A DNA stretch of 64,000 bases, from positions 124,001 to 188,000 of the forward strand of contig SZOZ01000002.1 in the NCBI GenBank assembly GCA_030263455.1, in the 5' to 3' direction. Origin of the DNA: Synechococcales cyanobacterium CNB. Its GTDB lineage: Bacteria; Planctomycetota; Phycisphaerae; Phycisphaerales; UBA1924. The notes beneath the pieces were generated by a model. The model worked only from the letters and a program-made list of their open reading frames with translations, made no database searches and was not told where the DNA came from. The stretch's first letter is position 1. Each line of letters opens with the position of its first letter. Of the stretch, positions 1-64,000 are shown in pieces. A program made the position numbers and the translations under genes.

Positions 1-491
1 AAAACCGGGTCGGCGTGCAGGGGCACGTGCCCGAAGACGTCGTGGAAGATGTCCGGCTCGGGCAGATAGTCCAGCAGCTCGCGGGGGCGGATGGTCACGG
101 TCGTCGGGAACTCGCGCCGCGAGAGGCACGCGAAGAACGCCTTGGCGGGCAGGTACCCCGGCACCGGGCGGCTCTGCCAGCCGGTGAGGGCGCGGAGTTT
201 CGCGTTCACCTCCGAGATGCGCGGCACGAACTCGCGGTCGAAGCCCAGCAGGCGCATCCCGTTCAGGAAGACGTCCGATGCCTGCTCCTCGAGCGTCTCG
301 AGCCGGCGCTTCACCAGCGTCGCCCAGACGGCGTGGTCCTCGGGCGTGTAGCGGTCCCACCGCTGTGTGCAGTAGAAGCGTTCGGGGTCGATCCGCTCGG
401 CGGGCAGGTCCGAGGCCTCGTCGGCGGCCGCCTGCGCCCGCGCGAACTCGTCCCCGTCGATCACCAGGTTGTACCGGATGTCGGCCCGCAT
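1..491 (-). CDS. phhA: Phenylalanine-4-hydroxylase, 3' part beyond window
   Basis: The non-heme iron, pterin-dependent enzyme converts phenylalanine to tyrosine. The visible 163 N-terminal residues carry the family signatures: YTPEDHAVW (48-56), EVNAKL followed by LTGW, PVPGYLPAKAFF (109-120), and FHDVFGHVP. In that last motif His150 and His155 (HxxxxH) are the two iron-ligand histidines; the third ligand, a glutamate, lies past the window edge. The ATG at 491-489 is preceded by a good AAGGAGG ribosome site about 7 nt upstream, which fixes the start. The gene runs off the left edge and so is incomplete here. It lies 38 nt downstream of the amidohydrolase gene on the same strand and may be co-transcribed with it. 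Identification is firm from the motifs, and the sequence looks like the short bacterial form. Confidence 0.93.
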   Translation of the reverse strand, partial: MRADIRYNLVIDGDEFARAQAAADEASDLPAERIDPERFYCTQRWDRYTPEDHAVWATLVKRRLETLEEQASDVFLNGMRLLGFDREFVPRISEVNAKLRALTGWQSRPVPGYLPAKAFFACLSRREFPTTVTIRPRELLDYLPEPDIFHDVFGHVPLHADPV

Positions 492-529
492 CGTCGCCTC
501 CTTGCCCCGGAATCGACTGCGAAAGTCTA

Positions 530-1777
530 TCACGATGCCGCGAAGCAGGCCCATGCCTCCGCCTCAGTGATGGCCTGCTCCGGCGCGATCGAGACCTCCG
601 GCGGCTCGCCCGCGCGCCGCCGCGCCGTCGCCGCGAGGATGCTGTCCGACGGGTCCGGGCGGACGATCGGCGTGTCCGAGCCGAAGAGCAGCAGCCGACC
701 CGGCTCGCACCCCGCATCGATCAACTCGCGCAGCGGCAGCACGCGGTCCAGCCGGTGGGGCAGCAGACGACGCAGCGCCTCCACGTCGGTCAGCAGGTGG
801 CACGGCTGCACGCTGCACGCCACGCCGAGCCGGGCGAACCGAGGCACGTCGGCGGCATCGACGATCTCGGCGTGTTCGACGCGAACGCGGCACGCGCGCG
901 GCCGCACTCGCTCCACCGCGTCCAGCACCGACCGCACCGCGCCGTCCCCGATCGCGTGCGCCGCCAGCCCGACGCCCAACCCTCCGCACAGGCCGATCGC
1001 CGCCTCGATCTCCGCGGCCGTCATCATCGGTGTGCCGCGCGGATGGTGCGGCAGCGGATCGGCGAACGGGTGGAGCATGGACGCCGTGCGCGAGTTCAGC
1101 GTGCCGTCGGTGAAGACCTTGCCCCCCGCCAGCCGCACACGGTCGGACTCCCACGCACGCCGCCCTGCCGCCACGCCGGGGAGGTCGCTCGCCAGCGGGT
1201 ACAGATGCACTCGCAGCGGCAACCTGCCCTCACGGTCGAGATCGGCGAGCATCGGCCCGAGCCACGGCTGAGACTTCAGGTCGTGCACCTCGACGAACCC
1301 GAGCGAGGCGAGGTCGGCGAGCGCACGCTCCAAGTACTCGCGGCTCTCGGCGAGCGTTGGCTCGGGCACCACGGACCACGTCCGCAGTGCGGCCGCTTCG
1401 AGCAGTTCGCCCGACGGCCTCCCCGCCCGATCGCGGACGACCACGCCCCCTGGCGGGTCGGGCGTGCTCGCATCGAAGCCGACGGCCCGAAGCGAGAACG
1501 AGTTCACCATCACCGCGTGGTAGTCGAAGCACCACGCGAGCACGGGGCGGTCGGGAATGGCTGCATCAAGGTCCGCGAGCGTGGGCCATCCTCGCTCGGG
1601 CCAGGATTCGGGCCGTGCCCCCGTGCCGAGCAGCCACGCGCCGGGCGCGAGCGTGCCGGCCGCGACCCGAAGCCGTTCGAGTGCATCGGCGGCCGACCGA
1701 GCCTCGGCGAGTTGCACCATCGAGGCCGCACGGCCGTGGGCGACGAGGTGGGCGTGGGCTTCGCGGAGGTTCGTCAT
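530..1777 (-). CDS. Amidohydrolase family 3 protein (YtcJ-like)
   Basis: This is a 415-residue metal-dependent hydrolase of the amidohydrolase-3 (YtcJ/NfdA-like) group. The HxH metal motif is at His8-His10 (EAHAHL). Later come GGKVFTDGTLNSRTA, with the lysine typical of the metal centre, AHAIGDGA, RVEHAEI, and FGSDTPI near the end with the metal-binding Asp. Known YtcJ-type proteins are roughly 500 residues or more and begin with a small beta-sandwich; this one starts almost at the HxH strand, so that N-terminal domain is missing. The start codon overlaps the stop of the upstream gene by 4 bp (ATGA), which supports both the start and translational coupling. The substrate cannot be told from the sequence; cyclic amides or N-formyl compounds are possibilities known for the family. 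Confidence 0.85.
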   Translation of the reverse strand: MTNLREAHAHLVAHGRAASMVQLAEARSAADALERLRVAAGTLAPGAWLLGTGARPESWPERGWPTLADLDAAIPDRPVLAWCFDYHAVMVNSFSLRAVGFDASTPDPPGGVVVRDRAGRPSGELLEAAALRTWSVVPEPTLAESREYLERALADLASLGFVEVHDLKSQPWLGPMLADLDREGRLPLRVHLYPLASDLPGVAAGRRAWESDRVRLAGGKVFTDGTLNSRTASMLHPFADPLPHHPRGTPMMTAAEIEAAIGLCGGLGVGLAAHAIGDGAVRSVLDAVERVRPRACRVRVEHAEIVDAADVPRFARLGVACSVQPCHLLTDVEALRRLLPHRLDRVLPLRELIDAGCEPGRLLLFGSDTPIVRPDPSDSILAATARRRAGEPPEVSIAPEQAITEAEAWACFAAS

Positions 1778-2394
1778 CGTGTGCCCCGTCGGGCGAGTTC
1801 GTCCAAGATGGCGAGGGCGTCGTCCGCATCGGCGGCCCTTCGCGGGAACGCGACGCGGATGACGCCGAAGCGGGCGCGTGCGTCAAGCCCGTCGGGATCG
1901 ACTCCCAAGGCAACGGGGCGCTCGGGTCGCGTGTGCGTCGAGGCGGCGCAGATGTCCGCCAGGCGCGACGGGTCGGCGTTCAGGGCGCGGCAGACCCGCG
2001 ACTGATCCGCGGCAAGCGGATTCGGCGCGGCGAACACGGCCGAGTCGTAAACCATGCCCGCCATGCGCGCGCTCTCCACCGTCGCCAGCCGCCAGCGCGC
2101 GTAGGAAGGATCGCCGTGGTACGCCCGCCATCGCTCGATCAGGCCGGCGTCGCGTTCGCCCGTCTCGACGAGCGAGAGCAGGGCTTCGAGCGACGGGGCA
2201 CGCTCGTCGGGAAGGTGCAGGACATGGTCGTGGGCTTCGAGCGCGTCGGTGGGCAGCGGCATGAGCAGCCGACCAGAGCGCGGGTCGATCACGAACCGCA
2301 CGCCCAGGGCACGGTCGCCATAGACCAGCACACCCGCGGTGAAGGCCCGCAGGCAGGCGAGGGCATCGGTCGGCGTGGGACCGAGGTCGTGCAT
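1774..2394 (-). CDS. DUF2470 / split-barrel-like protein
   Basis: A 206-residue protein. The N-terminal half (about 10-75) reads like a flavin-reductase or pyridoxamine-oxidase type split barrel (GVLVYGD, then RFVIDPRSGRLLMPL). The C-terminal part (about 131-203) resembles DUF2470, with the spaced pattern D-x-D-G-L-D, R-V-A-F-P and D-D-A-x-x-I-L-D-E-L-A-R. Related proteins bind haem or flavin, but no ligand residue can be assigned here. The ATG at 2394 starts the region of family similarity; an in-frame upstream start at 2457 would add 21 unlikely residues, and no clear ribosome site precedes either. The stop overlaps the amidohydrolase start by 4 bp. The family assignment is tentative. Confidence 0.62.
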   Translation of the reverse strand: MHDLGPTPTDALACLRAFTAGVLVYGDRALGVRFVIDPRSGRLLMPLPTDALEAHDHVLHLPDERAPSLEALLSLVETGERDAGLIERWRAYHGDPSYARWRLATVESARMAGMVYDSAVFAAPNPLAADQSRVCRALNADPSRLADICAASTHTRPERPVALGVDPDGLDARARFGVIRVAFPRRAADADDALAILDELARRGTR

Positions 2395-2578
2395 GGCTGA
2401 GATTGTCCGCCGCGGAGGGCGAGCGTGCCAGCCCGGTGGTGCTGGGCAAAAAAGCACGCGGGACCGGGCGAACCCGACCCCGCGGCGATTGGTGGCGCTC
2501 CGTACGGGCCGGGCGAACGCTCACCCGGCTGAGAGAGATCGATCCTCGGGGGGCCCGAACGATGCGAGCCCCTGGGGA

Positions 2579-2743
2579 TCACATCGCGGCAGCGGCGGCC
2601 TTCTTGCGGCGGGCCTTCTTGCGGCGGCCGCCCTTCTTCGCGGCCTTCTTGGCGGCCTTCTTGCGGCCGCCCTTCTTCGCGGCCTTGCGGCGAGTCGCCT
2701 TCTTGCGGGTCGCTTTCTTCCTTGCAGCTTTCTTCTTGGCCAT
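2579..2743 (-). CDS. Lys/Ala-rich histone H1-like peptide
   Basis: A 54-residue, extremely basic protein built almost entirely from Lys, Arg, Ala and Gly (MAKKKAARKK, then KKGGRKKAAKK, ending AAAAM). It resembles the AKKA-type tails of bacterial histone H1-like and AlgP-like proteins, which bind DNA non-specifically. No globular domain is present. The ATG at 2743 has a strong GAGGAGG ribosome site 8-9 nt upstream, so the short form is preferred over an in-frame upstream start at 2806. A role in nucleoid compaction or rRNA binding is inference from composition alone. Confidence 0.75.
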   Translation of the reverse strand: MAKKKAARKKATRKKATRRKAAKKGGRKKAAKKAAKKGGRRKKARRKKAAAAAM

Positions 2744-3550
2744 GTGGGCCTCCTCGGTACGGGTCGAACGTGGAGTTGCTTCTGTCTCGTGCGAAGCGCC
2801 ACACACTCCTGATCGACGTTCGTCCTTGTATCGGGCCGCTCACCCGGCGTGCTTGAGTCGCGGCCCAGCCATATCCACCACGGAGCGCGCACCACACACG
2901 CATCCACGCCGGGTCGCGGTAGTGTGACGGCCTGTCAAGCGCTTTGCAAGTCCCAGCGAGCAACTTTCTCCGACTCGCGGGGACGCACCGCCGCTGCGTC
3001 GAGTGCGGCGCCCTCTCTCGGATCGCTTCGCTCGTACGCCGCGCTGCAACCGTTTTCGTGCTTGTTTTTCCGTTCGTTTTTGCGTCATGCGCGTTCGGTC
3101 CGTCTGCTCCCGCGGCGTCTTCCGCGAGCGGAGAAAAGGTACGCTGACATACCGCGAAAAATTTTCACGCACACGTGTGGACAACTCACGCCGGCTCTCG
3201 CTTTGTGCCGCTCGACAGCGCGTTCTCTCAGCGTCGATCGATATCCACAGAGGCATCGTCCGCAAACCCGTCATGCACCGTCGAACGCATGCGACCGCGC
3301 TCGCACTCTCTCGCCACGATCGCCACGATCAATGTCGCGATGCGCCCTCGCACGAACAACCGCACCGTCGAGGGATGGCCGCAGGATCGCCGCAGTACGG
3401 CGCAGGTTCCCCCCACGATCGCGTCAGAACGGCGTTCACGGCACCCCTATCGGACTCGCACGTTCGCACCGCCCCGCTACACTCCCCGCTCGCAGTCGTC
3501 GCACGCGCCAACCCGCAGCCGGCGTGCGCGTCTGGAAAAAGGAACCGACT
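2744..3550. other. 807-nt non-coding gap with DnaA-box-like sites
   Basis: No convincing gene lies between the leftward histone-like gene and the rightward M16 gene. The gap holds TGTGGACAA (3176-3184, reverse complement TTGTCCACA, matching the loose DnaA-box form TTNTNCACA) and ATATCCACA (3241-3249, one mismatch to TTATCCACA). A locally AT-rich stretch at about 3050-3170 contains GTTTTTCC, CGTTTTTGCG and GAAAAATTTTC, and several GATC sites follow. It may serve as two divergent promoter regions, or as a replication-related region. Neither dnaA nor other classical origin genes lie in the window. Confidence 0.4.
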
Positions 3551-4804
3551 ATGACGGCCTCGATCTCCACCCGGATGCTCGCGTGCGGCATGCCGCTCAT
3601 CGTCGAGACCATTCCGGGCGTGCGCTCCGCGGCCCTCGCCTGGCTCCTGCCCGCCGGTTCAGCCACCGATCCCGCCCACCTCGAGGGACGATCGACGCTC
3701 GTTTCAGAACTCCTGCTCCGGGGCGCGGGCGACCTCGGTTCGCGCGAGCAGGCCGATGCCTTCGACCGCCTCGGCGTCAACCGCTCCACTTCCGTCGGCA
3801 CCTACTCCCTGACCATCTCGGCCACGCTGCTTGGGAACCGCCTCCCCGAGGCCTTGCCGCTCATCGTGGACATGGTCCGCCGTCCGCGATTCGACCCCAC
3901 CGCGCTCGAACCCGTCCGCGACCTCGCGCTCCAGTCGCTCGACAGTCTGCGCGACGACCCCCCGGAGCGTGCGTCGATCCTCGCCAAGGCACGCCATCTC
4001 CCCGTCCCGATCAACCGCTCCGGACTCGGCACCGAGGAGGGCCTCGGTTCGTGCACGATCGAGGACATCGCGGAGTCGTGGCACGCGCTGGCGCGACCGG
4101 GCCGCTCGATTCTCGCGCTGGCCGGCGCGGTGGACGCCGACGCCGCCGCACGCGCCCTCGACGCCCTTCTCGCCGACTGGGCGGGCACGACGCCCGAACC
4201 CGTGCTCGGCCCGCCGCCGCCGCGCGGCTACGCCCACGAACCGGACGAGAGCTCGCAGGTGCAGGTGATCGTCGCCCATGACGCTCCGCCGGAGCGTGAC
4301 ACGAACTCGACCGCCGAGCGTGTCGTGAACGCCGTCCTCTCCGCCGGGATGTCCTCGCGCCTCTTCACCGAGGTCCGCGAGAAGCGGGGGCTGTGCTACT
4401 CCGTCAGCGCGGGATACACACCCGCCCGCGACCACGGCATCGTCTCGGCCTACGTCGGCACCATGCCCGACCGCGCTCAGCACTCCCTCGAAGTGCTGCT
4501 GGCCGAGATGCGCCGCATCAACACTCCCGACGGACGGATCACGCGAGAGGAGTTCGACCGCGCCATCGTGGGCATGAAATCCCGGCTGATCTTCTCCGGC
4601 GAGTCCACCTCCGCCCGGGCAGGCGCGCTCGCCACCGACTACCACAAGCTCGGCCGCGCCAGGAGCCTCGCCGAGATGGCCGCCGAGATCGACCGCCTCA
4701 CCCTCGACGGCGTGAACGCTTACCTGTCACGCCGATCGCTCGGGCGGCTCACCATCCAGACGCTCGGCCCGGCGCCGCTCGTTGCACCGGACGGCGCGGC
4801 GTGA
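3551..4804 (+). CDS. M16-family peptidase-like protein lacking the zinc motif
   Basis: A 417-residue protein with the two-lobed M16 (insulinase/processing peptidase) fold. The C-terminal lobe has the family segment LFTEVREKRGLCYSVSAGY, including the conserved Arg and Tyr pair. In the N-terminal lobe, where active members carry HxxEH, the aligned stretch is TLVSE (about residues 49-53), so the zinc-binding motif is absent. Known heterodimeric M16 enzymes consist of one catalytic and one non-catalytic subunit; this resembles the latter, but no catalytic partner lies next to it. There is no signal peptide. The ATG at 3551 follows an AAAAAGGAACC purine-rich stretch. The family is sure; activity is doubtful. 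Confidence 0.85.
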   Translation: MTASISTRMLACGMPLIVETIPGVRSAALAWLLPAGSATDPAHLEGRSTLVSELLLRGAGDLGSREQADAFDRLGVNRSTSVGTYSLTISATLLGNRLPEALPLIVDMVRRPRFDPTALEPVRDLALQSLDSLRDDPPERASILAKARHLPVPINRSGLGTEEGLGSCTIEDIAESWHALARPGRSILALAGAVDADAAARALDALLADWAGTTPEPVLGPPPPRGYAHEPDESSQVQVIVAHDAPPERDTNSTAERVVNAVLSAGMSSRLFTEVREKRGLCYSVSAGYTPARDHGIVSAYVGTMPDRAQHSLEVLLAEMRRINTPDGRITREEFDRAIVGMKSRLIFSGESTSARAGALATDYHKLGRARSLAEMAAEIDRLTLDGVNAYLSRRSLGRLTIQTLGPAPLVAPDGAA

Positions 4805-4909
4805 TCGATCGTATCGAGGGACCGGGGAAACAGGCATCAAGGAGGTCGGGGCGAAGCCAACTCTCCGGAACCGGGCTTTGCAGGCCCCGACTTCATACAC
4901 TCCCCTCCC

Positions 4910-6670
4910 ATGCGCGATCTGCCCCGCGCCCATCCCTGGCACTACGTGCTGCTCGCGGGGCTGCTCGTCGTGCTCGGCGCATTCCTTGTCCATCCCATCC
5001 TGCTGACCGTCCGGGGCGGCTTCGCCGCCGACCCGGCCACCGGGCGCGGCTTCACGCTCGACCACCTCCGCCTTGTTTTTCTCGACCCTTCGCTGATGGC
5101 GGGGCTGGGCAACTCGTTCCTGGTCGCCGTCTGTACGACGCTCGTGTGCGTGGCGATCGCCCTGCCCCTTGCGGTCGCGGGCGCGAACTACCGCTTCCCC
5201 TTCAAGCCCGCCCTCAACGCCATGATCCTCGTGCCGTTGATCCTGCCGCCGTTCGTCGGGGCGATCGGCCTGCGGGCGTTGCTGGGGCGCGAGGGAGCGA
5301 TCAACGCCATGCTCGGCACCGAGTGGGACGTGCTGGGCGAGGGCCGCTTCTGGGGCGTCGTCATCGCCGAGGCGCTGCACCTCTATCCCATCATCTACCT
5401 GAACGCCGCGGCCGCGCTCGCCAACCTCGACCCCGCCCTCGACGAAGCCGCCGAGAACCTCGGGGCTGGGCCGTGGCGGCGGTTCTTCCGCGTCACGCTG
5501 CCGCTGATCCGCCCCGGCCTCTTCGCCGGCGGCACGATCGTCTTCATCTGGTCCTTCACGGAACTCGGCACGCCGCTGATGTTCGATTACTACACCGTCA
5601 CGCCGGTGCAGGTCTTCTTCGGCCTCAAGGAGGTTGAGAACTCCGCCCAGCCCTACGCCCTGACCGTCGTGCTGCTCGCGTCGTCGGTGCTGCTCTATGT
5701 ACTCGGGCGGGTCGCCTTCGGGCGGCGAGGCCACGCGATGTACGCCAAGGCCTCGCGGGCCGGCGGTGAGACCGTCCTGAGCGGGCCGGGCGGCTGGGCG
5801 GTCACGCTTGGCTTCGCGGCTGTCACGCTCGTCGCCGTCCTGCCTCACCTCGGCGTCATCTTCACCAGCCTCAGCATGCCCGGGCGGTGGTACGGCACGA
5901 TCCTGCCGACGGAGTTCACGCTATCGCATTATGGGGCAGCACTCGGAGACGAGGCGGCTTCCACCAGCATCCGCAACAGCCTCGTGCTCTCGCTGGCTGC
6001 GATGGGGCTGGACCTGCTGCTCGGCCTTGTCGTCGCGTACCTCGTGGTGCGGACGAGTGTTCGCGGCCGAAACGTGCTGGACGCGCTCTGCATGTTGCCG
6101 CTCGCGGTCCCGGGGCTGGTGATGGCGTTCGGCTACGTTGCCATGACACTCGCGTGGCCCTTCGGCCGCCCGCTCTCGCTCCTGTGGCTCGGCGTGGAGG
6201 TTCCGCCGCTGCTCTCGGGCACGCTCGACGTGCTCGGCCCCGACCCCAACCCGTTCCCGCTGCTGGTCATCGCCTATGCCGTGCGCCGCCTGCCGTACAT
6301 CGTGCGGGCGACCGTCGCGGGGCTGGAGCAGACCTCCGGCGAACTGGAGGACGCCGCCGTCAACCTCGGCGCGTCGCGCCTGACGGCCGTGCGCAAGGTC
6401 ATTGTTCCGCTCATCATGGCGAACCTCATCGCGGGCGGACTTCTGGTCTTCAGTTTCTCGATGCTCGAGGTGAGCGACTCGCTGATCCTCGCCCAGAAGG
6501 CGGAGCACTACCCCATCACCAAGCAGATTTTCGCCTTTACCGAGACGCTCGGCACGGGCCAGTACGTCGCCAGCGCGATGGGCGTGTGGGGGATGGCGCT
6601 GCTGACGGTCACGCTCGTCGGCGCGTCCGCGCTGCTCGGCAAGAAACTCGGATCGATCTTCAGGGTGTGA
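4910..6670 (+). CDS. Fused ABC transporter permease, iron(III)-type (FbpB-like)
   Basis: A 586-residue inner-membrane protein with two consecutive binding-protein-dependent permease domains in one chain, as in FbpB/SfuB ferric-iron permeases. Each half carries an EAA loop that contacts the ATPase: EAAENLGAGPWRRFF in the first and EDAAVNLGASRLTAVRK in the second. About twelve hydrophobic segments are visible. No ATPase or periplasmic binding-protein gene is adjacent, so its partners must be encoded elsewhere. The substrate, probably ferric iron or a similar ligand, is inferred from the fused architecture. The start ATG has little upstream ribosome site. Confidence 0.85.
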   Translation: MRDLPRAHPWHYVLLAGLLVVLGAFLVHPILLTVRGGFAADPATGRGFTLDHLRLVFLDPSLMAGLGNSFLVAVCTTLVCVAIALPLAVAGANYRFPFKPALNAMILVPLILPPFVGAIGLRALLGREGAINAMLGTEWDVLGEGRFWGVVIAEALHLYPIIYLNAAAALANLDPALDEAAENLGAGPWRRFFRVTLPLIRPGLFAGGTIVFIWSFTELGTPLMFDYYTVTPVQVFFGLKEVENSAQPYALTVVLLASSVLLYVLGRVAFGRRGHAMYAKASRAGGETVLSGPGGWAVTLGFAAVTLVAVLPHLGVIFTSLSMPGRWYGTILPTEFTLSHYGAALGDEAASTSIRNSLVLSLAAMGLDLLLGLVVAYLVVRTSVRGRNVLDALCMLPLAVPGLVMAFGYVAMTLAWPFGRPLSLLWLGVEVPPLLSGTLDVLGPDPNPFPLLVIAYAVRRLPYIVRATVAGLEQTSGELEDAAVNLGASRLTAVRKVIVPLIMANLIAGGLLVFSFSMLEVSDSLILAQKAEHYPITKQIFAFTETLGTGQYVASAMGVWGMALLTVTLVGASALLGKKLGSIFRV

Positions 6671-6700
6671 GGGTGGACGGGGAATGCCGAAGGGGGTGCC

Positions 6701-7543
6701 GTGGAGGTTCGTCGGTCGAGTTCGGCGGGGATGTGGCTGGCCGAGGCCGAGGCGTTCCTGCGCGAGCGAGAGGCCGAGTCGAGCCTTCCGCTCGGGCTGG
6801 CGATGGCAGCCCGGGATACCGCCGAGGCTCGGGCCGCGACAACGGGCTGGACAGTCCGCGACGGGAGCGGGGTCGCGGGGTGCGCGTTCCTTCCCACGTC
6901 GGCCGTGCTGGTGCTCTCGCACGCGACAGCCGACGCGATCGACTCGCTCGCGTCGGCGGCCGCAGAGTCGGCCGACGTGAGCATCACCGGCGCGGTCGGG
7001 CCTGAGCACGCGGCCGAGCGTTTCGCCGCCGAGTTCGCCCGCCGTCGCGGCGTGGCCTGGCGCCGGCACTGGGCGCTCATCCTGCATCGGCTCGGCGAAC
7101 TCGTGCCGCCGCCCGCCACCGCGGGGCGCACGCGCCCGGCGACGCTCGACGACGCCGCGACCATCGCCGAGTGGATCGTCGCCTTCCACCGCGATACCGG
7201 CTCGCTCGTGCGGCCGATGGACCCGCGCGCACAGGCAGAACGCTCGATCAACTCGGGAAGGCTGTATGTCCATGAGCAGCGGGGCGTGCCCGTCTCGCTC
7301 GCGGGCTGGTCGCGGCCCACCGGGCGGACCTGCTCGATCAATCTCGTCTACACGCCGATCGAATCACGCCGCCGGGGATACGCACGCACGATCACCGCAC
7401 TCGTGGCGCGCGAGCTGGCGGCCCGCGGCACGCGGGACATCCTGCTCTTCACCAACGAGGCCGAGCCGGGGCCGAACGCTCTCTACCGCTCGCTCGGCTT
7501 CGCGCCTCTCGCGCGGTTCCTCGAAGTCGTCTTCGAGCCGTGA
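6701..7543 (+). CDS. GNAT-family N-acetyltransferase
   Basis: A 280-residue protein whose C-terminal half is a GNAT domain: the acetyl-CoA-binding loop ESRRRGYA followed by the helix TITALVARELAARG, then the strand DILLFTNEAEPG and the helix NALYRSLGF typical of the family. The N-terminal 130 residues resemble a second, degenerate GNAT-like lobe. The start is GTG at 6701, with an AGGGGGT ribosome site just upstream; no in-frame ATG fits as well. It begins 30 nt after the ABC permease stop and is likely co-transcribed. The acetyl acceptor is unknown. Confidence 0.83.
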   Translation: MEVRRSSSAGMWLAEAEAFLREREAESSLPLGLAMAARDTAEARAATTGWTVRDGSGVAGCAFLPTSAVLVLSHATADAIDSLASAAAESADVSITGAVGPEHAAERFAAEFARRRGVAWRRHWALILHRLGELVPPPATAGRTRPATLDDAATIAEWIVAFHRDTGSLVRPMDPRAQAERSINSGRLYVHEQRGVPVSLAGWSRPTGRTCSINLVYTPIESRRRGYARTITALVARELAARGTRDILLFTNEAEPGPNALYRSLGFAPLARFLEVVFEP

Positions 7544-7607
7544 GCAGCACCCCTTGTCGTGCCCTACGAGAAGGCATCGGACCGCGGCCGCGCTTCTACA
7601 CTTCCGC

Positions 7608-8729
7608 ATGGTCGCCCGCGGTCCCGACCCATCCCCCCCCTCGCGCCCTCGTCTCGCGGTGAGCATGGGCGATCCCGGCGGCATCGGGCCGGAGGTGCTC
7701 GTCAAGGCGCTCGCGGACACGCGCGTGCGTGCTCTCGCCCGGTTCGTCATCCACGGCGCGGCGGACGCGATGCACGAGGCAGCGCAGGCCGCGGGCGTCG
7801 AGCCGTTCTGGTGGGAGGCGCGCCGCGGCTCGCCCCTCGTCGAGACCGCGCGCGCGCACGAAGTCGTTCTGATCGACGACCGCGACGAGGGCCGCACCGG
7901 CTACCCCCGCGCCCCGAACCGCGTCGCCGGCGAACTCTCGTTCCGCTGGGTCGAGGACGCGATCGCCTCCGCGCGCCTGCCCGGGGGCGACCCGATGCAC
8001 GCCGACGCGATCGTGACCGGACCCATCAGCAAGGAGGCGTGGTCTCTCGCCGGGCGCGGCAAGTATCCGGGGCACACCGAGCTCCTCGCCACGCGGTTCG
8101 GCTCGAAGCGCCACGCCATGATGTTCGTCGGCCCGAGCCTGCGCGTCGTCCTCGCCACCGCGCACGTGCCGCTCATGGACCTGCGAAACATCCTCACCAT
8201 CGGGCGCGTCTACGACGCCATCGATCTCGGGCACGACGCCTGCATCCGGCTCGGCGTCGCACGCCCGCGCGTCGCCGTGTGCGGCCTCAACCCGCACGCG
8301 GGCGAGCACGGCCTGCTCGGCGACGAAGAGGACCGTCTCATCACGCCCGCCGTCCGTATCGCCGCCGAGCAGGGTATGGACGTGCACGGCCCGTTCCCCG
8401 GCGACACCATCTTCAGCGCGGCCGTCGGCGCGCCGGGCCGACCGGCGAAGTACGACCTCGTCGTCGCCATGTACCACGACCAGGGCCTCATCCCGGTCAA
8501 ACTCCTCTTCCGCGACGAGTCGGTGAACATCACGCTCGGCCTGCCCACCGTGCGGACCAGCCCGGACCACGGCACCGCGTTCGACATCGCCGGGAAGAAC
8601 CGCGCCGACGCCGGCAGCATGAAGGCCGCCCTCCGCCTGGCCGCGCGGATGGCGAATGGGGAGCGAGATCAACGAACAGCGGGCGGCGAACAGCCGACTT
8701 CGCAGCCCGGGTGGCTTCAGAGGCCGTAA
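7608..8729 (+). CDS. pdxA: 4-hydroxythreonine-4-phosphate dehydrogenase
   Basis: PdxA oxidises 4-phosphohydroxy-L-threonine in pyridoxal-5'-phosphate synthesis (DXP-dependent route). The 373-residue product has the family blocks in order: SMGDPGGIGPEV near the start, TGPISKEAW, GHTEL (His156), CGLNPHAGEHG (His230), AMYHDQGL (His290), and INITLGLP-like VNITLGLPTVRTSPDHGTA. The last 20 or so residues (after AARMANG) are polar and not family-like, as if the stop codon had shifted downstream. The start ATG is chosen because the family's first strand (RLAVSMGDPGG) begins 15 residues later. Confidence 0.95.
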   Translation: MVARGPDPSPPSRPRLAVSMGDPGGIGPEVLVKALADTRVRALARFVIHGAADAMHEAAQAAGVEPFWWEARRGSPLVETARAHEVVLIDDRDEGRTGYPRAPNRVAGELSFRWVEDAIASARLPGGDPMHADAIVTGPISKEAWSLAGRGKYPGHTELLATRFGSKRHAMMFVGPSLRVVLATAHVPLMDLRNILTIGRVYDAIDLGHDACIRLGVARPRVAVCGLNPHAGEHGLLGDEEDRLITPAVRIAAEQGMDVHGPFPGDTIFSAAVGAPGRPAKYDLVVAMYHDQGLIPVKLLFRDESVNITLGLPTVRTSPDHGTAFDIAGKNRADAGSMKAALRLAARMANGERDQRTAGGEQPTSQPGWLQRP

Positions 8730-8815
8730 CGACCCCTGCCCCACTGTTCGTTGTTCGTTTTTCGTTCTCCCCCGCCTAGACTCGCCGCCGGCCCCGGCGG
8801 GCGGGCAGACTCCGG

Positions 8816-10378
8816 GTGAGTGTGATGTCGTCATCAGGTCCAGCCAACGCGGTCGTGCGCGAGCGGCATCCGTTCGTCGAGATGCTGTTCGTCGCCACGC
8901 CCACTGTCGTGACCATGACCAGTTACACGGTCATGCAGTTCATTGACGGGCTGATGGTCAGCCGGATCGGTCCGGACCCGGTGTACGTCTCCGCGCAGGG
9001 CAACGGCGGCATGGCTGTCTGGCTCGTCGTCTCCATCGCGCTTGGCGCGATGGGCGTCATCAACACGTACGTCGCGCAGAACCTCGGCGCGGGCCGCCCC
9101 GAGCGTGGCTCGGCCTACGCCTGGAACGGGCTGTGGATGTCGGCGGCGTGGGCGCTGCTCATGGTCCCCTACGCCCTCTCGCTCCCCGCCATCTTCGGCG
9201 CGATGGGGCATGGCGACGAACTCCTGCGCCTCGAAACCCGGTACGCGCAGATCAACGTCTGGGGCGCGTTCTTCGTCCTCGGCTCGCGCTCGATCGCCCA
9301 CTACTTCTACGGCCTGCACCGGCCGGGCGTGGTCATGGTCTCGGTGCTGGCCGCGAACGTCGTGAACGTCGCGCTCAACGCCCTGCTGATCTTCGGCACG
9401 GACGGCCCGCCCGCGTGGACGCCGCTCGCCGGCTTCTTCAGGTCCACGGCCGAGACGCTCGGCATCGCGCCCATGGGTGTTGCGGGCGCGGCCGTCGCCA
9501 CCGTCATCGGCGCCTCGATCGAACTCCTCATCCCGCTCGCCGTCTTTCTCAGCCCGCGCATGAACCGCCGCTACGCGACCCGCTCGGCGTGGCGGCCGTC
9601 GTTGCGGCACGTGCGCGACGTGTGGCGCATCGGCTGGCCGGGCGGTCTCATGTTCGGCAACGAGATGATCTGCTGGGCATACCTCATGGCCGTCCTGCTC
9701 GGCAAGGGCGGGCAGGCGATGGGCGATCCGCCGGAAGTCCACAACACCGCCGGGTGGATCGCGCTGCGCTACATGCATCTCTCGTTCATGCCCGCTGTCG
9801 GCATCTCGATCGCCGTGACCGCTCTCGTGGGTCGGTGCATGGGGATGCGCCGGCCGGACCTGGCCGCGCGGCGCGCCTGGTTGGGCATGGGCGTCACAAT
9901 GGCGTACATGGGCGCGTGCGCCCTCGGCTTCGTACTCTTCCGCGAAACGCTCGTGGGCGTCTTCGTCCCGGACGACATGCCGGCCGAGAAGGTCGAACGG
10001 CTGATCGCCGTCGGATCGTCGGTGATGATCGCCGCCGCGGTCTTCCAACTCTTCGACGCCATCGCCATCACCATGAGCGGCGCGCTCCGCGGCGCGGGCG
10101 ACACCGTCTGGCCCGGCGTGGTCACCATCGTCCTTTCGTGGGTCTGCATCGTCGGCGGCGGGCATCTGGCCATCGCCCTCGTGCCGCACTGGGGGTCGAT
10201 GGGGCCTTGGGTCGGGGCGTCGGCGTACATCATCCTTCTGGGCGTGTTCCTGCTCGCACGTTTCCTGGCCGGGAACTGGAAGCGGATCGACCTGCTGTCC
10301 CGCTCGGCCTCGGCAGGCGAGCCGGACCTGGCCGCGGCGGCAGAGGCCGTTGCCCCCGCCAGCCCAGGGCAGGCGTGA
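8816..10378 (+). CDS. MATE-family multidrug/Na+ efflux protein
   Basis: A 520-residue membrane protein of the MATE family with about twelve hydrophobic segments arranged as two six-helix bundles. Typical features are the first-helix motif PTVVTMTSYTVMQFIDGLMVSRIG, split here by the family's helix-loop pattern, and the second-bundle LRGAGDTVWP, a very common MATE signature. It should export cationic compounds in exchange for Na+ or H+; the substrate is unknown. The first possible start is GTG at 8816; GTG at 8822 and ATG at 8825 are in the same frame and cannot be excluded. The C-terminal 30 residues are Ala-rich and probably cytoplasmic. Confidence 0.9.
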   Translation: MSVMSSSGPANAVVRERHPFVEMLFVATPTVVTMTSYTVMQFIDGLMVSRIGPDPVYVSAQGNGGMAVWLVVSIALGAMGVINTYVAQNLGAGRPERGSAYAWNGLWMSAAWALLMVPYALSLPAIFGAMGHGDELLRLETRYAQINVWGAFFVLGSRSIAHYFYGLHRPGVVMVSVLAANVVNVALNALLIFGTDGPPAWTPLAGFFRSTAETLGIAPMGVAGAAVATVIGASIELLIPLAVFLSPRMNRRYATRSAWRPSLRHVRDVWRIGWPGGLMFGNEMICWAYLMAVLLGKGGQAMGDPPEVHNTAGWIALRYMHLSFMPAVGISIAVTALVGRCMGMRRPDLAARRAWLGMGVTMAYMGACALGFVLFRETLVGVFVPDDMPAEKVERLIAVGSSVMIAAAVFQLFDAIAITMSGALRGAGDTVWPGVVTIVLSWVCIVGGGHLAIALVPHWGSMGPWVGASAYIILLGVFLLARFLAGNWKRIDLLSRSASAGEPDLAAAAEAVAPASPGQA

Positions 10379-10448
10379 TCCGACGCTCTTGAGCCTTGCG
10401 GGCCGGGTCCATAGAGTTCCGCTCGCCCGAAGAGGCGTTGGAGGCCCC

Positions 10449-11387
10449 ATGCCGCACGACCCGCTCGACCTGGTGATCGGTGAGGAATCCGCGAAGCGAG
10501 ACGCCGCGGCGGCCGCGAGGCACGCCGCCGCAGCCCGTGAAGCCGAGAAATCCGGCGACCGGCTTTCCGCCGTCACCGAGTACCGCAAGGCGGTCGCTGC
10601 GAACCCGGCGGACGCCGCCTCGGCCTTCAGTCTCGCCTACCTGCTGGACCAGATGGGGATGGACGACGAGGCCGTCGCCCTGTACGAGCGCATCTGCGAG
10701 ACGCCCCCCGCGCCCGTCAACGCCCTGCTGAACCTCTCGATCCTGTACGAGGACAGGGGCGACTACACCCGGGCGGAGCGGTGCGTGCGGCAGGTGCTGG
10801 ACACGAACCCGAACCATCCGCGTGCCCGCCTGTACATGAAGGACGTGCAGGCCAGCCGCGAGATGGTCGTCGAGGAGGAGCCGGACCGCGACGTCATCAA
10901 GAAGAAGGCGCTGCTCGACACGCCGGTCTCGGACTTCGAGCTCTCGGTGCGAGCGAGGACGTGCCTCAAGAAGATGAACATCCGCACGCTCGGCGACCTC
11001 ATCAACTACACCGAGGCGGAGTTGATGTCGTACAAGAACTTCGGCGAGTCGAGCCTTGCCGAGATCAAGCGGATGCTCACCTCCAAGGGCTTGCGCCTGG
11101 GCCAGGGGCGCGAGGACGCACACCGCGCCGCCCGACGCCAGATGATGGACCAGTTGCGCGGCTCGGGGAAGGAGATGGTCCTCAACAAGCCCGTCTCCGA
11201 CCTGCAGCTCTCTGTTCGCGCCCGCAAGGCGCTGCAGTTGCTCAACATCCAGACGCTCGGCGACCTCGCCAGCCACACCGAGGCCGAACTCATGGGCGTC
11301 AAGAACTTCGGCGCAACCTCGCTCACCGAAGTCAAGGAGCGCCTCGGGGAACTCGGACTCGGACTCCGCACGCTCGATCCGGCGTAA
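10449..11387 (+). CDS. TPR protein with two RNA-polymerase alpha-CTD-like domains
   Basis: A 312-residue protein. Residues about 15-135 form TPR-like helical repeats (SAVTEYRKAVAANPADA, DEAVALYERI, NALLNLSILYEDRGDYTRAE). Residues 155-216 and 246-307 are two copies of the RNA polymerase alpha C-terminal domain fold: LSVRARTCLKKMNIRTLGDL, then NYTEAELMSYKNFGESSLAE, and the parallel LSVRARKALQLLNIQTLGDL with NFGATSLTEVKERL. The Arg that contacts UP-element DNA in E. coli alpha (R265) is kept in both (Arg168, Arg258). No alpha N-terminal domain is present, so it is not RpoA. A DNA-binding or polymerase-interacting adaptor is the natural inference. ATG 10449 is preceded by GGAGGCC. Confidence 0.88.
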   Translation: MPHDPLDLVIGEESAKRDAAAAARHAAAAREAEKSGDRLSAVTEYRKAVAANPADAASAFSLAYLLDQMGMDDEAVALYERICETPPAPVNALLNLSILYEDRGDYTRAERCVRQVLDTNPNHPRARLYMKDVQASREMVVEEEPDRDVIKKKALLDTPVSDFELSVRARTCLKKMNIRTLGDLINYTEAELMSYKNFGESSLAEIKRMLTSKGLRLGQGREDAHRAARRQMMDQLRGSGKEMVLNKPVSDLQLSVRARKALQLLNIQTLGDLASHTEAELMGVKNFGATSLTEVKERLGELGLGLRTLDPA

Positions 11388-11467
11388 CCCGAGCCACCGG
11401 GCGCTCCGACTTCGAGTACCCCACCGTTCCGTGGCGGCTTCGTCCCATCCCCGCCTCGCTCGCCCGA

Positions 11468-11770
11468 TCACGCCGGTGAACCGTCTTCGCTCGCCTCGCG
11501 CACCACGTCTGCGTCGCGCGTGCCCGACTTGTGGTACTTCAGCCGTGCCTCCGCGTAGCGTTGCGGCGAGACCTTCAGGTCGGGCGTCTCGCCCCGCGCG
11601 TGCTGGGCGTGCAGGTGTTCCAGGAACGGCACGCACCAGTGGCATCCCGTCCCCGCGCTGAGGCACTCCGAGATCAGCGATGCCACCGGCGGGTTCTCAA
11701 CCGCCAGGAACGTCCTGATCTTCCGCAGCGAGACGCGGAAGCACAGGCAGACGTGGTCGTCCGGGTCCAT
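11468..11770 (-). CDS. BFD-like [2Fe-2S] ferredoxin
   Basis: A 100-residue protein whose first 55 residues match the bacterioferritin-associated ferredoxin-like [2Fe-2S] domain: Cys8-x-Cys10 (VCLCF), then 32 residues, then GTGC43HWC46. The four cysteines fit the usual C-x-C-x(31-34)-C-x-x-C spacing. The tail is polar and shows no domain. BFD domains serve as electron donors, for example to bacterioferritin for iron release; no bacterioferritin gene is adjacent, so its partner is unknown. Its start lies only 35 nt from the divergent tsaE start, so the two share a short promoter region. Confidence 0.85.
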   Translation of the reverse strand: MDPDDHVCLCFRVSLRKIRTFLAVENPPVASLISECLSAGTGCHWCVPFLEHLHAQHARGETPDLKVSPQRYAEARLKYHKSGTRDADVVREASEDGSPA

Positions 11771-11805
11771 GCCGGATGCTACGCGGCCGGGTGTATCCTT
11801 CGTCG

Positions 11806-12447
11806 ATGCACGCCGAGATCGAACTACGCACCCTCGACGAAACTGCGACGCTCGGCCGCGCCCTCGCCGGTGCGCTCCGCGCGGGCGACGTTCTCGCCCT
11901 GCGCGGCGAGCTCGGCGCGGGCAAGACCACGCTCGTGCGCGCCATCGCCGAGGCCCGCGGCGTGAACCCGGCCCTCGTCTCCAGCCCCACTTTCGTCATG
12001 GTCAACGAATACCCGGTCCCCGGCGGCCCGGCGATCGTCCACGCAGACGCCTACCGCCTCCGCGGCGAGGACGACCTCGACACCCTCGGCTGGGACCGGC
12101 TCGCCGACGGCTCGTCGGTACTCATCGTCGAATGGGCGAACCGCATCGCGGGCGCGCTCCCGCCCGATCGCACTGTCTGGGTCACGCTCACCGTCACGGG
12201 CGAGGCTTCACGCCGAGCCACGATCGAAGCGCCCGATTCCTGGGCGCAGCGAGCGGGCATCGCTTGGAGCGGTGAAGCGGAAGGCGCGAGAACAGCGACG
12301 GTTTGCCCCATCACCGGCCGACCCGTCCCGGCGGATGCGCCCACCTGGCCCTTCGCCGACGAGCGCGCCCGCTTGGCCGACCTTTACCGCTGGATGAGCG
12401 GGGAGTACGCGATCGGACGCGAGGTCGCCGAAAAGGACGAGGAATAA
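11806..12447 (+). CDS. tsaE: TsaE ATPase fused to a degenerate YacG-like tail
   Basis: Residues 1-155 are TsaE, the ATPase that works with TsaB and TsaD in making the universal tRNA modification t6A37: Walker A GELGAGKT (34-41), SSPTFVMVNEY (59-69), the conserved HADAYRL (79-85) and VEWANR (108-113). Residues about 165-204 (CPITGRPV, PFADERARLADLYRWMSGEY) align with YacG/DUF329, a small zinc protein of pattern CPxCGKPV...FCSERCxxxDLxxW. Three of the four zinc cysteines are replaced (Thr170, Ala184, Ala188); only Cys167 remains. The ATG at 11806 gives a normal TsaE N-terminus. The fusion is unusual; the TsaE part is sure, the YacG part is inference from pattern. Confidence 0.88.
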   Translation: MHAEIELRTLDETATLGRALAGALRAGDVLALRGELGAGKTTLVRAIAEARGVNPALVSSPTFVMVNEYPVPGGPAIVHADAYRLRGEDDLDTLGWDRLADGSSVLIVEWANRIAGALPPDRTVWVTLTVTGEASRRATIEAPDSWAQRAGIAWSGEAEGARTATVCPITGRPVPADAPTWPFADERARLADLYRWMSGEYAIGREVAEKDEE

Positions 12448-12529
12448 CGGCACCCCGCCCTGCCACGCGGGACCGGCATCCTTGTACAAGAACGGGAGCC
12501 TGACCATCCGCCGCCTCCATGCCGCTTCG

Positions 12530-14257
12530 ATGACCGGCTTCGAGCGCCTGTGTGCATCGGGCGTCATTCCCATCGTCGTCGGCTGGGCGTCCGCGCAGCC
12601 GCAGTGCGCCTACACGCTGCGCTACGACCCGTCCCGCGACCCCATGCTCATTGAAGTGACGATGATCGCGAGCGGATTGTCGCGCAACGACGGCCCATGG
12701 TCTCTCGTGCTCGACGGGTGGGGAGGGTGGACCGACCTCGACCGGCCGTATTTCGTCGTCACCAGCGCCGACCCGCCGCTGTCGGATGAGGAGGGACAGT
12801 CTCGATCGTTCGTCATCCCAGAGGGCTGGGACGGGTCGCTGCGCGTGACGTACACGATCCCGGCGCTCCCGATCGGCTCCCAAGAACAGCGAGCACGCAC
12901 CATCCTCCCCGCGGCAGACGACCGATACATCGCGTGCGCCACGGTGAACACTATCGCGGAGATTCGCGGCTCATCGCGCGAGGGCCTGGCGAGGTCGATC
13001 ACCTTCGACACGCCGCCCGGATCGACGGTCTTCACCGGCTGGGCAGGGGACGCGACCGAACGACCGAAGGTCGAACTCCCGCCGCCCGGCGACAACGCCA
13101 TCTACGCCATCGGAACGCCCCTCGACGCACGCCGGGCGGAGTCGGACGGCGTGGCGATCGAGGTCTTCCAGTTCGCACCCGGCGACCGCGTTGCCGAGAA
13201 GACGCTGGAGGTTGCCTCAGCCTTCGTCGCACACGTCGCCGCGACCCTGCACGCGCCTCCGCCCCGTCCGGTCCGGATCTGCATCAGCGGCACGACGAGC
13301 GGCGGCTACCTCACGGACCACGGCCTGGTCGTCGGTCTCCCGCCCGGCTCGCCGGACTGGCTCCTCGACTCACCCTACTTCCGGCACCTCATCTGCCACG
13401 AACTCTTCCACACCTGGCTTGGCGGCGTGCTCCGCGAGACGGAATCCGAGCGCACCGTCTGGTTCAAGGAAGGATTCACCGACTATCTCTCGCTCTGGCA
13501 CGGCGCGGCCTGCGGCGTGCTCCCCCGCGAGTGGTTCGCCACCCGGATGCTCGAGATCGAACGGGACGCGGCTGGGTCCGCGTTCGGCTCCACGCCCTTC
13601 ATCGGCACGAACGATCCTTGGCGCGACGGCGACGGCCCCCGCGAGACGATGGCCTACAGGGGAGGGGCGGTCCTCGCACTCTCGCTCGACGCCGAACTGC
13701 GACGACGCGGGCACGGCGGGCTGGCCGTCATGCTCCGCGAGATGATCGCGGAACGAGAGATGCGATATTCCGACGAGACAATCCTGGCGCGCCTCCGCGG
13801 CCTCGGGCTTGCGGACTTCGCATCACGGTACATCACCGGAGCCGATGCGCCGACCGTCCGCGACGCCCTCCTCTCGCTGGGATACGAGTGGCGCGAGTTC
13901 CAGTCCGAACTCGCCTACGTCGGCCTACGGACCGAGAAGGGCGAGGGCTTCGGACGCGTCGTCGAGATCGACCCCGCCGGACCGGCCGCGGCGGCGGGCT
14001 TCCGGCAGGGCGATGTGATCGGCGGCCTCGCGCCCGCTCGCACGGACGACGCGCGCGTCACCGACGCGGTCATCACGTCCTTCCCGTTCGGCCTCACGAT
14101 GATCGAACCGACGGACGACGCAGTCACCCTCTGGGTGCATCGCGCCGCTGCCGAGCCTACCTCGCTCCAGGTCATCCCGCGCCGGATTCCCGGCGGCGTC
14201 GTGCAACGCCTCACGCCCACGCCCGAAGCCGAGGCGGCGCTCTTCGGTGGCGGCTGA
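12530..14257 (+). CDS. M61-like secreted metallopeptidase with PDZ domain
   Basis: A 575-residue exported protein. The N-terminus reads as a signal peptide ending near WASAQ. The zinc motif is HELFH (290-294) with the third ligand in WFKEGFTDY (Glu314), matching family M61 (glycyl aminopeptidase-like), where HExxH is followed by an EGxTDY segment. A C-terminal PDZ-like region (about 465-530, with GRVVEIDPAGPAAAAGFRQGD) completes the M61 arrangement. The start is uncertain: ATG 12530 gives a clean signal peptide, whereas an in-frame TTG at 12482 would add 16 residues. It follows tsaE by 82 nt. The natural substrate is unknown. Confidence 0.85.
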   Translation: MTGFERLCASGVIPIVVGWASAQPQCAYTLRYDPSRDPMLIEVTMIASGLSRNDGPWSLVLDGWGGWTDLDRPYFVVTSADPPLSDEEGQSRSFVIPEGWDGSLRVTYTIPALPIGSQEQRARTILPAADDRYIACATVNTIAEIRGSSREGLARSITFDTPPGSTVFTGWAGDATERPKVELPPPGDNAIYAIGTPLDARRAESDGVAIEVFQFAPGDRVAEKTLEVASAFVAHVAATLHAPPPRPVRICISGTTSGGYLTDHGLVVGLPPGSPDWLLDSPYFRHLICHELFHTWLGGVLRETESERTVWFKEGFTDYLSLWHGAACGVLPREWFATRMLEIERDAAGSAFGSTPFIGTNDPWRDGDGPRETMAYRGGAVLALSLDAELRRRGHGGLAVMLREMIAEREMRYSDETILARLRGLGLADFASRYITGADAPTVRDALLSLGYEWREFQSELAYVGLRTEKGEGFGRVVEIDPAGPAAAAGFRQGDVIGGLAPARTDDARVTDAVITSFPFGLTMIEPTDDAVTLWVHRAAAEPTSLQVIPRRIPGGVVQRLTPTPEAEAALFGGG

Positions 14258-14274
14258 CGGCCGGTACACAACCC

Positions 14275-14742
14275 TCACGCCCGCGGCGCGGCGTAGACGT
14301 GCAGCCTGTGCCCGCGCGGCTCCAGCCCGTGCTGCCGGCAGATGCGGTCACGGATGGCGATCAGTTCCGGCACGTCGATCCGCACGACCTCACCGGTGTC
14401 CACCCGGACGAGCAGATCGTTCGGGCGCGAGCCGTAGACCATCTGGTAGTGCGCCTGATCGTCGCCGGAGAGGACACGCTGGATGATCCCCGCCTCCTGG
14501 AGCAGTTTCAGGGTCCGGTACACCGTGGCCTTCGACACGCGGAACCCGCTCCGGCGGACCTCGTCCAGCAGTCGCTCGGCCTCGAACAGCCCGTCGAAGC
14601 GGATGATCGTGTCCAGCACCTGCGCCCGCTCGGGCGTGTACTTCAGGCCCTCGGACTTCAGTTTGCGCCTGAAGACCGCGCAGAGCGGCTCGACGATGCT
14701 CAGTTCGTCGTCGTGCAGGGTCGCCACGGAGCGGAGTTCCAT
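14275..14742 (-). CDS. Fur-family regulator lacking metal-site residues
   Basis: A 155-residue Fur-family protein. The winged helix is clear: LKYTPERAQVLDTI, then RVSKATVYRTLKLLQEAGII, and RVLSGDDQAHYQM. In the dimerisation half, however, the usual HDHLxCxxCG segment reads PNDLLVRVDTG. Both CxxC pairs of the structural zinc site are missing, as are the regulatory histidines. It may therefore not respond to metal in the usual way. ATG 14742 starts the family region; a longer in-frame start at 14970 would overlap the divergent membrane-protein gene and adds low-complexity sequence. It shares a 76-nt divergent promoter region with that gene. Confidence 0.85.
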   Translation of the reverse strand: MELRSVATLHDDELSIVEPLCAVFRRKLKSEGLKYTPERAQVLDTIIRFDGLFEAERLLDEVRRSGFRVSKATVYRTLKLLQEAGIIQRVLSGDDQAHYQMVYGSRPNDLLVRVDTGEVVRIDVPELIAIRDRICRQHGLEPRGHRLHVYAAPRA

Positions 14743-14818
14743 GCTGTCATGGTAGGACGCGGCCCGTCGCGGGCGGGCCTCAGGCCGGTGGTGCCGCCCT
14801 GCCGTACACTCGCGGCGC

Positions 14819-16972
14819 ATGGACGCCACCGGCTCGACTCGCACGCCCACCGGCGCACGGGCTTGGACCTTCGCGCTCGGCGCGTGCGGCGGCGTCATGC
14901 TGCTCGCGGCGGTCGCTTCGATCGGGTCGCCCGCCGGGGCAGCGGGCGCGCTTGGGGCCGTTATCTTCAAGGCAGGCTCGGCGTGGCCCGCCGTGCTCTA
15001 CCTCCTCGGCGCACACGGCCTCGGACGGCTTGTCTCCCGGGTGTGGCGCGGCGCGGCCCTTGCCGTTCCCCTCCAGTTCGGCGCGGGCCTCGCCCTCATG
15101 CTCACGGCGAGTCACCTGCTCGGGGTCGCCGGGTTGCTGAACGGACGGGCGGGTCTCCCCATCGGTCTGGGCGTGTGTGTCGTCGGGGCCGCGCTCGCCT
15201 GCGAACAGTGGGCGCGAGCCGCACGGGAAGGCAAGCAAGCCACGGGCAGGACGCGCGGCGGGGCCTGGCTGGCCGCTGCACCGGCCGGGGCGGTGCTGCT
15301 GGTCGCCTCCTGCATGCCGCCGGGTTGGCTGTGGGACTCGGAGTTCGGCGGCTACGACGTCCTGAGTTACCACCTCCAGCTGCCGCAGGAGTGGCTCGCC
15401 CTCGGTGTGCTTCGCCCTCTGGAACACAACGTCTATTCGTTCCTGCCCGGCTATGTCGAGGCCGCCTACCTCCATCTCGCCGCCATGACCGGCGCTCCGC
15501 GCCCCGTCGCCGACGGCACGCCCTCCGGTCTGCTCGCCGCCGACGGCTGGCGCGCTCTCTCCTGCCAGATGCTCCACGCCGGCCTCGCGGTATGCGCGGC
15601 GTGGCTTGTCGCGCGAGCCACACTAGCCGCGGCCGACCGCTGGATGCCTGCGAACAACGGCACGGACCTGCCACGCACGGCCGGCACGGCGTGCGCGGGA
15701 CTCGCCGGCGCGATCGTCCTCGCCACGCCCTGGACCGTCGTGTCCGGCTCTCTTGCCTACAACGAGATGGGCGTCGTCGCCCTCACCGCGGCGGCCATGA
15801 TCGCCGCTGTCGACCGCGGGCTGGGCGCGCCGCGCCGCTGGCTGCTCGCGGGCGCACTCGTCGGCGCGGCGTGCGGGGTCAAGCCCACCGCCCTCCTCTT
15901 CACCACGCCCGTCGTCGGGCTGATGCTCATCACCACGACGCCCCGCAGCGAGTGGCTGCGCGCCGCCTCGCTCGGCGCGGTTGCCGGCGTCGCCATGCTC
16001 ATCCCGTGGCTCGCGCGCAACGCCATGCACGGTGGCAACCCCGTCTTCCCGTTCCTCGCCTCGGTCTTCGGTTCCGCCCACTGGACCGATGAGCAGGTCA
16101 CCCGCTACGCCGCCGCGCACGCCTTCGACGGGTCGCTCGCCGACCGCCTCCGTCTGCTCGTGCTGCGCGACGAGTCCGACCCCGCCGGCCCCCGGCACCG
16201 AGGCATGATGCACGCGCAGTGGGGTGTCTTCTTCCCCCTGCTTGCGGCAGCCGGCGCGGCAGCCATGCTCGGGCGAGCGCGAATCGGCGCGATCATCCTC
16301 GGCGTTGGTCTCATGGCTCAACTCCTTGCCTGGATGTTCGCCACGCATCTCCAATCACGGTTCCTCATGCCGATGCTCGCGCCTGGCACGGTCCTGATCG
16401 GCCTCGGGCTCTGCGGCCTCGCCGATCGCGGCACCGGCGTACGCCGCGCCGCCGTCGTCGTCGGTGCGATCGGCGCCCTTGTCCAGAGCGGACTCACGCT
16501 CGGCATCTACGCGGGCCAGCGGTCATCAAGCCCTGGCCTGCTCCTTCCGGTGGGTACGGACTTCCACACCGTCCCGTCAACCTCGCCCGACGAGGCCGAC
16601 GCAGGCTCGCTCGGCTTCCTCAATCGTCGCGCTCCCGCAGGACGCACCGTGTACCTCCTCGGCGAAGCGACACCGTTCTACTTCACTGGCCGCGTCGTCT
16701 ACAACACCACCTGGGACCGCTGGCCTCTCGGCGAAGCGATCGACGCCGCACCGGACAACCCCGCCGCATGGTCGGCCTCGCTGCGCAAACGCGGCATCGA
16801 CGCCGTGCTCGTCTGCTACCCCGAACTCGAACGCCTCCGGCGCAGCGGTTACGCCGACCCTCGCGTGACCCCCGAGCGCGTCGCCCGCTGGCTCGAATCC
16901 GCTGCCGTGCCGATCCGTGCCTGGCCCGGCGAGGGACGTGCCCTGTACGCCCTCCCGGAGGGCGCGCCGTGA
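14819..16972 (+). CDS. Polytopic membrane glycosyltransferase-like protein (GT-C type)
   Basis: A 717-residue integral membrane protein with about twelve hydrophobic helices and a soluble C-terminal part of roughly 130 residues. An early loop contains EFGGYDVLSYHLQLPQEWL, with an acidic-Tyr-His arrangement like the first loop of GT-C lipid-linked glycosyltransferases. The loop before RNAMHGGNPVFPF also fits planctomycete homologues of unknown function. The likely role is sugar transfer from a polyprenyl carrier at the outer face of the inner membrane. The downstream flippase-like gene overlaps its stop codon (GTGA), so the pair is translationally coupled. The family is tentative and the substrate unknown. 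Confidence 0.7.
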   Translation: MDATGSTRTPTGARAWTFALGACGGVMLLAAVASIGSPAGAAGALGAVIFKAGSAWPAVLYLLGAHGLGRLVSRVWRGAALAVPLQFGAGLALMLTASHLLGVAGLLNGRAGLPIGLGVCVVGAALACEQWARAAREGKQATGRTRGGAWLAAAPAGAVLLVASCMPPGWLWDSEFGGYDVLSYHLQLPQEWLALGVLRPLEHNVYSFLPGYVEAAYLHLAAMTGAPRPVADGTPSGLLAADGWRALSCQMLHAGLAVCAAWLVARATLAAADRWMPANNGTDLPRTAGTACAGLAGAIVLATPWTVVSGSLAYNEMGVVALTAAAMIAAVDRGLGAPRRWLLAGALVGAACGVKPTALLFTTPVVGLMLITTTPRSEWLRAASLGAVAGVAMLIPWLARNAMHGGNPVFPFLASVFGSAHWTDEQVTRYAAAHAFDGSLADRLRLLVLRDESDPAGPRHRGMMHAQWGVFFPLLAAAGAAAMLGRARIGAIILGVGLMAQLLAWMFATHLQSRFLMPMLAPGTVLIGLGLCGLADRGTGVRRAAVVVGAIGALVQSGLTLGIYAGQRSSSPGLLLPVGTDFHTVPSTSPDEADAGSLGFLNRRAPAGRTVYLLGEATPFYFTGRVVYNTTWDRWPLGEAIDAAPDNPAAWSASLRKRGIDAVLVCYPELERLRRSGYADPRVTPERVARWLESAAVPIRAWPGEGRALYALPEGAP

Positions 16973-18000
16973 ACACGCCCAACGCCGGACGCAGGCCGGT
17001 TCTGCGCTTCGCTCTGCAAATCGTCGGCTTCGTGGGCGGCCTCGCCCTCCTCGGCTGGTGCGTGCGCGCCGCCCTCTCCCCCGAGAACCGCGAGCAACTC
17101 GCCAGACTCGGCGATGCACCCGCCTGGTCCGTCGCAGTGCTGCTGGGTTTGTCCGCGGCCTCGGTCGCCCTCAACGGCCTCGCGTTCTGGAGCGCGCTCC
17201 TGCCCGCGCGACGCCTCCACGCCTCCGACGTCATCGCCACGAACGCCCTCGCCACATTCCTCAACTATCTTCCCTTCAAACTCAGCGCGATCAGCCGCGT
17301 CGTCATCCACAACCGGCGCGACCGCGTGCCGCTGCTCACGATCGGCGGGTGGTTCGGCGCGGTCCTCGGCGTGATGGCGGCCTCGCTCGTCCCGCTGGTG
17401 GCGGCGAGCCTCTGGCGGCAGACCGTGGACGCCGCGTGGTGGGCCGTCGCCCTGCTCGGGCCGATCGCCGCGGGGGGGGGTCTGGTCGCCCTCGCCCGTC
17501 CGTTCGCCGACGAGCGTGGCCTGGCCCGCCTCCACGTCATCCTCGACCCGCTCGCCGTCGGCCCGCTCCGGCGCGCCCTGCGCAGCGAACGCTTCGCGCA
17601 GTTGCACGCGGGCGTCACCATGCTCGCGGACCCGCGCGCCGTCGCTATCGGCGTCTCCGTCCGGCTCGCCGACGTCGCCGTGCAGACCGCCCGATTCGTC
17701 CTCGCGGCATCGATCCTCGGCGTCGCGCTGCCCTGGGACCACGCCGCGCTTGTCGCTTCGTCCTACTTCCTCATCTCCGTCGTTTCGCCCTTCGGGATGC
17801 TCGGCACGCGCGAGGCCGGCACGGTCTGGCTCGCCGCCGCGCTCGGCCTCGTCGGCGCGAGCGACGCCACGACGCACCCCCTTGTCGTCGTCACCCTCTT
17901 CATCACCGGCACGGAGTCCGTCGTGCTCCTCGCGAGCGCGGCCTTGGCAGTGCTCTGGCTGCGGAGAACGAGATCAAGAAAAAACATGCGGGCGGCGTGA
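16969..18000 (+). CDS. Flippase-like / lysylphosphatidylglycerol synthase TM-domain protein
   Basis: A 343-residue membrane protein with about eight hydrophobic segments, of the UPF0104/AglD_N group (the transmembrane half of lysylphosphatidylglycerol synthases). Supporting stretches are NALATFLNYLPFKLSAISRV and, near the end, SYFLISVVSPFGMLGTREAG, where such proteins have a conserved P-x-G-x-G-xxE segment. The start is GTG 16969, overlapping the preceding stop as GTGA; this gives a natural hydrophilic N-terminus of a dozen residues before the first helix. No aminoacyl-transferase domain follows. Coupling to a GT-C-like protein suggests handling of a lipid-linked sugar. A run of eight G at 17472-17479 lies within the gene. 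Confidence 0.75.
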   Translation: MNTPNAGRRPVLRFALQIVGFVGGLALLGWCVRAALSPENREQLARLGDAPAWSVAVLLGLSAASVALNGLAFWSALLPARRLHASDVIATNALATFLNYLPFKLSAISRVVIHNRRDRVPLLTIGGWFGAVLGVMAASLVPLVAASLWRQTVDAAWWAVALLGPIAAGGGLVALARPFADERGLARLHVILDPLAVGPLRRALRSERFAQLHAGVTMLADPRAVAIGVSVRLADVAVQTARFVLAASILGVALPWDHAALVASSYFLISVVSPFGMLGTREAGTVWLAAALGLVGASDATTHPLVVVTLFITGTESVVLLASAALAVLWLRRTRSRKNMRAA

Positions 18001-18070
18001 CAGGCACCCGGGTGTCCCGCTCGTGGCGGACCACCACGCCCGCGCGACCCACCCATATCATCCTCTCGCC

Positions 18071-19798
18071 ATGCGCCTCGCCCTTGTGCAGTTCAATCCC
18101 ACCGTCGGCGACATCGACGGCAATGCCGAACGCATGGCGGGCTTCATCGGCCGGGCACGAAACGACGGCGCGACCCTCGTCATCTTCCCTGAACTGGCCG
18201 TCTGCGGCTACCCCCCCCGCGACCTGCTGCTCTGCGAGGGCTTCGTCCCCGCGTGCGTTCGCGCCACCAAGCGCCTCGGCGAACGCCACACCGCCGGCCT
18301 CACCGTCGTCTTCGGCTGCCCGCTTCCGGTCGATCAGGAACGCCCCCAGCACGGCACCGCGAACAGCCTGCTCGCCTACACCGACGGGCGCTACCTCGAC
18401 TACCACGACAAGCGGCTGCTCCCCACCTATGACGTCTTCGACGAGGACCGCTACTTCGAGCCGGGAGATCGCGCGGTCGTCGTGCGCGTCGGCACATGGC
18501 GCGTCGGCCTGAGCATCTGCGAGGATCTCTGGCGAGGCGAGGACGCCGGTTTCGCGTCGCGGTACGCCCATGACCCCGACCCCGTCGAGGCGCTCGCCCG
18601 TGCCGGCATGGACCTGCTCGTCAACCCCTCGGCAAGCCCCTTCGTGCTCGGCAAGGGCGCACGCCACCGCGACATCCTGCGCAAGCACGCGGCGCGCCAC
18701 GGCGTCTGGGTCGCCGCGGTGAACCAGGTCGGCGGCAACGACGACCTCGTCTTCGACGGGCACGCCGCGCTGTACGACCCGCGCGGCCGAGCCGCCGCCT
18801 TCGGACCCGGCTTCGAGGAGTCGATCGTCCTCGCCGACCTGCCGGACGAGCCAGGCGGCGCGCCTAGGGGTGGGGCAGCGCCGACGGACCCGCTTCTCGC
18901 CGCGCCGCAGACCGAGCAGGCCTTCCGTGCCCTCGTCCTCGGCACGCGCGACTACGTTCGCAAGACAGGCCACGCCCGCGCCATCATCGGCCTCTCCGGC
19001 GGCATCGACTCCGCTGTCACCGCCTGCATCGCCGTCACCGCTCTCGGCCGCGAGAACGTCACCGGCGTCGCCATGCCCGGAAAGTACTCGTCCGAAGGTT
19101 CGATCCGCGATGCGCGCGACCTCGCCGACCGCCTCGGCATCCGCCTCCTCACCGTACCCATCGGGCCGGCCTTCGACGGCTTCCGCGCGTCGCTCGACCC
19201 CGCCATGCGCGAACTCGGCGAATCCGCCCTCGGCGAGCGACTCCCCGACGTCGCCGAGCAGAACCTCCAGTCGCGCGCCCGCGGCACAACGCTCATGGCC
19301 CTCAGCAACCGCACCGGCGCGCTCGTCCTCACCACCGGCAACAAGAGCGAACTCGCTGTCGGCTACTGCACTCTCTACGGCGACATGAACGGCGGGCTGG
19401 CCGTGCTGGCGGACGTAACAAAACGGCTCGTCTACGACCTCGCACGCTGGATGAACGCCAACCCCGGCGCGGCCGGCTTCTCACGACCTCCCGTCCCAGA
19501 GGCCAGCATCGCCAAGCCCCCGAGCGCGGAACTCGCGCCGAACCAGCGCGATCAGGACACCCTCCCCCCCTACGACGTCCTCGACGAGATCGTCGCCCGC
19601 TACGTCGAGCGGCACGAGTCCCCCTCGCGCATCATCGACGAGACCGGCTTCGACGAACAGACCGTGCGCCAGATCGTCCGCCTCATCGACGTCAACGAGT
19701 ACAAACGCCGCCAACTCGCCACGGGCATCAAGATCACGTCCGTCGCGTTCGGCACGGGCCGGCGCAGGCCGATCGCCCAGCGGTGGCGGGGTCAGTAG
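18071..19798 (+). CDS. nadE: Glutamine-dependent NAD+ synthetase
   Basis: A 575-residue two-domain enzyme making NAD+ from nicotinic acid adenine dinucleotide with glutamine as nitrogen donor. The N-terminal nitrilase-type glutaminase has the Glu41-Lys114-Cys150 triad (FPELAVCGYP, DYHDKRLLP, LSICEDLW). The C-terminal synthetase starts near residue 280 and contains the PP-loop LSGGIDSA (Ser309 onward), TTGNKSELAVGYCTLYGDM and the closing KRRQLATGIKITSVAFG. Length and domain order are normal for NadE of this type. The ATG at 18071 starts the first glutaminase strand (RLALVQFNPTVGD). It stands alone between the flippase-like gene and the PEP-CTERM gene. Confidence 0.96.
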   Translation: MRLALVQFNPTVGDIDGNAERMAGFIGRARNDGATLVIFPELAVCGYPPRDLLLCEGFVPACVRATKRLGERHTAGLTVVFGCPLPVDQERPQHGTANSLLAYTDGRYLDYHDKRLLPTYDVFDEDRYFEPGDRAVVVRVGTWRVGLSICEDLWRGEDAGFASRYAHDPDPVEALARAGMDLLVNPSASPFVLGKGARHRDILRKHAARHGVWVAAVNQVGGNDDLVFDGHAALYDPRGRAAAFGPGFEESIVLADLPDEPGGAPRGGAAPTDPLLAAPQTEQAFRALVLGTRDYVRKTGHARAIIGLSGGIDSAVTACIAVTALGRENVTGVAMPGKYSSEGSIRDARDLADRLGIRLLTVPIGPAFDGFRASLDPAMRELGESALGERLPDVAEQNLQSRARGTTLMALSNRTGALVLTTGNKSELAVGYCTLYGDMNGGLAVLADVTKRLVYDLARWMNANPGAAGFSRPPVPEASIAKPPSAELAPNQRDQDTLPPYDVLDEIVARYVERHESPSRIIDETGFDEQTVRQIVRLIDVNEYKRRQLATGIKITSVAFGTGRRRPIAQRWRGQ

Positions 19799-20012
19799 AT
19801 CGCCGACCCTCACGGCCCGCTGGGGCGTGATGCGTCAGCGAATCGACCTCTCGCAACAAACATAATGCGAACCCCACCTGCGAACCAACGCCAAAACACA
19901 GGTATTGCCCTGCTCACAGGAGGGGCATTTTCAGGTATGCTGGGCAGCGGAGTGCGCGGGGGAGTTCTCGGGCACAACTCGGCTGGTACTTTCCCACACG
20001 GAGGAATGACCC

Positions 20013-20894
20013 ATGAGACTGGCGTGTGTTGGTATGGCCGCTCTGGCCACGGTTGTTGTCGGCGCCTCGGCGCAGTATCTGATGATGCCCGACTCGACAA
20101 ACAACCGCCTTGTGCTGTTCGATCCATTCGATGGCTCGGTGGTGAACTCCAACTACTTCGCCCTGCAGGGCGGGACGCCCATCCACGCCATGCAGGTCGG
20201 CAACCAGATCTGGGTCTCCGAGCAGGTCGGCGATCGCATCTCGCGCTGGGACGTCGTCACCGGTGCGCACCTCGGCGACATCTCCGGCGGACTCGACAAC
20301 ATCCGTGGGATGGGCCTCATCAACAACACCGTCTACGTGACCAACTCGGGAACGTCGAACGGCGCGCCCGGCAACTCGGTCGTGATGTTCGACACCAACG
20401 GCAACAACCTCGGCTTCTTCTCGACCGTCGGCCTGGCGCCAAGCCCCTTCGGCATCCTCGCGCACCAGGGCGGCATGCTCGTCTCGTCCTCCAGCGCGAA
20501 CGACGACATCCACCGCTTCGCGCTCGACGGCACGCCTCTCGGCACGTTCCACAACAGTGGTGACCTGAACTTCGCCGAGCAGATGAACTACGACGCCAAC
20601 GGCAACGTCCTCGTCGCCGGATTCTCCTCGCCCGCGGGAACCAAGGTTCTCGACGTCAACACCGGCGCCCTGCTCGACTCGATCGCCGGCTCCGGAAACC
20701 GCGGCGTCTGGCAGCTCGGCAACGGCAACATCATGTGGACCAACGGCTCCGGCGCCAACATCTGGGACGGCACCAGCAGCACACTCATCTACGCAGGCGG
20801 CGGCCGATACATCGACTTCGTACTCATCCCCACCCCCGGCGGACTCGCCCTCCTCGGTGTCGCCGGCCTCCTCGGCGCCCGTCGCCGACGCTGA
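20013..20894 (+). CDS. Exported PEP-CTERM-like beta-propeller-type protein
   Basis: A 293-residue secreted protein: signal peptide at residues 1-20 (ending VVVGASAQ), then repeated short beta segments of a propeller-like type (NQIWVSEQVGDRISRWDV, NTVYVTNSG, LAPSPFGILAHQGGMLV). The C-terminal tail has PTPGGLALLGVAGLLGA followed by four Arg, a PEP-CTERM-like sorting signal common in Phycisphaerae. Such tails are recognised by an exosortase-type system, which is not encoded here. The ribosome site GGAGGAATGACCC directly precedes ATG 20013. A strong intrinsic terminator follows 35 nt after the stop. The role of the body is unknown. Confidence 0.85.
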   Translation: MRLACVGMAALATVVVGASAQYLMMPDSTNNRLVLFDPFDGSVVNSNYFALQGGTPIHAMQVGNQIWVSEQVGDRISRWDVVTGAHLGDISGGLDNIRGMGLINNTVYVTNSGTSNGAPGNSVVMFDTNGNNLGFFSTVGLAPSPFGILAHQGGMLVSSSSANDDIHRFALDGTPLGTFHNSGDLNFAEQMNYDANGNVLVAGFSSPAGTKVLDVNTGALLDSIAGSGNRGVWQLGNGNIMWTNGSGANIWDGTSSTLIYAGGGRYIDFVLIPTPGGLALLGVAGLLGARRRR

Positions 20895-20928
20895 GCCGAC
20901 CGCAACCCACCGATCGCTGTTCCCTCAC

Positions 20929-20958
20929 GAGGCCCCGGCCCCACGCCGGGGCCTCTTT
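20929..20958 (+). terminator. Intrinsic terminator after the PEP-CTERM gene
   Basis: GAGGCCCCGGC (20929-20939) pairs perfectly with GCCGGGGCCTC (20945-20955) across a 5-nt loop and is followed by TTTC. An 11-bp GC-rich stem with a short T-run, placed 35 nt after the stop, is a good rho-independent terminator. It could also act on leftward transcripts of the convergent DinB gene. Confidence 0.8.
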
Positions 20959-20982
20959 CACGCGCACGCCGCGGGAGTCCGC

Positions 20983-21507
20983 CTACGCCCCCCACTCCCC
21001 CGCGTACAGCGTGATGAACCCGGCAGCATCCCGCCCCGCCAACTCGAACATCCGCTTGGCGATCTGCCGCAGGTGAAGCGCATCGTGCGCCGCCCACGCC
21101 CCGAGCAGGTCGCCCGCCCGGATCGGCCCGAACTTCGGGTGCTCGTACGCCAACGACCAGTCCGCCCCCGCCGCGACCACGGGCCGAAGCCACGCGATCG
21201 ACGCCTCGCGCTCGCGCACGAACCGCTCCACGCTCTCGCGCAGCCCGCGCTCGTTGTACCGACGCTCCCGCGCCCACCCCTCCGGGTCGATCGCCGGCCA
21301 CGCCCCCTCGCGCCGCTCCAGCACGAACCGCACACGCGCACGAAAATCATCCGCTTCCTCGTCGGCCAGGTGGTTCACCACCTCCAGCACCGACCACGCC
21401 CCGCTCGCCGGCTTCCACCGCGCATCCGCCTCGCGCACGCACGCCGCCACACCCGGCAGCGCACGCCCGAACGCCTCCAGCCGATCGACGATCGCCGACG
21501 CGTTCAT
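20983..21507 (-). CDS. DinB-superfamily protein
   Basis: A 174-residue four-helix-bundle protein of the DinB/YfiT type. The helix SGAWSVLEVVNHLADEEADDF carries one metal histidine, and GAWAAHDALHLRQI holds the other two (HxxxH). DinB-like proteins are often metal-dependent thiol transferases (bacillithiol or mycothiol S-transferases) or hydrolases; the substrate here is unknown. It is a single gene, convergent with the PEP-CTERM gene and separated from the next leftward operon by 63 nt. Confidence 0.87.
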   Translation of the reverse strand: MNASAIVDRLEAFGRALPGVAACVREADARWKPASGAWSVLEVVNHLADEEADDFRARVRFVLERREGAWPAIDPEGWARERRYNERGLRESVERFVREREASIAWLRPVVAAGADWSLAYEHPKFGPIRAGDLLGAWAAHDALHLRQIAKRMFELAGRDAAGFITLYAGEWGA

Positions 21508-21570
21508 GCAGCCCCCTCTCCCTGATTCCTTGCGGCAACCACACGTTGCAGGACATCGCCCGCCCTCGAA

Positions 21571-22026
21571 TCACCGACGCCTGGTATGGGAACCGAAGGT
21601 CCAGAACAAGGCACCGATGAGCACACAATTCCTACCGATCCCAAAGAGCGCCTCGGCACGGTTCGACTCGAAGACCTTGACAACGCCCAGGCACCCGCAC
21701 GCAGGCGGACGGGATGAAGCCGCAAAGTAAAGCAAGACAAATGAGAAGCCGCCAAGAAGACTCACCGAAGCCCAAGCGGAGTACGTGCCCGCAAAGACGA
21801 GAAGCCCGTACCCGACGACGGCCTCGACGCCAACGATAGTTCCTACGCCCAGAGAACGGAGTGCTTCAGGCATTCCGACGTATTCCATCGCTGGAATCAG
21901 GCTTGCCGGATGCCACGCTTTGAGCATCGCGGATGCGAGCAGCAGCGCACCGATCGCCCTCCGCAAAACGCCTCGGCCGGGCGACCGCGAGACGTGGCAA
22001 GCAGCGGCCTCGACAATGCCATTCAT
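21571..22026 (-). CDS. MauE/DoxX-like redox membrane protein
   Basis: A 151-residue protein with four membrane helices (about 20-36, 60-80, 85-103, 128-143). Typical MauE/DoxX marks are the first-helix end SAMLKAWHP, the second-helix VGVEAVVGYGLL, and the loop Cys110-Gly-Cys112-Leu-Gly, equivalent to the CGCFG motif of MauE. MauE is needed in methylotrophs for forming the six disulfides of the methylamine dehydrogenase small subunit. The ATG at 22026 follows the upstream stop by 2 nt, so the gene is translationally linked to it. The longer in-frame start at 22110 would overlap the upstream gene and is rejected. A role in disulfide formation for the Cys-rich product two genes upstream is inference. 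Confidence 0.75.
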   Translation of the reverse strand: MNGIVEAAACHVSRSPGRGVLRRAIGALLLASAMLKAWHPASLIPAMEYVGMPEALRSLGVGTIVGVEAVVGYGLLVFAGTYSAWASVSLLGGFSFVLLYFAASSRPPACGCLGVVKVFESNRAEALFGIGRNCVLIGALFWTFGSHTRRR

Positions 22027-22028
22027 AC

Positions 22029-22703
22029 TCAGCCCGGCAAGTCTCGCCCGACCGCGCGGGCCGCTTCGCGGAGAACGTCCATTTGGCGCTCGAGTTCGAA
22101 TCGCAGCCAATCGTTCTTCGTAGCCTCGTCGAGCGCGCGTTGCGCATCGGCGGGCAGGACCGAATCGGGGCGTCGCATCTGAATCACTGTCAAGAGGCTT
22201 GCGGACCGCAGCCGAACGGTGTCTTCCGGGTCTGCGAGACCACGAACGGCGTACTCAATGCACTCAGATTCCACCGCGGTCACAGGACCGACCTGAGCCC
22301 AGGCACGAGCAAGAAAGCCCAAGGCATAGTCACCCAGAGCGACCCGTTCAAACGCGGTCTCATCCCCGGGATCTGGAACTCGGTAGGCTCGCAGCGCGTC
22401 AAGGAATGGGCGCAACTCACGCGGCTCGCCCGAGAGACGATCTCGAAGATAGAAGCCGACGATGAGGAGATTGCGAAGCTCCCCGCCGGTCGCCATGCCG
22501 ACCGCCTGACGCTCTTCGGCGGAGAGATGAGGCAACAATGAATCCGGGTCATCGAGCAGGTCCGTCATTGCTGCCCGCTGGGGCCTGCCCGAGGAATCCC
22601 GCTCGCCATCGGGCGCGCCGAAACGAATGACCGCAACCGTACTCGCAACGACCGCCAGAGCAGCGCCGACACCGGCAAGCACCCACACATGGGTTCGCCG
22701 CAT
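22029..22703 (-). CDS. Membrane-anchored protein of unknown function, HEAT-like
   Basis: A 224-residue protein with one N-terminal hydrophobic segment (residues about 6-26), which acts as an anchor or uncleaved signal, then an all-helical exported domain. The segment YAVRGLADPEDTVRLRSASLLTVIQMRR looks like a HEAT-type helical pair. There are almost no cysteines, unlike its operon partners. ATG 22703 has an AGGAG ribosome site at the right spacing. It lies 19 nt after the Cys-rich gene and 2 nt before the MauE-like gene. I do not recognise a family; a scaffold or chaperone for the Cys-rich product is only a guess from context. Confidence 0.72.
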   Translation of the reverse strand: MRRTHVWVLAGVGAALAVVASTVAVIRFGAPDGERDSSGRPQRAAMTDLLDDPDSLLPHLSAEERQAVGMATGGELRNLLIVGFYLRDRLSGEPRELRPFLDALRAYRVPDPGDETAFERVALGDYALGFLARAWAQVGPVTAVESECIEYAVRGLADPEDTVRLRSASLLTVIQMRRPDSVLPADAQRALDEATKNDWLRFELERQMDVLREAARAVGRDLPG

Positions 22704-22722
22704 ATGGGGAACTCCTGTCACG

Positions 22723-22989
22723 TCACGGGTACTGTGGGTCGCCGGGCTCCTCGGGCTCGGTGCAGTTGGTCGGGAGGGTTGCACATGTCCCGGCGCAAGC
22801 CCACCATCCCGGACTGGTGACATCCGGGTTGAAGTGCGTACAGCAGACACGACAGAAGCGTTGGCATGGCTCGAGACTGCACGTGGTATCGTTTGTATGC
22901 CAAAGTCCCGATGGAGACCACCAAGCCAGACAGATCGCCGTCATTCCACCGACAGCAGACACGAATGCGAGACCACGAGTAATGCGCAT
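22723..22989 (-). CDS. Small exported eight-cysteine protein
   Basis: An 88-residue protein with an N-terminal hydrophobic segment (about 6-24) followed by a 60-residue mature part holding eight cysteines at 37, 42, 46, 49, 50, 65, 69 and 76 (pattern C-x4-C-x3-C-x2-CC-x14-C-x3-C-x6-C) and ending in an acidic, Pro-rich tail. It is too short and Cys-dense for most enzymes; a disulfide-stapled peptide or metal-binding protein is likely. ATG 22989 is preceded by GGAGGAAC, a strong ribosome site. It is the first gene of a leftward operon with the HEAT-like and MauE-like genes. No known family was recognised. Confidence 0.7.
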   Translation of the reverse strand: MRITRGLAFVSAVGGMTAICLAWWSPSGLWHTNDTTCSLEPCQRFCRVCCTHFNPDVTSPGWWACAGTCATLPTNCTEPEEPGDPQYP

Positions 22990-23234
22990 TGCCGGTTCCT
23001 CCACTGCAAGACCACTCCGGAATGGCACACTTCCGGTGTGCCTTCAGGGCGGAGCGTAATCTATGGCCTTTGCCCTGTCAAGTTCGGTTCTCCCTACCGT
23101 CGCTCCGGCGCACGCACATTTTGTTCGCGCTTTGTTCTGGTCGCGGACCCATTGCCTATCGTGGGCATCGTCAGAGTAGGAATTTGTTCGGCTCGACAGC
23201 CTTTGCACGGACTGGGAATCCTGCCTGACCCAGT

Positions 23235-23260
23235 GTGAATCGACTCTCACAAGGTATACT
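23235..23260 (+). promoter_or_regulatory. Inverted repeat and -10 element before the prepilin gene
   Basis: TGTGA at 23235-23239 is mirrored by TCACA at 23248-23252 with eight bases between, resembling a CRP-type palindrome but with two extra spacer bases. A TATACT -10 hexamer follows at 23255-23260. No -35 hexamer is evident at the expected distance. The GTG start of the downstream gene is only 6 nt beyond the -10 box, so the transcript could be leaderless. Confidence 0.35.
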
Positions 23261-23266
23261 TTTCCT

Positions 23267-24040
23267 GTGAGGGCATTCTCTCTCATCGAGCTGATGGTCA
23301 CAATCGCGTTGACCGCTGTCGTTCTCGCTCTGAGCCTTCCCGCCTTTGCCCATGCGAGAAGACTGGCGCAACGGGTGGCCTGCGAGACAAACATCCGAAG
23401 CTGTATGCAAGCAATGGCGAACTACGCGGGCGGCAGCGACGATAGTCTCCCGATGTTCGCCGAGCGGCGTCTGCTCGACGCTTTCTCCAACGGAGGAATC
23501 TCGCTCAGTTACTTCTATCAGAGCATTCATTGGCCAATGGTCGTGCGCGACTACTTGACGGGTCGCCCCCTCGATGAAGTTCAGCTCTGCCCGAGCAGTC
23601 CTGTTATCAAAGCGGCGTTCGGTGGCAGTGGCTCGTACACGACATATCTGAACGACTACCCGCCGTCGTACACGCAGCCCTCCGACTACTGGCTTTCGTA
23701 CACGATGTTCAGCGCGCCGGAGATGTGGATGCCGGGTGGACGCATCGATAACGAGCGATTGCTGAGGGCCGTCCGGCTCTCCGAGATCCAGTTTCCGTCG
23801 TCGAAGGGGGTTCTCGTCGAGCCGCGGGCATGGCACGTCATCGATCGTCGCGGCGGTCACCCCTCCCTGATCGACGACGGGAGAGCAGACGGGCCGTTCG
23901 TGATCGCGTTTGCGGACGGAGCTGTTTCGTCTTTGAAGCGATCGTCCCTCATACCCGGCTATGGAGACAACGGCATCATGCCGAAGTATGCCGTAGCCGT
24001 ACTTGCCACGCAGGCTGGCGCTCGTGGAAGAGACCGGTAG
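23267..24040 (+). CDS. Prepilin-type N-terminal cleavage/methylation protein
   Basis: A 257-residue type IV pilin-like or pseudopilin-like protein. The N-terminus MRAFSLIELMVTIALTAVVL is a type III signal: short leader, Phe-Ser-Leu-Ile-Glu with the conserved Glu five residues into the mature part, then a hydrophobic helix. Planctomycetes carry many such proteins, often with a C-terminal display-like segment such as the IAFADGAVSSLKR seen here. The start is GTG at 23267, fixed by the very short leader; no ribosome site is visible, and the -10 box lies just upstream. It is divergent from the eight-cysteine operon. Confidence 0.82.
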   Translation: MRAFSLIELMVTIALTAVVLALSLPAFAHARRLAQRVACETNIRSCMQAMANYAGGSDDSLPMFAERRLLDAFSNGGISLSYFYQSIHWPMVVRDYLTGRPLDEVQLCPSSPVIKAAFGGSGSYTTYLNDYPPSYTQPSDYWLSYTMFSAPEMWMPGGRIDNERLLRAVRLSEIQFPSSKGVLVEPRAWHVIDRRGGHPSLIDDGRADGPFVIAFADGAVSSLKRSSLIPGYGDNGIMPKYAVAVLATQAGARGRDR

Positions 24041-24095
24041 CCCACGAGACCGCGGCAAACCCTGACACGAGCAGCTGCTGCTTTCGCCGACGCGT

Positions 24096-24809
24096 TCACG
24101 AACTCCCCTCGCGCATCCGCTCCAGCCCCTGCGGGAACGGGTACACCGGGAACACGCCCACGTGCCCGTACGACCACATCCGCGGCGAGGGGTAGACGTC
24201 GCCACGGTACCCACCCTGGTACATCGTCCGCAACACGGCCTCGAAACTCGGCTCGCGCCCGTCCGGCCCCAGCAGCCGGTTCGACCGCGCCCCGAGGAAC
24301 GACACGCTCGCCACAGGACGACGCTCCATCCGCCCCTGGATCATCTTCGCCACCGTGCGGAAGCCGCGCGACAGATCGTCCAGCGTGAAGTGGTCCCGAC
24401 CCTTCGGCCGCAGCAGCCCGAGGATCAGCAGGCTGTCGAGATCGTACTTCAGGATGTACGGTTCGCGGTCCTTGGCCGCGTGCACAGACACCGCCTCCTG
24501 AAAGACGCGGGCGTAGGAGGTGACGGTCTGCACGCTCCACTGGCTGGTGGTGACGAGGTTGACGAGTTGAGCGACGATGCCGTGCGAGTTGTCCTCGTCG
24601 TTCACGCCGCAGACGATGGTGCGGTAGCGCCCGTCGAGCGCGTCGCGGAGCATGTCCTGCCCCCAGAGGATGCGCACGCGCGTGCCGGCCTCAATGCGCG
24701 CGTTGTCCGGCGGCAGGAGCGTGACCCGGTCGGCGAAGTTCTCGGAAGCGAGCAGGGATTCCGCCCCCTCGTCATAGATGCGGGTGTGGTCGTGGGCGGT
24801 GTCGGGCAT
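24096..24809 (-). CDS. Conserved-looking protein of unknown function
   Basis: A 237-residue soluble protein without signal peptide or membrane segment. Its composition and codon use are those of a real gene, but I recognise no family. Visible features are an N-terminal RVTLLPPDNARIEAGTRVRI stretch of beta type, a central helical part, and an aromatic, Pro- and Gly-rich end (GDVYPSPRMWSYGHVGVFPV). It lies 59 nt after the 34-residue membrane peptide gene and is probably the last gene of the SGNH operon. Confidence 0.65.
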   Translation of the reverse strand: MPDTAHDHTRIYDEGAESLLASENFADRVTLLPPDNARIEAGTRVRILWGQDMLRDALDGRYRTIVCGVNDEDNSHGIVAQLVNLVTTSQWSVQTVTSYARVFQEAVSVHAAKDREPYILKYDLDSLLILGLLRPKGRDHFTLDDLSRGFRTVAKMIQGRMERRPVASVSFLGARSNRLLGPDGREPSFEAVLRTMYQGGYRGDVYPSPRMWSYGHVGVFPVYPFPQGLERMREGSS

Positions 24810-24868
24810 GGCGAGTCTCCTGAGTCCTGCGGGAGCGCGTCCCCGCGAGCCATCCTACGCGCTGCCGA

Positions 24869-24973
24869 TCAGAGCAGCACGAGGACTCCAGCGACGATCG
24901 CGCCGAGGACGATGAGGATGAGCACGACGCCACCGATGATGCACGGGATGCAACGCTGTGGGCTTGTGGCCAT
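24869..24973 (-). CDS. 34-residue membrane peptide with CxxC
   Basis: A very short gene: MATSPQRCIPCIIGG followed by about 19 hydrophobic residues to the end. The ribosome site AAGGAG lies 9 nt before the ATG, which makes real translation likely. The peptide is one membrane helix preceded by Cys8-Ile-Pro-Cys11, so it could carry a disulfide, metal or lipid at the membrane face. It sits 37 nt after the SGNH gene stop and 59 nt before the unknown gene. Its function is unknown. Confidence 0.65.
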   Translation of the reverse strand: MATSPQRCIPCIIGGVVLILIVLGAIVAGVLVLL

Positions 24974-25010
24974 GGCACGATCTCCTTAAACCGTTGCGGG
25001 CGACGGGGCG

Positions 25011-26990
25011 TCACCTTCGCGCCGCCGCTGCGGTCACTCCGGCCAGCGCGGCCCCGGCGCTGCACCCGATCCAACGAACTCCGACGACGAGATTGCAGAC
25101 AACGTGTCCAGCCGCACCGATGAGTCGCCCGCCCAGATTCACGGCCGCCTGGGCGATCCTGCAAGCGGCGATGACGCCGACACCAACAAGCGCGATCCCG
25201 CCAGCGACAACCAGCGCCCCGGCGGCGACGGCGACATCGGCAACCCCTGCGATCACCTGGCCGGCAGCACACGCCGTGTCGGTCACGATCGCCGCCGCTC
25301 GGCATGCAACGCCTGCGGCTACGGCTATCCCGATACACGCGGCCCGGGTCGACTCCGCGGCCACGCGGCAGCCCGCCCTCGCCACCGCGGCGGCGGCCAC
25401 GCACCCGGCCCTCGCCGCCTGGCACGCGTATCGGCGCGGATCCCAGGCGCCAAACTGGCCGTTGCAGTTGGTGAACTGCGTGCAGACGATCGCGCAAGGC
25501 CCTGCAAGCGTGGTGGCGAGCGTCGCGTTGCACGCCGCGATCGCTGTCGCTTCGGTCGCTGCGCAGGCGTCGATGGCCGCCCCGGTGCCCGCGTAGCAGT
25601 CGGCGACTGCCGCGGGTCTCCCCGCGAGCCGATTCAACGCCGCACCCGCAACTCCGACGGCCGATCCCGCCGCGCCGAAGACGGCGTCCGCCGCACCGCT
25701 GCACGCTGTCTCCATGCCCACCACCGTCCGTTGAACCGCGAAGTCCCACGTGTCACGCCCGGCCTGGCAGGTCCGGCGGCGCGCCGCCGCCGCTTGGTCG
25801 CAGGGTTGCCGGCTCGGAGTGAATACACCCCCGAACTCCAGCGCATCGATGATCGACTCCGCGTAGTCGCGTGCCCCGGCGACGTTCGGATGGCCCACCG
25901 ACGCCATGATCGACGTCATCTCGCCCACCGAGTCCAGCGGTGGATTGAACAAGTTCTGGGCCACCGCGTTCGTCACCGCCGTCCGCCGCTGGACCGCGAC
26001 CTCGTCGTGCGGCGTAATCCCCGCGAGAATCATCGCGACGTCGAGCGCGTTCGTCGGCGTCACGTCCGGAACGCCGTCGTAGTCCCACAGCATCGTGAAT
26101 GGCGCAAACAGGCAGCGCTCCCGTTCAATCCCGGATCGCGCGAAGAACACGTTTCGCCCCGGGAACTCGCTGCGGACTGTGGCGATCGCCTGCCGAAGAC
26201 GACGGTTCGACGCGACCTGCCAGGCCCGCGAGGCGTCCGCGGCGGCAGCGATCGTAAGCGGCGCCACGAAGTTCAGCCCGGGGACATAGTGGATCGCGAC
26301 CAGCGCCTGCACTCTGAACAGCGCCGCCGACGAGTACATGGAAAAAACAGGGAAGTAGCCGTTGACGACGACGTCCGCATTGCGGAAGTTCGTGAGCGCG
26401 AACCGCAGCGTTTCGATCATCTTCTCGCGCACACGGACGGCCGCCGCGAAGATCCACGCCTCCCACGACGCCAGCGGGCCGCCCTCTTCGATCGCCGCAG
26501 TGGGCGCGATGATGTTCCCGATCCCCGTGTCGTTGATCCCGCCATCGAGCAGAATGAGGCGAACCTCGCCCGGGTCGCTCGCGTTCGCCGGGTCTGAGAG
26601 GATGCCCAATGCCGACTCGAGTTGACGCAGCGTCGTCGGAACCGAACCGGGAATCTCGCGGGTGAAGTCGGCAGACCTGTACAGCGGAGGCACTGTCGGT
26701 GAGGTCGTATCCAACAAACTGCCGCGAACGGTAACATCCGCACGTTCCACCGTGCCGCGAGATGCCTGAATCGACGGCGGCGTACATCTCGCACCGGAAC
26801 GAGCCATCGAGAGTTCCGTGACCGGCGCGCCGAGTTCGGCTTGCAGACGCAGGCGCACGATCTCCCGGAAGCGATTCTGCGGCAGCAGCCCCTGCCCCCA
26901 CATGAGCGAGTCGCCGGCCGAGATCATCACCGGATTGGCGACCGGCGTCGCCACGGTCGCCCCATCGAACGCTGTCAATGCAACGACCAT
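25011..26990 (-). CDS. SGNH-hydrolase-like protein with Ala/Cys-rich tail
   Basis: A 659-residue protein. The first 400 residues carry the SGNH/GDSL esterase blocks: block I ISAGDSLMWGQG (Gly26-Asp27-Ser28), block III LLDGGINDTG, and a block V-like VGHPNVAGARDYAESI with the catalytic-type His. The last 230 residues are unusual: repeated Ala-rich helices with a Cys about every 10 residues (DACAATEATAIAACNATL, ARAGCVAAAAVARAGCRVAA), then a hydrophobic Gly/Val/Ala end. No signal peptide precedes block I from ATG 26990; an in-frame upstream start at 27083 adds low-complexity residues and no better signal. The first gene of a three-gene leftward group. Its substrate is unknown. Confidence 0.72.
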   Translation of the reverse strand: MVVALTAFDGATVATPVANPVMISAGDSLMWGQGLLPQNRFREIVRLRLQAELGAPVTELSMARSGARCTPPSIQASRGTVERADVTVRGSLLDTTSPTVPPLYRSADFTREIPGSVPTTLRQLESALGILSDPANASDPGEVRLILLDGGINDTGIGNIIAPTAAIEEGGPLASWEAWIFAAAVRVREKMIETLRFALTNFRNADVVVNGYFPVFSMYSSAALFRVQALVAIHYVPGLNFVAPLTIAAAADASRAWQVASNRRLRQAIATVRSEFPGRNVFFARSGIERERCLFAPFTMLWDYDGVPDVTPTNALDVAMILAGITPHDEVAVQRRTAVTNAVAQNLFNPPLDSVGEMTSIMASVGHPNVAGARDYAESIIDALEFGGVFTPSRQPCDQAAAARRRTCQAGRDTWDFAVQRTVVGMETACSGAADAVFGAAGSAVGVAGAALNRLAGRPAAVADCYAGTGAAIDACAATEATAIAACNATLATTLAGPCAIVCTQFTNCNGQFGAWDPRRYACQAARAGCVAAAAVARAGCRVAAESTRAACIGIAVAAGVACRAAAIVTDTACAAGQVIAGVADVAVAAGALVVAGGIALVGVGVIAACRIAQAAVNLGGRLIGAAGHVVCNLVVGVRWIGCSAGAALAGVTAAAARR

Positions 26991-27099
26991 GCTGCCCCCC
27001 GAGGTGCCCCGAGCGGCGCCGCAAGCGCCCCCGGTCAAGCCGAGTCTACATGAAACCTCGGGAGAGCAAGGGGGCCGTGCCAAGCAATGGCCAGGAACG

Positions 27100-27134
27100 A
27101 AAAAGACCCCGCCCGGGTTTACCCGGACGGGGTC
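27100..27134 (-). terminator. Terminator of the 23S-5S rRNA unit
   Basis: On the minus strand GACCCCGTCCGGGT and ACCCGGGCGGGGTC pair over 14 positions with one mismatch and a 2-nt centre, directly after the 5S 3' end, and are followed by TTTTTCG. This is a strong rho-independent terminator. Confidence 0.88.
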
Positions 27135-27137
27135 AAT

Positions 27138-27245
27138 TGTCGGCGATGACCTACTTTCCCGCGGTGCAGTATCATCGGCGGCCGGGGCTTAACTGCTGTG
27201 TTCGGGATGGGAACAGGTGTGACCCCCGACCTGTGGTCACCGACA
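27138..27245 (-). rRNA. rrf: 5S ribosomal RNA
   Basis: The minus strand reads TGTCGGTGACCACAGGTCGG at the 5' end, then the invariant CCCATCCCGAACACAGCAGTT and GGGAAAGTAGGTCATCGCCGACA, given here only in pieces. The 5' and 3' ends (TGTCGG and CCGACA) pair as helix I. The length of about 108 nt is normal. The ends are set from the helix I pairing and could be off by 1-3 nt. Confidence 0.93.
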
Positions 27246-27384
27246 AAGCACGCGGCGCGCGTCAGCGCGGCGCGGGCGATGGATCGGACGAGAGCACGGC
27301 AAGCGCCGTGCAGAACAGTGCATGGAACGCCGGGCCGCGCCATCCCCGGGGGATGGCGCCGACACCGCGGCGGCCGGTTGGTGC
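27246..27384 (-). other. 23S-5S spacer with processing hairpin
   Basis: The spacer of about 139 nt has no tRNA gene. It contains a near-perfect palindrome, GCGCCATCCCC (27337-27347) and GGGGATGGCGC (27349-27359), and a smaller hairpin, GCACGGC with GCCGTGC, near 27296. These could be RNase III-type processing sites between the two rRNAs. Confidence 0.6.
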
Positions 27385-30093
<2,709 letters not shown>

Positions 30094-30349
30094 GCACCAA
30101 CCCGACGCCGCGGCCGCCTTCGACCGCAACCATCGCCATCGCTCGTTCTTGTCCGTGTTGATCCCGTTGACGCGACGCGGGGAGGCGTCCCCGCGCCGCG
30201 AAAGAAGCGACGGCCGTTGATGCAAACCCAAACCAGCACTCAGGCACTGCTCTACTTTGGTGCTTGCCAATCAACCCCGACGACACGGCCCGTCGCTCCA
30301 CTGCGATCGAACCGCCCGCTCGTCGGGGCTGGCTCTCGTCCGTATCCGG

Positions 30350-30362
30350 TTGTCAAAGATCA
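30350..30362 (-). promoter_or_regulatory. boxA-like antitermination element
   Basis: The minus strand reads TGATCTTTGACAA, matching the rRNA leader boxA (TGCTCTTTAACAA in E. coli) at 11 of 13 positions. It lies about 85-95 nt after the predicted transcription start and 260 nt before the 23S 5' end, the usual leader setting for NusB/NusE binding. Recognition by Nus factors is inferred. Confidence 0.65.
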
Positions 30363-30450
30363 GGGGCGACGCCGACGCATCGGCGGGCCTCGTGACCCGT
30401 CGCGGTTTCCCGCGTTGGGCTGAAAATCCGCCCCGATATGGGGCGAGGGG

Positions 30451-30478
30451 ATACTACGCTGCGCCGAGGGGAGGTCAA
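30451..30478 (-). promoter_or_regulatory. Promoter of the 23S-5S rRNA unit
   Basis: On the minus strand TTGACC (30478-30473) and TAGTAT (30456-30451) are separated by 16 bp, a good sigma-70-type match in otherwise GC-rich DNA. Transcription would begin near 30444, about 350 nt before the 23S. It lies just 31 nt past the stop of the pilus-like operon. Confidence 0.6.
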
Positions 30479-30508
30479 GCCGCTGGACACCGTTCGTTCC
30501 GCGGTTTT

Positions 30509-32629
30509 TCAGCCGCCGCCGCCCCCACCGCCACCCTGTTTCCCGCCGCCGGAATCGGGGCGTTCGCGCGGAGTGTCGCGTTCACGCCGATCGGGAGCAG
30601 GACGACGCTCCGTCGGCTCGGGTTCGGGAGGAGTCTGGCCCTGTGTTCGGCCTTCCTCCGCCGACGCCGATAGGCCTCTGAACAGGGCCGTTGCCCGATC
30701 GTCGTCGGGATTCCGAACCAGGATCGTCCCGATCTGGTCCCTGAGAACCGCCTGGAACGCCTGGCGACGCGCACCGGTCAGGCCAGCATCGACCCCGCCC
30801 GGGAGCCGGGCCACATCCAGGAGCATGACATCCGCCGACAACGCCAAGGTCTTCGGCCCGGGCCGGGCATTCTCCGGGATCGGCGCGGGTGCTCCGGGCT
30901 GAGTCTCCCCGGCAGGCGGCGCAGCACGGCGGCCTTCGTCGCGGGGCGGCTCGAAGCGCTCGCCTTCCGGACGCCACTCCTCAAGCGGCCTGGTGATCTG
31001 CTGCTGCCCGGCCGAGGCGAGCTTGTCCAGATCCCAGAGCAGCAGCCCGTCGGGCAGTTGAGCCGTACCGCGGATGCTGTCGCCCGGTTCGAGCGTTGCC
31101 CGCGCCCGCCGCCAGTACCCGTAGTAGAACTTGAACAGGTCCGCCGACGCCCTTGGACCGCGCCCGAGCGCATCCGCCTCGCTCGCACTCGTGATGAAGA
31201 AGTACTGCTCCGCGGGAACCTCGACCGGGGCTGTCCACTCCGACCACGGCCCAGGGAAGAGCGGGTCAGCGGCAAGGTTCTGCTGCTCCGGACTGAGGGA
31301 CGTTTTGCCGAAGACGGGATTGTTCAGCACGAGCCGCATCCGGTAGCGAACGATCGACCCGGGGCGTGCCGTAACGTCGTGCGCCCACACGCGCAGCTCC
31401 GTGTTCTCGAGGAGGGGCGCGACACCCGTCCGTGCGTCCTGGCGGCGGGCGGGGTCGTCCGGTGTGCCGCCGAGGTCCTGCAGGCGCTTCACCTGAATCT
31501 CTCGCTGGCGCACCACGCCCTCGCGCTGCGCCTGCAACCTCCTGACGTTGGCGTCCGCGGTCGCGTCGCGTTGGCCGGGCTGCGGCTCGCCGCGCGGGCT
31601 AGGCTCGCCGCGACGGACGGGATCGGGCGCACGCCGCTCGCCGCCGCCGGGGGCGCGTGCATCCTCGATGGCGCGGTCCAGGCCCGCGATGCGCTCGTCG
31701 AGTGCGGCGATCTGGCTCTTGACCCGCGCGATCTCCTGCGCTTCATCCGTCAGGCCGAGCGCCGCCACGGCCTCGCTCGGGCGCACCCACGCCGGCCCCG
31801 CGATCGTCCGCAGGTAGCCGGGCTGCACGATCTGCGGCATCGCACGCCTCGCATCTTCGACGATGTAGCGGAGTTCCGCGGAGTTGGGGCGGTCGGTCCG
31901 CACTTCATGGATCAGGTCGAGCCGTCCGGGGATGGACGTGATCTCCGCCACGTTCGTCCACTCACCCGTTGCCGTGCGTTCCTCTCGCTGCAACTCGATC
32001 CCCAGCACCTCGAAGTTGTCGCGCCACCAGCCCGGGGGAAGGGGGCGCTGCGGCCCCTCGGGGCCGTCGGGATCGCGCAGCAGCGCTTCGCGCAGCGCAC
32101 GCCCACTGAACGTCGCTTCCACGCTCACCGCCGCCTTGTCGAAAGGCTGCTCCGCGGGCAGGAAGGGGCGCAACTCGGGCGAGCCGACCCACTCGAACGG
32201 ATCGACCGTGGCGATGTATGTGGCGGCGACCACGCCGGTCAGCGGTGGGATCGCCGGCATCGCCATCACCGTCTCGGCACCGGGCACGTCCTCGACGCCC
32301 TGAATCTCCGCGCCGGGGGTGCTCAGCGCGAATCGCGGCCGAGGCGAGATCGAACCCTCGATCCTCGCGGCGAAACGGTCGCGCAGCGCCTGCTCGGTGA
32401 TCTCGGGCACGTCGGGCGAGGGGGCCGCCATCCGTGCCAGCAGCGCGTTCGCCTCGTTCTCCGCGGGCAGGAACCGCTGGTGCGGCGGGTACTCGCTCGA
32501 CCCGATCTTCACCATGTTCGGCTCGACGACGAACTGCGCCGTCAGCGCGCCCAGCAGCACGAGCGAGACCGCCCCGAGTACGATCTTCTCCACGTTCTGC
32601 TCGAAAAAGTTCACGCCCTTGATCTTCAT
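30509..32629 (-). CDS. Large membrane-anchored protein of the PilM operon
   Basis: A 706-residue protein with one N-terminal membrane helix (about 15-35, VEKIVLGAVSLVLLGALTAQ) and a large exported part: a charged coiled-coil near the middle (EIARVKSQIAALDERIAGLD), a second coiled-coil after an Arg/Pro-rich linker (VRRLQAQREGVVRQREIQVK), a beta-rich region (ELRVWAHDVTARPGSIVRYRM) and a Gly-rich end. No named family was recognised, though position and topology recall PilP/GspC-like periplasmic partners. It is the last gene of the operon, 36 nt after the PilO-like gene, and its stop lies just upstream of the rRNA promoter. Confidence 0.72.
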   Translation of the reverse strand: MKIKGVNFFEQNVEKIVLGAVSLVLLGALTAQFVVEPNMVKIGSSEYPPHQRFLPAENEANALLARMAAPSPDVPEITEQALRDRFAARIEGSISPRPRFALSTPGAEIQGVEDVPGAETVMAMPAIPPLTGVVAATYIATVDPFEWVGSPELRPFLPAEQPFDKAAVSVEATFSGRALREALLRDPDGPEGPQRPLPPGWWRDNFEVLGIELQREERTATGEWTNVAEITSIPGRLDLIHEVRTDRPNSAELRYIVEDARRAMPQIVQPGYLRTIAGPAWVRPSEAVAALGLTDEAQEIARVKSQIAALDERIAGLDRAIEDARAPGGGERRAPDPVRRGEPSPRGEPQPGQRDATADANVRRLQAQREGVVRQREIQVKRLQDLGGTPDDPARRQDARTGVAPLLENTELRVWAHDVTARPGSIVRYRMRLVLNNPVFGKTSLSPEQQNLAADPLFPGPWSEWTAPVEVPAEQYFFITSASEADALGRGPRASADLFKFYYGYWRRARATLEPGDSIRGTAQLPDGLLLWDLDKLASAGQQQITRPLEEWRPEGERFEPPRDEGRRAAPPAGETQPGAPAPIPENARPGPKTLALSADVMLLDVARLPGGVDAGLTGARRQAFQAVLRDQIGTILVRNPDDDRATALFRGLSASAEEGRTQGQTPPEPEPTERRPAPDRRERDTPRERPDSGGGKQGGGGGGGG

Positions 32630-32665
32630 GATCGACTCCGACGCGCCGCCGGCGCGGTTGCATGC

Positions 32666-33358
32666 TCAGCCAGGCTCCCCGGTCAACTCCACGCCCAGCC
32701 GCTGGCGAACGTAGCGGGGCATCAGCGGGCCGGTCCATGAACGGAGCCAGAGCGTCTCCAGTTCCAGTTCAGCACGAACCACCGGCTCGCGCCCGTAGAA
32801 GTACCCCTTCTGCAGGTCGGCCCACACGTCCACCTCGGACAGGTTCACCGAGAGCACAGTGATCATGTTCGTCTGCCCCAAGGCGTCGAGGAAGACCGGC
32901 AGACGCTCCGACGACACCACAACCGTCATCTTCGCCCGTCGAACGTCGTACAGTTTGTTTGTCTCGCTCGACACCCGCCCCGTCACCGAGGTCGATCGGT
33001 CCAGTGGCACCGAACCCTCCGGTGCACTCAGCCTGGGCAGTTTTGCGTCGCCGTACAGCGGAAGATCCTCGACCGAGATCTTCTCGATGCGCTTGACGAC
33101 CGCGTTCTCCACGTCCTGCCGGTCGCCGTCGGGCGAGGTGTTCGCTCTCGCCACAGCCGAGAGCAGGTCGCCCACCAGCCAGGCGTCCCACTGCCACTGG
33201 AAGAGCTCCGCGACGTCCGGCAGCGCGCCGCCCTGCGCGTCGGTTACGCGCGGCGGCGGCAGGAGCGACGAGCGCTTATCGAACCCCGTCCGGTCCAGGC
33301 TCGTCAGGTCGGCGTACACGCTGATCTCGCGGGCGCGACGCTGATACTCCCCGATCAC
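32666..33358 (-). CDS. PilO-like periplasmic domain protein
   Basis: A 230-residue protein without its own membrane helix. The C-terminal half (KMTVVVSSERLPVFLDALGQTNMITVLSVNL onward, given in part) resembles the ferredoxin-like fold of PilO/GspM-type proteins, with a strand, a long helix and a second strand ending ELETLWLRSW. The start GTG 33358 overlaps the preceding stop by 4 nt (GTGA). Because it lacks an anchor while the preceding product has an anchor and coiled-coil but no such domain, the two could together be one protein split by a frameshift. No ribosome site is visible upstream of the GTG. Confidence 0.62.
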   Translation of the reverse strand: MIGEYQRRAREISVYADLTSLDRTGFDKRSSLLPPPRVTDAQGGALPDVAELFQWQWDAWLVGDLLSAVARANTSPDGDRQDVENAVVKRIEKISVEDLPLYGDAKLPRLSAPEGSVPLDRSTSVTGRVSSETNKLYDVRRAKMTVVVSSERLPVFLDALGQTNMITVLSVNLSEVDVWADLQKGYFYGREPVVRAELELETLWLRSWTGPLMPRYVRQRLGVELTGEPG

Positions 33359-33945
33359 TGCCCGGTCGGGCTGTCCGCCAGGAGCCGCTCGCGCTCTCGC
33401 TCCTCCACGTCGCGCACGCTCTCGAACACACGCTCGGGCGAAGGGGGCGAGCCGGCGCCGATCTCGGCGAACAGCGTCTCGTAGAGCGAAGGTCGATCCC
33501 CCGACGAATCGCCCGCCAGAAGATTCAGCAACTCCCCCTTCAGCCGCAGCTGCTGCGTGGCGTCGCTCGGGGGATCGGGGAACAGCCCCTGCACCAGGGG
33601 GCGATGTCCGCGCCGGTTGAACTCCACCGCGCGACGCATCACACCCGACGCCTCCGCCGCCCGGCGGTCGCGCTGCTCCTTCACCCATGCCGTGAGCGCG
33701 GCGTTTGGCGCCTGGCGCGCCAGCTCCACCGGCCTCTCATCCGGCAGCAACGACGGGATGACGTAGCTCACCCGGGCGTTCTGGATTTGCCGCAACTGAT
33801 CGTTGCCCTCCTTCTCCGCAGCCTCCCTGATCTTCGCGTTCATCCTCGAGCTGAAGACGAACCCGAGCGGCAGCGAGACGACCACGACAGCCGTGCAGAT
33901 CACGACCACGAGATGAGACTTCACCCAACCCAGCACGCCCTTCAC
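33355..33945 (-). CDS. Anchored coiled-coil protein of the PilM operon
   Basis: A 196-residue protein with a short cytoplasmic start, one membrane helix (about 8-31, SHLVVVICTAVVVVSLPLGFVF) and a charged helical exported part, ending in a Glu/Arg-rich helix (VRDVEERERERLLA). The topology is that of PilN/PilO or GspL/M-type components. Its ATG overlaps the stop of the PilM-like gene by 4 nt, and its stop overlaps the next start as GTGA. No family was firmly recognised. Confidence 0.7.
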   Translation of the reverse strand: MKGVLGWVKSHLVVVICTAVVVVSLPLGFVFSSRMNAKIREAAEKEGNDQLRQIQNARVSYVIPSLLPDERPVELARQAPNAALTAWVKEQRDRRAAEASGVMRRAVEFNRRGHRPLVQGLFPDPPSDATQQLRLKGELLNLLAGDSSGDRPSLYETLFAEIGAGSPPSPERVFESVRDVEERERERLLADSPTGQ

Positions 33946-36053
33946 CGGTCGCCCTCCTCGGACGCCTTCGCGTCCTGCAACACCGCCTCGAACGTGATCG
34001 TGATCGTGGACTCAACCGCGCCATCGGCCACGCGCTTCTCGGGGGCGGCGATCGGCGCCAGACGGACCAGCCCCGTCTCGGCCTCGAATGAATCGCGCGA
34101 CTGCGCCGGCGTCGCGCCCTCGCCCATCAGGTTCATCCGCACGGGCACCTGCTCCTGCACTGCACCACGCCCCCGACCCTCGTATCCGGGCTCCTCGTAG
34201 GCGGGCACGTCACGCCCCCCGCGCACGCCTCGGGTCGGGGTGGCACGTGCTGTCGTCGCCGACGGCTCGGAGGCAAGCGCGGTCTGCACGATCCGCAGCG
34301 TGCCTTCGCCGAGCGTCTCGATCGAGTATGGCACGCCGTCACGCTTCGCGTTCTGCGAGAGCCACCGCATGATCGACTCGGTCGCCAGAATCCGCGCCTC
34401 CTGAGCGTTGCGCGGCGTGGTCAGTTCCATGGTCACCCGCACCCGCGGGCGCCCCGCGCCGGGGCCTTGGGGCTGCGAGGTGTCCTCGCCGCCGCTCCAG
34501 CGCTCTTCGTCCTCCTGGAACGCGCGCCGCCCGCTGTACTCGCTCGAGGGCACGTCGCGCCCGCCCTCGAAGCGGCTCGGCGCCGGGCCGGGCCCCGCGG
34601 CGACGGGCGTCTCTGCGTAGAGGTACTGCGTGCTGAGGCGACGCAGCATGACCGCCGGCGCTCCCGTCGCCGCGCGGTTCGCCTCTTCGATCATCCGGCT
34701 CGCGTCGTCCAGGATGAAGGGGATCACCTCGCGCCGGTCGAACACCGAGAGCATGTTCGCCGCGTCGAACGCGCCCTGCCCGACCGACGTCACGCCCGCG
34801 GCGTTCGCCTCGCTCACGAGCGTGCGCGACATCGTGACCGCGCGGTTGATCGACGCTGGCGCGGGCGTCGCCGCAGCCGCGTTCTTGTCCATCAGAGGCC
34901 GGATGAACATCGCCCCCGTGGCCGCGAGAGAAAGCCCGGCCGCCGCCAGGAACCACCGCTTCTTGCGCTCCCACATCGCCTCGCGCGAGACCTGCACCGG
35001 CATCAGGTTCGCTTGGAGCGTGCCCATGCCGAGTCCCTGGAGCGCGAGGCCGTAGGCCGTGCACATGTTCAGCGAGAGCGCCTCGAACTCGGCCGCGCGA
35101 GGCCCCTCCGCCGTCAGCCCCTTGAAGGCGTCGATGCGGTAGACGTTGATGCCCAGCTGCTGCTTCAGGTACTTTCGCAGCCCGGGCAGCTTGAACGTCG
35201 AACCCATCCCGATGAGTCGCGTCAGGTCCGCTTCGCGGTGCAGCGACTGGTAGTACCCCACCGAACGCTGCACGTCCTGCACCAGGTCCGTGAACACCGG
35301 ACGCATCGCCTGGAAGACGTGGCGGGCGTGCTTGCTCTGCTCGGCCTCGCGCTTGAGCTTCTCCGCCTTCGGGTAGCTCAGCTTGAACTGCTCGACGAGC
35401 GCCTTCGTGAACTCGTGCCCGCCGATCGGGAACGTGCGGATCCACACCCGCCCTGCGTCCGCGATGATCAGGTCCGTCGAGGTCGTCCCCACGTCCAGCA
35501 GGATCGTCCCCTGCGTCTTTTCGGTGAACTGCAGGTCGTACGCCATCGCGTTGTAGACCGCCACGGGCGACAGCGTCACCAGGTCGGGCACGATCCGCAT
35601 GTCGCGCAGCAGCATCAACTCGCCGTTGATCCGCTCCTTTGTGATCGCGAAGATGCCCACCTCGACGTCCGGAGAATCCGGGCTGACGAACGTCTGGTAG
35701 TCCCACTCCACCTGTTCGAGCGGGAACGGAATCTGCTGCACCGCCTCGAACTTCACGATGTCCGGCACCTTCTTTGGATCCACCGGCGGCAGCTTCGCGA
35801 ACCGCGCGAACGCCGAGTGGCCCGGCACGCTCACCGCGATCGTCGCGTTGCTCAGGTCGAACTCCGTCACCAGCCGACCCAGCGCGACGCGCTTCGCGTC
35901 CTCCTGGTCCAGTTCCGGCGTCGAGAGCACCTTCGCGTGCGGGATGTAGGCGAAATCGACCACCCGCGGGCGGTCGTCCACGACCTCCAGTTTCAGGGCC
36001 TTCACGGCCCCGGCCCCGACCTCGATCCCCCAGCAGGTGTTCGCAGCTGGCAT
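33942..36053 (-). CDS. pilM: PilM-PilN-like fusion, type IV pilus assembly
   Basis: A 703-residue protein. Residues 1-350 are PilM, an actin-like ATP-binding protein of type IV pilus assembly: WGIEVGAGAVKALKLE (8-23), LLDVGTTSTDLIIA (185-198), GGHEFTKALVEQF, and LIGMGSTFKLPGL. Straight after NLMPVQVSREAMWERKKRWF comes a membrane helix (367-386), as at the start of PilN, then about 310 residues of linker and beta/alpha segments outside. In most bacteria PilM binds the short cytoplasmic NLLP motif of a separate PilN; here the two seem fused. The ATG at 36053 starts the PilM fold. It is the first gene of four overlapping ones. The PilN part is inferred from position and topology. Confidence 0.85.
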   Translation of the reverse strand: MPAANTCWGIEVGAGAVKALKLEVVDDRPRVVDFAYIPHAKVLSTPELDQEDAKRVALGRLVTEFDLSNATIAVSVPGHSAFARFAKLPPVDPKKVPDIVKFEAVQQIPFPLEQVEWDYQTFVSPDSPDVEVGIFAITKERINGELMLLRDMRIVPDLVTLSPVAVYNAMAYDLQFTEKTQGTILLDVGTTSTDLIIADAGRVWIRTFPIGGHEFTKALVEQFKLSYPKAEKLKREAEQSKHARHVFQAMRPVFTDLVQDVQRSVGYYQSLHREADLTRLIGMGSTFKLPGLRKYLKQQLGINVYRIDAFKGLTAEGPRAAEFEALSLNMCTAYGLALQGLGMGTLQANLMPVQVSREAMWERKKRWFLAAAGLSLAATGAMFIRPLMDKNAAAATPAPASINRAVTMSRTLVSEANAAGVTSVGQGAFDAANMLSVFDRREVIPFILDDASRMIEEANRAATGAPAVMLRRLSTQYLYAETPVAAGPGPAPSRFEGGRDVPSSEYSGRRAFQEDEERWSGGEDTSQPQGPGAGRPRVRVTMELTTPRNAQEARILATESIMRWLSQNAKRDGVPYSIETLGEGTLRIVQTALASEPSATTARATPTRGVRGGRDVPAYEEPGYEGRGRGAVQEQVPVRMNLMGEGATPAQSRDSFEAETGLVRLAPIAAPEKRVADGAVESTITITFEAVLQDAKASEEGDR

Positions 36054-36291
36054 GGCTACCCTCGCTGCGGCGACGCCCGACGGACGTTCGCCGATCGAAC
36101 CGACGACCCTCGGCTCGTTCCGGACGCGGGGCGCACGCCCCGCCACGGCATCCTACACGGGCCGACCAGCCCGAGCCGCCCCGGAACCTCTCCGGCACGC
36201 CCCGAGCGACCGTCGATACGCCGCAGTCTCGCGGCAGTTCTGCTCGATGCAAGGCCCGTGGCCGGCGAGTTACGTCCCCGTGACACGAACG

Positions 36292-36648
36292 TTACCTGCC
36301 GGTTCCCCGCTCGAACGCCTCCGCGAGCGCGGCCCCGACGAGCGCAGCCGCCACAAGCCCCGCCACCATCCACCACCGCTCGACCGGCACCGCAGGCAGC
36401 CCGGCCACGCCCGGCGACCCATAGACCGCCGCGTGGTACCCGCCCAACAGGAGCGCCAGCCCCCCGGTCAGGCACGTCGGCACGCCCACCGCGCCCACGA
36501 TCGGCAGACGCACACGCTCGTTCTCATCGCGGCTCCGGCGCGCAGCCCAGAGCAGGTACAGCCCCGCCGCTGCAAGCATGCCCGCGATCAACCACAGCGC
36601 GATCGCCACGAGATCAGGCCGCCACGGGATGCCGCCGGCCGAACCCAT
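36292..36648 (-). CDS. Small membrane protein, three helices, unknown
   Basis: A 118-residue hydrophobic protein with three membrane segments (about 12-32, 48-66 and 88-108) and a charged loop after the first (ARRSRDENERVR). It begins 6 nt after the MEMO-like gene's stop on the same strand and is likely co-transcribed with it. No family was recognised. Confidence 0.62.
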   Translation of the reverse strand: MGSAGGIPWRPDLVAIALWLIAGMLAAAGLYLLWAARRSRDENERVRLPIVGAVGVPTCLTGGLALLLGGYHAAVYGSPGVAGLPAVPVERWWMVAGLVAAALVGAALAEAFERGTGR

Positions 36649-36654
36649 GACGCC

Positions 36655-38013
36655 TCAGCGCATCACAATCGCCGCGCTCGAGACCATGCCCATGCCCTGC
36701 TGGTCCATCGCGGCGGCGTACCCGAGAATCTCCACCTCGTCCGGCTCGACCGCCTTCATCGCGGCCACCAGGTTCCCCGTCGAGCACCAGCGTGTCGGGT
36801 TGCCCTGCCACGCCATCGCCGCGATCAGGTCGTCCGGTCTGCGCTCCGCGATCATCTGCAGCATCTCGCGGTCGTGGTTCAGCACTCGCTCGCGGAACTG
36901 CCGCGGCTCGTCCTCGTCGCCCGCGAGCGTCTGCTTGTCGCCGAACGCGGGGCCGGCGTGGCTCAGGTCCGCCGAACTCACGACCAGCGTCGTGCCGGGC
37001 AGCGTGGCGATCGCCTCGCGCAGCGCGTCGATGAACGGACCGATCGCCACGCCGTTCCCGTCATACGGCTCGCCGTTGTTCACCGCCGGATCATGCACCA
37101 GCACCGCGAAGACCTTGCAGTACGCCCCGGAGGCGTCCGTCCCCAGGCAGTGCTGAATCCACGGGATCTGCAGCTCGATCGAGTGCTCGCGCTCGTGGTC
37201 GTACCGGTGCGCGAAGAGCGCATCCCCAACACGGTCGCGCATGAACGCGATCATCTCCTCGTCCGCCTGGCAGTCGCCCAGAGGCGAGCGGTATCCCTTG
37301 TCGCACGCGGCGACGCCCGTCGAGAATCCGAAGTGGTTCGTCCCCAGCACGACAACGCGATCCGGGCGATCGACCACGCGCAACCGCCCCCAGACCGCCC
37401 CGTAGTTCATCCAGCCTCGCCCGTAGTCCACGTGCGGCGCCACGATCGCCTTGGGCAGCGCGTCGAAACTCGGCTTCTCAGCGTTCTTCAGCGATTCGTC
37501 GATCCAGTGGTCCAGCGCCTCGCGCAGTTTCGCCGGGCCGAGTTCCGCCTTCTGCTCGTCCGTCACGCCCTCGCCGAGTGCCTGCTGCACGAGCGCGTCC
37601 GCCATTGCCGCTGTCGGCCCGGGCGGCAGGATCGTGCTGCTGTCGAAATCCGCCCGCATCTTCGCCAGCATCGCGTCGAACTCGGGGCCGAACAGCAGAC
37701 CCGCCGCGTCCAGCTGCGCCACGAGCGGCTCAAGCATCTCCCGCGTCAGCCCACGCCCCACCTCGCTCACGATGTCGTCCACCGACCGCTCGCCGTTCAT
37801 CAGCGGCAGGATGTTCTGCACCGCCGGCGTCACCACCACGGGAGGACGATCCGAGACCTGCTTCGCGTCCGCCAGCCCGAGCAGGATCACCTGCTTGCCC
37901 GTCTGGTCCTGGGCCTGGACGGGGAAGCCTCGCACCGGCCTCAACTTCGGCCGCAGGTGGTGCTGAGCATCGGGCTTGAACGGCGGCGGTGGCGGCGGGG
38001 TCTGCTGGGTCAT
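36655..38013 (-). CDS. MEMO1-family protein (AmmeMemoRadiSam system protein B)
   Basis: A 452-residue protein. Residues about 185-452 are the MEMO fold, related to extradiol dioxygenases: APHVDYGRGWMNYGA with His194, GTNHFGFSTG with His227, EREHSIELQIPWIQ, SSADLSHAGPAFGD, and RWCSTGN with a Cys near 417. The two His and the Cys fit the copper ligands described for human MEMO1. Residues about 60-110 (MNGERSVDDIVSEVG, LVAQLDAAGLL) look like a PqqD-type winged helix, an extra domain. In many genomes the gene sits with an AMMECR1 and a radical SAM gene; neither is here. ATG 38013 is chosen over an upstream in-frame start at 38055. Confidence 0.87.
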   Translation of the reverse strand: MTQQTPPPPPPFKPDAQHHLRPKLRPVRGFPVQAQDQTGKQVILLGLADAKQVSDRPPVVVTPAVQNILPLMNGERSVDDIVSEVGRGLTREMLEPLVAQLDAAGLLFGPEFDAMLAKMRADFDSSTILPPGPTAAMADALVQQALGEGVTDEQKAELGPAKLREALDHWIDESLKNAEKPSFDALPKAIVAPHVDYGRGWMNYGAVWGRLRVVDRPDRVVVLGTNHFGFSTGVAACDKGYRSPLGDCQADEEMIAFMRDRVGDALFAHRYDHEREHSIELQIPWIQHCLGTDASGAYCKVFAVLVHDPAVNNGEPYDGNGVAIGPFIDALREAIATLPGTTLVVSSADLSHAGPAFGDKQTLAGDEDEPRQFRERVLNHDREMLQMIAERRPDDLIAAMAWQGNPTRWCSTGNLVAAMKAVEPDEVEILGYAAAMDQQGMGMVSSAAIVMR

Positions 38014-38129
38014 CGAGCAACTGTAGCCGACCCGCCCGCAGACACCCGCACTCACGCCCGCTGGAACGCACTCCTCCCCCGCCTATGCTTCCCGTCCCGC
38101 CCCCGGAAGGGGCGGTCGAGGGTTCTCTC

Positions 38130-38447
38130 ATGGCCGACACCTTCAAGCCCGGGCAGCCTATCCGCTGCACCATCACCGCCCAGCCGCGCGCCCAGGGCCA
38201 GGTCAAGACCATCGCCCGCCTCATGCGGCGCGACGCGGGCGTCCAGCGCGCCCTCCGGCGCGCCCAGAAAATGCGCCGTCAGCGCATGTGGACCTACATC
38301 CGCGGCAACCGCACCTGGTACGCCCGGGAGAAGCCCGCCCGGGGACTGACCGTCCGCAAGGGCGAGTCGTGGTCCATGGTCTACACGCCGGACATCGCCC
38401 TGGACCTTGCCGCCGTCCGGGCGTTTCTCGCTGTCGAGAAGACCTGA
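38130..38447 (+). CDS. Small basic protein of unknown function
   Basis: A 105-residue basic protein (RLMRRDAGVQRALRRAQKMR) with an aromatic centre (MWTYIRGNRTWYAREK) and a C-terminal hydrophobic helix. The ATG has a GAGGG ribosome site. Its stop TGA is one base from the ATG of the lipoprotein gene, so both are probably translated from one message. It could bind nucleic acid judging by charge, but no family is recognised. Confidence 0.68.
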   Translation: MADTFKPGQPIRCTITAQPRAQGQVKTIARLMRRDAGVQRALRRAQKMRRQRMWTYIRGNRTWYAREKPARGLTVRKGESWSMVYTPDIALDLAAVRAFLAVEKT

Positions 38448-38448
38448 C

Positions 38449-38874
38449 ATGCCACGCGCACGCCGGCTCCCGGCGGCCATCATCTGCGCCGGTCTCGTCC
38501 TCGCCGCGTGTTCGGAACGCGCTCCGAATCAGCCTCCTCCCACGGCGCCCGATCAGATCTACCGCGGCGTGCGCGGCGTCGTGACCGACCTCCCGGACCC
38601 GTCGCGCCCCGTCAGCAACTTCACCATCCACCACGAACGCATCGACGACTTCGTCAACGGCGCCGGCGAGGTCGTCGGCATGGCCGAGATGCAGATGCCC
38701 TTCCCGCTCGCCGAGGGCGTCTCCATCGAAGGCCTCGCCATCGGCGACAAACTCTCCTTCACCTTCGAAGTCCGCTGGGACCGCTCACGCACGCCCCCGC
38801 TCCCCTCGTGGCACCTCACCGAGTGGACGAGACTCCCCCCGGAGACCGAACTCCACTTCGGCGGATCCGACTGA
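38449..38874 (+). CDS. Lipoprotein with CusF-like copper-binding domain
   Basis: A 141-residue lipoprotein: signal with lipobox LVLAAC (lipid Cys21), then a single beta-barrel domain of the CusF/copper-binding type. The pattern runs YRGVRGVVTD, FTIHHERIDDFV with two adjacent His, GMAEMQMPFPL with closely spaced Met, and GDKLSFTFEV. In known family members the His and Met bind Cu(I) in the periplasm, often next to SCO1-like or efflux proteins, none of which is here. Coupled to the small basic protein gene upstream. Copper binding is inferred. Confidence 0.75.
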   Translation: MPRARRLPAAIICAGLVLAACSERAPNQPPPTAPDQIYRGVRGVVTDLPDPSRPVSNFTIHHERIDDFVNGAGEVVGMAEMQMPFPLAEGVSIEGLAIGDKLSFTFEVRWDRSRTPPLPSWHLTEWTRLPPETELHFGGSD

Positions 38875-38879
38875 ACACG

Positions 38880-38917
38880 AAAAAACCCGGCACCCAGCGA
38901 ATCGCCGAGTACCGGGT
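38880..38917 (-). terminator. Minus-strand terminator
   Basis: On the minus strand ACCCGG (38917-38912) and CCGGGT (38890-38885) bracket a partly paired loop of about 21 nt and are followed by TTTTTT. The stem is short but the T-run is strong. It lies 180 nt beyond the uracil-DNA glycosylase stop, so it may end that transcript or that of a small RNA in the gap 38918-39096. Confidence 0.55.
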
Positions 38918-39096
38918 CTCGTGGGGGTCTGTCTGAAGGAACCGGACACCGCACGTCCTCGTCGCATCCCGTTTCGCATGGCTCCGTGGAACGGTTCCAG
39001 AGTTCGTCGCAAAATGTTCGCCACGATCGGGCAAGGCACGGGATTTGCCTTGGTCCATCCCGTTCGCAGGCCTGAGAGGCGGCCCCGATGGCCTGC

Positions 39097-39906
39097 TCAG
39101 GCCGGGACTCCGAGCCGGTCCATCACCAGCCGCAGGTCCGACCAGACCTTCTTGCGGTTCTCCTCCGTGTAGGACCGCAGCAGGAACGCCGGGTGGTAGG
39201 TCGGCATCACCGGGATCGCCGGCTTGCCGAGGCGCACGAACTCGTGCCATCGGCCGCGCATGTTCCCCATCGAATCCTCTCGGTCGAGGATAAGTCGCGA
39301 CGCAGGCAGCCCGAGCGTCACGATCACCTCCGGGTCCACGATGTCGATCTGCTCGAAGAGGTAAGGGGCACAGATGCGCGCCTCCTCCACCGTCGGCGTC
39401 GCGTTGCCCGGCGGCCGGGTCTTCAGCACGTTGCAGATATAGACGTCCTCACGCCGCAGTTTCATCGCCGCGATCATCTTGTTCAGCAACTGCCCCGCCT
39501 TCCCGACGAACGGCCGCCCCGTGCGGTCCTCCTCGGCCCCCGGCGCCTCTCCGATGAACATCAGGCGCGCGCACGGGTCGCCCTCGCCGAACACGATGTT
39601 CGTATGGTCGGTGACGAACCGCGAGTGCGGCGCGTCTCGCTCGTAGCGCTCGCGCAGTGCGTCGAGCCTGCGCTGCGCCTCGGCACGATCGCGCACGCCG
39701 CCATCACGCGCGGTCGCCCACCGCGCCGCCGGAGCATCGACCACGGGCGCGGTCGTCTTCGGCTCGTCGCGAGTCTCGGCTGCCTGCTCGGGCGCCTCCG
39801 CCGCACGCACCGGCACGAACCCGACGCCGAGCAGCCTCGCCGTCTCGGCGTGCTGGATCACGAGCCGTCTCGCCCGCGCGATGTCCGTCTGTGCTGTCGC
39901 GCCCAT
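39097..39906 (-). CDS. Family-4 uracil-DNA glycosylase lacking most Fe-S cysteines
   Basis: A 269-residue uracil-DNA glycosylase of the type 4/5 group, removing uracil from DNA. Motif A is GEAPGAEED (119-127), followed by GRPFVGKAGQLLN and NVLKTRPPGNATPT; motif B is TYHPAFLLR with His238. Typical family-4 members bind a [4Fe-4S] cluster through CxxC before the first strand, a Cys in NVVKCRPP and one in CxPfL. Here the first pair is absent (the region reads RDAPHSR), the third is Thr163, and only Cys179 is left. An N-terminal stretch of about 75 residues is low in complexity. The start ATG 39906 is chosen over 39924, which begins MCYARG. Confidence 0.88.
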   Translation of the reverse strand: MGATAQTDIARARRLVIQHAETARLLGVGFVPVRAAEAPEQAAETRDEPKTTAPVVDAPAARWATARDGGVRDRAEAQRRLDALRERYERDAPHSRFVTDHTNIVFGEGDPCARLMFIGEAPGAEEDRTGRPFVGKAGQLLNKMIAAMKLRREDVYICNVLKTRPPGNATPTVEEARICAPYLFEQIDIVDPEVIVTLGLPASRLILDREDSMGNMRGRWHEFVRLGKPAIPVMPTYHPAFLLRSYTEENRKKVWSDLRLVMDRLGVPA

Positions 39907-39941
39907 GCCGCGAGCGTAGCACACGCACGGCGGGGCGCGGA

Positions 39942-40214
39942 TCAGCCCCCGCCGCCCTCGCCCTCGGGCGGTTCCTCTTCCGAAGGCCGATCGCCCTGCT
40001 CGATGACTTCATCCGTCGCGGGTTGCTCGACCCGATCACGCGGCTGCATCACCGGCCCCGCCGGTCCCGGCGCAGGGGCGGGCGGTCCGCTGAGCATCGG
40101 CGGGATCACCGCCCCGGCGAACGCGCCGATGATCAGCCCGAGCACAAGACCCGGGAGAAACGCCCTGGCGAACCCACCTTGCGGCTGACCCGTCGTGCTC
40201 GCGTTCCCGCGCAT
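39942..40214 (-). CDS. Small membrane protein with acidic Pro-rich tail
   Basis: A 90-residue protein with one Gly-rich hydrophobic helix (about 17-40, FLPGLVLGLIIGAFAGAV) followed by a Pro-rich and acidic tail ending EGEGGGG. Glycine-zipper-like spacing in the helix suggests self-association in the membrane. It begins just after the 68-residue basic gene and precedes the glycosylase gene by 35 nt on the same strand. Its function is unknown. Confidence 0.62.
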   Translation of the reverse strand: MRGNASTTGQPQGGFARAFLPGLVLGLIIGAFAGAVIPPMLSGPPAPAPGPAGPVMQPRDRVEQPATDEVIEQGDRPSEEEPPEGEGGGG

Positions 40215-40251
40215 GCGCCATCTCCGTTGCCCGTGTTCGTTCCCGACAGGG

Positions 40252-40458
40252 TCAGCCGAGCCGCCTCATCCGGTGCATCCACCGTCCGTATCGGACAACC
40301 GCCCGCATCATCTCGACCCTCGACTCGGGAATCCCTTGCCCGAATGCCGTGTGCAGGCGCCACCGCCAGTACGGACCACGGAAGCGGAAGCGCGTGATAA
40401 ACCCAAGCCGGACAAGCGCATAGAGGCCGCCGAGCGTCTCGGAAGCACGACCGATCAT
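40252..40458 (-). CDS. Small basic protein, unknown
   Basis: A 68-residue Arg/Trp-rich protein (FITRFRFRGPYWRWRLHTAFG, then VVRYGRWMHRMRRLG; pieces given). The aromatic and basic pattern looks specific rather than random, and it sits 22 nt after the epimerase gene in the same direction. No ribosome site precedes ATG 40458, which lowers confidence. Its function is unknown. Confidence 0.52.
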   Translation of the reverse strand: MIGRASETLGGLYALVRLGFITRFRFRGPYWRWRLHTAFGQGIPESRVEMMRAVVRYGRWMHRMRRLG

Positions 40459-40480
40459 GTTGGAACGATAGCGGAGGGGA

Positions 40481-41503
40481 TCAATCGTGGTTCGGCGCGG
40501 GGGTATGGTCGTCGCGGAGCGACTCGATGGTCTCGTCCAGCCCGATCTCCAGCGACGCGAAGGGCCTGTAGGCGAGCAGGTCGCGCGCTCTCGTCAAGTC
40601 CGCCAGGGAGTGGCGGACATCTCCCGCACGCGGCGGGCGGTGCTCGGGCACGAGGTCCGCGCGGCCGCAGCGTTCTGCGATCAGCCTCGCGAGCGCAAGG
40701 ATGCTCACCCGGCGTCCCGAGCCGACGTTCACCACCTCGCCCGTGAACGTGCGTTCGGATGTTCCCGCGAGCAGCGTGGCGAGGGCGGCGTTGGCCACGA
40801 AGGTGAAGTCCCGCGATTGTTCGCCGTCTCCATAGATGATGGGCCTGTGCCCGGAGAGTACGCGCCGCGCGAACGCCGGCACGACCGCCGCGTAGGCCGA
40901 GTCAGCCGGCTGGCGCGGCCCGAAGACGTTGAAGTAGCGCAGGCTGATCGTGTCCATCCCGAACGCCGCCGACCACGCCGAGAGCAGGTGCTCACCGGCC
41001 AGTTTCGACGCCGCATACGGCGAGCGCGGCATCGCGGGCATCGACTCGACCTTCGGGAGCTTCTCGGTGTCCCCGTACGCGCTGCTCGAAGCCGCGAACA
41101 CCACCCGCCGGATTCCGGCGGCTCGTGCCGCCTCGAGCACGCGCAGCGTCCCGGTTGCGTTCACCGCCCACGACCGCTCGGGAGCCTCGATCGAGCGTTG
41201 CACGGAGCCGACGGCGGCGAGGTGGAAGATGAGCGAGCATCCTTCGATTGCGTCGGCGAGGGCCAGGTCCTCGAGGATCGAACCCTGCACGAAGCGCACT
41301 CGATTCGGCTCGACTTCAATCAGCCCGGCGAGGTGGTCCAGGTTCGAGTTCGAGAGGTCGTCGATGACCGTGACCGACGCGCCGACCGAAACGAGGCAGT
41401 CCACGAGATGCCCGCCGATGAAGCCCGCCCCACCGGTCACACAGACCCGCTGGCCGGCTAGCCTCTCACGGATGGCGGCAACCGCGTCGGCTGGGAGTTT
41501 CAC
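40481..41503 (-). CDS. NAD-dependent sugar-nucleotide epimerase (extended SDR)
   Basis: A 340-residue extended short-chain dehydrogenase of the UDP-sugar 4-epimerase type: Rossmann motif GGAGFIG (24-30), HLAAVGSV, ASSSAYG (138-144), catalytic YAASK (Tyr163, Lys167), and YFNVFGPRQPADSAYAAV, typical of UDP-GlcNAc/UDP-glucuronate 4-epimerases (WbpP-like). It would supply sugars for surface polysaccharide. GTG 41503 is preferred because GAGGGG lies 5 nt upstream; GTG 41509 is too close to that site. The start overlaps the stop of the protease gene. The exact substrate is not determined. Confidence 0.87.
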   Translation of the reverse strand: MKLPADAVAAIRERLAGQRVCVTGGAGFIGGHLVDCLVSVGASVTVIDDLSNSNLDHLAGLIEVEPNRVRFVQGSILEDLALADAIEGCSLIFHLAAVGSVQRSIEAPERSWAVNATGTLRVLEAARAAGIRRVVFAASSSAYGDTEKLPKVESMPAMPRSPYAASKLAGEHLLSAWSAAFGMDTISLRYFNVFGPRQPADSAYAAVVPAFARRVLSGHRPIIYGDGEQSRDFTFVANAALATLLAGTSERTFTGEVVNVGSGRRVSILALARLIAERCGRADLVPEHRPPRAGDVRHSLADLTRARDLLAYRPFASLEIGLDETIESLRDDHTPAPNHD

Positions 41504-43629
41504 GGGCACCCCTCGGTGTAGGCATTCAGGAACACCAGCACGTCCAGCGAGTTGATCACGGTATCGCCGTTGAAGTCCGCCTTCGGGTCGTTCGCCGCGT
41601 AGGCGTTCAGGAACGCCAGCACGTCCAGCGAGTTCACCGCTGTATCACCGTTGAAGTCCGCCCGGCAGGGCGGGTCGCAGAGCGGGTCGTCGATCCGGAA
41701 CCGGTCGATCGCCGCCTCCGTCACCGAGTTGTTCGGATTGTCCACCGCGCTGAAGCGGAACCGCATCGCCGCCGTCGGCACGACGAAGTCAGCGATCCGC
41801 CAGTGCTTCAGAACCCAGCCGTCCGTGTGCGGGACGACCTCGACGATCTTCCACGTCGTGCCGTTGTCGTTCGACACCTCGACGGTCAGGCGGTCGATGT
41901 CCGGCGCCTGGTTGTAGAACCAGCGGGCGTAACTGACGATCGGGTCGATCGCCCCGGACAGGTCGATCAGGTGCGAGGTCAGCGTCGTCGGCCCGCCGTC
42001 CACGTCGGAGTTGCCCGACACGTTGTCCGTCAGCCAGCACTGCCCGGACCCGTCGAAGTCGGTCGGCGGGTCGCCCCGAAGCCCGCCGCCGACCGGCACG
42101 CCGCGCTCCCACGCCCCGTCGGTGAGATCGGTGTTAGTGACCGTCCAGCCGGGGTTGGTCTCGAAGTCCAGCGCAACTATCGTGGTGAGGTCGTACGCAG
42201 CGAGCGCGGCGTGGGCCGACGCCTCGGACTTCGGGTCGCTCCACGTCTTGCCCTGCGTGTCCTGCGCCGAAACGTAGAACCGCACGTTCGTGCCGCAGTC
42301 GAACGCGGGGAAGACAGCGACGTACTGGTTCGGCGCCTCCTCGACCATCGCGACGCTCTGGAACGGCCCGCCGTCGCTGTAGTGAAGCACGCCGGTGCCG
42401 GGCTTCGGCTCCGCGTTGTCGCTCGGCAGCGCCCAGACACGGAACGCCTCACCACCGGCGGGACTCAGGAACGTCGGCACGCCGTCGGGGTAGTGGAACA
42501 GGAGCGCGGGGCATTCGCACACGCCCTTCGGGTTCGCCACATACCCCTGCAAACCGGCGTGGTTGTACCCGGTCCCGGAGTTCGCCCCCCCTCCGGACGA
42601 GCACCCCCCGTGGGTGTGGATGCCGATCGCCAGCCCCGTCGAATCATCGATCACCGGCGAGCCGGAGTTGCCGCCCGTCGTGTCGGCGCGGTACTGCAGG
42701 GTCGTTCCGCTGAAGCTCCAGTACGGCCCCGCGTGCGTCTTCTGCACCTGGTTCCACTGCGGCGGCACCGGCGAACTCACCGTCCCGTACCCCGTGATGC
42801 GGATGTCCTGTCCCTGCACCGGAGGCGGCATGCCCGTCCGGTACCAGTCCCCCTGCGCTTCAACCGGCGTCAGCCCGGTGTTGGAGTTCGGGAACACGCC
42901 GAAGTAGGCGTAGTCGTTCCCGACCCCCTGCCCGCCGTTGGTCTGGAGGCTCGCCGGGTCGATCGCGTACTGGTCCTCGGGCGGCGGATGGTTCACGCTC
43001 CCGTTGGCGTTCGAGAGCGGCACGTTGAACTGCGCCACCTGCAGGTTGCTCGTGCAGTGCCCCGCCGTGTGGAAGCAGTGCGTGCAATCGTCGAAGAGCC
43101 ATCCCGAGCACCCGATGGGCATGAGCCGCGCCGCACGGGGGTCGTTCGAGAGCGTTCGGTCGTCCGTCGGGCCGCAGATGCTGCGATCGCCCGGCCCGAA
43201 CGTGCCCGCGATGACCTCGGACATGACCAGGCGGTTGCCGTCGCCCGTGCCCGGAAACGCGACGATCTCGACCGTCACCTCGTCGCCGTTGAAGTACGCG
43301 CTGGTGCGCTGCCACTGCGCGACGTGCATCGCATTCAGGTACTGCACCGCACCGTCGAGGGACGAGGTGATCCGCAGATACGAGCCGGCGCCCTTCAGAT
43401 GATTGCCCGAGAGTCGCACCTCGTCGAAGGTCAGGCGCAGCCAGAGCGCATCCGGCACGTTGACGACGGCGGAGAACACGACTTCGGGCTGATTGCCCGG
43501 ATTGCCGACGGGGCCGGAGTCGAGTGGGAACGGGATGTTCTCGCTGGCGAGCGGGGCCGTCTGCCCGAAGGCCGACCCTGAGATCAGGCATGATGCCACG
43601 AGACCGACCCACCGCTGCGTGATACGCAT
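41500..43629 (-). CDS. Secreted trypsin-like serine protease with GC-type dockerin
   Basis: A 709-residue exported protein: signal peptide to about residue 22 (ending SAFGQ), a beta region, then a chymotrypsin-fold protease with His191 (HTAGHC), Asp239 (GNDYAYF) and Ser322 (GGNSGSPV). A jelly-roll-like domain follows (about 490-650, WTVTNTDLTDGAWERG, YARWFYNQAPDI). The end (654-709) is the GC-type dockerin: a Cys, two calcium-loop repeats of ADFNGDT.. with LDVLAFLNAY, and a final GCP. Such tails are thought to anchor or sort proteins at the cell surface in Phycisphaerae. The epimerase start overlaps its stop. Confidence 0.88.
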   Translation of the reverse strand: MRITQRWVGLVASCLISGSAFGQTAPLASENIPFPLDSGPVGNPGNQPEVVFSAVVNVPDALWLRLTFDEVRLSGNHLKGAGSYLRITSSLDGAVQYLNAMHVAQWQRTSAYFNGDEVTVEIVAFPGTGDGNRLVMSEVIAGTFGPGDRSICGPTDDRTLSNDPRAARLMPIGCSGWLFDDCTHCFHTAGHCTSNLQVAQFNVPLSNANGSVNHPPPEDQYAIDPASLQTNGGQGVGNDYAYFGVFPNSNTGLTPVEAQGDWYRTGMPPPVQGQDIRITGYGTVSSPVPPQWNQVQKTHAGPYWSFSGTTLQYRADTTGGNSGSPVIDDSTGLAIGIHTHGGCSSGGGANSGTGYNHAGLQGYVANPKGVCECPALLFHYPDGVPTFLSPAGGEAFRVWALPSDNAEPKPGTGVLHYSDGGPFQSVAMVEEAPNQYVAVFPAFDCGTNVRFYVSAQDTQGKTWSDPKSEASAHAALAAYDLTTIVALDFETNPGWTVTNTDLTDGAWERGVPVGGGLRGDPPTDFDGSGQCWLTDNVSGNSDVDGGPTTLTSHLIDLSGAIDPIVSYARWFYNQAPDIDRLTVEVSNDNGTTWKIVEVVPHTDGWVLKHWRIADFVVPTAAMRFRFSAVDNPNNSVTEAAIDRFRIDDPLCDPPCRADFNGDTAVNSLDVLAFLNAYAANDPKADFNGDTVINSLDVLVFLNAYTEGCP

Positions 43630-43703
43630 GACGCTCCCTCGCTCTCCCCCAGCGGGCCGGACACCGTCCGCGGCCCACCCCCGGGCTTGACGACAACCTA
43701 ACC

Positions 43704-43733
43704 GGGATCGGCGTCCCGAACAACGCCGATCCC
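43704..43733 (-). terminator. Possible terminator after the antiporter gene
   Basis: GGGATCGGCGT (43704-43714) pairs perfectly with ACGCCGATCCC (43723-43733) over an 8-nt loop, just past the antiporter stop. The following minus-strand bases (GGTTAGGTTG) have few T, so it may be a weak terminator or an mRNA-stabilising hairpin. Confidence 0.45.
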
Positions 43734-43750
43734 GCGAATCGACGCTCCGA

Positions 43751-45466
43751 TCAGCCGTGTTCCTGGGCGGGGGTCGCGTCGGTGTTCAGGGCAGCGAGGA
43801 ACTCGGTCCACGTCGCGGCACCCGTCAGCCGCTGCACCGTCTCCGAAGACTGGGCGGTCTGGGCAATGCTGGCCAGGAGGCGTAACTGGTACTCCGGCTG
43901 CGAGGCAGGCGTTATCAGCAGGATGACCAGGCGGGCGGGCTGCTCGTCGGGCCCATCGAAGTCCACTCCACCCGCGACACGGCCGATCGCCACCACCGGG
44001 GTTTCGATCTCCGAGAGCCTCGCGTGCGGCACCGCGATCCCCCCACCGATCCCGCTCCCCATCAGCCGCTCCCGAGCCAGAGCGGCTTCGGCCACCACGT
44101 CCGCGTGCAGCGCGGGGTTCGCATCCGCGGCCGCCCGTGCGAGCGCGCGGATCGCCTCCGTCGAGTTGGAGGCCTCAAGATGCGGAACGAAGGACTTCGA
44201 GGACGCGTACGCCCAGAACCGCACGGGCTTCTGCTTGCCCAGCGACCACTGCACCAGCATCCCGCTTGTGATCGAAGTCAGCAACGCCATCACCACCAGC
44301 GCCACGAACAGACGCTCGTTGATCAGCCCCGCCTCCAGCGCGAGCAGACCCAGGATGATCTCCATGGCGCCGCGCGCGTTCATCCCGAACCCGATCGCCC
44401 ACGCCTCGCGACTGCGGAAACCCGCGAACCGCGCCGAGACCACGCACCCAGCCAGTTTGCCCACCGTTGCCAGCACGAGCACGATCATCACCAGTCCGAT
44501 GTCGAAGTTCGCCGCGAAGTCCACGCGCAGGCCGATGCTGGCGAAGAAGAGCGGCGCGAAGATGAACGACACGAACTGCTCGATGATCTCTCGCGTCCGC
44601 GGGCGCAGGTGCCGCGAATCCCCCATCGCGACCCCGCAGATGAACGCCCCGAAGATCGCGTGCACCCCGATCCACTCCGTGAACGCGGCGCACGCGATCG
44701 TGACCACCAGCGCGAACCCCAGCACCCCCCCCGGAAAACTCGTGTGCGCCTGCACCCACGGCAGGCTCCGGTCGATCAGCCACCGACCGACGACGAGCAT
44801 GAAGGCCACGAAGGCGAGCGTGAGCGCGATCGTGTGCCAGAGCTCCAGCCCGCTCGACACCGCGTGCCCCATCATGGCGAGCACCATGGCGAAGATGATC
44901 CACCCTGCCAGGTCGTTGAAGACCGCGGCCGCGATGATCGTCATCCCCAGGTCCGTGCGGAAGAGCTGCAGGTCGATCAGCATCTTGGCGATCACCGGCA
45001 GCGCGGAGATCGCGAGGGCGGTCGCCATGAAGAGCGCGAAGATGCGGACGTTCACCCCCTCGTCCCATCCCATCGCCTTCGGCACGAGCAGTGCGGGCAC
45101 GAGAGCGATCACGAACGGCACGACCATCCCCCCGACGCCCACCGACAACGCCGCCACGCGCCGCCGCCAGATCGTCGAGAGGTCCACCTCCATCCCCGCC
45201 ACCAGCAGAAAAAGCGTGATCGCGACCGTCGTCATGCCGTGCATCACCTGCGGCAGCGGCCCCTCACGCGGGAAGAGCCACTCTCCAAGCTCCGGCAGGG
45301 CGGCCTGCATCACGGTCGGCCCGAGCAGGATGCCCGCCGCGATCTCGCCGATGACCGCGGGCTGACCGAGCCGCCGCGCCGCCTCGCCCAGCGCACGAGC
45401 CGCCGCGAGCAACACGCCCAGCGAGACCAGCAGCACCACGATCTCGTGGTGGGAGAGCTGGTTCAT
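43751..45466 (-). CDS. CPA2 Na+/H+ antiporter with C-terminal PTS EIIA-2 domain
   Basis: A 571-residue protein. Residues about 1-405 are a CPA2-type cation/proton antiporter with some twelve helices (GQPAVIGEIAAGILLGP, FLLVAGMEVDL, FNDLAGWIIF, FGAFICGVAMGD). Residues about 425-560 are a PTS EIIA type-2 (fructose/Ntr) domain, with the phosphorylatable His in IGGGIAVPHARL. Phosphorylation could tie ion transport to the cell's energy or nitrogen state, a known idea for such fusions. Its ATG overlaps the stop of the Usp gene by 4 nt, and the two proteins are therefore likely made together. Confidence 0.9.
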   Translation of the reverse strand: MNQLSHHEIVVLLVSLGVLLAAARALGEAARRLGQPAVIGEIAAGILLGPTVMQAALPELGEWLFPREGPLPQVMHGMTTVAITLFLLVAGMEVDLSTIWRRRVAALSVGVGGMVVPFVIALVPALLVPKAMGWDEGVNVRIFALFMATALAISALPVIAKMLIDLQLFRTDLGMTIIAAAVFNDLAGWIIFAMVLAMMGHAVSSGLELWHTIALTLAFVAFMLVVGRWLIDRSLPWVQAHTSFPGGVLGFALVVTIACAAFTEWIGVHAIFGAFICGVAMGDSRHLRPRTREIIEQFVSFIFAPLFFASIGLRVDFAANFDIGLVMIVLVLATVGKLAGCVVSARFAGFRSREAWAIGFGMNARGAMEIILGLLALEAGLINERLFVALVVMALLTSITSGMLVQWSLGKQKPVRFWAYASSKSFVPHLEASNSTEAIRALARAAADANPALHADVVAEAALARERLMGSGIGGGIAVPHARLSEIETPVVAIGRVAGGVDFDGPDEQPARLVILLITPASQPEYQLRLLASIAQTAQSSETVQRLTGAATWTEFLAALNTDATPAQEHG

Positions 45467-46323
45467 TCGCCCCCCTCTCCCTCAGCGATTGGTTCTCGAC
45501 GTGAACGGTGCAGCAGGATCGAGCACGGAAAACGCTGGAGGATCGTGTCTGTCGGGTGACCAAAGAACCGGTCCAGCAACCCCAGCCGACGGGGCGGGGC
45601 GGCCACCGCCAGCAGGTCCGCCTTCTGCTCCTCCGCGAACCGCATCGTCTCCACATAGTCACGCCCGCTCAGGCACGTCACACGCACCGGCAGCCCCTCG
45701 AGGTTGATCGTCCCCAGGAAGTCGGCCACGCGGAAACGCTCCGAGGCCGCCCTCAACCGCTCGTGCTGCTCTCGCTCGTCGCCCGGTCCGGTCGCCCCCG
45801 GCGCGTGCGGGTCGAACTCGTACACGACGTGCAGCGCGAGCACGTTCGCCTTGCGCGCAAACGCCGCCATGTCGCGCATCAGCCGCGCCGAGCGCTCGTC
45901 CACGTCGATGCCGACGACGAGCGTGCGCACCAGCCGATCCGGCGGGAACTGGTGGATCGAGAGATAGACCGACCGCTCCGCGTGGCGTGCGAGCCGGCGC
46001 GCCAGCGAGCCGACGATCCCCCGCAGCAGCGGGTCCGACTGCAGCGCGCCCGCGAAGATCAGGTCCGCCCCCTGCCGCGCCGCTTCCGAGAGAATCACCC
46101 GCTCCGGCGCGCCCTCGCGCTCGACGACTTCCGCCTCGACGCCCGGCAGCGCATCAGCGACGATCCGGCGCACCTCGTCCCCCTCGCGCCCCGCGTGAAC
46201 GAACGTGAGTTTCGACCCGCACGCCGCCGCCAGGCGACCCGCCTCCACGGCCACTTCCCTGGCGTGGGGCGAAGGGGCGATGCAGGCGAGCACGTGCTTG
46301 AAAGGTCCGAGGTCCGTGGTCAT
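45463..46323 (-). CDS. Tandem universal stress protein
   Basis: A 286-residue protein with two Usp domains. The first (about 8-140) begins FKHVLACIAPSPHAREVAVEAG; the second (about 150-280) begins VRTLVVGIDVDERS and ends FPCSILLHRSR. The ATP-binding G-x2-G-x9-G-S/T loop is not well kept in the second domain (GLLDRFFGHPTDTILQ), so nucleotide binding is uncertain. Position 46323 starts the family fold; the in-frame start at 46401 adds residues of odd composition. It overlaps the antiporter gene by 4 nt, so it may regulate that transporter. Confidence 0.87.
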   Translation of the reverse strand: MTTDLGPFKHVLACIAPSPHAREVAVEAGRLAAACGSKLTFVHAGREGDEVRRIVADALPGVEAEVVEREGAPERVILSEAARQGADLIFAGALQSDPLLRGIVGSLARRLARHAERSVYLSIHQFPPDRLVRTLVVGIDVDERSARLMRDMAAFARKANVLALHVVYEFDPHAPGATGPGDEREQHERLRAASERFRVADFLGTINLEGLPVRVTCLSGRDYVETMRFAEEQKADLLAVAAPPRRLGLLDRFFGHPTDTILQRFPCSILLHRSRREPIAEGEGGE

Positions 46324-46367
46324 GGCGCGGCAGTCTACCCCGCCCTCTCTCCCCACGTCCCGCGCAC

Positions 46368-46405
46368 GAGAAAGGGCGTGCCGATCGTGAGACGACGGCA
46401 CGCCC
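46368..46405 (-). terminator. Terminator after the dockerin protein gene
   Basis: GGGCGTGCCG (46374-46383) pairs perfectly with CGGCACGCCC (46396-46405) over a 12-nt loop; on the minus strand it is followed by TTTCTCGTG. It begins 31 nt beyond the stop of the leftward dockerin gene. Confidence 0.65.
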
Positions 46406-46435
46406 GGAGGGGAAGCGAAGATCGCGGCGAACGCG

Positions 46436-48256
46436 CTATGGGCAGCCCGCGGTGAACGAGTTCAGGAACGCCAGCAGGTCCAGCGTGTTCACCACCGTGT
46501 CCCCGTTGAAGTCCGCGCGAGGGTCGCCGCTCGTGTAGGCGTTCAGGAACGCCAGCACGTCCAGCGTGTTCACCACCGTGTCCCCGTTGAAGTCCGCGGG
46601 GCACGGTTCCTCCGGCATCGGCGTCGCGTACGCGCGGATGTCGTGGAACACGTCGAACCCGATGTACCGCGGCGCGCCGGGTGTCACCGCCTTCCACGTG
46701 CTCTCCACGCGGATGCGACCCTCGGAACGGAGCGGGATGAGCGAGAGATCGACCAGCTCCATCCGCCGCGAGTTGAACGTCCCCTCGTCGACACCCACAG
46801 CCGACAACTGATGAATCTGGAGCAGCCTCACGGCCTCATGGACGCGGCTGTCCGTCAGGTCAACGTGCCCGCGCGCGACCGGGTGCAGGTGTGCATACCC
46901 GTTCGGCGCGCCATTCACGACGCTCAGCGTCAACCCGTTCAGCTCGTACCCCGCCGTCACCGGCTCGACAATCATCTCGTAGTTGAACTGGATCACCGAG
47001 TCAGACGCCGGCCGAGGACTGAGGAACGAGAGTTCGACCGCGTGCCTGCCCAGTTGTCCGCTGCCGTGGATCGCGCCGGAGAAGTTCGTGCCGTTGATCG
47101 GCGAGCCGTTCACGAACATCTTGACCGTCGCCGGATCGACGATGTACAGCACCTTGAACGGCTCGTTCCCCCCCGGCGTCCCGTCCGCGTGGTACGAGAG
47201 CGCTGGCCCCTTCGGCGATGACCCGATGGACGCGATCGCTGCCCGACCCGAGCCAGGACAGTCGATGACCGCCTGCTTGCTCGCGTCGGCGCAGAGCGCG
47301 ACTCCGGCGTATGCAATGTACGACCGGATCGGGTCTTCCATTGACCGCATGAACGCCTGCACGACCGCCTCGCCCACCGCGCCAGACGCCGCGAGCGCGT
47401 AGTTGTTCACGCGAATGTCGAACTCCATGCTCTGCCCCACCACGAGTTCGAACTCGGTGCGCGATTCGGTCTCGAAGATGAGGTGCGGGTCCACGCCGAG
47501 CGGTTGAGGGCAATCCGACTCCATGTCCACAGGCGGCGCATCTCCCCCGCCGGGGTCCGACGCCGCGTACGCCCCCGTCCGAACGTCGTTCGCTCCGGCC
47601 ACGACGGTCGGCATTCCCGCGCGGTTGACGAGCCTGATCGAGATGTCTCCGAACCCGTTCTCAATGTGGTTGGTCAGACGGAATCGGAGCGTACGCGTCC
47701 CGCCGGGATGATCGCAGAACGCTGCGCTGTCCCCGATGAGTTTCAGATCAAGCCCCGGCACGCCGGGGTTAACAGGCGATTCCTTCGAGACGATGACCTT
47801 CAGATCGCCCTGCTGTCGCAGTACCACCCCATCCGAGAACGTGAGCGTGGAAACGACGATCAGGTCGCAGAGCCGCTCCTGTCCCGCCGCGACAGGCACG
47901 TCGATCGGGATCATCGTGACCCCCCCCGTATCCACCGTGAACGGGCCGAACACGAACGGCCCCCCATCCGGATCGGGATCGCACGCCAGCGTCGCTTCCA
48001 TCATCACAGTCGCGGTCACCGGCGGGCACCCCCCTCCGAACGTCGCGCCGACCAGGCCCACAAAGTGCAGCGTGTCCACCCGCACGAGACCCGGCTCATT
48101 CTCGAGAACGTTCGCGTCCTGTATGCCCTTCGAGAATGAATACGTCCGCCCGCACAGGAACGGCGGCGCGGTCCCGATCTGCGCCAGCGACGGCGACGCC
48201 ACGAGCCCGAGCAGCACGCCCGCAAGCAACATCTTCCGATTGATTCGCCTGAACAT
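46436..48256 (-). CDS. Secreted protein with GC-type dockerin, body unknown
   Basis: A 606-residue exported protein with a signal peptide to about residue 25 (ending SPSLAQ). The body is beta-rich and Cys-containing and shows no recognised catalytic motif; it is built from strands like those of extracellular adhesin-type modules. The last 55 residues are the GC-type dockerin, PCPADFNGDTVVNTLDVLAF and a second copy ending FTAGCP. It is divergent from the ECF sigma gene, 164 nt apart. A terminator lies right after its stop. A structural role at the cell surface is likely but unproven. Confidence 0.82.
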   Translation of the reverse strand: MFRRINRKMLLAGVLLGLVASPSLAQIGTAPPFLCGRTYSFSKGIQDANVLENEPGLVRVDTLHFVGLVGATFGGGCPPVTATVMMEATLACDPDPDGGPFVFGPFTVDTGGVTMIPIDVPVAAGQERLCDLIVVSTLTFSDGVVLRQQGDLKVIVSKESPVNPGVPGLDLKLIGDSAAFCDHPGGTRTLRFRLTNHIENGFGDISIRLVNRAGMPTVVAGANDVRTGAYAASDPGGGDAPPVDMESDCPQPLGVDPHLIFETESRTEFELVVGQSMEFDIRVNNYALAASGAVGEAVVQAFMRSMEDPIRSYIAYAGVALCADASKQAVIDCPGSGRAAIASIGSSPKGPALSYHADGTPGGNEPFKVLYIVDPATVKMFVNGSPINGTNFSGAIHGSGQLGRHAVELSFLSPRPASDSVIQFNYEMIVEPVTAGYELNGLTLSVVNGAPNGYAHLHPVARGHVDLTDSRVHEAVRLLQIHQLSAVGVDEGTFNSRRMELVDLSLIPLRSEGRIRVESTWKAVTPGAPRYIGFDVFHDIRAYATPMPEEPCPADFNGDTVVNTLDVLAFLNAYTSGDPRADFNGDTVVNTLDLLAFLNSFTAGCP

Positions 48257-48420
48257 GATCCCTCCTGCGTGTTACGAGATACGAGCGGCGGACCCGACGG
48301 CCCCGCCACCCGGGTTCCACGCCCCGGGCGGGGGTTTCTCACCGATTCGCGCCGTCTTTCGTGCCTCCGCGGTTACCATGGCCCCAACGGGGGGCACGCC
48401 CCCGACCGGGGAATCGGGGC

Positions 48421-49026
48421 ATGGACCACACCGCCCGGGAATGGGTCACGACCACCACGATCCTGCACGACCTGCGGGACGCCCGAAACGACCGCGCCTG
48501 GGAGCGATTCGTCAACCGTTTCCGCGATCCGCTGGTCGCCTTCGCCCGGCGCTCGGGCCTCTCCAGGGCCGACGCCGACGACGCGGCACAGGAAACGCTC
48601 GTCGAACTCGCCCGCTCCCTGCGGGAAGACCGCTACGACCGTGACAAGGGCCGCCTCAGCGCGTGGCTCTTCGGCATCGCACGTCGGTGCGTCCTTCGCC
48701 ACCGCCAGCGCGAGGCCCGCTCACGCGAGCGCCCCTTCGACGACGAAACCAGCCGCACCATCGACCCGCCCGCCGATGAGAAGTCGGTCGAGGACCTGTG
48801 GAACACCGAGTGGGAGCGCTGGGCCTGGACCGCCTGCCTCGAACGCGCCCGCGCCGAGTTCGAGCCGGCCACCCTCCGCGCATTCCTGCTCGTCGTACAG
48901 GGCGAGCGGGCCGCCGACTCGGTCGCGGAGGAACTCGGTGTGCCCGTCAAGACCGTCTACAACGCCAAGCACCGGGTCCTCAAGCGACTCCGCGAACTGC
49001 GCGACGAACTCGAGAACACCGCCTGA
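48421..49026 (+). CDS. ECF-type RNA polymerase sigma factor
   Basis: A 201-residue sigma-70-family protein of the ECF group. Region 2 is WERFVNRFRDPLVAFARRSG, DADDAAQETLVEL and WLFGIARRCVLRHRQ; region 4 is FEPATLRAFLLVVQGERAAD with VAEELGVPVKTVYNAKHRVLKRLRE, including a helix-turn-helix. The gene is followed after 17 nt by a Ser/Thr kinase with an anti-sigma-like zinc finger. Planctomycete ECF factors paired with such kinases are a known class, so phosphorylation may control this sigma. The ATG at 48421 is preceded by GGGGC rather than a standard ribosome site. Confidence 0.88.
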   Translation: MDHTAREWVTTTTILHDLRDARNDRAWERFVNRFRDPLVAFARRSGLSRADADDAAQETLVELARSLREDRYDRDKGRLSAWLFGIARRCVLRHRQREARSRERPFDDETSRTIDPPADEKSVEDLWNTEWERWAWTACLERARAEFEPATLRAFLLVVQGERAADSVAEELGVPVKTVYNAKHRVLKRLRELRDELENTA

Positions 49027-49043
49027 CCCGCGGGAGCGCGCCG

Positions 49044-51164
49044 ATGCACTGCCCCGACATCGTCGAACTCGAACGCTTCGCCACCGAGTCCCTCAGCCCG
49101 GAGTCCGCCGCGAGCCTCGCCTCTCACCTGCGCGAATGCCCCGCCTGTGCCGACCGACTCGTCGAGATCAAGGCCAACCTCACGGCCGCCGCGCCCATCT
49201 CGGGCATCCTGCGCGATACCGGCGTTCTCGCCGAACTCGGCCCCGGCGCACGGTTCGTCGAAGGCTTCCGCATCCTTCGCGAGATCGGTCGCGGCGGGTC
49301 CGGCGTCGTCTTCGAGGCCGAGCAGGCCAGCCCGCGACGAGCCGTCGCGCTCAAACTCCTCCGGCGATCGCCGAACGACAACGACGCACGCCACTTTCGC
49401 CGCGAGGTCGCCGCACTCGCACGCCTCGATCACCCCGGCATCGCCGCGCTCCACGCCGCGGGGGAGACGCCCGACGGGGACCGCTTCCTCGCCATGGAAC
49501 TCGTCCGCGGCCTCCCGCTCAACGCCTACGCCTCCGAGCGCACACTCACCATCCGCGCCCGCCTCGAACTCTTCGCCGACGCCTGCGACGCCGTCGCCTT
49601 CGCGCACGGCCGCGGCGTCATCCACCGCGACCTCAAGCCCTCGAACATCCTCGTCACCGACGGCACCGACGGCTCGCCCGCGCCCAAGGTGCTCGATTTC
49701 GGCCTCGCCCGCATCCTCGAACACGATTCATTGACGCGCGGGGCGCCCCTCGGCGCAACACTCGCCGAGTTCGGCTCCATCTCCGGCACCCTCCCGTACA
49801 TGAGCCCCGAGCAGGCCCGAGGCGACCCCCTCGCCGTCGACGCACGCACCGACGTCTACTCCCTCGGCGTCATCCTCTATGAACTCCTCACCGACCGCCT
49901 CCCCCTCGACCTTGATCGAACGAGCGTCACCGGCGCGATCCGCGCCATCTGCGAGCAGGCCCCCGCCGGCCCGCGCACGCTGCGCCCCGACCTGCCCCGC
50001 GACCTCGAGACGATCGCGCTCAAGGCGCTCGAGAAGGACCCCGACCGCCGCTACCCCTCCGCCGCCGCGCTCGCCGACGACGTGCGCCGCTTCCTCCGCC
50101 ACGAGCCGATCTCCGCGCGCCGCCCAACCGCCGCCTACCACGCCGCCCGCTTCATGCGCCGCCACCGGCTGGGCGTGCTCGCCTCCACGCTCGCCTTCCT
50201 CGCACTCCTCGGCGCGGCGGGCATCGCCACGGCTCAGGCGGTGCGCGCCACCCGCAACGAGGCCCTCGCCCTGCACGAGGCCGAGACCGCACTCGATGTC
50301 TCCCGCTTCCTGCAGGACATCTTCGCCGCCGTCGAGCGCGGGCGACACGACATGACCCTCCGCGACGCCCTCGACGGCGCAACCCGCCGCCTCGACGCGG
50401 GCGCGCTCCGCGGCCGGCCCGCCATCGAGGCCCCCGTCCGCAACGCCGTCGGCAACGCCTACCGCGCCCTGGGACTGCTCGACGAGGCCGAGCGGCACAT
50501 GACCACCGCGCTCGACATCGCACGACGCGAACTCCCCATCCACCATGAGCAGCGCATGTCCATCCTGAACGACCTCGGCCTCCTCTGCAAGGACCGCGCC
50601 GACTTCGCCGGCGCGGAACGCTACCTCCGCGAGACCGCCGAGGCCCGCGCGGCCGCTCACGGACCCGACGACCGGCGCACCGGCAAGGCCCGCGCCAACC
50701 ACGCCGCCGCCCTCGTCGATCTCGGCGAACTCGACCAGGCCCGCGACGCGATGGCCGGCGCGCTCCGCTCCGCCCGCCGACACGAGGCCGACGACCCCGA
50801 GAACCTCGCCGCCTGCCTCAACACCCTCGGCAAACTTGAACACCGCCGAGGCAACCTCAGCGTGGCGGAGTTCCACCTGCGCGAATCGCTTGACCGCATC
50901 CACGACCTCCACGGGGACGAGCACCCGGCCGTCCCCGTGGTCACCATGAACCTCGCCGCCGTTCTTCGGGACCGAGGAGACACGAAAGCCGCACACGCGC
51001 TCTATCGGCGTGCCCTCGACCTCCGCGTCCGCCTCCACGGCCTCGACCACCCTGCCACCCTCGCCGCCGCTGCCGCGCTCGACGCGCTCGGAACGCAGGA
51101 ACAAGGCGTGCCGGAGCCACGCCCCGGCACGCCCGCTGATGACGGTGTTGACGGCTCGGACTGA
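49044..51164 (+). CDS. Ser/Thr protein kinase with zinc finger, membrane helix and TPRs
   Basis: A 706-residue membrane kinase. At the N-terminus HLRECPAC (His28, Cys32, Cys35) is the zinc motif of anti-sigma (zf-HC2/ZAS) domains. The kinase domain (about 75-345) is complete: GRGGSGVV, Lys104 (ALKLL), HRDLKPSN with catalytic Asp196, DFG at 218-220, and SPEQARG. A membrane helix follows (376-396), then an exported part of helical TPR-like repeats (HMTTALDIARREL, LREALD-type blocks). The design suggests an outside signal read by TPRs, relayed by phosphorylation, and acting on the ECF sigma encoded just upstream, with the zinc finger as contact. That circuit is inference. Confidence 0.9.
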   Translation: MHCPDIVELERFATESLSPESAASLASHLRECPACADRLVEIKANLTAAAPISGILRDTGVLAELGPGARFVEGFRILREIGRGGSGVVFEAEQASPRRAVALKLLRRSPNDNDARHFRREVAALARLDHPGIAALHAAGETPDGDRFLAMELVRGLPLNAYASERTLTIRARLELFADACDAVAFAHGRGVIHRDLKPSNILVTDGTDGSPAPKVLDFGLARILEHDSLTRGAPLGATLAEFGSISGTLPYMSPEQARGDPLAVDARTDVYSLGVILYELLTDRLPLDLDRTSVTGAIRAICEQAPAGPRTLRPDLPRDLETIALKALEKDPDRRYPSAAALADDVRRFLRHEPISARRPTAAYHAARFMRRHRLGVLASTLAFLALLGAAGIATAQAVRATRNEALALHEAETALDVSRFLQDIFAAVERGRHDMTLRDALDGATRRLDAGALRGRPAIEAPVRNAVGNAYRALGLLDEAERHMTTALDIARRELPIHHEQRMSILNDLGLLCKDRADFAGAERYLRETAEARAAAHGPDDRRTGKARANHAAALVDLGELDQARDAMAGALRSARRHEADDPENLAACLNTLGKLEHRRGNLSVAEFHLRESLDRIHDLHGDEHPAVPVVTMNLAAVLRDRGDTKAAHALYRRALDLRVRLHGLDHPATLAAAAALDALGTQEQGVPEPRPGTPADDGVDGSD

Positions 51165-51167
51165 CGC

Positions 51168-52634
51168 TTACGGGCAGCCCGCCGTGTAGGCGTTCAGGAA
51201 GGCGATGAAGTCCAGCGAGTTGATCACCGTGTCGCCGTTGAAGTCCGCGCGAGGGTCGTTCGCCGTGTAGGCGTTCAGGAAGGCGATGAAGTCCAGCGAG
51301 TTGACGACGGTGTCGCCGTTGAAGTCGGCGGGGCAGTCGTCGCCCTCATAGACCTCGTACAGGTACGTCATCCCGCCGTTGCCGAACGTGTTGGCGTGGA
51401 CGGACTTCGCCCCGACGAGCACGTACCGCCCGTCGATCGTCATGTCCAGCCCGAACGGCGAGCCGATCGTGTCGACCGAGCCGATCTCGTTCAGCGACCG
51501 GTCGAAGATGCGCACCTCCGGCCTCGTGTTCACCGCGTCGCCCCACGACGCGACCGTGAAGATCGTGCCGTCGGAGTTCGCCTCCGCGCCCACCATCGAG
51601 TTCTGGAACCCGCCGGACCCGACGTACCCGTCCGTCGCGATCACCTGCCCGGTGCTGACGTCGATGACGCGGTAGTTGTTCGGCAGGTAGCCCTGCGCGT
51701 AGTTGTGGCTCGCCGCCACCGCGAACATCCCGTCCCCGCTCACCGCCATGCCCCATCCGAACCACTCGCTCGACCCGGTCCCGGTGTACGCGGTGCTCCA
51801 CACGCCGCCGACCTCGCGGTCGATCCGGATGTTGAACCCGCCCGCCGCGATGACTTTCCCGTCGCGCGACAGCCGGTGGAACCCGCCCGCGCCGGAGACC
51901 GAGAACGAGCGCAGCGTCGAGAGCGTCGCCACCTCCACGAGTTCGGCCGTCGCCCCGTTCGTGAGCAGGAGCCGCGACCCGTCGTCGCTGAACTCCAGCC
52001 CGGAGACGTACCCCGACCGCGTGAAGCTGTTCATGACCGCGCCGGTCGCGCCGTTCAGGATGACGATCGTGCTCGTCGAGCCGTCGTACGCCGCCGCCGC
52101 CACGACCGAGCCGTCCGCCGACGCGTCCGCGTTCCGCTTGCTCGCGTTGTTGTTCGCGGGCGCGAAGGTGTGGGTCCAGATCGGCACGTTCCCGTTCGCG
52201 TTCGTGAACGCCCTGACGCGCACCGGCCCGCCGCTCGGGAACGAGATGACCACGCCGAGCGACGCGTTCTCCGCGCCGGCGACGCCGACCGAACCGGGGT
52301 CTTCGGCCACCATCGAGTACACGAAGTCCGGCACGCCCGTGCCGTTGGTCGTGAGCCTGCTCACACGCTCGTCGTTGAGGTTGTGCGCCAGCCAGCTCTC
52401 GTTCGTCGTGTCCCCCACCGCGACCGACTCCACGATCGAGACCGGGTCGTGAAGGGTCCACACGATGCCCGTCCGGTACCCCGCACCGGACGCCCGCTCC
52501 CAGCCCGCCGGCCCCAGCGTCCGCACCACCGACGAGCCGTCCGCGTCGTGACGGGCAACGTCGCGCGAAGACTGCCCGTGCGCTCCCGAAGCCAGAAACG
52601 CGGCAACGAACAATCCGCGCACCATCGATCGCAT
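51168..52634 (-). CDS. Secreted beta-propeller-like protein with GC-type dockerin
   Basis: A 488-residue exported protein with a signal peptide ending about residue 21 (SGAHGQ). The body is a WD40/YVTN-like propeller, with repeated blades such as SADGSVVAAAAYDGSTSTI, FSDDGSRLLLTNGATAELVE and MAVSGDGMFAVAASHNYA. The last 55 residues are the GC-type dockerin, here with LDFIAFLNAY in both repeats. ATG 52634 has a GGGAGG ribosome site; the in-frame upstream start at 52844 is not needed. It is convergent with the kinase gene, with only 3 nt between the stops. The ligand or role is unknown. Confidence 0.85.
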   Translation of the reverse strand: MRSMVRGLFVAAFLASGAHGQSSRDVARHDADGSSVVRTLGPAGWERASGAGYRTGIVWTLHDPVSIVESVAVGDTTNESWLAHNLNDERVSRLTTNGTGVPDFVYSMVAEDPGSVGVAGAENASLGVVISFPSGGPVRVRAFTNANGNVPIWTHTFAPANNNASKRNADASADGSVVAAAAYDGSTSTIVILNGATGAVMNSFTRSGYVSGLEFSDDGSRLLLTNGATAELVEVATLSTLRSFSVSGAGGFHRLSRDGKVIAAGGFNIRIDREVGGVWSTAYTGTGSSEWFGWGMAVSGDGMFAVAASHNYAQGYLPNNYRVIDVSTGQVIATDGYVGSGGFQNSMVGAEANSDGTIFTVASWGDAVNTRPEVRIFDRSLNEIGSVDTIGSPFGLDMTIDGRYVLVGAKSVHANTFGNGGMTYLYEVYEGDDCPADFNGDTVVNSLDFIAFLNAYTANDPRADFNGDTVINSLDFIAFLNAYTAGCP

Positions 52635-52949
52635 GGCAAACCTCCCTCTGTTCCTCGTCGGCTTCACGGCAGACCGCACGCCGCACGCCATCGTACAGGC
52701 GCCCGACACCCCGCGCCAAGATCGATCCGCGAGATCGCGGGCTTCCCGCGGGAAGGCCGGGGGGAAGGCGTGCCCCCCGCCCCGCCCGGCAGCGCGCACG
52801 GGGAGGAACGCGAACACGCCCGGCGGGTTCGGGGACGCGACCAACCAGGCCGATCAGGGACGAACGCCCGTCGAGCGGCGCAGCGTGCACGCGGATCACG
52901 CGGCGTGCGCGCCGCCACCGGAGGACCGCGCCGCCGGGAACCGGCCCGC
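52635..52949. other. Gap without a gene
   Basis: 315 nt between the propeller gene and atpA, both leftward. It is very GC-rich with no coding signal, no T-run terminator and no clear promoter. It must carry the promoter of the propeller gene. Confidence 0.5.
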
Positions 52950-54459
52950 TCAACCCTTCCAGGTGCTCTTGAACGCCGACAGCACGTCCTGGATCTTCTT
53001 CTCGAGGTCGGCGTTGAGCGCCCGCTTCTGGTTCAGCTCGTCCCACACAGGCTTGCCCGGCCCGTGGAAGTAGCTGAGCATCCCCTTCTCGAACTCCGCC
53101 ACCCGATTCAGGGGCACGTCGTCGAGGTGCCCCTTCGTTCCCGCGTAGATCGAGATGATCTGGTCGGTCACCCGGTACGGCACGTACTGCGGCTGCTTGA
53201 GCAGCTCGACCATGCGCGCCCCGCGGTCGAGCTGCCGCTGGGTCGCCTTGTCCAGCTCGGTGCCCAGCTGCGCGAAGGCCTCCAGCTCGCGGAACGCGGC
53301 GAGGTCCAGCCGCAGCGAGCCGGCGATCTGCTTCATCGCCTTGACCTGCGCGTTGCCGCCCACGCGGCTGACCGAGATGCCCACGTTGATCGCCGGGCGC
53401 ACGCCCGCGAAGAACAGCTCGGGCTCGAGGTAGATCTGCCCGTCCGTGATCGAGATGACGTTCGTCGGGATGTACGCCGACACGTCGCCCTCCTGGGTCT
53501 CGATCACGGGCAGCGCGGTCAGCGAGCCGCCGCCGTTCTCGTCGCTCAGTTTCGTCGCCCGCTCGAGCAGGCGGCTGTGCAGGTAGAACACGTCGCCCGG
53601 GTAGGCCTCACGTCCCGGCGGCCGCCGCAGGAGCAGCGAGAGCTGCCGGTACGCCACCGCCTGCTTGCTCAGGTCGTCGTAGATGCACAGGGCGTGCTTC
53701 GGCGTCCTGCCCTGCTTCCCCTGCCACATGAAGTACTCGCCCATCGCGGGACGCCGCCGCGTTCACCACGATGGTGTAGTCCATCGCCCCGTGCTTCTTC
53801 AGCGTCTCCACCACGCCCGCGACGGTGGATTCCTTCTGCCCCACCGCCACGTAGATGCACACCACCGCCTCCGGCGTGCCCCAGTACTGCTTCTGGTTGA
53901 TGATGGTGTCCACCGCGACGGCGGTCTTGCCCGTCTTGCGGTCGCCGATGATCAGCTCGCGCTGCCCGCGCCCGATCGGGATCATCGCGTCGATCGCCTT
54001 CACGCCCGTCTGGAGCGGCTCGGTCACGGGCTGGCGTTCGGCGATGCCCGGGGCGATGATGTCGATCTTGCGGAACTCCGTCGGCTCGAGGGGGGGGCCG
54101 TCGTCGAGCGTCTGTCCCAGCGGGTTCACCACGCGGCCGAGCAGCGTCTCGCCCACGGGCACTTCGAGCAGCCGCCCGGTGCTCTTGACGAGGTCGCCCT
54201 CCTTCACCGAGAGGTAGTCGCCGTAGATGACGCACCCGACGGTGTCCTCTTCGAGGTTCATCACCTGGCCCATGACCGCGCCCTCGGCGGTCTGGAACTC
54301 GACCAGCTCGCCCGCCATCGCCTTGGCCAGCCCGTACACGCGGGCGATGCCGTCGCCGACCTCGACCACGCGCCCGACCTCGGACACCTCCAGCTCGGCA
54401 TGGAACTGCTCGATCTCGCGCTTGATGACGCTGGCGATCTCGTTCGTCTTGATCTTCAC
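52950..54459 (-). pseudogene. atpA: ATP synthase F1 alpha subunit, frameshifted
   Basis: The F1 alpha chain is encoded in two frames. From GTG 54459 the first part is standard ([34 protein letters not shown], Walker [10 protein letters not shown]) up to TIVVNAAAS; the second part continues from [10 protein letters not shown] at 53744 through ICIYDD-type [32 protein letters not shown] and to the end, KSTWKG. Between AAAS and MGEYF normal alpha subunits have about 15 residues (DPAP...APY-type); here only four bases remain (around 53743-53752). Restoring 41 nt would give 516 residues, the usual size. The gene stands alone, without other atp genes next to it. The start is supported by GAGAGGG 5 nt upstream. 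Confidence 0.85.
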
Positions 54460-55206
54460 GTTCACCCTCTCGGATGGCACCGACCGCCCGGACACCGGGC
54501 GGCCGCTCGGGTTGCGGGTCGGTCCCGGGCCGCGCGGTCCGGCCGGGCCACCACGATAGACCCCCGCCCGCCCGGTTTCTCACGCCGCCGACCCCCGCCC
54601 CCCCGCCGCCGGACGGACGACGGGCGTCGGTGGCCCGCCGACGGCGAGCGTCGATGCCCCGACGGCGGCCGTGGATGGACCAACGGCGACCGTGGATGGA
54701 TCAACGGCGACCGTGGATGGACCAACGGCGACCGTGGATGGATCAACGGCGAGCGTGGATGGATCAACGGCGAGCGTGGATGGATCAACAGCGACCGTAG
54801 ATGGATCAACAGCGAGCGTGGATGGATCAACAGCGACCGTTGACGGCGGTTCTCGAAGGTCCGACACGCTTCCCGCCCCCGAGAACGCGGTCGGACCTGC
54901 CGGAACCGGACGGCCGAAGGGCCGGAGGCAGCATCCGGGCAGGGAGCGCGCACAGAGCACGGAGCGCGGGCGGGGAGCGGCCCGCGCAAACCCGCGGCGA
55001 GACGCCGCCACCATCCCTCGCGCTCGGGCTTCACCGCCGAGGGGAACCGTGGGCATCTCGGCTTCCCTTCGCGCCGATCTCTGCGGGCCGCGGCCGCCGG
55101 AATCCCGGCATCGCGCTGGACTCACGCCGCCCGATCCGGTACCAGTAGGCAGACGCCGGGTCGGCTGCCGACCACGGCACGCCGCAGGATTCGAGGGAGA
55201 ACCCGC
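54460..55206. other. 747-nt gap containing a minisatellite
   Basis: No gene is supported between the divergent atpA and subtilase genes. It holds the 21-bp repeat array at 54641-54850. The sequence from there to 55206 has reading frames but no coding character. The promoters for atpA (near its start) and the subtilase must lie here, but none is clear. Confidence 0.55.
54641..54850. repeat. Tandem repeat, ten 21-bp units
   Basis: Ten head-to-tail units of exactly 21 bp, each beginning ACGGCGA or ACAGCGA and containing GTGGATGGATCA or a close variant. Unit boundaries fall at 54641, 54662, 54683, 54704, 54725, 54746, 54767, 54788, 54809 and 54830. The outer units are most diverged, the middle ones nearly identical. 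Since 21 is a multiple of three, all frames stay open and give seven-residue repeats, but no frame has a credible start and flanks. Confidence 0.95.
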
Positions 55207-56733
55207 ATGTTCAGCCGCAGCACCGCTCGCGCCGGTCTTCTTGCATCCATCCTCATCACCGCCGCGGCCTCGGCCCAGTCGATCTGGCCCGACCCCGTCG
55301 TGCCCTACCGCGGCCCGGTCGAGGCGCCCGGCGTCATGGGCGGCTGGCACGAGTCCGAGGTCATCCTCCGCCTCGCCCCCGGCGCGACCATCGACGACGC
55401 CCTCGCCCACCTCGCCGCGTTCGTTCCCGGCCTCGACGCCGAGCGCCTGCGTCCGCTCTTCGCGGTCCCGCCCGCGAACGCGGGCCTCGCCGCGCGGTTC
55501 GAGCTCGACCGCGGGTGGATCGTGACGCTCCCCGAAGGCAACGACCCCGCGGATCTCGTCGCCCGGCTCAACGCCGACGCGGCCCGCGGCGGCGCGATCG
55601 AGCGTGCCGAGCTCAACGGCCTCGGCGGCATCCTCTCCACGTTCCCCAACGACCCCTCCTTCAACCTTCAATACGGCCTGCACAACACGGGGCAGACCAT
55701 CAACGGCCAGGCCGGCATCGCCGACGCCGACATCGACGCGCCCGAAGCGTGGGACTACACCGTCGGCAGCGCGGGCGTCGTCGTCGCGGTCATCGACACC
55801 GGCGTCTCGTTCAGCCACCCGGACATCACGCCCAACCGCGTGCCGGGCTGGGACGTGCTGGACAACAACGCCAGCGCGGACGACAGCTGGCTGATCTCGC
55901 ACGGCACGCACTGCGCGGGCATCATCGGCGCCCGCGGCAACAACGGCATCGGCGTCAGCGGCGTCAACTGGGTCGTCGGCATCATGCCCGTGCGGGTGCT
56001 CAACGACTTCGGCGCGGGGACGGAGGCCCAGGTGGCCGCGGGCATCGTCTGGGCCGCGGACCACGGCGCGCACGTCGCCTCGCTCAGCCTCGGCTTCCCG
56101 GGGCGCAGCGCGGTCGTGGACAACGCCGTCGCCTACGCCCACAACGCCGGCGTCGTCGTCGTGGCGGCGAGCGGCAACACCGCGGGGGGGACGATCGGCT
56201 CGCCCGCCGCAGCGCCCGAGGCCATGGCCGTGGGCGCGACGAACAACCGCGACCAGATCGCCTCGTTCACCACCACCGGCCCCGAGATGTCGGTCACGGC
56301 GCCGGGCGTGGACGTCTACTCGACCTGGGACACGCTCTTCAGCCCGAACACCTACTCCTACCAGTCGGGCACGTCGATGGCCTGCCCGCACGTCTCGGGC
56401 CTGGCCGCGCTGGTGCTGAGCGTGAACCCGGCGCTGACGAACGTCGAGGTGCGCGCGATCATCGAGTCCACCGCCGACGACAAGGGCGCGCCGGGGTGGG
56501 ACGAGACGTTCGGGCACGGGCGCATCAACGCCCACGCCGCGGTGCTGGCCGCGCTCGCCCAGCCGTGCCCCGCCGACTTCAACGGCGACACCGTCATCAA
56601 CACGCTCGACGTGCTCGCCTTCCTCAACGCCTACACGGCGGGCGAACCGGAAGCCGACTTCAACGGCGACACCGTCATCAACACGCTCGACGTGCTCGCC
56701 TTCCTCAACGCCTACACGGCCGGCTGCGACTGA
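55207..56733 (+). CDS. Secreted subtilisin-family protease with GC-type dockerin
   Basis: A 508-residue exported serine protease: signal peptide to about residue 24, an I9-like propeptide (about 40-140), and the S8 domain with Asp197 (VIDTGV), His232 (HGTHCAG), oxyanion Asn324 (ASGN) and Ser390 (GTSMACPH). The tail (about 455-508) is the GC-type dockerin, with two ADFNGDTVINTLDVLAFLNA repeats and a final GCD. The two repeats are identical at the DNA level over 63 nt. It would act outside the cell in proteolysis of substrates or in processing. It begins at ATG 55207 after GAGGGAGAACCC. Confidence 0.93.
   Translation: MFSRSTARAGLLASILITAAASAQSIWPDPVVPYRGPVEAPGVMGGWHESEVILRLAPGATIDDALAHLAAFVPGLDAERLRPLFAVPPANAGLAARFELDRGWIVTLPEGNDPADLVARLNADAARGGAIERAELNGLGGILSTFPNDPSFNLQYGLHNTGQTINGQAGIADADIDAPEAWDYTVGSAGVVVAVIDTGVSFSHPDITPNRVPGWDVLDNNASADDSWLISHGTHCAGIIGARGNNGIGVSGVNWVVGIMPVRVLNDFGAGTEAQVAAGIVWAADHGAHVASLSLGFPGRSAVVDNAVAYAHNAGVVVVAASGNTAGGTIGSPAAAPEAMAVGATNNRDQIASFTTTGPEMSVTAPGVDVYSTWDTLFSPNTYSYQSGTSMACPHVSGLAALVLSVNPALTNVEVRAIIESTADDKGAPGWDETFGHGRINAHAAVLAALAQPCPADFNGDTVINTLDVLAFLNAYTAGEPEADFNGDTVINTLDVLAFLNAYTAGCD
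56572..56715 (+). repeat. Dockerin DNA repeats, copies 1 and 2
   Basis: A 63-nt sequence starting GCCGACTTCAACGGC and ending CTCAACGCCTAC is present without a mismatch at 56572-56634 and 56653-56715. It encodes the two halves of the subtilase dockerin. The same 63 nt recur in the next gene (58141-58203 and 58222-58284). Confidence 0.9.
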
Positions 56734-56904
56734 CGCCGCGTGCCTGGGCGCGGCATTCTCCCGGGTCCGCGTGAGCGGAGCGGCGGGCCGTCGCTGCGCA
56801 CGTGTCACACGCCACGCCGGGCCGAGCCTGCAGGGGCGTTCCCGAACGTCGGCCCGCGCATCGCCGGGCCGGAGCCTCCCTCCGCGCCCGGAGGGAGTCT
56901 CGCC

Positions 56905-58302
56905 ATGGTTCGCCACATCACGCACCGTCCCCGTCCTGTTGCCGCGCTCGGGCTTGCCTTCGCGGCGGGTCTCGCTCTCACGTCGGCCCGGGTTGTTGCG
57001 GACAACACGGGCGGCTCGGCCGTCGCGATCCAGGTCGACAAGAAGGACCAGTTCACCGCGAGGGGCCTGTTCCAATCTACCGACACGGACGATCCGAGGG
57101 ACGGGATCAACCGGAACGGGGGCGGGGGCGTCTCGCTCGCCATCGTCGGGGTCAACTGGTCGTTCAACATCCATCACGTGGTGCACGGGTGGGACCTGGA
57201 CAAGGACGGCGATGACACGAAAGCCGGCGTGGACGGAGCGGAGGCCGCGCAGGTCGGTGTCGGGGGCATGCACCTCGACGGCCCGCACGAAGGCGACGTC
57301 GATCCGAACACCCTCCCGCTCGTCCCCTCGGCGATCTCGCTCAACATCAAGTACGGCGAGGCGAAGAAGCTCGCCGCCTGGGGCATCACCCAGCACGAGA
57401 TCGCCAAGGGGCCCCACTTCGACGGCTACGGCGTCGTGTCGATGGTGACGGCGACGCAGGCCCCTCGGCGCGTGAGCGGCGATGCCATCGTTCGCGCCAA
57501 GCACTCCAAAAACGCCGCGGACGTCGAGGCGCCGAGCGGGTGGCTCACGGCCGGCGCATCCCAGAACGCGGGCACCGTCTTGTACTTCGATCCGTTCATG
57601 AACACGCTCACCGTGGTCACCTCGGGCTTCGACATCCTGGACCGCGACGGCGGGCGCACGCTCGACGTCGATCCCGCGTACCGGAACGACCCGATCCTCA
57701 ACGTCCCGATCGAGATCATCCAGATGCAGCTCGTCGGGCACCAGCCCGAGGTCGGCTGGATCTTCGTTCCCATCCTCCCGTTCCGCCTCCAGGGCTGGCA
57801 CGACGGCTTCGGACTCGAGGGCACGCTGGGCCGACTCATCATCAGCGATCACAGGTCCGCCGGCGCCACCCTCTACGCTCCCTTCATGCACCTCTCCGTC
57901 GCCGATGGCGTCGCGGGCGATCCCGGATCCTCACCGTTCATGTCCGACCTCATGGACGTGAACATCGCCGGCGAGGGCCTGTCCGAGGAGCAGTGGATGG
58001 AGACCGTCGGACCGGGCATCGCCATCGTGCCGGTGGGCGACCTCGTCGCCGCGACGGGTGGCTTCACGATGCCAGCCTCCATGCCGGCCACGCTCCTCCT
58101 GACCGCTGTTCCCGCCGAGCCTGACGGCCACGCCTGCCCCGCCGACTTCAACGGCGACACCGTCATCAACACGCTCGACGTGCTCGCCTTCCTCAACGCC
58201 TACGTCGCGCTCGACCCGCGCGCCGACTTCAACGGCGACACCGTCATCAACACGCTCGACGTGCTCGCCTTCCTCAACGCCTACACGGCCGGCTGCGACT
58301 GA
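56905..58302 (+). CDS. Secreted protein with GC-type dockerin, body unknown
   Basis: A 465-residue exported protein with a signal peptide (about 1-32, LGLAFAAGLALTSARVVA). The body is beta-rich, with no recognised family; it opens with NTGGSAVAIQVDKKDQFTA and contains several acidic, Asp/Gly-rich loops. The end is the GC-type dockerin, identical in its repeats to that of the subtilase gene just upstream. ATG 56905 is preceded by GGAGGGAG at good distance. It lies 171 nt after the subtilase in the same direction; a weak hairpin (56735-56754) separates them. Its role is unknown. Confidence 0.82.
   Translation: MVRHITHRPRPVAALGLAFAAGLALTSARVVADNTGGSAVAIQVDKKDQFTARGLFQSTDTDDPRDGINRNGGGGVSLAIVGVNWSFNIHHVVHGWDLDKDGDDTKAGVDGAEAAQVGVGGMHLDGPHEGDVDPNTLPLVPSAISLNIKYGEAKKLAAWGITQHEIAKGPHFDGYGVVSMVTATQAPRRVSGDAIVRAKHSKNAADVEAPSGWLTAGASQNAGTVLYFDPFMNTLTVVTSGFDILDRDGGRTLDVDPAYRNDPILNVPIEIIQMQLVGHQPEVGWIFVPILPFRLQGWHDGFGLEGTLGRLIISDHRSAGATLYAPFMHLSVADGVAGDPGSSPFMSDLMDVNIAGEGLSEEQWMETVGPGIAIVPVGDLVAATGGFTMPASMPATLLLTAVPAEPDGHACPADFNGDTVINTLDVLAFLNAYVALDPRADFNGDTVINTLDVLAFLNAYTAGCD
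58141..58284 (+). repeat. Dockerin DNA repeats, copies 3 and 4
   Basis: Copies at 58141-58203 and 58222-58284 of the same 63-nt unit found in the subtilase gene, all four identical. The final copy and the gene end (58222-58302) match 56653-56733 over 81 nt including the stop codon. Confidence 0.9.
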
Positions 58303-58340
58303 AGCCGAGACGTCCGCGGCTGATGCCGGCGAACAACCAC

Positions 58341-58373
58341 ACGGGGCGGGGCCTTTCCAAGCCCCGTCTCCTT
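58341..58373 (+). terminator. Possible terminator between convergent genes
   Basis: ACGGGGC (58341-58347) pairs with GCCCCGT (58361-58367) over a 13-nt loop and is followed by CTCCTTT. It lies between the dockerin gene and the convergent tautomerase gene and could serve either strand. Confidence 0.5.
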
Positions 58374-58379
58374 TGCGCT

Positions 58380-58586
58380 TCAACCCGAGGCCCGCGCCCT
58401 CCACTCCGCTGTCAGCAGCCCCGCGAAGCCCCAGTTCTCCGTGTCGACCTCGTCGATCACCACGTGCGTGTGCTCGGGCTTCTTGCCCAGCACGCGCCCG
58501 AGCGTGGCCGTGATCTCGGACACGATCTGCGCCTTCTGCTCGCGGGTCACGCCGTCCTTGGTGATCCGCACGTTCACGTAGGGCAT
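58380..58586 (-). CDS. 4-oxalocrotonate tautomerase family protein
   Basis: A 68-residue tautomerase: after removal of Met the N-terminal catalytic Pro is exposed (PYVNVRITKDGVTREQKAQI). Family members keep this Pro and the later Val-x-Ile-x-Glu strand (HVVIDEVDTENWGFAG). The length is normal for the small-subunit type. It catalyses keto-enol tautomerisation of a small acid; the substrate is unknown, and many such genes stand alone. It is convergent with the dockerin gene. Confidence 0.9.
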   Translation of the reverse strand: MPYVNVRITKDGVTREQKAQIVSEITATLGRVLGKKPEHTHVVIDEVDTENWGFAGLLTAEWRARASG

Positions 58587-58666
58587 CCGCGATCTCCTCG
58601 CTCGTCGATCGTTCCGGGTGGAGGCCGCGCCGGCCCTCTCGCCACGCCGAACGCTACGCTCTCCGC

Positions 58667-59497
58667 GTGCGCTTCACCTTCCTCGGCACCGGCACCTCGG
58701 CGGGCGTGCCCGCGATCGGGTGCGCCTGCCCCGTCTGCTCCTCCGACGACCCGCGCGACCGGCGGCTCCGCACCAGCGCGTGCCTGCGCTGGACCGACCC
58801 GGGCGGCAGGCCGCGCACGCTCCTCCTCGACGCCGGCCCGGACCTCCGCCAGCAGGCCCTGCGCGAGCGCCTCGACCGTCTCGACTCGATCCTCATCACG
58901 CACAACCACGTGGACCACGTCTTCGGGCTTGACGAGGTGCGCCGATTCAACGCCGTGATGAACGCCCCCATCGACGTGCACGCCGAGCCGCGCGTCCTCG
59001 ACGACCTGCGCCGCGTGTACCGCCACATCTTCGAGCCGGAGCGGAACGTGCAGCGGTCGTTCGTGGCCTCGCTCATCCCGCACGCCGTCGGCCCCGCCGA
59101 GCCGTTCGACCTGCACGGCCTGCGCATCACGCCCCTGCGCCTGCTGCACGGCCGACTGCCCGTCCTCGGCTACCGGATCGACGCAACTCCCCCCCTCGGC
59201 GCGCCGTTCCTCCCTCTCGCCTGGTGCACGGACGTCTCGGCGATCCCGCCCGAGACGTGGCCCCACCTGCGCGGCCTGGGCACGCTCGTCCTCGACGCCC
59301 TGCGCCACCGCCACCACCCGACCCACTTCACGCTGGGCCAGGCCGTCTCGGTTGCGCACGAACTCGCCGCCGGGCGAACGTTCTTCGTCCACATGAGCCA
59401 CGACCTCGCCCACGCCGACACCAACGCCGACCTGCCGGAGGGCATGTCGCTCGCCCACGACGGCCTGACGCTCGGACCTGACGGGCCGCGACCGTAA
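58667..59497 (+). CDS. Metallo-beta-lactamase fold phosphodiesterase, PhnP-like
   Basis: A 276-residue MBL-fold hydrolase. The start RFTFLGTGTSAGVPAIGC leads to the CxCxxC zinc site typical of PhnP (Cys19, Cys21, Cys24), then the catalytic metal motif THNHVDH (His79, His81, Asp83, His84) and later HMSHDLAH. PhnP cleaves phosphoribosyl cyclic phosphate, but related proteins act on other cyclic phosphodiesters. The start is GTG 58667, which gives the correct first strand. It is divergent from the tautomerase gene, 80 nt apart. Confidence 0.88.
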   Translation: MRFTFLGTGTSAGVPAIGCACPVCSSDDPRDRRLRTSACLRWTDPGGRPRTLLLDAGPDLRQQALRERLDRLDSILITHNHVDHVFGLDEVRRFNAVMNAPIDVHAEPRVLDDLRRVYRHIFEPERNVQRSFVASLIPHAVGPAEPFDLHGLRITPLRLLHGRLPVLGYRIDATPPLGAPFLPLAWCTDVSAIPPETWPHLRGLGTLVLDALRHRHHPTHFTLGQAVSVAHELAAGRTFFVHMSHDLAHADTNADLPEGMSLAHDGLTLGPDGPRP

Positions 59498-59526
59498 GGG
59501 AATGGTCCTCTGGCGGTGTCGCGCGG

Positions 59527-61923
59527 TCAATCGCGGGCGGGAGGTTCAAACACCGAGTCGTCCGCCGCCACGTTCGCCTCTGCGCGCGCGAGCACGCTCT
59601 CGATTCGCCCGACCATGGGAATGTCCATCCAGACCCGGTGCGGCATGAGCACACCGCCCACGTCGCGCCAGTCCTCGTAGCGGTACGTCAGCGGATACGC
59701 CTGCCCGAACGCGCCGAACTGCTGCGTCTCCATCGAGACGGGCAGCCCGGTCTCGGCGTCCACCCGGACCGTCGCCGGCTTCGCACCGTCCCGTTCGAGG
59801 CGAACGGCGATCACGGCGCGCCCGTCCACTTCGCCCCGCGAATCCACGACGATGCGATCGAACGCCTTGCGCCAGTCGCCGGCCAGGGCGAGCGGGCTTT
59901 GCATCCGGGCCTGCAGAAACTGCTCGATGGTCAGGTCGCGGTCTGGCGCGGCCGTCGAATCGGACCATCCCCGCTCGCGCCCGATGATCGACTCGCTCCG
60001 TCCGAATCGGCCGAAGTCCAGCGCCATCCGGAACCGCCCGTCGGCCGCGGCGGTCGTGCTCTCGCGCCCCTCGATCCCGATGTTGATGAACCGCATCGTT
60101 CCCTCGACGCGCACGGTGCGAAGCCGCCCCTCGGTGTCCATCGACCCGCCACGCTGCACCAGCGCGAGCACCTCGTCGACAGTCGGCAGCCGGTCGCCCT
60201 CGCCCGGCTCGCTCACGCGCGGCATCAGGGTCTCACGCCCCGCCTGGAAGTGCGTGAGCGAGACGACCCGGCCCTGCTCATCGCGGTTGAAACGCACCCG
60301 GATCGCGTCGGTCGCCCTGAACGAGCGGACGCCCTCGGCGTCCGGGGGGTGCAGTTCATAGATCATCTGCCCGGGCACGTCGATCGCCAGCCGACCGTTG
60401 TGCAGCAGCACGCGGATCGTCACGTTCGCCTGCTCGTGGCGGTACTCGCCCGCGAACTCCTCGGCCTCCGCGGCCGTCATCTCGGGAGGAATCTCGACGC
60501 CCTCGCGCGGCGTCTCGAACGTCATCCCGCCCTGAAAGAGCGTCATGCCGACGACCTTGCCGTCCCGTTCATCGAAGCGCACCGCGATCTGGTCGGTGAC
60601 CGTGAACTTCCGCTTCCCCTCGGCGTCCGGCGGAGCGAGCTCGAAGTTCATCTGCCCGGGCACGTCCACGAACAGCTTGCCCCCCTTGAGCGTGACCGTG
60701 AAGCGCGCGTCCTTGAAAGGCCCGAAGTTCGCCACGTACCTGCCCACGAAGCGCTCCGCGCCTTCCTCACCTTCCGCCGACTCGGAGATGTCGCCGAACA
60801 GCCCGCGGTAGACCACCTGCCTCGACGACTCCTGGAGCGGGCTGCCGAAGAGGTTCATCAGCAGCACGTACCCTGCGTTGCGCGTGGGAATCATCGAGAC
60901 CTGGGCCGTGAACCCGTCGATCCCGCCCGCGTGCTCGACGACCGGCACGCCCTCCCAGTCGCGGAGCATCCACCCGAGGCCGTAGCCGACGCCCGGCGAC
61001 ATCTCGCTGTGCTTGTGCCACGTCTCTGCGTGCCTCTCCTCGCTGAGCAGCCGCACGCCGTCGATCTGGCCTCGCCCGAGCTGGAAGAGCACCCACCGGG
61101 TCATGTCGAGCACGCTCGCGTTCACCGAACCGGCCGGGCCGACCCCGTCGACACGGCGCATGGGCTGGTGCACCAGTTCGCCCTTTTCCGGGTCCCACAT
61201 GTACCCACGCGCCATCTCCGGGTCGGCCTGCGCCGCCGCGTAGGTCGAGTTCGCCGTCACCATGCCCAGCGGTCCGAAGAGCCGATCCGCGATCAGGGTG
61301 TCCCAGTCTGTGCCCGCGGCGTGCGCCGCCGCCAGCCCGGCAGCGAGATACCCCACGTTGCAATACACGAACTTCTCACGGAGCGGGTTCAGGGGTTCCG
61401 CGCGCGCCGCCGCCGCCAGAATCTCCCGGCTCGTCGTGTCCAGCCCGTACCACAGCGGCTCCATCGCCGCCAGCCCCGATCGGTGGCTGAGCAGGTCACG
61501 GATCGTCGCCCGCGCGTTCAGGTCGTCATCCGCGAACCGGAAGCCCGGCACGCGCTCGCTCGCCAGGTCGTCGAAGCCCAGTTTGCCCTCGTCGGCGAGC
61601 ATCGCCACCAGCGTCGCCGTCATCGCCTTTGTTGTGGACCCGACCGCGAACCTCGTTTCCGGCGTGACCTCGCGCCCCGCCTCGGCGTCCGCCACGCCGA
61701 ACCCTCGCACCAGCACAACCCGCCCGCCCGCGATCACCGCCAGCGCCATCCCCGGCACGTGATGCTCGACCCGCTGCTCGTCGAGTCGGTCCGCGATCCA
61801 GTCCAGTCGCTCCTGCGGCGTCGGCTGCCGGGGCTGTGCCCATGCCACCTGCCCCAACGCGACGACCACGCCGCACGCCGCCCACACCGCACCGCGCCCG
61901 ACACCACCGCGTCCACAGACCAT
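59527..61923 (-). CDS. Exported serine beta-lactamase-like protein with extra domains
   Basis: A 798-residue protein with a signal peptide to about residue 30 (VALGQVAWAQ). The penicillin-binding-protein/class C-like domain (about 35-365) has the three active motifs: SxxK at Ser96-Lys99 (STTK), YxN at Tyr187-Asn189 (YCN), and HxG at His331 (HAGG). Two similar short beta modules follow (about 400-475 and 500-575), both with LFVDVPGQM/LAIDVPGQM, like those found after esterase-type homologues. The last 200 residues resemble a LolA-type outer-membrane lipoprotein-carrier fold. The substrate may be a peptide or ester rather than a beta-lactam. ATG 61923 has a GGAGCGAGGC site just upstream. Confidence 0.85.
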   Translation of the reverse strand: MVCGRGGVGRGAVWAACGVVVALGQVAWAQPRQPTPQERLDWIADRLDEQRVEHHVPGMALAVIAGGRVVLVRGFGVADAEAGREVTPETRFAVGSTTKAMTATLVAMLADEGKLGFDDLASERVPGFRFADDDLNARATIRDLLSHRSGLAAMEPLWYGLDTTSREILAAAARAEPLNPLREKFVYCNVGYLAAGLAAAHAAGTDWDTLIADRLFGPLGMVTANSTYAAAQADPEMARGYMWDPEKGELVHQPMRRVDGVGPAGSVNASVLDMTRWVLFQLGRGQIDGVRLLSEERHAETWHKHSEMSPGVGYGLGWMLRDWEGVPVVEHAGGIDGFTAQVSMIPTRNAGYVLLMNLFGSPLQESSRQVVYRGLFGDISESAEGEEGAERFVGRYVANFGPFKDARFTVTLKGGKLFVDVPGQMNFELAPPDAEGKRKFTVTDQIAVRFDERDGKVVGMTLFQGGMTFETPREGVEIPPEMTAAEAEEFAGEYRHEQANVTIRVLLHNGRLAIDVPGQMIYELHPPDAEGVRSFRATDAIRVRFNRDEQGRVVSLTHFQAGRETLMPRVSEPGEGDRLPTVDEVLALVQRGGSMDTEGRLRTVRVEGTMRFINIGIEGRESTTAAADGRFRMALDFGRFGRSESIIGRERGWSDSTAAPDRDLTIEQFLQARMQSPLALAGDWRKAFDRIVVDSRGEVDGRAVIAVRLERDGAKPATVRVDAETGLPVSMETQQFGAFGQAYPLTYRYEDWRDVGGVLMPHRVWMDIPMVGRIESVLARAEANVAADDSVFEPPARD

Positions 61924-62074
61924 GCCTCGCTCCTTTGTGCCTTTCCCCCTGAGACGTTGGGGATCGGCGGATGCTGCTTTCCAAACCCGCCCCCCCAAGA
62001 CTAGCGGCTCAGCGGGCGGGCTCTGTATCCGGACGCCTTCACCCCGCCCGACCCCCGGTCTACCATCCCGCCCC

Positions 62075-62941
62075 ATGGCGAAGACCCGCGAGATCAAGAA
62101 GCGCATCAAGGCGGTCGGCAACATCAAGCGGATCACCCGCACGATGCAGATGATCGCCACCGCGAAGTTCAGCGCGTCCCAGAGCCGCGCTCTGGCCGGC
62201 AAGCCCTACACCAAGGCCGTTTTCGACATCGTCGGCGAACTGGCCCAGTCCGAGGACGCCCGCGCCCACGCCCTCTTCAACGCCGACCGACCCGGGCAGG
62301 AACTCACCCTCGTCCTCACGAGCGACCGCGGGCTGTGCGGTCCCTACAACGGCTCCGTCCTGCGCACGGCACTCGCTCACCTCCGCGCCGATCCCGCGAA
62401 CATGGGGGGCCTCATCGAGCTCGTCGGCAAGAAGGGCGTTGCGTTCTTCAAGTTCAACGGCATCCCCGTCGCCAAGCACCATACGGAGTTCGGCGACAAG
62501 CCCGAGTTCGAGCAGGTCGCCCGCCTCGCCTCCGACTACGTCTCGCGCTTCCTCGCGGGCGAGGTGCGCCGCGTCCGCGTGGTCTACATGCGGTACGTTT
62601 CGGCGGGTCGGCAGGCCCCCGAGATCATGCAACTTCTCCCGCTGCGCCCGCCCGAGAGCTCGGGCGAGTCCTCCGGTCCGCGGATCAACTACGAGTTCAG
62701 CCCAGAAGGCCCCGAGCTGCTGGATGCTCTGCTCCCGGCCGCGGTCAATGCGCTGCTCTTCCAGGCGTTCAACGACGCCATCGTGAGCGAGCACGTCGCG
62801 CGGATGGTCGCCATGAAGGCCGCGACCGACAACGCGGGCAAGATGGGCAAGGCACTCACCCGCCGCTTCAACCGCGCCCGACAGGCCCAGATCACCACGG
62901 AACTCACCGAGATCATCTCCGGCGCGGCCGCGCTCGAATGA
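62075..62941 (+). CDS. atpG: ATP synthase F1 gamma subunit
   Basis: A 288-residue F1 gamma chain. The N-terminal coiled-coil helix starts AKTREIKKRIKAVGNIKRIT and runs into RTMQMIATAKF; the middle has LTLVLTSDRGLCGPYNG; the C-terminal helix has LLFQAFNDAIVSEHVARMVAMK and ends FNRARQAQITTELTEIISGA. The whole family pattern is present, and length is normal. It stands alone on the plus strand, 7.6 kb from atpA, which is on the other strand; no atpD, atpH or atpC gene is adjacent. Confidence 0.96.
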   Translation: MAKTREIKKRIKAVGNIKRITRTMQMIATAKFSASQSRALAGKPYTKAVFDIVGELAQSEDARAHALFNADRPGQELTLVLTSDRGLCGPYNGSVLRTALAHLRADPANMGGLIELVGKKGVAFFKFNGIPVAKHHTEFGDKPEFEQVARLASDYVSRFLAGEVRRVRVVYMRYVSAGRQAPEIMQLLPLRPPESSGESSGPRINYEFSPEGPELLDALLPAAVNALLFQAFNDAIVSEHVARMVAMKAATDNAGKMGKALTRRFNRARQAQITTELTEIISGAAALE

Positions 62942-62962
62942 CGCACGGGTTCGGTGGTCGCC

Positions 62963-64000
62963 TCAGGCGCGGCGGACCTCGACTTTGCCGCCGGGGGCGT
63001 CCTTGATCGCGTAGCCCATCTCGGCCAGGCGGTCTCGGATCGAGTCAGCGCGGGCGAAGTCCCTAGCGCGCCGGGCTTCTGCACGCTCGCGGAGGAGCGA
63101 TTCGACCTCGGGGGAAGGGTCCACGCCCACGAAGACGCCGAGGTCGGTGGCGCGAGCCTCGGCCCTGTCCAGCGCGAGCAGGCCCAGCACGGCGTCGAGC
63201 GTGCGCATCGTGTCGGCGTCGGCGCGCGTCGGACGGGGCGTGCGGCCGATCCACTCGTTCACCGACCCGATCGCGCCGGCGATGTTCAGGTCGTCGTGCA
63301 TGGCGGCGGCGAAGTCGCGGGTGATGCGCTCGTCAGCGGCGCCCGCATCGGTCGCGGCGGAGGCTTCGTCGGCGAAGCGGCGCCAGCGAACGACGAAGCG
63401 GGCCGAGTCCTTCAACCCCTGCTCCGTGAAGTTCGCGTTCGAACGGTAGTGCGTCCTGATGAGTTCGAGGCGCACGGCTGCCGGTTCGTGCCCGCGTGCG
63501 AAGAGGTCGCGGGCCGTGAAGAAGTTGCCCTTGCTCTTTGACATCTTCTCGCCCTCGACGAGCAGGAACCGCGGGTGGAACCACGCCCGCGCGTAGAGCG
63601 GGTTGCCGGTGAAGGCGCACGACTGGGCAATCTCGCACTCGTGGTGGGGGAAGATGTTGTCCTCGCCGCCGGAGTGCAGGTCGATCTCGCCGCGGGCGTG
63701 GTCGGGGTCGAGGCGGGCGAGCGCCATGACGGAGCACTCGACGTGCCAGCCGGGGTAGCCCTCGCCCCACGGGCTGGGCCACTTCATCACGTGCGCGGGG
63801 TCGGACTTCCAGAGCAGGAAATCGGCGGGGTGCCGCTTCTCGGCCTGGTGAGCGGCGTCGACGCGCTCGCCCGCGCCCTCGCGCAGCCGATCCAGCGTGT
63901 TGCCGCTCAGCCGCCCGTACTCGGGGAACGACTGGACGCTGAAGTAGACGGTCTGCCGTCCGGCCGGGCCGACGGCGTAGGCGTGCCCCTTGGCGATGAG
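62963..64000 (-). CDS. cysS: Cysteinyl-tRNA synthetase, N-terminal part beyond window
   Basis: The visible 345 C-terminal residues contain typical CysRS blocks: LIAKGHAYAV at the window edge, FLLWKSDP, WPSPWGEGYPGWHVECS with a zinc Cys, DLHSGGEDNIFPHHECE with the zinc His and Glu, and the KMSKSKGN nucleotide loop. The DALR-like and C-terminal anticodon parts follow and end at 62963. The start codon lies past base 64000. The gene is convergent with atpG, with 21 nt between stops. Confidence 0.95.
   Translation of the reverse strand, partial: LIAKGHAYAVGPAGRQTVYFSVQSFPEYGRLSGNTLDRLREGAGERVDAAHQAEKRHPADFLLWKSDPAHVMKWPSPWGEGYPGWHVECSVMALARLDPDHARGEIDLHSGGEDNIFPHHECEIAQSCAFTGNPLYARAWFHPRFLLVEGEKMSKSKGNFFTARDLFARGHEPAAVRLELIRTHYRSNANFTEQGLKDSARFVVRWRRFADEASAATDAGAADERITRDFAAAMHDDLNIAGAIGSVNEWIGRTPRPTRADADTMRTLDAVLGLLALDRAEARATDLGVFVGVDPSPEVESLLRERAEARRARDFARADSIRDRLAEMGYAIKDAPGGKVEVRRA

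Follow-up and report, generated by a model that had tools for sequence, protein, structure and literature searches.

In this work, we describe a stretch of DNA that, judging by its genes, is best explained as one copy of a multi-paralogue cassette found in Planctomycetota of the Phycisphaerales type, in which a Cys-rich exported protein, a membrane-tethered partner, a MauE family protein and a type II pseudopilin appear to be encoded together. It lies within the 64,000-nucleotide stretch that was analysed as a whole (the window), and its features are as follows:

22723..22989, minus strand: P0001, exported Cys-rich protein of 88 aa, with an N-terminal hydrophobic export signal and eight later Cys
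22029..22703, minus strand: P0002, middle partner of 224 aa, with an N-terminal TM anchor and a predicted armadillo/HEAT-like helical domain
21571..22026, minus strand: P0003, MauE (PF07291), four-helix membrane protein of 151 aa
23267..24040, plus strand: divergent type II pseudopilin (N_methyl), from the family of the C-terminal half of MauE-pseudopilin fusions, with a DG and a C-terminal GxxGxD motif
22990..23266, no strand: intergenic region of 277 bp separating the peptide operon from the divergent pseudopilin

A preliminary description of this DNA had proposed three leftward genes with gaps of 19 nt (P0001/P0002) and 2 nt (P0002/P0003), and both the coordinates and the strand were reproduced, as were the export signal, the 88 residues and the eight mature Cys of P0001. 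As read from the sequence, SD-like motifs GGAGGA and AGGAG precede the starts of P0001 and P0002, respectively, and the region 22990-23266 is a probable promoter region. Neither P0001 nor P0002 had a match above cut-off in Pfam or NCBIfam. The assignment of P0003 as a MauE-like protein with a CGC motif was borne out: its match to PF07291 scored 55.1 bits, the cut-off being 27 (E 1.3e-14, residues 20-143 of 151), and C110-G-C112 is present. Among 34 aligned MauE rows, K36, E68, C110-x-C112, R132 and N133 were invariant; a CxC served to position the aligned segments, and every locus had one (34/34 rows). The same alignment gave four hydrophobic blocks and a single-column fifth that adjoins the second. 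The ratio of K+R to D+E was 17:4 before TM1, 65:3 between TM2 and TM3 and 114:31 after TM4, in the segments predicted as cytoplasmic, and 76:78 between TM1 and TM2 and 60:75 in the CxC loop, in those predicted as periplasmic. This positive-inside charge pattern (N-in/C-in) allows us to predict that the CxC of MauE is exposed on the periplasmic side.

The pseudopilin encoded divergently beside P0001 bears a prepilin cleavage/methylation motif followed by a hydrophobic helix, and scored above the cut-offs of N_methyl (21.3 bits vs. 21.2) and TIGR02532 (18.7 vs. 16.3). Along its length it could be aligned, at 21-30% identity, to the C-terminal halves of 18 long MauE proteins that relatives encode, with E8, Y53, P151, K180, D217, G251, G254 and D256 invariant in the window pilin and all 18 fused pilins. 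A profile of the 18 fused pilins, built with the window pilin excluded, detected the latter with an E of 6.3e-39, nothing else in the window scoring better than E 1, and the unit was therefore widened to take in the pseudopilin at 23267-24040, which the preliminary description, ending at 22989, had missed. In two fusions scanned with Pfam, both MauE and N_methyl were above cut-off (N_methyl 26.1 and 33.9 bits).

A search with P0003 in 101 genomes (the window's own and 100 relatives) yielded 32 matches at E 1e-5 or better in 19 genomes. The set of MauE loci used below comprises 41 members, namely 34 (the 31 P0003 matches besides the window and three weaker ones in its own genome), the window itself, and six more (five from its own genome and one from the relative G308). 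At 19 of the 41 loci, the MauE frame continues into a pseudopilin without a stop, and another 18 have, no more than 4 kb away and on either strand, a pilin belonging to the family of the fused ones, which amounts to 37/41 as counted with a pilin profile built from 18 fusions of this very set plus the window pilin. The pilin-free loci (4/41) are L069 (cut off by a contig end, with part of a pilin matched), L080, L165 and L166. The initial view that the trio is the whole unit was thus abandoned: the pseudopilin, fused to MauE at 19/41 loci and fused or nearby at 37/41, belongs to it as well. As a separate observation, at L080:4982-5425 (minus strand, genome G086) the MauE frame runs into a long non-pilin domain, and a 10-Cys exported-looking protein is encoded just upstream.

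As controls served 22 MauE loci (E 1e-12 or better) from a phylum sample of 199 genomes, outside the window's genome; two of them come from the window's family. Within 1.5 kb of MauE, a pilin was found with the profile just described at 36/41 loci of the order set vs. 0/22 control loci, and a Cys-rich exported ORF at 32/41 vs. 0/22, the 41 loci having been gathered mainly by similarity to P0003 in related genomes that are not independent of each other. The results support the earlier proposal that MauE is linked with a Cys-rich exported ORF.

The 19 fusions provide information on topology. Their linkers contain 61 K+R vs. 14 D+E, and the F (or L) of the prepilin motif is preceded by G in 14 and by A in 5 of them (19/19). 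Prepilin peptidase acts on the cytoplasmic side. A basic linker before the G/A-FTLxE thus suggests that the prepilin site faces the cytoplasm, and consequently that MauE stands at the position of a prepilin leader. Separate translation of the pilin within the fusions appears unlikely from the nucleotide sequence, since the frame is open in all 19 (as it must be by definition) and an internal start within 25 codons along with an SD-like site was present only in L082.

The tethered partner turned out to be variable. The preliminary description had suggested looking for one conserved middle gene, and at least three unrelated partner families were found instead, which rules out a single one; they lack mutual homology beyond the TM helix (hhalign). 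The family that we call midA (21 loci aligned) is N-anchored and about 290 aa long, midB (10 loci) has a signal peptide, a C-terminal TM and about 380 aa, and the P0002 family comprises the window, two loci in the relative G037 and one in G308. Among the loci listed, the usual gene order is peptide-partner-MauE for midA and P0002, and partner-peptide-MauE for midB. Conservation of the partner families extends across genera. For P0002, the AlphaFold2 model (pLDDT 80, from a 4-row alignment) consists of a TM helix and an all-helical domain, and the 50 structure matches listed for it are mostly armadillo, HEAT and TOG repeat proteins, the best listed having Z 11.5 with rmsd 4.2 over 141 aligned residues, although for helical repeats a Z below about 13 can reflect no more than a shared arrangement. 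The predicted fold is in line with the membrane-anchored HEAT-like protein proposed before; Pfam gave no match to a HEAT family for P0002. The model of midA reached pLDDT 89, and its NTF2-like matches were weak (best Z 4.8, best Foldseek E 0.17), so that a relationship to NTF2 is only suggestive; the lack of a clear fold match does not point to a new fold. Since no homology was detected between the three families, a role in holding the peptide that all of them have in common is conjectural.

Furthermore, the cassette was approached from the side of midA. The midA profile gave 43 matches in 28 of 201 genomes of the order, and 30 of these matches were examined as loci. At these 30 midA loci, an exported ORF with at least six Cys was found upstream in 19, a pilin of the family in 25 and MauE in 18. 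A comparable Cys-rich exported ORF was located upstream of 19/30 midA loci vs. 2/204 other genes (Fisher p 3e-18), the latter being taken from 54 fetched loci and the window rather than at random from genome sequence. Of the two positive control genes, one, at L167, lies within a cassette, and one, at L174 in another family, precedes a MauE gene by about 1.1 kb. The possibility that the Cys-rich ORFs occur beside these genes by chance was rejected, being contradicted by both the 2/204 other genes and the 0/22 control MauE loci. At the locus L174 itself (genome G404, another family of the phylum, outside the order), an exported 14-Cys protein (minus-strand coordinates 1623-2024) is followed, after about 2.3 kb, by a MauE gene of equal orientation. 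A four-row midA alignment matched JAUZRR010000024.1 and JACTNA010000032.1 (Planctomycetota bacterium MAGs) and WGEO01000131.1 (Phycisphaerales bacterium MAG), which are probably loci already counted.

Among the 19 midA loci outside the MauE set, 12 had no MauE within about 1.5 kb on either side (stretches of roughly 2.5-3.9 kb), and eight of these 12 had a pilin. At L112, L121, L122 and L126, midA, pilin and peptide occur together without MauE nearby, the peptides having 7, 14, 12 and 12 Cys, respectively. Hence MauE is not obligatory in the cassette: either a MauE encoded elsewhere serves such loci, or MauE is an accessory component.

After its signal, P0001 shows the pattern C-4-C-3-C-2-CC-14-C-3-C-6-C, and its two homologues in G037 (52 and 46% identity) have 10 Cys, both bearing two Cys that P0001 lacks. 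In the curated mature peptides (6 to 14 Cys), the number of Cys was even in 39/44 (p 7e-8), the signal end having been set by hand in 16/44, which turned L068, L071, L094 and L098 from odd to even; the automatic count before curation was 36/49 even, and curation dropped five candidates (four odd, one even), of which four were wrong-frame or non-peptide ORFs and one was frame-broken. After clustering at 50% identity, 31/36 peptides were even (p 6e-6). Control ORFs with 6-14 Cys comprised 46 even and 35 odd ones. The Cys number differs between subfamilies mostly in steps of two, and many peptides of midA loci follow a common scaffold that can be written as C-x(3-5)-C-x(n)-C-x(n)-CCC-x(n)-C-x-C-x(n)-C-x(n)-C. 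A Cys pattern that varies between homologues, which the preliminary description had named as a finding against its proposal, is observed in part: the pattern varies between and within subfamilies, mostly by two Cys at a time. The even numbers favour disulfides, though they are not informative as to which protein makes them. Ten further mature peptides besides P0001 had no Pfam or NCBIfam family above cut-off. The window peptide matched the larger family of midA peptides with an E of 0.02, in a set of three sequences only.

In the window's genome, the MauE profile gave 12 matches, 11 of them with a Cys-rich exported neighbour. Nine of the 12 loci have a pilin, and a tenth has a partial pilin at a contig end; L165 is a bare MauE, and at L166, which lacks a pilin, MauE is interrupted by a stop. 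The latter locus (C2:332000-341500), with its interrupted MauE at about 4494-4961, an exported 10-Cys ORF immediately following and an ORF weakly resembling midA (E 2e-5), is possibly a decaying cassette. No MauD- or DsbA-like gene was noticed in the cassettes. DsbA, DsbB and VKOR had no match in this genome, which is 98.68% complete, while 8, 6 and 3 of 14 control genomes, respectively, matched. Six open frames with T2SSF domains (12 matches) are present. The small subunit of methylamine dehydrogenase (PF02975) had no match in the window's genome, nor in the control genomes, so that the missing match does not prove the gene to be absent.

The window's own form of the cassette is rare. Across 301 genomes of the order, the P0002 profile matched in the window, twice in G037, once in G308 and weakly in G024; the last match (E 0.0025) was rejected as a further copy because it lies outside any cassette. 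The exact trio was found at four loci in 3/301 genomes, the peptide frame being broken in one of them (G308). At all four loci of the P0002 type, a pilin lies divergently beside the peptide gene. Homologous genes in the same order, twice in G037 and once in G308, argue that the trio is not due to chance. Near the window-type cassette of G308, a second one (L169, minus-strand coordinates 566-2335) encodes MauE, a 10-Cys peptide, an anchored 182-aa protein and a pilin.

Taken together, we regard the chances as about even that the cassette is a dedicated oxidative-folding and handover module for a disulfide-rich exported peptide. Its action may be envisaged as follows. The peptide would be exported, presumably by the Sec system given its signal; MauE, with its CxC predicted on the periplasmic side, would oxidise the Cys of the peptide and pass the electrons to the membrane; the membrane-tethered partner (ARM/HEAT-like in the window) would hold the folding peptide; and prepilin peptidase would cleave the leader of the pseudopilin, which may then link the folded peptide to an apparatus of the T2SS/T4P kind, so that the peptide is released or displayed at the surface. 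Within this scheme, oxidation of the peptide by MauE is moderately supported by the sequence comparisons, and handover by the pseudopilin is conjectural, the pilin signature being what suggests a link to a secretion apparatus. In the fusions, MauE replaces the prepilin leader, and cleavage at the G/A-FTLxE would release MauE and pilin in equal numbers. A bolder form of the same explanation, possible rather than probable in our view, is that MauE is a removable prepilin leader, that each cassette oxidises and exports its own peptide, and that the MauE family is the main disulfide machinery of the envelope in these bacteria, for which no DsbA, DsbB or VKOR was detected. Against the module speak the odd Cys counts in 5/44 peptides, the lower share of even counts before curation (36/49) and the 12 midA loci with no MauE nearby.

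Other explanations deserve consideration. The peptide may be a subunit, hardened by disulfides, that sits on the surface of a pseudopilus or at its tip, with the partner anchoring it to the envelope; the pseudopilin of one specific family at 37/41 MauE loci, 19 of them fused, and the peptide families that keep their Cys scaffold with variable loops are in line with such a surface module, which nevertheless seems unlikely to us, as the scanned peptides, partners and pilins had no adhesin or lectin family match and, in the cassettes examined, peptide and pilin are on separate genes. We see a rather small chance that the cassette serves antagonism, where the peptide would be a bacteriocin-like toxin folded by MauE and delivered by the pseudopilin, the partner an immunity protein and the paralogues a reflection of competition. 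This would fit the divergent sequences of the small, exported, Cys-rich peptides, the 11 loci of one genome that combine MauE with a Cys-rich exported ORF, and the exchangeable unrelated membrane-tethered partners adjoining the peptide, given that immunity proteins are often exchangeable, membrane-tethered and of unrelated families beside the toxin. Against it, P0001 and the ten further peptides matched no Pfam or NCBIfam family, the partner families are conserved across genera, and we know of no precedent for one pseudopilin per toxin.

Metal handling, in which the CxC and CCC motifs would bind metal in the reduced state and MauE, in a DoxX-like manner, would keep thiols reduced instead of oxidising them, has in its favour that CCC and C-x-C clusters resemble metal-thiolate motifs and that not all MauE/DoxX relatives are known as oxidases; we nevertheless hold it to be improbable, because the prevalence of even Cys numbers (39/44), mostly changing in steps of two, is predicted by disulfides and not required by metal clusters. 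Finally, MauE, pilin and Cys-rich ORFs could adjoin merely through common descent, and indeed all cassettes found (phylum sample of 199 genomes) fall in one order, with the exact window trio in only 3/301 genomes. Such a coincidence is contradicted by the paralogues within the same genome, the 19 fusions, the arrangements on both the same and opposite strands and the 0/22 control MauE loci, which makes it very improbable.

Oxidative folding followed by handover, the explanation we prefer, may be compared with systems already described. The mau cluster of Paracoccus denitrificans (MauE/MauD with methylamine dehydrogenase) likewise encodes a MauE family protein with a disulfide-rich exported client; in contrast to it, the cassette has a small peptide as its client and comprises a pseudopilin and a tethered partner in addition. 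Disulfide formation in the small (beta) subunit of methylamine dehydrogenase has been put forward as a speculative role of MauE (PMC7794033). According to the same paper, a mauE homologue adjoins a precursor with at least 8 Cys in three candidate RiPP-like families of Streptomyces (decRiPPter), the rest of the mau cluster being missing, and a role for MauE in precursor modification was proposed (PMC7794033). Compared to these families as described there, the cassette adds a pseudopilin, a tethered partner and a fusion, and belongs to another phylum (PMC7794033).

With the T2SS pseudopilins GspG/GspH/GspI/GspJ, the pilins of the cassette have in common the N-terminal helix and the prepilin motif (N_methyl and TIGR02532 above cut-off), whereas the three scanned pilins remained under the cut-off of every Gsp model listed (window pilin vs. 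TIGR01708, GspH: 15.2 bits, cut-off 80), possess a C-terminal domain of their own and are joined to MauE in 19/41 loci. The Verru_Chthon cassette proteins (TIGR02596, TIGR02599) belong to repeated pilin-bearing gene cassettes in a related phylum, for which no MauE link is known to us; their models gave weak matches to the N-terminal helix only, far under cut-off (TIGR02596, cassette protein D: window pilin 13.5 bits vs. 70; fusions 24.8 and 25.1). Among the papers listed from the open-licence PMC literature, none connected MauE or DoxX with a pseudopilin or with Cys-rich peptides of planctomycetes. To our knowledge, no known kind of system combines MauE, a pseudopilin, a tethered partner and a Cys-rich peptide, and on this ground we class the cassette as what could be a new kind of system; on a stricter view, it could be a variant of MauE-assisted maturation.

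If the explanation we prefer is true, disulfide formation and pseudopilin-based export, so far treated apart, are joined in one polypeptide, and a function is suggested for unnamed Cys-rich exported proteins of Planctomycetota. Since DsbA, DsbB and VKOR went undetected in the genome, the cassette makes the source of envelope disulfides in these bacteria directly testable. Should MauE be an oxidase, this would also bear on its speculated role in the maturation of methylamine dehydrogenase.

As for the surroundings of the cassette in the window, the G+C content is 62.4% in the trio, 60.3% in the adjoining pilin and 69.0% in the whole window, which sets the region apart in composition. The MauE gene is followed directly downstream by a DinB_2 family gene (20983-21507, minus strand) that gives no sign of cassette membership. 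Two neighbouring ORFs had no Pfam match at E 0.01: the one at 20013-20894 (plus strand) ends, by eye, in a PEP-CTERM-like tail, TPGGLALLGVAGLLGARRRR, and the other, at 25011-27083 (minus strand, 690 aa), combines what by eye resembles a GDSL stretch (SAGDSL) with a C-terminal half rich in Ala and Cys.
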